25,988 nucleotides of DNA from a virus, in IMG/VR virus record IMGVR_UViG_3300018421_000178, positions 1 to 25,988 of that record; one strand, given 5' to 3'. The notes under the pieces are model-generated. The model ran no database searches. It had not been told where the DNA came from and saw only the letters and a list, made by a program, of their open reading frames with translations. Shown here piece after piece: positions 1-25,988 of the stretch (position 1 is the stretch's first letter; each line of letters starts with the position of its first letter). Both the position numbers and the translations under genes were made by a program.

Positions 1-419
1 ACTTGCCATTCTGTGTCATACCCAATCGAGGCAAGCGATCCAACCACTTCTCTTCCTCCCCGAAAAGTGATAGCTGCGACGTTCTCCAACACGATGATTC
101 GTGGTCGTAACTCGCTAATGAGTCGGAAACATTCCCACCAAAGACCAGACTTGTCACCATCTAAACCCTCTCCTTTACCTGCTACAGATATATCTTGACA
201 TGGAAAACCAGCACACAAAACGTCAATAGGTTCCAAGTTGTGCGCACCCACCTCTCGTACATCATCATATATCTTTGCATCAGGCCAATGCTTTCGCAGT
301 ATCTTCTGACAAAAAGGCTTCTGTTCTATTTGCCAAACTGTTTTGCTGTTGGGTATTGCTCGTTCAAGACCAAGTTCAAATCCTCCAATACCGGAGAATG
401 CAGATCCAATCCTTATCAT
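1..419 (-). CDS. C5-cytosine DNA methyltransferase, 3' end outside window
   Basis: The 139 visible N-terminal residues are those of a Dcm-family enzyme, which transfers a methyl group from S-adenosylmethionine to carbon 5 of cytosine in a target site. Motif I is FSGIGGFELGLE (residues 8-19), which binds the cofactor. Motif IV is GFPCQDIS (71-78) with catalytic Cys74. Motif VI is ENV (112-114). Motifs VIII-X and the target-recognition domain lie beyond the left edge, so specificity cannot be read. The start ATG is 34 bases after the stop of the basic protein upstream and has only a weak ribosome binding site, so it may depend on read-through translation. No restriction endonuclease is visible next to it, so it is likely a solitary phage enzyme protecting its DNA from host restriction. 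Family is certain; role is inference. Confidence 0.93.
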   Translation of the reverse strand, partial: MIRIGSAFSGIGGFELGLERAIPNSKTVWQIEQKPFCQKILRKHWPDAKIYDDVREVGAHNLEPIDVLCAGFPCQDISVAGKGEGLDGDKSGLWWECFRLISELRPRIIVLENVAAITFRGGREVVGSLASIGYDTEWQ

Positions 420-453
420 GTTGCACCAGTGTGTGTATTTATTTGTAACACAC

Positions 454-783
454 CTATGCTTTCTTAGCTCGTTTTCCCTGGGACTTTCTTCGGATGTTGG
501 CACGCTTCTTTGCAGGTGACACCTGTGACGCTGTCTTTGGAGTCTTCTTTGATACACGTTTGGTAGGCCTACAGTATTCTGTCTTGCCTCCTGCTCCGCA
601 GGGTTTCCCTGTCTTTACGTCTTTCCACTTCTCTTTCTCCCAACGTTTGAGAGACGCTCCTTTCTTTGTCTTGCGTACCTTTCCACTCTTGCCTCTACAC
701 TTGGCTATAGCTTGACTGGCACGCGCACTCGGGAACTTCTTGTACGAACTCTTGACCTTATGATAACATCTATCTTTTGCCAT
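454..783 (-). CDS. Small Lys/Arg-rich phage protein (DUF5872-like, from memory)
   Basis: This 109-residue protein is strongly basic, especially in its last 35 residues, which are a run of Lys, Arg, Ser, Thr and Ala like a histone H1 tail. The central part carries KGASLKRWEKEKWKDVKTGK (residues 41-60) followed by a Cys-containing stretch, PCGAGGKTEYCRPTKR. I associate this signature with a family of unknown function in marine phages and large viruses (DUF5872); that match is from memory. Three further Cys or His residues near the N-terminus (CYHK, KCRGK) could bind metal. The start ATG overlaps the end of the 43-residue basic gene by 14 bases and follows an AAGAAGAAG purine run. A role in DNA condensation or as a minor virion component is inference only. 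Confidence 0.85.
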   Translation of the reverse strand: MAKDRCYHKVKSSYKKFPSARASQAIAKCRGKSGKVRKTKKGASLKRWEKEKWKDVKTGKPCGAGGKTEYCRPTKRVSKKTPKTASQVSPAKKRANIRRKSQGKRAKKA

Positions 784-901
784 TCTTCTTCTTCTTTGCG
801 TAGATTGCTTTCTGTTGTTTAATGGCTTTCTTCTTGGTCATGGGCTTCTTGGTGTTTGTCCCTTTGACCTTGTAACCACTCTTGTACTTCTTTACTGGCA
901 T
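770..901 (-). CDS. 43-residue basic protein overlapping the HTH gene in another frame
   Basis: An open frame from ATG (899-901) to TAG (770-772) encodes a 43-residue protein with 17 Lys and 1 Arg. It begins MPVKKYKSGYKVKGTNTKKP and ends AIYAKKKKNGKR. The ribosome binding site GGAGG lies 9 bases before the ATG, better than many genes here. The pattern GYKVKGT...KKPMTKKKAIKQQKAI recalls small marine-phage proteins with GYKIxxT...KKAAKKQLxAIKANK, a similarity recalled rather than searched. The first 83 bases overlap the 3' end of the helix-turn-helix gene in a different frame, and the last 14 overlap the start of the 109-residue basic gene, so it bridges the two by translational coupling. Function unknown; nucleic-acid binding is plausible from charge. 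Confidence 0.75.
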   Translation of the reverse strand: MPVKKYKSGYKVKGTNTKKPMTKKKAIKQQKAIYAKKKKNGKR

Positions 902-1124
902 CTTTACTACCCTCCAAAACAAACAAATACTCTATCCATAAGAGTACATAATCCTTATCTTTGATCTCAGACAAGGCTCTGAAGAACCATATCAAAGACA
1001 CAACGGATGGTTGGTTGCGTCCTTTTACCCACGCATACACACTGTTCTGGTGGATACCTGCACGTATCGCTACTTTCTTCAGCTCGCCATGTGCAAGATG
1101 ACTCTTCAAAAACTTCTTTAACAT
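819..1124 (-). CDS. Helix-turn-helix (XRE-like) DNA-binding protein
   Basis: This 101-residue protein has one recognisable domain at about residues 13-55. GELKKVAIRAGIHQNSVYAW fits a helix-turn-helix in which AIRAGIHQNSVYAWVKGRNQPS is the turn and recognition helix plus the typical XRE 'W..G...P' segment. The C-terminal third is Gln/Glu/Lys/His-rich and probably disordered; it is read from DNA that also encodes the 43-residue basic protein, which may explain its odd composition. The start overlaps the endolysin stop by 7 bases (ATGTTAA), with AAGGAAG upstream as ribosome binding site. It is the only obvious sequence-specific regulator in the window apart from the small terminase. Its target is not shown; the palindromes at the right end are candidates by inference. 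Confidence 0.78.
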   Translation of the reverse strand: MLKKFLKSHLAHGELKKVAIRAGIHQNSVYAWVKGRNQPSVVSLIWFFRALSEIKDKDYVLLWIEYLFVLEGSKDASKEVQEWLQGQRDKHQEAHDQEESH

Positions 1125-1546
1125 TGACCACGTCTTCCTTTTAAGTATTGCTTTAGCTGCTCAATAAGGAATCGTCCACAACATAATGTATTTCCAAACT
1201 GCTTATGATAATACACATGGTCCCATGATAGGTCATGCTTCTCGATCAGTTCACCAACGAAAGCCATCAACTTTTCAAACCTAGGTTTGGGACAATGATA
1301 GTCTTGAAAGTTACCAGTTACACAAAGACCAATGCTGTCTTTGTTGAATCCTTTGGTATGCGCACCACTACGATTAATGTTCCTACCCTCTGCGATAGTA
1401 CCATCTTCAAGGCACACATAGTGGTAACCTATACCACGCCATCCACGTGCTTTATGCCAGCGATCAATGTCCTCTACTGTTGTAGAGACTGGACTTGCAC
1501 TGTGATGTATGATGATCTTCTTTATAGTACGCTTACCTCTCGGCAT
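1118..1546 (-). CDS. Endolysin: T7-lysozyme-type N-acetylmuramoyl-L-alanine amidase
   Basis: The enzyme cuts the bond between N-acetylmuramic acid and the stem peptide of peptidoglycan. At 142 residues it is a single Amidase_2/PGRP domain close to T7 lysozyme (151). Zinc ligands align as His14 (IIIHHSAS), His114 (YYHKQFGNT) and Cys122; Tyr41 of GYHYV matches catalytic Tyr46 of T7. The position of T7 Lys128 is Thr120, as in PGRP-type amidases. WHKARGWRGIGYHY and DSIGLCVTGNF are family landmarks. I start at ATG 1546 because GAGGAC lies just upstream and MPRGKR begins the domain; a start at 1591 would add 15 residues inside the upstream gene. It overlaps that gene by 14 bases. No signal peptide or wall-binding domain, so release should depend on the holin. 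Confidence 0.93.
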   Translation of the reverse strand: MPRGKRTIKKIIIHHSASPVSTTVEDIDRWHKARGWRGIGYHYVCLEDGTIAEGRNINRSGAHTKGFNKDSIGLCVTGNFQDYHCPKPRFEKLMAFVGELIEKHDLSWDHVYYHKQFGNTLCCGRFLIEQLKQYLKGRRGQC

Positions 1547-1715
1547 CAAAGTCCTCGCCAATGTCAGCAGCCAACACACCCAAAACAGCAAGGAGATCTT
1601 TCACAAGTTCTTCCTTTTCTTTGGGAGTAAATCCACCCTGTGCATAGTTTACCAGCTTACCAATCAATGCAAAGATTTGTACCCACGAAGCAGGAGTTAT
1701 ATCAATCTTTGGCAT
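1533..1715 (-). CDS. 60-residue helical protein of unknown function
   Basis: I do not recognise this protein. It shows two predicted amphipathic helices, PASWVQIFALIGKLVNYAQ (residues 8-26) and EKEELVKDLLAVLGVLAADI (about 33-52), joined by GGFTPK, and it ends in an acidic tail. Its start overlaps the stop of the 56-residue gene by one base (TAATG) and its end overlaps the endolysin start by 14 bases, so it is translated as part of the lysis cluster. Neither helix is long and apolar enough to be a clear membrane span. An accessory lysis role is possible from position only. Confidence 0.72.
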   Translation of the reverse strand: MPKIDITPASWVQIFALIGKLVNYAQGGFTPKEKEELVKDLLAVLGVLAADIGEDFDAER

Positions 1716-1885
1716 TAGTATTCTCGATAGCTATAGCCACGAAAACCTTTCGCTGCTGGTTTCTTCATTCCACCTTTGCGTACCTTGATTGTTGCATACG
1801 CTTTAGGATTCTTCTTGTTTACTTTTTTACCGTACATGGCTCCTCCATATTTGTTGGACATATTGTTTTTGCAACCACAACCCAT
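1715..1885 (-). CDS. 56-residue Gly/Lys/Tyr-rich protein
   Basis: The start at 1885 is chosen because GAGGAGATAAG precedes the ATG, a near-perfect ribosome binding site, and because the gene then begins one base after the upstream stop; a longer frame upstream in the same phase would run inside the 103-residue gene. The protein begins MGCGCKNNMSNKYGGAMYGK and is rich in Gly, Lys and Tyr with a cationic centre and the tail FRGYSYREY. The CGC near the N-terminus could bind metal, though with only two Cys this is weak. Similar short Gly/Lys/Met-rich proteins occur in marine phages without known function. Confidence 0.8.
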   Translation of the reverse strand: MGCGCKNNMSNKYGGAMYGKKVNKKNPKAYATIKVRKGGMKKPAAKGFRGYSYREY

Positions 1886-1886
1886 C

Positions 1887-2198
1887 TTATCTCCTCGTCT
1901 TCTTCTTTGCACTAGGTCTTTTTGTTTTCTTTCCACCTGGCCAAAGATCTTTGCAAGCCCAATAACCTGCTGTAGTTTGATCTTTCTTTGATGAGCATTT
2001 GTGTCGCGCACGAAATGATGATTTGGCTGAATCAGAATAGTTGTGTTCGTATCCTTTGGCTCCATACTTGATGAGCTTTTGTCTTCCTGCTTTGCATCCC
2101 AACACTACCTTCTTTTTTTTTCCATAGCCAGGTTCTCCTTTACGCAAAGCACGAGGAGAGTTGCACTTCATATTCTTTTTATTTATTTGTTTGGGCAT
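1887..2198 (-). CDS. 103-residue basic protein with KSSFRARHK...GYWAC motif
   Basis: This Lys-rich protein contains CNSPRALRKGEPGYGKKKK near the start, then RQKLIKYGAKGYEHNYSDSA, SSFRARHKC and TAGYWACKDLW. I recall a widespread marine-phage family reading CNKPRxT...KxIRFGQQG...RRKSFKARHAKNI...SAAYWAxxxKW; the order and spacing agree. Function of that family is not known to me. Its members usually begin at M(x)CN, which would favour Met10 (position 2171), a start 7 bases after the holin stop. The longer start at 2198 overlaps the holin gene by 20 bases; neither has a strong ribosome binding site. The Cys residues may form a metal site. The C-terminus is a Lys/Arg tail. Confidence 0.82.
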   Translation of the reverse strand: MPKQINKKNMKCNSPRALRKGEPGYGKKKKVVLGCKAGRQKLIKYGAKGYEHNYSDSAKSSFRARHKCSSKKDQTTAGYWACKDLWPGGKKTKRPSAKKKTRR

Positions 2199-2412
2199 TT
2201 TTTATTACTCTTACATCTTTTGATATGTCATCTAGTTTCGATGATAACATTTCCATATTGTGCTGGTACATGATTCGATCACTATCACACCTTTCCATCA
2301 TAGTAGATATTTGATCAACATACAACTGTGATATATACCAAAGCGCAACACATGCCAATACTGTTGCGCCACCTTGCCCTAATATAAGACTAATCAGTTT
2401 CTCTTTATCCAT
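2179..2412 (-). CDS. Holin-like small membrane protein
   Basis: The 77-residue protein has one apolar segment, GATVLACVALWYISQLYV (about residues 15-32), after a short N-terminus MDKEKLISLILGQG, followed by a charged, probably coiled-coil tail ending DDISKDVRVIKNAQTNK. The order 'short helix with GQG, one membrane span, heptad-like charged tail ending in DVRxIK' resembles the BhlA/UviB holin-like family, and the gene is first in the cluster that holds the endolysin. Its GGAG ribosome binding site lies 5 bases before the ATG and directly after the T-tract of the terminator upstream, so its expression must come through that terminator or from a promoter inside the fibre gene. Holin function is inferred from shape and place. 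Confidence 0.7.
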   Translation of the reverse strand: MDKEKLISLILGQGGATVLACVALWYISQLYVDQISTMMERCDSDRIMYQHNMEMLSSKLDDISKDVRVIKNAQTNK

Positions 2413-2423
2413 GATTACTCCAT

Positions 2424-2458
2424 AAAAAAAAATGCCTCCCCCATTATGATGGGAGAGG
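2424..2458 (-). terminator. Intrinsic terminator between fibre and lysis genes
   Basis: On the minus strand a 10-bp stem, CCTCTCCCAT with ATGGGGGAGG (one T-G wobble), closes a 4-base CATA loop and is followed by CA and nine T. It lies 13 bases after the fibre stop codon and ends about 8 bases before the holin ribosome binding site. Stem, loop and T-tract are all close to ideal. Confidence 0.92.
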
Positions 2459-2471
2459 ACTTACATATAGA

Positions 2472-3335
2472 TTATGCCCAGTAACGAACAACGTAGTTGT
2501 CAGATGTAGATGGCTGTGCGCCAAAGGTAACAGTTGTTGTTCCACCAGATGTAGCAACAAAATACTGATCAACTCCAGATGGAGTAACTGTAACTTGCTC
2601 AATAAGTACACCATTACGGAATACCATAACACCTGCAATCCATTCATTAGGTACTTCTTCTGAAAGGTTATAGGTAACAGTAGCAGCTTGGATTGAAAGA
2701 GGATCAATCTGTGGAGCAAACGCAGCCTTAGGGATTGTTACAGCAGCTGCTGCAATCTGACCTGTATCGATTCCAAGATCAGATACTTTAAGACCGGACC
2801 CACTCTTTGCAAGTGTAGCACCATCAAGATCAACAGTAAGATCAGATACAGCAGCAGAACCGTTGTATGCTGTCATGCTGAGTCCATCACCTGCGCTCAA
2901 AGAATCAAGGTTTGCACCAAGAGCCTTACCAGAAATAGTAGAGTTTGCAAGTTTGGCATTTGCGATTGCACTGTCAGCAATATAAAGACCATCTGCATCT
3001 TTGGTAAGACTACCACCGGATTCTGCTTTAAGTTTAAGGTCCAGCTTTGCACTGGTAAACTGAAGACCAGGATTGGTAGCAAGATCAACGGAGATAACAT
3101 CGGGATCTCCAGCTGAGTTAATGTCAATACCATCACCACCCGAAAAAGAATCGGGTACTTGTGCATCGACATAAGTCTTGATTGCTGCTGCTGAAGCAAG
3201 TTTGCTAGAACCACCTACAAGTGTAGTCTCAATGTCGGAAGAGTTAATCTTCGCGTACGATACTGCACCGTCAAGTAGTTTGTCTACGTTGATAATCGAA
3301 TCAACGAGCTGATTTCTTACGAGTTGAATAGCCAT
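2472..3335 (-). CDS. Tail fibre-like protein with repeated short motifs
   Basis: This 287-residue protein has the composition of a phage fibre: Gly, Ala, Ser, Asp and Thr-rich, with recurring motifs such as SSKLASAAAIKTYVDAQV (residues about 43-60), GGDGIDI and AGDGLSM, and SGSGLKVSDLGI. These are typical of trimeric beta fibres in marine and enterobacterial phages. The N-terminus MAIQLVRNQLVDSIINVDKL probably docks to the virion. The C-terminal 70 residues form a separate small beta domain (MVFRNGVLIEQVTV ... FGAQPSTSDNYVVRYWA) that resembles the neighbouring 91-residue protein. AGGAG lies 7 bases before the start. Likely host-receptor binding; no chaperone gene is obvious nearby. Confidence 0.82.
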   Translation of the reverse strand: MAIQLVRNQLVDSIINVDKLLDGAVSYAKINSSDIETTLVGGSSKLASAAAIKTYVDAQVPDSFSGGDGIDINSAGDPDVISVDLATNPGLQFTSAKLDLKLKAESGGSLTKDADGLYIADSAIANAKLANSTISGKALGANLDSLSAGDGLSMTAYNGSAAVSDLTVDLDGATLAKSGSGLKVSDLGIDTGQIAAAAVTIPKAAFAPQIDPLSIQAATVTYNLSEEVPNEWIAGVMVFRNGVLIEQVTVTPSGVDQYFVATSGGTTTVTFGAQPSTSDNYVVRYWA

Positions 3336-3344
3336 GTTAGTCTC

Positions 3345-3620
3345 CTATAAAGGCTGATATACTGCCACAAGGACAGTCCCTGTTTCGGGAACGAATGAAG
3401 TTTGAAAGTTTCGAGCATCGACGACAGTGATTTCCACCCCTGTTCTCTGTCTCACTCCATTGTAATATATCACCAAACTGTCTGTATTAAAGGCTTGGGT
3501 AGTAACGAATGTCTGTGTAACACCATCTATTTGTGTACTGACATCATCTTCTTTGCTTCCGGTACCAAAGGCTCCAGATGTATTTCCAAACGCGTCTACA
3601 TTACATGGAATCGCAACCAT
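3345..3620 (-). CDS. Small fibre-associated beta protein
   Basis: This 91-residue protein contains VTQTFVTTQAFNTDSLVIYY, NGVRQRTGVEITV and ETGTVLVAVYQPL, the small beta-sandwich layout found at the C-termini of many phage fibres ('YYNGVRQ...G...F...P..GT.L.V.Y'). It matches the C-terminal domain of the next gene in general pattern. Three in-frame starts exist: GTG at 3632 and ATG at 3623 and 3620. I choose 3620 because GGAGG sits 5 bases before it and it overlaps the upstream stop as TGATG. Probably a tail-tip or fibre-attached protein. Confidence 0.75.
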   Translation of the reverse strand: MVAIPCNVDAFGNTSGAFGTGSKEDDVSTQIDGVTQTFVTTQAFNTDSLVIYYNGVRQRTGVEITVVDARNFQTSFVPETGTVLVAVYQPL

Positions 3621-4000
3621 CATACCCTCCACGTAATCTTGACTTCACGTACATTGACTGTTCCTGTATCGGTCTTCACCCATACTTTGGTAGGCCATGT
3701 GTCAGCTACATCAATCTCAATCTTAATCACACTACTGGTCAATGTACTGGTTGTAATCCCTGTACACAATCCTACCTGTGTATCTCCAATAATACACTTG
3801 TCTCCATCTGCATCCTCAGTCACACGCACTGTCAAACTATTAGCCCCACTCAAACTATCTCCGTATATCCACAATGCAGACAACGTACCACTCAATACAG
3901 GGTATGCACGAAACCCTCGCTGAGTAGGTAACAGGTCAAACCCTACAAAACTTGTGCCTACTTCTTCGTCATACCGTTCTAATAGTTTGTAGTGTTCCAT
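3620..4000 (-). CDS. Small beta-rich structural protein, unknown
   Basis: The 126-residue protein starts MEHYKLLERYDEEVGTSFVG and continues as alternating polar/apolar strands: ALWIYGDSLSGANSLTVRVT (about residues 43-62), a central acidic DADGD turn, SSVIKIEIDVADTWPTKVWV and VNVREVKITWRV. It has no recognised motif. The strand pattern and its place between the largest ejection protein and the fibres suggest a small tail component. Its stop overlaps the start of the next gene by one base; the start is 2 bases from the upstream stop with a weak purine-rich binding site, so it is probably coupled. Confidence 0.72.
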   Translation of the reverse strand: MEHYKLLERYDEEVGTSFVGFDLLPTQRGFRAYPVLSGTLSALWIYGDSLSGANSLTVRVTEDADGDKCIIGDTQVGLCTGITTSTLTSSVIKIEIDVADTWPTKVWVKTDTGTVNVREVKITWRV

Positions 4001-4002
4001 AT

Positions 4003-7000
4003 CTATCTCTTATTTTTGAGCGACTCTTCTGTACTCTTAATCTCGTTTTGAGCGTTCCTCAATAATCTTTCCATAATAACAGAACGTTTTGTCGCCTTGG
4101 TTGGAGTAAACAATCCTATCATATATAAGTTGTACATGAGATTTACACGTGCATCTAAATCCTGTTGGTTCAAACTTTTTAAGTATACAGATTCTGTTGG
4201 CAATCGTTCTTCCCCTTCGGGAGTTTGTATACGTGGATCTCTATAAGAAAACATTTCAGCTCGTCTTGTTTCCTTTTCATATCTTGATTGCGCTGCTGGA
4301 CCATACGCAAATGGATTGAAAAAATCCAAAGCAGATGATCTTGATGTTACTTCTCCAAACGCAGTCAACCCAAGCATTCTGTGCCAAAGGTATAAGTTAT
4401 ATGAAGCCAATCCCTCATCTGTTCTAGGAAAATCAAAGTATGTTCCTGCTGGATACAGTATCTCTCCTGTTTCAGACCGTACAGGAAAACGAGTCAAAGG
4501 TCTTCCAGGTGTAAGTTCTCTTGGCACAAGTCCATATAGTTTTATCAACTCGAGCATGTTACCATTTTGCTCTGCATCGTATATAAGTTCAGAAGGGAAC
4601 GGTATAGGTCGTTCTTCAAATCTTGCTCTCATACCCTCAAAAACTATATTAAGAAATGGATTGCCTGTTGCATATGTTTGTGCTGCACCTTGTGCTTGTG
4701 TCGAAAATGCTGTACCCATCAAATCATGAAACGTATGTTCCCATTCTTTCTCTTCTGGAGTCTTATTGGAAAAGCCATGAGCAATCGTCAATGACGCACG
4801 TGACATCAAATCAAACATAGCAATCGATGGATTCACAGGACCAGATACATAATAGTCTTGTTCCTCTGTAGATGTTGTAAATATATTAAAGATACGTGAC
4901 TTCTGTTGTTCAGACATCACACGATCTTCTGTATCTCTGTTCAATCTTGCTTGTGCTTTCATCAGTCCCACAGCAGGATTAATAGTATCTCCAAGTACCG
5001 AACGATAAAATGCGTTTATTGTTTCAGCACCCATCGTTCGCATAAAGCTATAAAAGTACAACCAGCTAGAGATATATTTCTTTTCAGCCTGTGACAAAGA
5101 ACCATAGTCCAACATAGATCTTCTGGCTTTCTCTGCTGCTTGTTGTATGCTTTCACCATTCTTGATTGCATCCATAAATACAAATCTACGCATTTCTGTA
5201 TCTTGCATCTTTGCAAACTCTGACCATACATTCTTGCCAGATGGGTCTAGGTGATCAAATATCTTGCGTGCCAATCCTGCTGGATGATTGTAATACCTTG
5301 CAAAACCATCTACTGTCATTCCAGAATCAATCAACAAACGATTGAACTGTGTATCAAGAAAGTCAGCATCAGCTCTTGAAAACTCTACTCCCTCATCAAG
5401 CATAGCTTTGCGTAGTTCTCCTGCTGTCATATCTCGTATTGCACCATCTGCTTGTCGGATAATCACTTCATCAGCAGGTGCAAATAAAACACGATTCGAA
5501 TCTAGAAATCCAGTGTAAGACTTGAATCCCATCTTTTGAGCAAGTGTTGCAACAGCAGGATCTAGCCCCATTGTCATCGCTTGGCCAACAAAACGTGTTG
5601 CTGTTCCTGCTCTCATGCTACCACTACCCAATGAAGCAAAGTATAAATATGGAGCAGTCATACGATTCATACTAAAGAATCTCAAAGATGGAAGTAGACC
5701 TCCACCAAGCATACGTGCAATAGACCAACGCCGAAAAAATCTTGCACCATCTGTCAAATAGTATTGCAAAAACTTAAATGGATTCTCTATTGCAAATCGT
5801 GAATAGCCAAGGTTTGCAAACTTTTGCTCGAGTTCTGCAATAAACTGTTTGGTTTTCTTATTATCTATAATCTCCAACATTTGATTCATCATCTTTTGAT
5901 GTGTATCACCATAGATTACAGCAACATTCTTTGCTCCCAAGTATTCAATACGAGGCTTCAGTCTTCGAACATTGTCTACCATTACATCATTGTTCACACC
6001 AAATCTTCCAAAGTAATCATTCAAAGATTGTATCTGCTGCGTAAACAATCCATCCATCACACCATCACTACGTAGTGTAAGGTTGTTCAAATACTGTGAC
6101 CGCATAGAAGCCAACAATCCGCCTTGCGCAAACAAGTCATCCTTCACCATGTCAAAGATCTTTGCTTCTTCGTCAGTCAATCCTTTCTTGTCAAACTTCT
6201 TAGACATCTTCTGAAAAATATCTTGGAAATCCTTTTCTATTTTATTGAATGTCTGACTTGTTAAATGACCATTACGATACAACTCTACAACCCAATCATC
6301 CATGTCATAGATAAAAGGTGTACCCTCCTTGGATACTTTATCAAGGTATCTTTGTACAAAACTCTTCTTGACTTCGCGACTACTATTCGTCCATATATCT
6401 TTGGCCATACCATCGAACAATCTTTCTCTAATAATATGAGTCATCAGCTCGATCTTGTCATCGTCAATCAATCCCTTTTGATTTGCCATAGATAATGTTA
6501 TGCGCAACTCCTCAGTCATCTGGTCTGAGATTTTTTCTACGTTACTCAATGACAATGCAGAATCTGCTGTACGTTCTAGGTCTACAAATATATCGGGTGA
6601 CTTCGTAATAAAATCATCAATAGCAACCTGCATATCCATCGCACGTTGTGTCTGTACCATTTGCTTTACAAACGGCAAAGTATACACTTCGTCTCCTTTA
6701 TATCCTGCCCTCAATCCATAGTTCTGCAAACTTGGATCTAGTCGTCTCAACTCAGCAATAACTTCTTTGTATGTCTCCAATGTCAAAGGTTTTATATTAT
6801 TGCCGGACCAATACGGCTTGGTCTTATCAATACGTATTACATCATAAATGTTATCAGCCCATCGAGGAGTCAAAGGTTTTACACCCGATGGAGCAACGAA
6901 AAAATCAGCAACCATATTTTTCCATGTACGTGCAGAATATATTTCCTTTGCTGCTACTTGCATGTTTGCTTCGATAAAATCTACTTGTGCAATCAAGTCA

Positions 7001-9879
7001 TCATATCCAATGTCAGAAGCCTTAACTCCCAACTCTTGTGACAAAAACTCTGTAATGTTATCTCGTCCATACTTGTCAGATAGCTGCACCAACTTATTAC
7101 TTGTTGCTATCCTCTTGCTTCGTTCAAGATCGTCACCTGCATCAATAAATGATTCTCGTCTTGTAGGGCTGACATCAAACTCGGGACCAGTACGTACCTG
7201 TCCATTTATGCGCTGCATATCCAATGCCATACCCTGCTCTTGATACCCTTTCCATGTATTATTAAAATGTACCACAGGGTCTGTTCCAGCTGGAGGCTTC
7301 AATGCTTCTACCACTTTATCGGGTGCAGCATTGTGTGTACGTACAGCAGCAGTATTCAACTGCCGAACAGGTACAGGAACATCATCAGACAACTTCAAAA
7401 AGTCTGCAATCTTACTCAGTTGGTTATACTCTCCACCTTTTGTAATCATCAAACGTAGCGCATTTGCAATACCTTTTGCTTCAATCGCAAATGATGATGG
7501 AGCCTGGCCCGATGGTATCAAAGTTTGTCTAACAGCACCCTCGGGTATACCTGCCATTTGTCCTGTCAATGAACCTGTTTTGAGTCGTACACCACCCAAC
7601 ACATCCAAAGCAAACTCTTCCAATACACTGTCTTGCAAGAACTGCAACTCTTCATAAGCTAGCTTTTCTGTTGCGCCATTTGCTATCTTCTGTACTTTCT
7701 GTTGCAACTCAGCAGGTAGTTTTAATCCTGTTCGTGATTGCAATCGAAGAATCTTTTGAGCTGCTCTTGGATGAAGAACATTAGGAGACACTGTTTCAAA
7801 ATATGATCGAACTTGTGTCTCAACTTTCTGCATCGCTGCAGTCTTTCCTGTACGAGGATTGACTACATTCTTGTACGGTACAGCAACATTTTGTCCTACA
7901 TAAATGTAATCATCTGGGATGTTCTTCAAGAAGTTGTCTTTCATTACATCTGCTACTGCATTCCTTACAGCAGTATACACATGCTCAGATTGTCTTGCTA
8001 TTTGTGACAGTTCAAATATACCTGCTTCATTTAATAAGTCGTAGTTTCTTCCAAGAGATATAATCTCATCGGGTGATAACTCTGCTCCTGCCTTTTGCTT
8101 CTTCAATAAATCAAGCGCAGTATTAAATGGAGTTTTAAGTTCGTTGGGAAGACCACCCCCTATAGATTCCCATACTTTTGTATCTTCCATGATTGTTCTT
8201 GCAATAGCGCGATCAATAATCTCTGCATCTCTTTTGGGTTTTTTACCATCACGGATTCTTTCTAGTGTGTCATCTGCAACTTGCTTTGATCTTCGCAATA
8301 CTTCTCGTTCAGTTTTGCCTCCCGTTGCCAAGTCATCAAATGTTTTGTTCATGTTTTCAACAACGTCTTTCACACGCTCAACAGGAACTTCTTCTGTATA
8401 CTTAAAGATTTCATCTACAACAGGATTAGTCGGATTCGAAAACTGTTCCTTTTTAACAATACCATCTGGTCTTGTACCTCCTATTATGTCTTCTGCTTCT
8501 TTTACTGTTGCGTATTGATCTCCAATAACTTCTGCCACTTTGTTTCGAACTGTAGGACGATGGGCTTTTCCACCATTGGCCTTTATCTCTGCTGCTATGC
8601 TCTTACTGGTTTGTCCTGTCTGAACGCTGCGCAAAGCCAAGTCTTGTTCTGCACGTGCGCCCATTCTCTTGATAAGATTCTGTGGTGCTTTCAATCCTTT
8701 CATCACACCAGGTATTCCCGCAGGTGTAGCAGGTATATATATCTCTGGAGCAAAACTGTAGTAATAACTAGGCAACGTACCTGCTGTCATAAAGTATTCA
8801 AGACCACTTGCCTTATCGTCTGGAGGCAATAACTGTGCTTGTACAACATTGAATACACCTTGACCTGTAAGCATGTTGGTTAGTATCTGCCCACCTGTAC
8901 CCTCGATTTCTGTCTCTTTATATCCTGCACCTTTACGTATTTTTGCTGGAGGTGCTTCTCTTTCGCCTGTTGCAAAAAATGATATAGCTTTGTATACAGG
9001 ACTATTTCTAAAACTTTCTTGTGCTGGTCGAAGCAGTAAAGGTTCAGCAACACCGGACAACGTATTCAGCAAACGAAATCCGTAATCCACGGAACTTTCT
9101 GCAAGCACAGCAGGACTCTCGGGTGCCCTACGCACATCGACTTGTGAAAGCATTTCTTCTTCCACTTCTCTATCTATCTCAGCTAACTCTTCCTTTGTCA
9201 AAGTAGGTTCTTTCTCTTCATATACAGGAACCTCTACCTCTACACCAAATAGCCCAGCAGTACTACTTGGAGGTGCCGGACGGTATTTCTTCTCAGCTTT
9301 CTTTTGTTGGATTTTTATTCTTCTAATCTTTTGAGCTCGTCTATCATATTGCTCTATAGCTTCTTGAGTTGTTAGCTGTGTAGGCTTACGTTGTCGCTCA
9401 AACAATGCAGATGTAATCATTTCCATGTCTGTTGCTTTACGTACCTGTCCTGTCTCAGGGTCTTTGATTAACCCCTTTACAGGATCAACAATGTCGCTCA
9501 CTTGAAATGTTGTAGGCATTGTTTCAACAAACTCGCCTGTACCATATCGAGTTCTTCGAGTCTTTGCTGCCAGTTTTTGTTTGCCACGTTCAAATGCTTC
9601 TTGTGGATCTACACCTTGCTTTTCATATTCCGAAGCATAAATATATGGTACTTCTGTTCCAATACCTTCTAATGCTTCTTGTACATCAAAATACCTTTCA
9701 CGTTCTTGCACGCCAGGATCATATGGAGTCTGAACTTCTAAGGCCTGTTCATCACGTAGACGCTTACGCAAATAATCTAACTCTGCAAAGTAGTCATCAG
9801 TTTTGATTTCATCACGTCTATACTTATCTTCAAGTTCGAGCAACTCTCTACGCAAACGTTCTACATTTGTTTCGGCCAT
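4003..9879 (-). CDS. Very large internal virion / ejection protein, 1958 residues
   Basis: This gene fills almost a quarter of the window. The protein opens with a charged coiled-coil region (residues 1-47, ERLRRELLELEDKYRRDE) and is mainly helical. A fairly apolar part near residues 1330-1400 (YYLTDGARFFRRWSIARMLG ... APYLYFASLG) may touch membrane. Residues 1590-1614 (LDYGSLSQAEKKYISSWLYF...) match the 'DY..LT..EK.....PFY.F.R' segment I recall from the C-terminal domain of large phage polyvalent proteins (LPD38). By size and place it corresponds to T7 gp16-type core proteins delivered into the cell envelope with the DNA. I find no lytic transglycosylase or protease motif by eye. I see no cysteine in the whole chain. 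Specific activity unknown. Confidence 0.85.
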   Translation of the reverse strand: MAETNVERLRRELLELEDKYRRDEIKTDDYFAELDYLRKRLRDEQALEVQTPYDPGVQERERYFDVQEALEGIGTEVPYIYASEYEKQGVDPQEAFERGKQKLAAKTRRTRYGTGEFVETMPTTFQVSDIVDPVKGLIKDPETGQVRKATDMEMITSALFERQRKPTQLTTQEAIEQYDRRAQKIRRIKIQQKKAEKKYRPAPPSSTAGLFGVEVEVPVYEEKEPTLTKEELAEIDREVEEEMLSQVDVRRAPESPAVLAESSVDYGFRLLNTLSGVAEPLLLRPAQESFRNSPVYKAISFFATGEREAPPAKIRKGAGYKETEIEGTGGQILTNMLTGQGVFNVVQAQLLPPDDKASGLEYFMTAGTLPSYYYSFAPEIYIPATPAGIPGVMKGLKAPQNLIKRMGARAEQDLALRSVQTGQTSKSIAAEIKANGGKAHRPTVRNKVAEVIGDQYATVKEAEDIIGGTRPDGIVKKEQFSNPTNPVVDEIFKYTEEVPVERVKDVVENMNKTFDDLATGGKTEREVLRRSKQVADDTLERIRDGKKPKRDAEIIDRAIARTIMEDTKVWESIGGGLPNELKTPFNTALDLLKKQKAGAELSPDEIISLGRNYDLLNEAGIFELSQIARQSEHVYTAVRNAVADVMKDNFLKNIPDDYIYVGQNVAVPYKNVVNPRTGKTAAMQKVETQVRSYFETVSPNVLHPRAAQKILRLQSRTGLKLPAELQQKVQKIANGATEKLAYEELQFLQDSVLEEFALDVLGGVRLKTGSLTGQMAGIPEGAVRQTLIPSGQAPSSFAIEAKGIANALRLMITKGGEYNQLSKIADFLKLSDDVPVPVRQLNTAAVRTHNAAPDKVVEALKPPAGTDPVVHFNNTWKGYQEQGMALDMQRINGQVRTGPEFDVSPTRRESFIDAGDDLERSKRIATSNKLVQLSDKYGRDNITEFLSQELGVKASDIGYDDLIAQVDFIEANMQVAAKEIYSARTWKNMVADFFVAPSGVKPLTPRWADNIYDVIRIDKTKPYWSGNNIKPLTLETYKEVIAELRRLDPSLQNYGLRAGYKGDEVYTLPFVKQMVQTQRAMDMQVAIDDFITKSPDIFVDLERTADSALSLSNVEKISDQMTEELRITLSMANQKGLIDDDKIELMTHIIRERLFDGMAKDIWTNSSREVKKSFVQRYLDKVSKEGTPFIYDMDDWVVELYRNGHLTSQTFNKIEKDFQDIFQKMSKKFDKKGLTDEEAKIFDMVKDDLFAQGGLLASMRSQYLNNLTLRSDGVMDGLFTQQIQSLNDYFGRFGVNNDVMVDNVRRLKPRIEYLGAKNVAVIYGDTHQKMMNQMLEIIDNKKTKQFIAELEQKFANLGYSRFAIENPFKFLQYYLTDGARFFRRWSIARMLGGGLLPSLRFFSMNRMTAPYLYFASLGSGSMRAGTATRFVGQAMTMGLDPAVATLAQKMGFKSYTGFLDSNRVLFAPADEVIIRQADGAIRDMTAGELRKAMLDEGVEFSRADADFLDTQFNRLLIDSGMTVDGFARYYNHPAGLARKIFDHLDPSGKNVWSEFAKMQDTEMRRFVFMDAIKNGESIQQAAEKARRSMLDYGSLSQAEKKYISSWLYFYSFMRTMGAETINAFYRSVLGDTINPAVGLMKAQARLNRDTEDRVMSEQQKSRIFNIFTTSTEEQDYYVSGPVNPSIAMFDLMSRASLTIAHGFSNKTPEEKEWEHTFHDLMGTAFSTQAQGAAQTYATGNPFLNIVFEGMRARFEERPIPFPSELIYDAEQNGNMLELIKLYGLVPRELTPGRPLTRFPVRSETGEILYPAGTYFDFPRTDEGLASYNLYLWHRMLGLTAFGEVTSRSSALDFFNPFAYGPAAQSRYEKETRRAEMFSYRDPRIQTPEGEERLPTESVYLKSLNQQDLDARVNLMYNLYMIGLFTPTKATKRSVIMERLLRNAQNEIKSTEESLKNKR

Positions 9880-9880
9880 T

Positions 9881-11563
9881 TTATTTTCCTAATGCTTTCA
9901 ATGCTTCAAGATAATCTGGATTCTTTTGCCCATCAACTATTAAAGGATTGGACGCTCGTTGTAACGCCATAGCCCTACTGTTGTATGCTGCCAATGCTCT
10001 TAGCTGTTCTTCCGGTTTACCCTCAAACTGTGTTTCCAATCTTGACAATACAGTATCATATGATTGTCCATCTACATAAGACTTTCTTCCTTTATCAAAT
10101 GTCTCATTGAATAATGACAATCCAAACTTCTCGGGTACACCTATGTTGCGTATGTCATTGTCAGTCTTATCTGACAACTCATATGCTTTGCGTTCTGTAG
10201 CAAAATACTTCTGTTGTGCAGGACTAAACTTGCTTGCATCAAACTTTTGTTCCGGTTCTGCTATATCTGCTGCTCGAGCTCGAACTCGTTCTGTACTGGC
10301 CAACTGTGGATTCATTGTAGAAATCCTACGCTTTTGCTGCAAAATCTCATACTGTCGTTGTAATGCAAGGTCATCGAGCAACGTTTGCTCTTCTCTTGTT
10401 ACAGCCAATGGATTGTCAATCACAACTTCTTTAAGTTTGTTGTATGCGTTTATAGCCTCCGGAGAAATGTTTTCTTGTTCTTCTGCTGTAATCTCAAAGT
10501 CATTTCGTAGTGCTTCGAAAACAGGTTGTGCGGCTTGACGTAACTCTCGTCCTACTGTCGCATCTTTTGTTCCCAATAGTTCTTCATATATAGGTTCTCG
10601 TACAGGCTTACCCAATCTCCCAGGGGCAATCGGTCTTTGTATAGATCCAGCAGGTGCAACATTTCCTGTCAATGATTTATATTTTCTTTGTACTTGCTCT
10701 TCATATTTATTTGTAACATCTGTAGGAGTATATTTCTTTCCCTCTGCCAACTTACCTTGTGAAGCATTTAGACCCAAAGTTCCTGCTGGCAAATCACCAT
10801 ACAAATAATCTTCAACCAGTTTCAAATCGCTTTCATTTGCTTCGGGTGCATTAGTACGTAGATAATCCATGATTTGATGAGCAGTGTCTGCTTTACGATA
10901 TTTAATCAATACATCACTAGTAGCATCATCTCCAAGACCATTATCTGTTCTTCTTTCTGCTGCTATGTAGTTATTCAAACCTTGTGACAAACCACCTCTC
11001 TCTACTAGTTTTGTAGCAATACCATTTTGTGTTACACTCTCTCCTTGAAAATACGCAGCAAGATTGGCTAAAGGTGTTGTAAGATTATCTTTGAATAGAT
11101 TAGCAGTAAGAACACGGTCATTAGCCCAATCTCTTGAAGCTGTCATCTTTGCATCAAGGCTGGCATCAACTACTGCGCCGGCTTCTGCTGCTCTTACATC
11201 TGCCATTTGCTGTTTGTATCGTCGATCCATTTTCGCTTGCTCTGCGTCCCTCTTTTCCTTTTCCAGCTGGTATTCGTACTTTGATTTCTTCACAGCATTT
11301 CGTGTTTCTCTTGCGTGATTTTCCTTAGCTATCTTTGCATTACCCTTGATGATTCCTTGTCTAGTCTTTTCAATGTTTTTCAACATCGTATCCAACAACT
11401 TCTGATCTGTTTCCAATACTTTGATTGCGGCTTCTCGTGCTGCGGCTTCTGACTTATATGTTTCAAGTGCTTCTCGATATGCCAGTTCCATAGAACTCTT
11501 GATACGTTGTTCATTACTTTGTCGATAAGACTGAACAATCATTCTTGCTATTTCAAAAGACAT
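9881..11563 (-). CDS. Probable internal virion / ejection protein, 560 residues
   Basis: The first 130 residues are a long charged helical region (ELAYREALETYKSEAAAREA, EKEKRDAEQAKMDRRYKQQM) likely to form a coiled coil. The remainder is helical and polar with proline-rich linkers (GSIQRPIAPGRLGKPVREP) and no membrane span. No cysteine is present. It lies between two other candidate ejection proteins, in the place of T7 gp15. The start has AGGAGG 5 bases upstream and follows the previous stop directly (TAGATG). I recognise no enzymatic motif; assignment rests on composition and gene order. Confidence 0.72.
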   Translation of the reverse strand: MSFEIARMIVQSYRQSNEQRIKSSMELAYREALETYKSEAAAREAAIKVLETDQKLLDTMLKNIEKTRQGIIKGNAKIAKENHARETRNAVKKSKYEYQLEKEKRDAEQAKMDRRYKQQMADVRAAEAGAVVDASLDAKMTASRDWANDRVLTANLFKDNLTTPLANLAAYFQGESVTQNGIATKLVERGGLSQGLNNYIAAERRTDNGLGDDATSDVLIKYRKADTAHQIMDYLRTNAPEANESDLKLVEDYLYGDLPAGTLGLNASQGKLAEGKKYTPTDVTNKYEEQVQRKYKSLTGNVAPAGSIQRPIAPGRLGKPVREPIYEELLGTKDATVGRELRQAAQPVFEALRNDFEITAEEQENISPEAINAYNKLKEVVIDNPLAVTREEQTLLDDLALQRQYEILQQKRRISTMNPQLASTERVRARAADIAEPEQKFDASKFSPAQQKYFATERKAYELSDKTDNDIRNIGVPEKFGLSLFNETFDKGRKSYVDGQSYDTVLSRLETQFEGKPEEQLRALAAYNSRAMALQRASNPLIVDGQKNPDYLEALKALGK

Positions 11564-12505
11564 CTATTCCTCCTGCTTCTTTTTTCTGCGTTGAGTCCAA
11601 AAAAACTCACTTATAGGCTCAGTTATTGGCAATAGTGCATTTGATACTGTCCGATCAATACTTTGTAATCCTCCAAAAAACTTTCTTCTTAATAAAGTAA
11701 AAAATCCTGGTCTTTCTTCTTCGGGTATATTTAGTTCTTCTGCTATTTCTAACATCCGTAGTTCTATATCAGAAGGTTCTGGAGGAACATATTCAAAACC
11801 TTGTAAAGGATTAAAAGGTGCTTCCATACCCTCAACTGCTGTAACACCATCTGCACCCAAGATTGGTTTTCTTGCGCCCTCAACTGCTTGTATTCCCAAC
11901 ATATTCTGAGTACCTTGACTTGTTGCTTTTGCTGATCCTCGAAGTTCAGCTATCTGTTTGCCGTACAGTTCTTTGGCCATACCATACTCTGCTGAAGCTC
12001 CTGCTGCACCTGCTGCGGCTTCTCCAATACCACCTACTAAAGATAGTGCGGCTTGACGTTCAAGAGCCTTGGCTTGACGTTGCTGGTCTTCCAAACGCGC
12101 TTTCTCTTCTGCCTGTTGCTGTGCTACATCTGCATCACGTTGGGCAACCGCTTGTGATACTTGCGCTCGAGCTGCTTGTCCTGTATCTGCTAGGGCTTGT
12201 TGTTGTTTGAATGCTGCACCTTGTCCAATGTCAGCTATGCTTTGCGCTGCACCAAACCTTGCCATAGCCTCACGCTCTGCCGCTTGTACAGGAGTCATCG
12301 CTTGACTACGATATAGTTCACGTTCTCCCTGGGTCATACCAAGAGCATTACGTGCTTGCATACGTTCAAGTTCACGTAGCCTCTTCTGTTGCTCTGCAGT
12401 CAACTTTAAGTCTTGTGCTGCACCATATTGACCTGCTGCTGATATTCCTCCTTTCAATAGTGCTTGTCCTGCACCTGCCAACATTGCTAAAGTTAATGGA
12501 TCCAT
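11564..12505 (-). CDS. Probable internal virion / ejection protein, 313 residues
   Basis: The N-terminus is small-residue rich (LTLAMLAGAGQALLKGGISAAGQYGAA, residues 4-30 in pieces), a pattern typical of T7 gp14 and P22 gp7-like proteins that insert into the outer membrane. A Gln/Ala/Arg-rich coiled coil follows (residues about 35-155), then an Ala/Gly-rich stretch LSLVGGIGEAAAGAAGASAE (about 154-173), and a basic C-terminus RRKKKQEE. No cysteine is present. The gene starts with AGGAG 6 bases upstream of the ATG. It is the first and smallest of three consecutive ejection candidates, the usual T7 order. Confidence 0.75.
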   Translation of the reverse strand: MDPLTLAMLAGAGQALLKGGISAAGQYGAAQDLKLTAEQQKRLRELERMQARNALGMTQGERELYRSQAMTPVQAAEREAMARFGAAQSIADIGQGAAFKQQQALADTGQAARAQVSQAVAQRDADVAQQQAEEKARLEDQQRQAKALERQAALSLVGGIGEAAAGAAGASAEYGMAKELYGKQIAELRGSAKATSQGTQNMLGIQAVEGARKPILGADGVTAVEGMEAPFNPLQGFEYVPPEPSDIELRMLEIAEELNIPEEERPGFFTLLRRKFFGGLQSIDRTVSNALLPITEPISEFFWTQRRKKKQEE

Positions 12506-12514
12506 GCTTTGCTC

Positions 12515-13171
12515 CTACATGTAAAAACATTCAAGTGATACTGACCAAGATATATTCTGACACATACCTGCTGTGGATGTGTTCACCAGTCCTATATTAT
12601 AGCCTTTTATTTGTGAAGGTATATTACGAAGTATAAAACCATTTGTAATCTGTGTACCGTCAATCAACACATTATGTATACTTGTCGTTGGTTGTTCTGC
12701 AACTATATGTTCAACAGCAACACCAGCAATCGTTTCACTGTTCAAAGCTGTATACAGTATGGTTTCTCCGGTTGGACTTATAGTATCATTCTTACTTTGA
12801 TGAACCATATGCCATTGAAAAAAGATTGTACATGGACGTAATATATCAAACGTGATTGCTGAGTTTGGTACACGCAATCTTCGTGTATTATTACTCGTTC
12901 CCTCTGATAACCATCTTGAACAATATGATGTACGATTTGTAAATGCACCATTGTTTCGGCCAGCAAACGTACCACTTATATTCTCTGTCATATTGGTTGT
13001 CGTTGTATATCTTCCTTGCATAAGATGGTGTGTATCAATCCATGGCAAAGTAGTTTCCATATCATAACTATTCAACTTCTGTTGTTTGTTCTTCATCGCA
13101 TCCAGGTTGTCTCGCACATCTTCTGCATTCAATCTTTCGGAAGTCCAAGTCTTTGGAAATAATATGCTCAT
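12515..13171 (-). CDS. Tail fibre-like structural protein, 218 residues
   Basis: A short helical N-terminus (MSILFPKTWTSERLNAEDVR, then DNLDAMKNKQQ) is followed by a beta-rich body with many Thr, Ser, Asn and Ile and little charge. The 'W...ERLNAEDVRDNLD' opening is common in marine-phage virion proteins, where it appears to be a docking segment. It overlaps the upstream gene by 4 bases. Together with the two genes upstream it forms a group of three small proteins sharing this plan. Likely a tail-appendage subunit; no receptor motif can be named. Confidence 0.7.
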   Translation of the reverse strand: MSILFPKTWTSERLNAEDVRDNLDAMKNKQQKLNSYDMETTLPWIDTHHLMQGRYTTTTNMTENISGTFAGRNNGAFTNRTSYCSRWLSEGTSNNTRRLRVPNSAITFDILRPCTIFFQWHMVHQSKNDTISPTGETILYTALNSETIAGVAVEHIVAEQPTTSIHNVLIDGTQITNGFILRNIPSQIKGYNIGLVNTSTAGMCQNISWSVSLECFYM

Positions 13172-13989
13172 TTCTCCTCCATTATCATATATGCAATATT
13201 ACTCGAACCTATAGTTATTTCATGAGTATTAGCTGTAGCTGGCTGTAGTTCCCAAGCATTTGTCGCTGGAGGAGTAATAGGACTAGCATTGTAAAAGTTT
13301 TGCAGCAAACCTTTACACATTAAACGCAATCCATATATTGTATAGTTCTGATCTGCTTTATACCACCAACATCCATAAGCAGTTCGATCTCGAGGAAAAT
13401 CGTATTCTGTTGTTCCAGACTTACGATGTATGTAAACATGATTTACAAAAGTAGTTGCATATGTATTTGTAGACGTTGCACCGTAGTTGTATAAAAAAGC
13501 ATTTGTCAAATGGTCATCAAAATCACTTTGATTCGGTACTGTTTCCCAAGAACCTCCAGATGATAACTTCCATTCTAACCAAATCGCCCAAGCTGTTGCG
13601 TTAACATTTGAAGTCACAGGAGGATCAACAGCTCCTGTAATCTGATTCTCAAACTGCCAATACACTCGCAACATTTTACCTGCATCAAATGTCGTCGATA
13701 TATCCCATGTATGTACAGCAGTTGGAGCATCAAATGGAGTTGTTGTTGCAGTATTCGCTTCCACTGTAGTAGAAGAAGTATCAGTGTCATCATCTGCTGC
13801 AATCAATATAATGCTTGATTTTCCAGATGTACTTGAAAGAGAAAATGAAGGTTGCTCTATTCCCTCGTTACGAACATTGTCTCCATCCAAAGGAAACGCA
13901 TCATTTGCTTCTGTGAATACTTGATTGAGCTCGGTACTTGTAAGTTGCTCTCCACGCTTAGGAGGATTGTCATTTGTGATTCTACTCAT
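13168..13989 (-). CDS. Tail fibre-like structural protein, 273 residues
   Basis: I start at 13989 because this ATG overlaps the upstream TGA as ATGA with AGGAC upstream; the longer frame to 14040 would run 55 bases inside the preceding gene. The protein begins MSRITNDNPPKRGEQLTSTE and has LNQVFTEANDAF, a short helix resembling the LNAEDV segment of its neighbour. The body is beta-rich with a Ser/Thr/Asp low-complexity stretch (ADDDTDTSSTTVEANTATTT, about residues 64-83) and Trp/Tyr-rich strands (YGCWWYKADQNYTIYGL). Probably a virion surface or tail-appendage protein. Confidence 0.7.
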   Translation of the reverse strand: MSRITNDNPPKRGEQLTSTELNQVFTEANDAFPLDGDNVRNEGIEQPSFSLSSTSGKSSIILIAADDDTDTSSTTVEANTATTTPFDAPTAVHTWDISTTFDAGKMLRVYWQFENQITGAVDPPVTSNVNATAWAIWLEWKLSSGGSWETVPNQSDFDDHLTNAFLYNYGATSTNTYATTFVNHVYIHRKSGTTEYDFPRDRTAYGCWWYKADQNYTIYGLRLMCKGLLQNFYNASPITPPATNAWELQPATANTHEITIGSSNIAYMIMEEK

Positions 13990-14597
13990 CGCCAACGTCC
14001 TATGAATAAATGTTGCATAGCCAGTAATGTAAACAAACACTTCTGATTTTCAGTATCAGATGAAGATACAGAACGAGCCTGTACAACTGCTGTATTGGGC
14101 GCACCTGTTATAGGAAAATCACATACCATGCGAAACGTAACAATCGGATGTGGAACCTTGTATATGTTGCAAACTTCTATCCCATCAAACAACAAACGTA
14201 TACTGACAGATTTAGGATTACTCGTATAAAAAGTGTTGTTGTATATATGTGAAGAAAACTCCCAGTGCATCATACCATCTTTCATATTAGGTACATCAAT
14301 CTCATCAACTGTCACCCATCCACCATTGTAAGTATTGTATGATAGTCCTCGAAAATCTCCTAACGTTACACCTGTACTTGTGTCTACAAGTACATCCATA
14401 TCATCACGTCGAAACAATAACATAGAATGAAATGCTCGATCTTGTACAGCAGCTTTGTCAAACGTATTTACTGGCATCATCGTTCGATCAATACCACCAT
14501 TAAAAGATGACTTGTACGCATTGTATCCACGATTAAACTCTTTGTAGTCTACAATCGCATTGTCTCTTGGATATGCTTCTGTCCACTTTTTGCTCAT
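13986..14597 (-). CDS. Small beta-rich tail protein, 203 residues
   Basis: The protein begins MSKKWTEAYPRDNAIVDYKE, then FNRGYNAYKSSFNGGIDRTM, again a short N-terminal segment followed by a jelly-roll-like strand pattern (MMHWEFSSHIYNNTFYTSNP, SVSIRLLFDGIEVCNIYKV). It overlaps the nozzle gene by 4 bases (ATGA) and the next gene by 4. I do not recognise a family. Its place directly after the nozzle gene suggests a tail-tip or fibre-attachment role, by inference. Confidence 0.7.
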   Translation of the reverse strand: MSKKWTEAYPRDNAIVDYKEFNRGYNAYKSSFNGGIDRTMMPVNTFDKAAVQDRAFHSMLLFRRDDMDVLVDTSTGVTLGDFRGLSYNTYNGGWVTVDEIDVPNMKDGMMHWEFSSHIYNNTFYTSNPKSVSIRLLFDGIEVCNIYKVPHPIVTFRMVCDFPITGAPNTAVVQARSVSSSDTENQKCLFTLLAMQHLFIGRWR

Positions 14598-16696
14598 AAC
14601 TTCTTACCTTGTATGACTCGCATACCACTTCCTGTAAAGTCTATGGCATATCCTATCACATGTACATCAGCATTTGTCTCTATCTTCCACTGAAAATGTG
14701 AACATGCTTTACTGTGTACATCATATCGTATCGTTGTAATCAAAGGCTCTTCCCAGTAAACACCATCGTCCAACTCTACTTTATCATATACTACCTGGTC
14801 TTCAAAGTCTGGCCTTTGTTGTCGAAGTGCTTCTGTCAGCTCTTGACTGTTGTAGTTAAAGTCCATGTAATAATGTAACGAAATGTCTTGATCACCACCT
14901 GTTGCAATAAACAAGTACACACTGTGTATCTTCTTCTTTGTAGATGGGTCACCCATATCCAACCATGCACTACGCATAATAGATGTCAATGGTGGATTGT
15001 CTGTCAATACATCATCAACAATCGCAGAACCTGCTGCACGTTTACGAGACAATACCATGATTCCATGTTCAGCATCACTGTCGACTGAACCGTCATTCAT
15101 TCCAAACATAACATCGCCTGTTGCATTCACAATCATCGGTCCTGCTGGGATGTCCTCACGCATTGACCATGTGACTTTGTCTGTATGATATACCAATGCA
15201 AGATTATTTATGGGACTACCATCCACAGGAAAATGCACAATATATTCTCTGCGCTTCTTGCTATACACTGCCGAAGCTTTTGCGATTGCATCTTTATTGA
15301 TTCGTTCAAACGTATCACGCAAATGTGGAGTCACATTCTGTACTGTTGGATTGCTGTAGTCCAAGTTTATATTGATACTGTATATACCATCGTAGCTCAA
15401 AAATAATATGCCTTGTCCCTCTACGCCTACGATTGTATTTGTTGCTCGAGTACCTACATACTGCACAAGATTGGTTGCTACAAAGTTAGGATATGAACCT
15501 CGTATTATGTCTATGCTGTACTCACGAAATACAAGCATATGATTAAAATATGAAAATAATCCTGTAAGCCCACCACCTTGTCGATGAGACAACGTAATAA
15601 AGTTCAGCGCAGCAAACTGGTCCGGCTTGGCTGGATGACTGTAATACAACGTCAAGTCATCATCACGTCCACCATCCACAAACAAACAATCTTTGTAACT
15701 TCCCAAGTATCTACATCCTAATGCAGGAAATGGTATAGAATCAAGTTGAGATGGTGCCAAACTTCCTAGTGCTGAATCGGGATGATCATCAATAAAAAAG
15801 TCATCCGCATTGTTTGGTATCTCTGCAACAAAATAAAATGTCTCAGGGTCTGCACTACTATCTGCTCCATAGTTCTTTGTGCGATATATACGCCTTGCAA
15901 TCACATCATTATTGCCTGTAGGTATCTCTATAGCTATTCCATATAATAATGCAGCTGAAGTAGTATTCCAAGTAATCTGATTGCTACTTGTACTTAAAGG
16001 AGATTCTGCACCTGCTGTATTTACATATGAAACTTTATATTTATACTTGTTTTCTGTATCTTCTGTTTCTACTCCCAAACCTTTTTGTTTCAAATCATCT
16101 TCGGGTAATGTACTCACATTAGCAGTTCTAAACCATACAGATATATTGTTTTGACCACTGGCAGAAGCAGCAGGACTAGTTTCTACACCCCATGCTACAG
16201 GAGAAGATGGTGCAGCATCAAATCCCAACGGATACTCTATCAAATAGTTTGCTGTAAGGTAATCTGTAATCGGCCACAGTCTTGCTTTGCTAGGTCTGTC
16301 ATATCCATTTGCATACAACACGTATCGTCCAAACTGACAATACTGCGTTCCTAACTCAGAAGACCTGGGGAGTGTTCGCCCCTCTGACAGTGCGTTCTTC
16401 TTGACTGATCCATGGAAATCATTGAGCTGATACAATGTACCATTCTGTTCAAACAAGATCGAATCTTGTGCGCCTTGATGTCGCTGCACATAAAACATTG
16501 TATCCACACGATTGGTCAAAAATGGTAGATAACTGTTCCTTGCAGTTTCATACTTTTCGTATCCCAAACGATTGGTCCATCCACCTGTGTACTGATCAAC
16601 TTGCCAGTTCACCAGTTCCTGCAACGCATCAATAGGCTGCGGATAGTTCTCTACTATACCTTTGAGTTTGTCTACCTTTGCGTTTGTATCTTTCAT
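14594..16696 (-). CDS. Tail nozzle (tail tubular protein B / P22 gp10-like)
   Basis: This 700-residue, strand-rich protein fits the nozzle family that forms the distal part of short tails. It has an N-terminal arm (residues 1-50), an Ig/fibronectin-like insert at about 215-305 (YKYKVSYVNTAGAESPLSTS ... ARRIYRTKN), and a propeller-like body with family landmarks: CLFVDGG (337-343), LTLYYSHPAKPDQF (348-361), FSYFNHMLVFREYSIDIIRG (381-400) and GILFLSYDGIYSI (429-441). T7 gp12 is 794 residues and P22 gp10 is 472, so this length is typical. It overlaps the adaptor gene by 4 bases. It would open on DNA ejection to let internal proteins and genome pass. Confidence 0.86.
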   Translation of the reverse strand: MKDTNAKVDKLKGIVENYPQPIDALQELVNWQVDQYTGGWTNRLGYEKYETARNSYLPFLTNRVDTMFYVQRHQGAQDSILFEQNGTLYQLNDFHGSVKKNALSEGRTLPRSSELGTQYCQFGRYVLYANGYDRPSKARLWPITDYLTANYLIEYPLGFDAAPSSPVAWGVETSPAASASGQNNISVWFRTANVSTLPEDDLKQKGLGVETEDTENKYKYKVSYVNTAGAESPLSTSSNQITWNTTSAALLYGIAIEIPTGNNDVIARRIYRTKNYGADSSADPETFYFVAEIPNNADDFFIDDHPDSALGSLAPSQLDSIPFPALGCRYLGSYKDCLFVDGGRDDDLTLYYSHPAKPDQFAALNFITLSHRQGGGLTGLFSYFNHMLVFREYSIDIIRGSYPNFVATNLVQYVGTRATNTIVGVEGQGILFLSYDGIYSININLDYSNPTVQNVTPHLRDTFERINKDAIAKASAVYSKKRREYIVHFPVDGSPINNLALVYHTDKVTWSMREDIPAGPMIVNATGDVMFGMNDGSVDSDAEHGIMVLSRKRAAGSAIVDDVLTDNPPLTSIMRSAWLDMGDPSTKKKIHSVYLFIATGGDQDISLHYYMDFNYNSQELTEALRQQRPDFEDQVVYDKVELDDGVYWEEPLITTIRYDVHSKACSHFQWKIETNADVHVIGYAIDFTGSGMRVIQGKKL

Positions 16697-18000
16697 GGGA
16701 TTCTCCGAAGAGGAGTAAACATGGGAACAGTATCAACACCGGACTCTTTCATAAATCCTTTTACAAATCGTCTTGGCTTTTGTGTCAAAAATCTTTGTTC
16801 CATCTTCACAAGTTCGTTCTCATACTTTCGTCTGTATATTCCTGCCAATGTAGGATTGTCATGCTTATTTAATACATCCATTAGACAAGCATATGCAAGT
16901 ATAAGATGGTGTGACTGTGGCAGTTCGGGTGTATCTGTAGCCTCTTGTAATCTTGAAGGTATGTACACATAGCGCACTGAAACTTCAAAGTCCTCATTTT
17001 GTCTGGGATACAAACGGAGCTGCTGTCGATAACCCTCAGTATATGGAAAACGTTCATTGTCCAAAACAAACGTACCATCTTCAAACTCAGTCTGAGTAAA
17101 TGTTACAGTTGTACTACCAGAAGCCCCAGGGTCTTGTTCATCTATTCTGTAAAAACCATCGAATGCAGGAGTATTATCTGCATTGTATATATAAAATCTT
17201 CGTGCAAATGGTTTTGTTGTTGGCAACGCTGGAAACGATATTTGTAAAATCTGATCGTCTGCTAGTTCAACTTCTTCTGAAAACTTAGACAGTCCAGATT
17301 CAACTTCATACTTCTCTCCATTCTTTTGCCATTTCAAGTATGTTTGTGCTACGCGTACACTTCTTACACCTTGACCTGCTGAAGCAGTAAATGCAGATAC
17401 ATTGGGAGCAGATACAGGTGCTGACAACATAAAGTCATCTTGCATAATCCAATAGTTTGGAATGTTCACTTCATCCAATGGCAAGTTGTAATACTCATCT
17501 TCATATCGAGTCAAAGGAATAAAACGGCCAACATCTGTAGGAGAGATTGAAAAGGAACGTCTGCCTACTTGCAACAGTGCTACACAATCTACAGGCAAAC
17601 GTACAAAACGATTCTTAAACTTGACTGTCTTTGTTCCTGTAAACTGCACGTTTGCATCCACAAAACATTCAGTGTCATTACCAGGAGCATTGTACAATAC
17701 CTCGTACTCTGTACCTTCAATCTCAATAATGTTACCCTCAGCCCATCGAGGGACACCAGCAGAAGCAGTGATTGTAGTTAGTTTTGTGCTTATATCATAT
17801 AGTGATGTAGCACTTACCTCTACATCTGCATATACTTCTATCTTTTCTTCTTTCTGCGCAAACGTAAATGCCTTTTCGGAAAACAACATGCGATAGTGAT
17901 GATTGATTATGTCATCAATCTGTTGTGTGTACTCACGATTCGTCGATGGATCGTAGTCAATGATGTTGGCAATATATTGTCGAATGTCTTGTAGATTCAT
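16693..18000 (-). CDS. Head-tail adaptor (tail tubular A / gp4-like) with Ig-like insert
   Basis: The 435-residue protein sits below the portal ring and starts the tail. Its N-terminal helices (MNLQDIRQYIANIIDYDPST, QIDDIINHHYRMLF) and C-terminal helices (LPQSHHLILAYACLMDVLNK, then YRRKYENELVKMEQRFL, residues 360-405) are the adaptor core. Between them, about residues 195-305, is a beta module with VAQTYLKWQKNGEKYEVESG and FARRFYIYNADNTPAFDGFY, resembling Ig/fibronectin domains seen in longer adaptors. P22 gp4 is 166 and T7 gp11 is 196 residues, so the insert explains the extra length. The ribosome binding site AGGTGA comes straight after the T-tract of the terminator upstream. Confidence 0.83.
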   Translation of the reverse strand: MNLQDIRQYIANIIDYDPSTNREYTQQIDDIINHHYRMLFSEKAFTFAQKEEKIEVYADVEVSATSLYDISTKLTTITASAGVPRWAEGNIIEIEGTEYEVLYNAPGNDTECFVDANVQFTGTKTVKFKNRFVRLPVDCVALLQVGRRSFSISPTDVGRFIPLTRYEDEYYNLPLDEVNIPNYWIMQDDFMLSAPVSAPNVSAFTASAGQGVRSVRVAQTYLKWQKNGEKYEVESGLSKFSEEVELADDQILQISFPALPTTKPFARRFYIYNADNTPAFDGFYRIDEQDPGASGSTTVTFTQTEFEDGTFVLDNERFPYTEGYRQQLRLYPRQNEDFEVSVRYVYIPSRLQEATDTPELPQSHHLILAYACLMDVLNKHDNPTLAGIYRRKYENELVKMEQRFLTQKPRRFVKGFMKESGVDTVPMFTPLRRIP

Positions 18001-18011
18001 GAGTCACCTAT

Positions 18012-18051
18012 AAAAAAGGGCTAGGCTAGACCAAATGGAATAACCTAGCCC
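18012..18051 (-). terminator. Intrinsic terminator after head genes
   Basis: On the minus strand an 8-bp perfect stem GGGCTAGG / CCTAGCCC encloses an 18-base loop and is followed immediately by TTTTTT. It lies 18 bases downstream of the decoration-protein stop. The T-tract ends 11 bases before the adaptor start codon and abuts its ribosome binding site. The long loop makes it a little weaker than the one at 2424-2458. Confidence 0.88.
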
Positions 18052-18069
18052 AGCATTGTTGGAGAATGC

Positions 18070-18570
18070 CTAGAAGTTGTTTACAACAAAAACTTTGATG
18101 CTTTCATCTGCTGTAGATGCTTCAAGAGCAATAGCAGCAATAGCTTGAACAGGATCTACATTTCCAGTAGTTGTTCCTGTACCATCACCAAGGTCAGTTC
18201 TAAACTTTTTGTTTTCAGCTTTACCTGCTGTAGCACCTACAAAAAGAGCATCACCAATAGCAATGTTTACACCTGAACCATCAACTTTCGCTTCGATAAC
18301 TCCACGAATACAAACACGTACATTTTCACCTTGAGCAGCATCTGCAATAACAACCCCAACAGGGCAAGCATCAGCAGCATCAAGAAGGTCTACGTGTAAC
18401 GCAATGTCACTTGCAGTTGCTTGGCTCAAATCAAGAGATACAAAATCTCCCTCTGTAAGAGCAGCAGAAGCAATAAATACTTCTTCGATTCTACGGTTTG
18501 AAGCGTCAGCAGAAGAACCTGTAGTATCTTCAGCTGTATCAAGTCGTTGTAATAAGTTTTGAGTAGCCAT
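18070..18570 (-). CDS. Capsid decoration / cement protein
   Basis: This 166-residue protein follows the major capsid gene. It shows RRIEEVFIASAALTEGDFVSLDLSQA, then a stretch ending CPVGVVIADAAQGENVRVCI, then RGVIEAKVDG and AIGDALFVGATAGKA. This is the beta-rich 'T.GD.V......A.GV......GE.V.V...G' layout of capsid-cement proteins such as DUF2190. Such proteins sit on the outside of the capsid lattice and strengthen it. It begins 9 bases after the capsid stop with AGGTG upstream, and a terminator follows it, so it should be made in amounts close to those of the capsid protein. Confidence 0.75.
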   Translation of the reverse strand: MATQNLLQRLDTAEDTTGSSADASNRRIEEVFIASAALTEGDFVSLDLSQATASDIALHVDLLDAADACPVGVVIADAAQGENVRVCIRGVIEAKVDGSGVNIAIGDALFVGATAGKAENKKFRTDLGDGTGTTTGNVDPVQAIAAIALEASTADESIKVFVVNNF

Positions 18571-18579
18571 GTTTCACCT

Positions 18580-19710
18580 CTATTCGTTTATGCTAGCAAA
18601 TGCATTGACAAGGATACCATGACCAGACAAGTTTGCAGTAGCAAGTTGTGAACGAGTCATGATGTTTGCAGCCATAGCTGCATATCCACTGATACGCTCA
18701 AACTCACCCATTTCGAAGTAAGCATCGCGATCAAAGTACAATGACATAAGTTTTGAGTTTAGGAACATCGCATCGATAGTTCCTTTTGCCAATCCATCAG
18801 TTTGATAATGACCTTGTGTAAGTGTACCAAAAGTGATGTCTGTTCCATCCATATCTTGTGCAGAATGAGTTACGTCAGACTGATCAAAATAATCTCCAAG
18901 ATTAGGCTCAACATAAACCTTTGCACCATTGAACATAAGTCCAAGTTTACCAGCCATGTCACGCTCTTCTTGAATAGATGTGTATCGCTCTTGTGCGAAC
19001 AAGCTATTCTTGTAAAGCTCATAGCAACGTGGTGACATAAGAATGATGTCAACCTCTCCCTCTGGAGCATATACTTGTGTATCAATGTACAACTTGCTCA
19101 TAGCACGGAAAAGACGAGTAGCGTGATCTTGTGAGTTATCTGGGAATGCAGATGGGCAATCAACGTATTGGTTTTGGAATGTTTCAGTATAAGTTGCTTT
19201 ATCAAGACTACCTACTTCACCCTCTTGATTTCCAAAAGGACGAAGTCCAAACCATCCGTTTGCTCCTTTAGGAGACAACGTTTCAAGCTCGGAAAGTACT
19301 GAAGATTCGTTGTTTACAATCTGCTTACAGAACTCACGTTGCAACATACCCATAACGGACTTCAAACGTGCTTCAGCAATATTGATTACCGCACGGTCGC
19401 CTTTATTGGTAAGTTGTTCTTTCTCAGTGATTACTACAGGAGCAACAAAGTCACACCAGTTGTATTCAGTCTGACGAAGAGGGTCTTTAACTGCAAGGTT
19501 TACAGACTCATATCCGCTGGACAGTTGAGTAATCATTGAATGTTCGGTCATGATAGCAGGACAGTTTACCTTGCTACCACCATCACTCTCGATGACTGCT
19601 CCGTGACTACGGATTGCATCAAGTAATGGGATGTTTTTGAATGTATTATCTACCTCACGATCTTTCAAGATACGCAGGGTCGACGCTAGTATATCGGGTT
19701 GGATTGCCAT
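18580..19710 (-). CDS. Major capsid protein
   Basis: The 376-residue protein is encoded directly after the scaffold and has the size and character of an HK97-fold capsid protein. Its N-terminal part contains LRILKDREVDNTFKNIPLLD; the middle holds helix NIAEARLKSVMGMLQREFCK (about residues 110-129), a likely spine helix; and EVDIILMSPRCYELYKNSLF (about 219-238) is the usual 'vvmhP..y..L' segment near the P-domain. The C-terminal region LMSLYFDRDAYFEMGEF precedes a small-residue tail. It has a strong AGGAG ribosome binding site, a 120-base leader with its own candidate promoter, and a terminator two genes later: the marks of the most highly expressed unit. Confidence 0.85.
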   Translation of the reverse strand: MAIQPDILASTLRILKDREVDNTFKNIPLLDAIRSHGAVIESDGGSKVNCPAIMTEHSMITQLSSGYESVNLAVKDPLRQTEYNWCDFVAPVVITEKEQLTNKGDRAVINIAEARLKSVMGMLQREFCKQIVNNESSVLSELETLSPKGANGWFGLRPFGNQEGEVGSLDKATYTETFQNQYVDCPSAFPDNSQDHATRLFRAMSKLYIDTQVYAPEGEVDIILMSPRCYELYKNSLFAQERYTSIQEERDMAGKLGLMFNGAKVYVEPNLGDYFDQSDVTHSAQDMDGTDITFGTLTQGHYQTDGLAKGTIDAMFLNSKLMSLYFDRDAYFEMGEFERISGYAAMAANIMTRSQLATANLSGHGILVNAFASINE

Positions 19711-19830
19711 TTTAGGCTCCTACGTTAGGGGTTATTGTATCCATCGCCTCGTATCCTCGTGGGGGAGTTGCTTCAACGTGTCCTGTCTCCAGGGGAATCC
19801 ACAATGCGACATGATTATTGTATAACATAT
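19711..19830 (-). other. 120-base capsid leader, the largest gap inside the late operon
   Basis: All other junctions in the packaging and structural block are under about 70 bases. The leader has a candidate promoter at its upstream end, a small GNRA-type hairpin (CCTG GAGA CAGG), a GTTG-AAG-CAAC hairpin and a direct repeat ACGAGGATACGAGG. It ends with the capsid ribosome binding site. No open frame of note is present. Confidence 0.6.
19817..19827 (-). promoter_or_regulatory. Candidate extended -10 promoter for capsid genes
   Basis: The minus strand reads TGTTATACAAT, a TGn extension plus TATACA hexamer, with transcription expected to start near 19810, about 100 bases before the capsid start codon. 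No good -35 hexamer is visible 16-18 bases upstream, which extended -10 promoters can do without. The same 11-mer but for one base occurs upstream of the resolvase gene. Confidence 0.45.
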
Positions 19831-20694
19831 TTATTTCTGTTGCTTAAGTAAATGTTGGTATAAGTCTGCTGCTCTCATCTTGCTGGAACCTTTTGGCACT
19901 GTAGGTCCTTTGTTTTGGCCTACACCTACTTTGAGTCCACTTGCCTTTGCAGCATTCTTAAATGCTAGTTCTTGTAGTTGTTTGCGCTCGGATACGCTAT
20001 GACTGCGTCTTCCTTTCACAATCCAATACGCATCTTGTAGTGACAAAGATTCGTTGTCCAACAACGTTTTTCGAACTTCAGTCTTCAATGCGTCATCGCT
20101 TTGCAAGTCGGGGTGTTGTTCCATAAAACTCTGTACCTTGGCTTGCGCACTGGCTTTCATCTGTTGCTCTGCCATAGGCTGCAATACGGACTGCAAACGT
20201 TCCGCTACAATCTTATTGACATACCGTTCAAACGAAGCACTATCGTATGGATCAAAATCACCTGTGTCTGCTTGTGCAGCCTCTTGAATAGCTTTGTATG
20301 CAGCATTGTCCTCGAGGCTCATACGCATAGCTTGTACTTGCTGAGCTTGTTCTTGCAGTTGTTTGCGTTCAGCAGCTAGTTCTTGCGTCTTGCGCGTGTA
20401 ATCTGCTCGTAACTGCTGCATTGCTCGTTGGCTGTTTTCGTCTGCTTGGTCGAACAGTTTGTCCCAAGATTCCCCCTCTCGGAGTCCCTCGGGTTCTGGC
20501 GCAGGTTCTCCACGCTTTTCTGCCTCATGCCTAGCCAACAAAGCATCCACTCGTTTGTCATATTCATCCTTGTAGTTGTCGATCGATGGTCGATCATTGG
20601 GTGTGACTTCTGGTTGTTCGGAGACTGCGGGAGTGTCCTCCGATGGAGTCACGGTTTCAAGGTTTGCTGTATTATCGTTGTTTTCTTCTGACAT
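19831..20694 (-). CDS. Scaffolding protein
   Basis: The 287-residue protein is acidic at the N-terminus (MSEENNDNTANLETVTPSED) with a disordered Pro/Glu region to about residue 75. A long Gln/Glu/Arg coiled coil follows (TRKTQELAAERKQLQEQAQQ, about 107-126), then a polar helical part, and a basic C-terminus (KMRAADLYQHLLKQQK) such as scaffolds use to bind coat subunits. It has no cysteine, lies between portal and capsid, and overlaps the upstream gene by one base (TAATG). It would guide procapsid assembly and then leave. Confidence 0.82.
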   Translation of the reverse strand: MSEENNDNTANLETVTPSEDTPAVSEQPEVTPNDRPSIDNYKDEYDKRVDALLARHEAEKRGEPAPEPEGLREGESWDKLFDQADENSQRAMQQLRADYTRKTQELAAERKQLQEQAQQVQAMRMSLEDNAAYKAIQEAAQADTGDFDPYDSASFERYVNKIVAERLQSVLQPMAEQQMKASAQAKVQSFMEQHPDLQSDDALKTEVRKTLLDNESLSLQDAYWIVKGRRSHSVSERKQLQELAFKNAAKASGLKVGVGQNKGPTVPKGSSKMRAADLYQHLLKQQK

Positions 20695-21179
20695 TATACT
20701 CTCTGTGCAAATAGTTCTTCGTCCGATACTTCCATACCACCCTCGGGCGCAGGGGCAGATTCCATAGCAACTTCTTCTGTAACTTCCTCTTGCTCACCTT
20801 GCATCAAGAAATCTTTCAACTTCTTATCTTTCGCAAGTCTTTTCATAAGCGCAGCAAGTTTGGCCAAATCGTTGTCAGATACAACTGCACTGATCTCCAT
20901 ATCCACAGGCGCACCTGCTTGCTCTGCTACAGTCATGATTGCCATAACTGCACTCATCAGCTCTTGTGGCAACATTGTCATATCTTCTGTGTACTGTGGC
21001 ATAGGTGACTGTTCACCCAGCATTGGCATAATCTCATTGATTACATCTACAACTGCATTGAGCGCACGCGCAGAATAGTTGCCTTGTGGAGTCATGATTT
21101 GCATACCCTCCATCTGTGCTTGATCCATTCCTGCTCCGATAGTCTCGGCTTGCATCATCATTTCTTGTGGTATTGACAT
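20694..21179 (-). CDS. Met-rich acidic protein between portal and scaffold, unknown
   Basis: The 161-residue protein is very rich in Met, especially in the first 85 residues (MSIPQEMMMQAETIGAGMDQ, AQMEGMQIM, NEIMPMLGE, QELMSAVMAIMTVAEQ), and acidic at the C-terminus (EEVTEEVAMESAPAPEGGME). Predicted helices dominate. I recognise no family, though short proteins of this kind occur at this place in marine podovirus genomes. It may assist scaffold or portal incorporation; this rests on gene order only. It starts 9 bases after the portal stop. Confidence 0.7.
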   Translation of the reverse strand: MSIPQEMMMQAETIGAGMDQAQMEGMQIMTPQGNYSARALNAVVDVINEIMPMLGEQSPMPQYTEDMTMLPQELMSAVMAIMTVAEQAGAPVDMEISAVVSDNDLAKLAALMKRLAKDKKLKDFLMQGEQEEVTEEVAMESAPAPEGGMEVSDEELFAQRV

Positions 21180-21188
21180 GTTATACTC

Positions 21189-22874
21189 CTATAAAACTTG
21201 TGCAACGGCTTGTGGACTTCCTTGTTGTCCTTGTTCAATCGTTGCTGTAGGTGAAGGTTGTTGTTGTGTTTGTGATAAATCTTGTATTCCTTCGACGTTT
21301 GTCTCGAGGAAATCTTCTGGAAGATCCAACTTGCGTACAAGTTCTTGTAAGACTTTTTGTTGTGGAACTCCCAGCTCCATTAAAACGCCGATTGATTGCA
21401 AGAAGTCCTGCTTCTTCACTGCCTCTGATACTGGTGTCGCTCCTGCATCAAGCGCGTAAAAGCTAAAATCTCCATCCAAATCTTCAGCTCGAACAATCTG
21501 AGTCTTACCATTGATGACAATGACATCGGGTTCATCTTGCAAAAAGATCTTCATCATGCTGATGTATACGGACGCAGTATACTCAATCATCGCATCACGC
21601 TCACGTGCCAATCGTCCAATCTCACTGGAACTGTACGAAGCCAACGCTGTAATCTCTGTGGCTGTTGCACGTGTAGCCTCACCCCTCGTAAAGGGAGCCA
21701 TGACTGATCCACGCTGGAAATCATCATTGACTTGACGAATATATGTTTCCAACTCGGGAGGAACACCTGTATGCGGTACAGCCTGTATCGAGCCACTCAG
21801 ATTCTGACTTGGGCTAAGTTCTGCCTCGATGTACTCACCATCTGCACCTAGTGCCAGTTTTGCCATATCCTCATCGGTAAACACACCTTTCTTTACAATC
21901 CATTGTCGAGCAGCTCTTCGTACCATGGTGGACTGATATGTTCTGATAATGTTGGTTTCCTCCACCTGGCTATACACTCTACGCAGCGCAGAATAACCAC
22001 GCATAGGCAAATCAGGCTGACGAGAAAAGTACAAAGGAATAAGAGGAGCCAAAGGATTATTAGCCGCATCAGTAAATGGTATCTGATCATACTTCTGTAC
22101 CTCAGTCTTCTCTCCATCTCCAATCTCTACCTCAACTCCATCATATAGCCACTTCTCACCATTCGCATAGTCGGGACTCCATACATACATCTTGTTGTTT
22201 TCCAAGTCGTAAAACTCTACAATCTGTATGTATTCAAACGGACTATCGGGTTCATGTCCACTCTCATTCAATGCTGACAGGTTTGCTGACATATATGGTG
22301 CGTTCTCATGCCCACTATCATAGTCCAAGAAACGTATCAACTGGTGTGCTGCATACTTCTTGTTCCCATACTTGGCCTTGGCCTCTTGCAAAGTAATGTG
22401 GTACCTGTGGCCTACGTACTTCTGTTCTATCCAACTGGGTGCATCGGTATCTACAATCACGTCCCAAGCCGCAACCGCTGATACACCCACGCGCTTAAAA
22501 GGATCCGGATGTTGGGTAGCATACAGTTTCAAGAATGCACATGGGTATATCAAAGCGAGTCGTGACACATCCTCTATCTGTGTTCGAACTTTATCAAGAA
22601 ACGCATTGGATAGGGCTTGAACTTTTTGTGAATCCCCTCTTCCTCGTACATCACCCTTGACAATCACAGATGGATTGCGTGAATACAACGAGGCTATATA
22701 ACCCTCTATATATTCATATGCACGTGTTGTCTCAATAAGAATCTGATCGGGTGCGTAATCTTTATCCCAATACCTGGTCATATATGCAGCACGAAGTTTT
22801 CTGAGCTCAGCTTTCTGCTCATCCCAGTATTGTTCGTGTCTACGAAACAATGCTTCTGCAATCTTTGCTTTCAT
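21189..22874 (-). CDS. Portal protein
   Basis: The 561-residue protein forms the ring at the capsid vertex through which DNA enters and leaves. It has a helical N-terminal wing (ALFRRHEQYWDEQKAELRKL), a stretch AYEYIEGYIASLYSRNPSVI (residues about 52-71) typical of podovirus portals, and a middle region PLIPLYFSRQPDLPMRGYSA. A long stem-like helix follows (ATEITALASYSSSEIGRLAR, about 411-430). The C-terminus is a Gln-rich, disordered tail (QTQQQPSPTATIEQGQQGSP). The start overlaps the large terminase stop by 4 bases and has AGGAG upstream. Confidence 0.88.
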   Translation of the reverse strand: MKAKIAEALFRRHEQYWDEQKAELRKLRAAYMTRYWDKDYAPDQILIETTRAYEYIEGYIASLYSRNPSVIVKGDVRGRGDSQKVQALSNAFLDKVRTQIEDVSRLALIYPCAFLKLYATQHPDPFKRVGVSAVAAWDVIVDTDAPSWIEQKYVGHRYHITLQEAKAKYGNKKYAAHQLIRFLDYDSGHENAPYMSANLSALNESGHEPDSPFEYIQIVEFYDLENNKMYVWSPDYANGEKWLYDGVEVEIGDGEKTEVQKYDQIPFTDAANNPLAPLIPLYFSRQPDLPMRGYSALRRVYSQVEETNIIRTYQSTMVRRAARQWIVKKGVFTDEDMAKLALGADGEYIEAELSPSQNLSGSIQAVPHTGVPPELETYIRQVNDDFQRGSVMAPFTRGEATRATATEITALASYSSSEIGRLARERDAMIEYTASVYISMMKIFLQDEPDVIVINGKTQIVRAEDLDGDFSFYALDAGATPVSEAVKKQDFLQSIGVLMELGVPQQKVLQELVRKLDLPEDFLETNVEGIQDLSQTQQQPSPTATIEQGQQGSPQAVAQVL

Positions 22875-24415
22875 TGTGCGCTCCTATAAGGTAATCGCAT
22901 TAATCTTATACGTTTTGCTCGTCGATTGCTAATCAATCTATCCATTAATCCTTGCTTTGCATTACGAACCATATAACTTGGTATATCTCTAGCACACCTG
23001 TAGGCCAATGCCAATGAGTCAGCCAAGTCATCATGCAACCCATTCGGAGCCTCTGGAGCAACTTTATATATCGTCATACTGCGAAGTTCCATCAAAGTTG
23101 TCATATCCAACCTAGACAACATGTCAGAAGAAATCATCTCACGCAAAATCTCGTATGCTTCAATCTTGGACTTTGCACTGGTCACCCAATGCTTGCCCTC
23201 TTCACTGTACCACAGATTGTTATACCCATAGTCAATCAACTTCTGTATGACCACATGACCATGATTGTTCGATTCGCACAGCACCATGGCATCGTTATAC
23301 TTTTGTGCAATCAACATAATCTTCTCGGAAAACTCTACAGGAGTAATCGTATTGCACCTGTACTGATACACTACTTCACGGCTAGAACAAGACACAACAC
23401 AAATGCAACTATAATCACCACCAACGCCACCAGCAACGTCCACTCCGATTGCATATACATCATCGCTGTATACCTCCTTTTCGTATATACGCTCATTACC
23501 ATCAAAGATAATCGGCTCTATACGATCCAACGCATCGGGGTCAAAGTAGGCAGAACTACCAAACGAAAACGCATCATCAATAGACGCAGGATACTCTCGC
23601 TTAAACTTGTCAATGCCAATGGTCGCAACCTGTTCTCTACGCCACTGAATCTGGTCGTCATCCAAACCATACAAGTTTATTAGCTTCTGCTCTTCCTCAG
23701 TATATATCATGTCAGTCGGTGCTGGAGTCCTGTAGTTCTGATGTTGCCACCACCAAAACGTTACAAGTGTCCACCCATTGTCGGGTGCCTCCTTACACAA
23801 CTTGTGGAACACATCACCCACAGTATTGGGTGTAGACTCAATCACAATCTGACCTTTACCCACTGTCGCTACAACTTGGGCCAACACTTCCTCTTGATCT
23901 GGGTAGAAAGCAAACTCGCTCAAATGCGCAGCGTTCAGCGTAAATGAACGAGTCCCTCCACTGGATCTAGCAGTATACGATGATAGGCCAGCCTGTGTGT
24001 CATCAAAAATCAAATCCGTCGTATTGTCTATCGAACAATGACGCTTCAACATCTCCGGCAATCCTGCCAAGAAGTTGTTGTCCATCTTCCGCAAGTGCTT
24101 CGCAGAACGATCATGAAAACTCAATACACCATACTTGATTGGGTCTTTACTGGTGTACACTTTCCAAAACGCATACGCACGCAATAGTGTACTCACTCCA
24201 ATCTGTCTGGGCTTCACTACAATAATCTTCTTCGAGCTGCATATCTGCTGCAATAACTGTTCCTGTTCTGGGTACAGTTCAAACTGTTTATATGCACCAC
24301 TATACTTGTCTTGTACGCGCAGCAGTCGAAAGAACTTGATCGGGTCTGCCAACACATCCTGCAAGTCTTTGCGATGTCTACGAGGAACCTTGTACGATAT
24401 ATAGGGTAGACTCAT
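22871..24415 (-). CDS. terL: Terminase large subunit (ATPase and nuclease)
   Basis: This motor pumps DNA into the procapsid and cuts it. The 514 residues hold an N-terminal ATPase and a C-terminal RNase H-like nuclease. The Walker A region is IVVKPRQIGVSTL (65-77): the usual GKS/T lysine is Val74 while Lys68 and Arg70 lie earlier, as in variant Walker A loops. The Walker B-like segment is AHLSEFAF (163-170) with Glu167, and the coupling motif is ESTP (193-196). Nuclease acids are Asp326 (GVDVAGG), Glu381 (CESNNHG) and Asp462/463/466 (HDDLADSLAL). It overlaps the small subunit gene by 4 bases (ATGA). I cannot assign cos or headful packaging from this alone. Confidence 0.95.
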   Translation of the reverse strand: MSLPYISYKVPRRHRKDLQDVLADPIKFFRLLRVQDKYSGAYKQFELYPEQEQLLQQICSSKKIIVVKPRQIGVSTLLRAYAFWKVYTSKDPIKYGVLSFHDRSAKHLRKMDNNFLAGLPEMLKRHCSIDNTTDLIFDDTQAGLSSYTARSSGGTRSFTLNAAHLSEFAFYPDQEEVLAQVVATVGKGQIVIESTPNTVGDVFHKLCKEAPDNGWTLVTFWWWQHQNYRTPAPTDMIYTEEEQKLINLYGLDDDQIQWRREQVATIGIDKFKREYPASIDDAFSFGSSAYFDPDALDRIEPIIFDGNERIYEKEVYSDDVYAIGVDVAGGVGGDYSCICVVSCSSREVVYQYRCNTITPVEFSEKIMLIAQKYNDAMVLCESNNHGHVVIQKLIDYGYNNLWYSEEGKHWVTSAKSKIEAYEILREMISSDMLSRLDMTTLMELRSMTIYKVAPEAPNGLHDDLADSLALAYRCARDIPSYMVRNAKQGLMDRLISNRRAKRIRLMRLPYRSAQ

Positions 24416-24795
24416 TTATCCTTGACCAACTTCAAGATGTTCTTCATCTCACCATCATTGGCATCGCTAAACTTACCCTTGACTCCCTTCTTATTACGAA
24501 ACGTGTCAATCACATACTTGGCAGCATTCACCTTAGCACCATCGTTCTGTCCATTTTCCATGACAATCTGTAACGTCTTGTACGCTTGGTCCAACAAGTT
24601 GCGCTCACGTACCTCCGTATCAAACAACGGCTCATTGTACCCCATGATCAAAGCCTTGAACTCCGGCTTCTGCTTCCATTGAATCACAGTCTGTCGAGCA
24701 ACACCAACCTCATTGGCAATCTGCTTCAAACTCATGTATCCCTGCGCACACAACAACGCAGCCTTTTTATGTTTCTGTGTAATCTTCATCGCCAT
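24412..24795 (-). CDS. terS: Terminase small subunit
   Basis: The 127-residue protein recognises viral DNA and hands it to the large subunit. Residues 20-42 (YMSLKQIANEVGVARQTVIQ then WK) form a clear helix-turn-helix. A central helical part, RERNLLDQAYKTLQIVMENG, should oligomerise into a ring, and a Lys-rich tail ends KNILKLVKDK. Length and gene order are typical. Its ATG is one base after the resolvase stop, with AGGT seven bases upstream. Confidence 0.9.
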   Translation of the reverse strand: MAMKITQKHKKAALLCAQGYMSLKQIANEVGVARQTVIQWKQKPEFKALIMGYNEPLFDTEVRERNLLDQAYKTLQIVMENGQNDGAKVNAAKYVIDTFRNKKGVKGKFSDANDGEMKNILKLVKDK

Positions 24796-24796
24796 A

Positions 24797-25249
24797 TCAC
24801 AACCTGCTTATCTGTATTTGAACCTCTGGCTCTTGGTAATCAGCACAATACCATTTTTGTGCGAGAACCTCAACCACTTGACTATCATCTTCCCAAACCT
24901 TAGCCTGGTTACAAGCATCCATCACCAGCTTCAAATAGTTATCTACATCGGGCTTGGTCGTCTTCAACACCCTGTCACCCTTACCCATACTAACCGGACG
25001 CTTGCACATAAACTTACAATACAACGCAACAGGAACTCCTTTGGGAATCTGCTCACCACGATTCTCCGCAATCTTTTTCGCAATCACATCTGTCGCTTCT
25101 TTCGTCTTCTTCGGAGTATATGTTCTCCCTGCCTTAGTAAATCTCGGCCTACCCTTTGCTACCGGATTCATTCTGACTATAAAAGTCTGTATTTTGGTTG
25201 GAATCGTTCCTTTGTGTTCTGACATACCTGCTCCATAATCTGCGTACAC
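24797..25249 (-). CDS. RusA-like Holliday junction resolvase
   Basis: The 150-residue enzyme cuts four-way DNA junctions as a dimer. KGRPRFTKAGRTYTPKKT (residues 32-49) is the family N-terminal signature. The catalytic acids align exactly with E. coli RusA Asp70, Asp72 and Asp91 as Asp101, Asp103 (KPDVDNYLKL) and Asp122 (WEDDSQV). VQIQI near the end forms the dimer strand. I use the GTG at 25249 because AGGAGG lies 6 bases upstream; ATG at residue 9 is a possible alternative start. It is the first gene of the late operon, just before the terminases, where a resolvase can remove branches from replicating DNA ahead of packaging. Confidence 0.92.
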   Translation of the reverse strand: MYADYGAGMSEHKGTIPTKIQTFIVRMNPVAKGRPRFTKAGRTYTPKKTKEATDVIAKKIAENRGEQIPKGVPVALYCKFMCKRPVSMGKGDRVLKTTKPDVDNYLKLVMDACNQAKVWEDDSQVVEVLAQKWYCADYQEPEVQIQISRL

Positions 25250-25307
25250 GGTATCCTCCTGCGTGATGTTTCAAAATAAATATATCACTCAAAAAGCATG
25301 TGCAAAA

Positions 25308-25318
25308 ATAGTATAACA
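25308..25318 (-). promoter_or_regulatory. Candidate extended -10 promoter of the late operon
   Basis: The minus strand reads TGTTATACTAT, a TGn extension plus TATACT, about 60 bases before the resolvase GTG, with start expected near 25301. The -35 region (GGGCAC at 17 bases) is poor. It differs at one base from the motif upstream of the capsid gene. Confidence 0.5.
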
Positions 25319-25428
25319 AAAACCTGTCCGCAGTGCCCTAAAACAACCAGAATGTTAAAAAGTAATCTAGATATTTTTTAGGCTCCCCATTTTTAGCTTA
25401 TTTGTGATTTTGGGGGGGTACCCGACAC

Positions 25429-25554
25429 TGAACGCGCGATCAGTATCCGATCAGTGTTTGGTGGGTTGGATATGCTGAACGGGTGTACAGTACTGTACAG
25501 GAGCTCAGTGGTAGTTGGCGTGCTGAACAGTGTTCACTGCTGAACACGTGTCCA
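25429..25554 (+). repeat. Operator-like sites A-D (TGAAC dyads)
   Basis: Four dyads share the left half TGAAC, always preceded by C: TGAACGCGCGATCA (25429-25442), TGAACGGGTGTACA (25476-25489), TGAACAGTGTTCA (25524-25536, a perfect odd-length palindrome) and TGAACACGTGTCCA (25541-25554). Starts A, B and C are 47 and 48 bases apart. The right halves vary around GTNCA. This looks like binding sites for a dimeric regulator, or iterons of an initiator. Confidence 0.65.
25484..25499. repeat. 16-bp perfect palindrome overlapping site B
   Basis: TGTACAGTACTGTACA is a perfect palindrome whose first six bases are also the right half of operator-like site B, so two dyads are interlocked here. Confidence 0.8.
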
Positions 25555-25560
25555 GTACCT

Positions 25561-25585
25561 AGTAATATACTCGTTGGTAGAATAA
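25561..25585 (+). promoter_or_regulatory. Bipartite element, copy 1, with candidate extended -10
   Basis: AGTAATATAC, six bases, then GTAGAATAA. The second part lies in TGGTAGAAT (25575-25583), which fits an extended -10 promoter reading rightward. It begins 7 bases after operator-like site D. A second copy is at 25826-25850. Confidence 0.45.
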
Positions 25586-25638
25586 TGGATAGGTATTGGC
25601 TCCGCGGTTCCGGCTACTCGATAGACGATCGCTCCCTT

Positions 25639-25675
25639 TGGTCGCTCAGTGCGCGGCCATTATGAACTCATGAGT
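25639..25675. repeat. Hairpin and short palindrome
   Basis: TGGTCGC and GCGGCCA (25639-25659) can pair over a 7-base loop with one G-T wobble. ACTCATGAGT (25666-25675) is a perfect 10-bp palindrome just beyond. No T-tract follows, so this is not a typical terminator. Confidence 0.5.
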
Positions 25676-25713
25676 AGGTTATTGGTACCTCGTGCTAATG
25701 GGCAATAATCTAC

Positions 25714-25740
25714 TCACTAGTAGAATAGTATTGCTAGTGA
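25714..25740. repeat. Inverted repeat TCACTAG / CTAGTGA
   Basis: Seven-base perfect arms enclose 13 bases that contain another TAGAAT (in TAGTAGAATA, 25718-25727). The arrangement places a -10-like sequence inside a dyad. Confidence 0.55.
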
Positions 25741-25759
25741 TGGGTGGAAGCGGATTTTC

Positions 25760-25813
25760 CGAACACTGTTCACATAGCCCAGGGTATCATTCTCGCATAC
25801 TGAACACTGTTAA
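25760..25813 (+). repeat. Operator-like sites E and F
   Basis: CGAACACTGTTCA (25760-25772) and TGAACACTGTTAA (25801-25813) are 13-bp dyads of the same kind as sites A-D and share the core GAACACTGTT. They start 41 bases apart and lie upstream of bipartite copy 2. Confidence 0.62.
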
Positions 25814-25825
25814 ACTACGGAACGC

Positions 25826-25850
25826 AGTAATATACCTGGCAGTAGATAAA
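25826..25850 (+). repeat. Bipartite element, copy 2
   Basis: AGTAATATAC, six bases, then GTAGATAAA. The first part is identical to copy 1 and the second agrees at 7 of 9 bases with the same spacer length. It follows operator-like site F by 12 bases. Confidence 0.5.
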
Positions 25851-25869
25851 TAGTCGAAGCGTCCTAAAT

Positions 25870-25881
25870 GTAGAGCTCTAC
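25870..25881. repeat. 12-bp perfect palindrome GTAGAGCTCTAC
   Basis: A perfect dyad followed 6 bases later by another AGTAGAATA (25887-25895), so the pairing of a dyad with a TAGAAT element occurs again here. Confidence 0.6.
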
Positions 25882-25904
25882 TTGTGAGTAGAATAAAATA
25901 TAGC

Positions 25905-25926
25905 TGTTCATCTGTTCAATGTGTTC
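25905..25926 (+). repeat. Three direct TGTTC half-sites
   Basis: TGTTCA at 25905-25910, TGTTCA at 25913-25918 and TGTTC at 25922-25926 are tandem copies of the operator half-site in the opposite orientation to the left halves of sites A-F. They lie about 43 bases upstream of TATAAT. Gaps between the GTTC cores are 4 and 5 bases, so they do not fit the alphaproteobacterial LexA box GTTC-N7-GTTC. Confidence 0.5.
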
Positions 25927-25968
25927 TTCGTATTTCCTCAACTTTATAGAAGATCCTTTACACTCGCC

Positions 25969-25974
25969 TATAAT
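25969..25974 (+). promoter_or_regulatory. Candidate -10 box TATAAT, rightward
   Basis: An exact consensus -10 hexamer, with transcription expected near the right edge of the window. No consensus -35 is present at 16-18 bases, so it may need an activator or may be chance in A+T-rich DNA. Confidence 0.3.
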
Positions 25975-25988
25975 GTAAGAGAATCCTC

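Follow-up and report, generated by a model that had tools for sequence, protein, structure and literature searches.

The window considered here is the whole of a virus record of 25,988 bp, whose main genes are read leftward, from rusA through terS, terL, the portal and major head protein genes and others to a cytosine methylase fragment. To the right of rusA lie 739 bp without a convincing gene (25250-25988; hereafter, the array region). In the relatives L005, L006 and L012, an oppositely read operon begins past this region, and it follows that the array region is the gap between divergent early and late operons. The early rightward operon of these relatives comprises small genes together with genes for a ribbon-helix-helix (RHH) protein and for a helicase-primase (747 aa in L006, with a VapE-like domain, E=2.1e-64), the RHH gene overlapping the start of the VapE-like helicase-primase gene. 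The window stops short of the early genes, and its own RHH gene is therefore not seen.

Searching IMG/VR with TerL yielded 18 relatives, and a search with the TerL alignment yielded 84, of which the best 80, reaching down to distant ones, were kept. Among 50,697 phage records, we found no close relative of this phage group and no DNA match, all protein matches being below 60% identity and over part of the query; likewise, a scan of GTDB genome contigs with the TerL alignment returned no relative, so no host or prophage. The phage is lytic-looking, and Pfam named no CI-like repressor or integrase among 29 scanned ORFs, a subset of those of the window, L006 and L012. A leftward protein of 1,958 aa, encoded at 4003-9879 of the window, has no Pfam match.

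The dyads of the array region are collected in Table 1. Those containing GAAC are of two types, even (CTGAAC-N4-GTTCAG) and odd (GAACANTGTTC), and in the window their order is E-E-E-O-E, with O1 degenerate; O1 counts as a site at the same place in L003, L005, L010 and L012, and by the same rule it does not in the window. The other palindrome, motif B, has the form TAAYCTACT-N4-AGTAGATAA. When up to 2 mismatches are allowed, the 739-bp region holds 5 B, 4 even and 3 odd sites, and none of the three counts was reached in dinucleotide shuffles of the region (0/1000). A looser search for odd dyads over the whole window, with 3 mismatches, found 11 where 14.7 are expected, that is, no excess over chance.

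Table 1. Genes and sequence features of the window, with positions and strand.
Feature	Position	Strand	Remark
Late XRE-like HTH protein, candidate GAAC-dyad binder	819..1124	-	Pfam HTH_3 at only E=0.065
Terminase large subunit	22871..24415	-	Pfam Terminase_6C; PHROG 2
Candidate terminase small subunit with HTH	24412..24795	-	Pfam HTH_Tnp_1_2 and Terminase_5
rusA, opening gene of the late (leftward) operon	24797..25249	-	Pfam RusA, E=1.5e-25
Candidate leftward late promoter, extended -10 TGTTATACT	25310..25318	-	
CCCC...GGGGGGG inverted repeat, left of the array	25385..25418	.	Encloses palindrome TTGACATGTCAA in several relatives (e.g. L003, L010)
Even dyad E1	25428..25443	.	1 mismatch to CTGAACNNNNGTTCAG
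Odd dyad O1, degenerate	25448..25460	.	2 mismatches to CGAACANTGTTCG
Even dyad E2	25475..25490	.	47 bp past E1
Even dyad E3	25493..25508	.	18 bp past E2; 2 mismatches
Odd dyad O2	25524..25536	.	TGAACAGTGTTCA
Even dyad E4	25540..25555	.	Operator of the earlier note ahead of copy 1
B site 1	25563..25584	+	TAATATACTCGTTGGTAGAATA; copy 1 of the earlier note; matrix 28.8
B site 2, degenerate	25660..25681	.	3 mismatches in the 12-base core; matrix 23.9, minus strand
B site 3	25706..25727	+	TAATCTACTCACTAGTAGAATA; perfect core palindrome; matrix 34.9
Odd dyad O3	25760..25772	.	
Odd dyad O4	25801..25813	.	Operator of the earlier note ahead of copy 2
B site 4	25828..25849	+	Copy 2 of the earlier note; matrix 27.4
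B site 5	25874..25895	+	Perfect core palindrome; 46 bp past site 4; matrix 14.2
Tandem TGTTCA-like half-sites, 8-9 bp apart	25905..25927	+	Similar runs in L003, L006, L012

An earlier note on this DNA had described a cassette present twice in the region, consisting of an operator-like dyad, AGTAATATAC, six bases and an element beginning with GTAGA, and had taken it for a repeated operator-promoter module through which one regulator would control several rightward starts. The letters are indeed there: the window has AGTAATATAC at 25561 and at 25826, a distance of 265 bp, and nowhere else (0.02 copies expected in shuffles), each copy being followed by six bases and then by GTAGAATAA (copy 1) or GTAGATAAA (copy 2), both beginning with GTAGA. 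Furthermore, the letters TGGTAGAAT, claimed as an extended -10 in copy 1, are present, as are the additional copies TAGTAGAATA at 25718 and AGTAGAATA at 25887. The element GTAGAATA is found three times (25577, 25720 and 25888) against an expectation of 0.74 but, since three or more also turn up in 2 of 100 shuffles, its count by itself is weak evidence. A dyad does precede each copy, but both its kind and its distance differ: copy 1 follows the even-type CTGAACACGTGTCCAG (25540-25555) by 5 bp, and copy 2 follows the odd-type TGAACACTGTTAA (25801-25813) by 12 bp.

In fact, the real unit is not the cassette but motif B, a palindrome that spans both cassette halves. The two copies are degenerate examples of it (B sites 1 and 4), and the extra TAGTAGAATA and AGTAGAATA copies are B sites 3 and 5. 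We built a matrix from 25 B sites of six relatives (L003, L004, L005, L006, L010 and L012, with 2 to 8 sites each), leaving the window out, and its five top places in the 25,988 bp all fall in 25250-25988 (core starts 25566, 25663, 25709, 25831 and 25877), with scores from 34.9 to 14.2 against 5.0 for the next place in the window; the matrix correlates with its own reverse complement at r=0.87. The two ways of counting differ slightly, since the five B sites with up to 2 mismatches include a match at 25938 without matrix support, and the matrix adds the more degenerate 25663.

Among the loci scanned, B clusters occur only in the clade of the window, and L007, whose TerL is 95% identical, has no B within the 470 bp covered, though odd dyads are present there. 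We also considered B as a widespread or host site and set this aside: of the 10 stretches that a two-site pattern picked out of all IMG/VR contigs, 3 belong to this clade and the remaining 7 lie in other contigs, where the repeats are different. In L006 (8740-8960), a B-pair cassette is seemingly duplicated into two pairs, the inner 30 bp of which are nearly identical, with eight B sites at up to 2 mismatches. A B-like palindrome lies within the portal coding sequence of L004 (3777, with L025 at the same position) and of L021 (8929), where it is probably a codon coincidence kept through protein conservation.

As for the GAAC dyads, an RNA or cruciform hairpin is not favoured, several even sites carrying the same arm mismatch (GTACAG vs CTGAAC), so that the arm changes, by eye, are shared and not compensating. 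The Rfam scan of 24700-25988 gave only mir-199 (E=0.21, 19.4 bits vs a gathering score of 60). Dyads resembling CTGAAC-N4-GTTCAG, partly 43 and 16 bp apart, were also seen in the GC-rich contigs L119, L123 and L125 (L125, 5554-6780), which are outside the TerL relatives; they adjoin TTGACGTGTCAAG, and the same combination occurs in relatives of the window. Dense even-type dyads, ~17-25 bp apart, lie in L120 (12406-12642) and L128 (5659-5895), apparently near-copies in opposite orientation.

The arrangement of the sites follows a recognizable spacing. In L003 and L010, the GAAC dyads have the order even-odd-even-even-odd-even, with centre gaps of 18.5/28.5/19/29.5/17.5 bp and 18.5/27.5/19/29.5/17.5 bp, respectively; L005 has the same order as L003, with gaps of 18.5, 28.5, 18, 18.5 and 28.5 bp, and the array of L012 starts with 18.5, 28.5 and 19 bp. 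The alternating gaps of ~18.5 and ~28.5 bp add up to 46-47 bp, their difference being roughly one turn of the helix, and pairs at a distance of 46-47 bp are found in all three families (B, even and odd). In particular, a 46-bp step separates B pairs in the window (25663/25709, which are B sites 2 and 3, and 25831/25877) and in L003, L004, L006 and L012, and steps of 46 and 47 bp separate odd dyads of L031; the B sites of L005 and L010 are without such a pair (gaps of 31 and 33 bp). A first spacing test placed 26 of 48 gaps in intervals picked after the data had been seen, with a random mean of 6.0. Because of this post hoc choice, the test was repeated on other lineages only, namely, the loci outside the clade of the window plus L007, which had been looked at before and are thus not fully blind; there, 14 of 33 adjacent gaps fell in the predicted intervals (random mean 4.5; 0/10,000).

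Related phages tend to keep this spacing and to change the site sequences. Both dyad types occur in L018; even and odd dyads might be bound by different proteins, since L009 has only the former and L031, L116, L007 and L006 only the latter. In L016, even and odd dyads are interleaved with five TGACAG-N-CTGTCA-like dyads, at offsets of 207-311 to the right of rusA, and L036 has ATGAAANTTTCAT dyads 19 bp apart together with two TTTATG-N7-CATAAA-like dyads 33 bp apart. Since the sets differ among the loci of the relatives, the site families come and go separately. The left part of the control region of L116 (589-664) holds two near-identical tandem long dyads, TGGCATG-CTCTTGCA-GTTGCAAAGAGC-TGCCA.

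With regard to promoters, the scan for consensus promoters over 25200-25988 returned 6 promoter-like sites on both strands, compared to 2.3 +/- 1.6 in shuffles, and in one of them (25699-25726), the -10 is the right arm of B site 3. In the cassettes, TAGAAT/TAGATA resembles a -10, and in copy 1, a TG stands one base upstream. However, this TG lies in the variable centre of the palindrome, and its position is not kept in L003, L010 and L012; no conserved TTGACA-like box was seen 17 bp upstream of the B sites, and a conserved TGnTATAAT-like box, as expected of a sigma-70 extended -10 module, does not accompany every copy. Alignment with related phages, which the earlier note had proposed as a check, keeps the dyads but neither the TG nor a -35, and of the proposed operator-promoter module, the operator half is supported, with B and GAAC dyads recurring in relatives, while the promoter half is not.

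More conserved promoter-like elements seem instead to flank the array. Positions 25301-25317 of the window are invariant in 8 of 8 aligned near-clade loci and read leftward as GTTATACT..., preceded in 7 of the 8 by a T that completes TGTTATACT; this element was not seen in L009 or L016. On the early side, candidate rightward boxes with TTGACR were found in relatives, TTGACA-17-TAAGAT in L009 and TTGACG-17-TATATT in L116, in both of which they lie beyond the array; the early promoter of the window is past the window end. A point against an operator role is that the array overlaps neither candidate promoter, the nearest GAAC dyad being ~110 bp from the candidate late -10.

Two proteins are candidates for binding these sites. 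For the RHH protein (4861-5097 in L006 and 5933-6160 in L012), the strand AYMLRMD is shared by all three B-bearing phages with a readable gene (L005, L006 and L012), and the B cluster is absent in 4 of the 4 readable phages with other strands (CYPLQLD in L018, TYPMSMD in L036, VYPLKLD in L042 and VYPIKMD in the near-identical L116/L117, counted once); these counts leave out L111, L112, L115, L118 and L032, whose control region is missing or only partly covered, and L031, whose strand is unreadable. For the late XRE-like protein, the recognition helix NSVY[AC]W.KGRNQP is present in all nine distinct phages that have a GAAC array and in which both are readable (the window, L004, L005, L006, L008/G006, L012, L018, L031 and L116, with L117 in agreement), and the changed helix NTVYSW occurs in L036 and L042, both without an array (at most 1 GAAC site per 600 bp). 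With an array defined by three GAAC sites in 600 bp, none of the four records of 30-33 kb lacking an XRE match (G021, G022, G023 and G031) has one (0/4 with at least 3 sites). In the parts covered, these four have at most 2 GAAC sites in 600 bp; L046 (G021) is scored accordingly as without array, and L059 (G032, no XRE match) was outside the site scan. The XRE counts leave out L110, L111, L112, L115, L118 and L032 (helix unchanged) and L037 and L039 (helix changed), the control region of which is missing or only partly covered. L070 is a counter-example, with two clear even sites 31 bp apart and no XRE profile match, and GAAC arrays without an XRE match occur in L010, L007 and L016, on fragment records of 24.4, 14.3 and 7.5 kb. 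Since co-occurrence follows the phage tree, the evidence it provides is weak.

The predicted structures are consistent with these assignments. The RHH model (mean pLDDT 71.7, with block means of 84-95 over residues 11-50) has RHH topology and matches NikA, CopG and Arc structures, with target TM-scores of ~0.6 to 0.8, and the XRE model (pLDDT 92.6) has an XRE fold and matches C.BclI, P22 c2 and 434 Cro at 0.5 to 0.6; the Foldseek E-values are all above 0.05 (best 0.28 for RHH and 0.074 for XRE), and the Pfam RHH_1 and HTH_3 scores are below the gathering scores. A phage-encoded protein of predicted RHH fold is found in relatives and not in the window fragment. A 116-aa HTH protein of L006 was discarded as a common regulator, as it turned up in just two records of 23, L006 itself and one with a weak match.

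On these grounds, we propose, with about as much belief as doubt, that the region is a multi-site operator array for two regulators that would act as an early/late switch. The GAAC dyads, at centre distances of 18.5 or 28.5 bp, would be filled cooperatively by the late XRE/Cro-like protein to form a lattice, and the B palindromes would be occupied by the early RHH protein. The two nucleoprotein complexes would then switch transcription between the flanking early and late promoters, setting the early/late order. A single regulator for all modules, as had been suggested, seems too simple, at least two site families being present. All the binding assignments are inferred from the sequences, as are the sign of the control and whatever function the 46-47-bp pairs have. 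It is possible to hypothesize further, although quite tentatively, that selection preserves above all the geometry: with spacings of 18.5, 28.5 or 46-47 bp, the dyads would make up a fixed lattice of nucleoprotein, open to several unrelated DNA-binding proteins, and close relatives would swap site sequence and recognition residues together and leave the lattice intact. If the spacing is kept while site sequences are exchanged, this would show regulator specificity evolving without dismantling the control region. For a phage group whose control logic has so far been readable only from sequence, exact sites and two candidate proteins identified by name are now available.

The strongest rival, a serious one that we consider possible but distinctly short of probable, is an origin of replication, in which the dyads would be iterons for a phage initiator (the VapE-like helicase-primase or the coupled RHH protein) and the AT-rich right half would open. 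It holds this rank because, in the L006 early operon, the genes of the helicase-primase and the RHH protein overlap and because a phage satellite origin with semi-palindromic iterons exists (PMC7145576); also fitting are the large size of the noncoding region, its many repeats and the AT-rich right side that it has, by eye, in relatives. However, the array spacing is unlike the regular direct-repeat spacing of classical iterons, the base skew would be explained equally by transcription direction alone, and the site families change faster than the helicase-primase, the array of L006 having no even dyads and that of L005 four, with helicase-primases 84% identical. Operator array and origin could both be true.

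A packaging site (pac or cos) for the terminase small subunit, encoded two genes downstream, is improbable. The array does lie upstream of rusA-terS-terL, and the contigs of the window and of 8 relatives end less than ~1 kb from rusA on this side. However, the ends are scattered over distances of 244 to 1036 bp from rusA and do not fall at one base, assemblies can break at repeats without any other cause, and a similar terS is found in L015, which has neither a GAAC array nor a B cluster. A physical genome end was rejected, as the contig ends of the relatives do not coincide.

Just as unlikely, in our view, is that the sites belong to a host regulator, the even dyad being a LexA-type box (GAAC-N4-GTTC) by which the phage reads the host SOS response. 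GAACN4GTTC occurs as a term in two LexA papers (PMC2248561 and PMC4234289), and even dyads recur near TTGACGTGTCAA in the GC-rich L119, L123 and L125, outside the TerL relatives. However, there are many fixed-spacing sites with odd-spaced GAAC dyads interleaved, LexA is said to need rigid spacers and CI repressors not to (PMC8565304), and motif B would be left unexplained. Last comes the view that each cassette is an operator with its own rightward promoter, which we reject as very improbable because the right arm of the B palindrome supplies the -10-like letters, so that the palindrome explains them, and neither TG nor -35 is seen to be conserved, although promoter-like matches in the region outnumber those in shuffles.

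In control regions of the lambda OR/OL type, dyads cluster with a fixed distance between centres, flanked by divergently transcribed units, and Cro/CI-like proteins bind them cooperatively. The array region resembles them: it is an intergenic control region between divergent units, one dyad recurs in it several times at regular centre distances, and cooperative binding is predicted for it. Unlike lambda, it has two unrelated site families, more sites, and sites that, judged from the candidate boxes, do not overlap their promoters but stand away from them, and no CI-like or integrase gene was seen among the ORFs scanned here. In stoperators, the site specificity differs between related phages. 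Many binding sites of the phage regulator per phage are described for the stoperators of cluster A mycobacteriophages (PMC9283540), and many regulator sites per phage are likewise predicted here; different from the asymmetric, genome-wide stoperators, the present sites are palindromic and clustered in one region. Motif B, a palindrome with a predicted RHH binder, recalls the operators of the Arc/CopG/MobC type, and the Arc operator also contains AGTAGA. According to PMC4175270, MobC binds as an RHH dimer to a roughly 16-bp imperfect palindrome, at one site between -35 and -10, whereas here 2 to 8 sites per relative lie between operons. The PLE RepA iterons (PMC7145576) belong to a phage satellite, whose initiator binds these semi-palindromic repeats within noncoding DNA, and the repeats described here are similar in both form and setting; PLE RepA is of the RepA_N family, and our Pfam scans named no such protein. 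Among the open-access titles listed in our searches, none describes such alternating arrays in this phage group. Thus, the ingredients, namely, multi-site operators and RHH and XRE regulators, are known; what is new is that two families are interleaved at a shared spacing and turn over between relatives.
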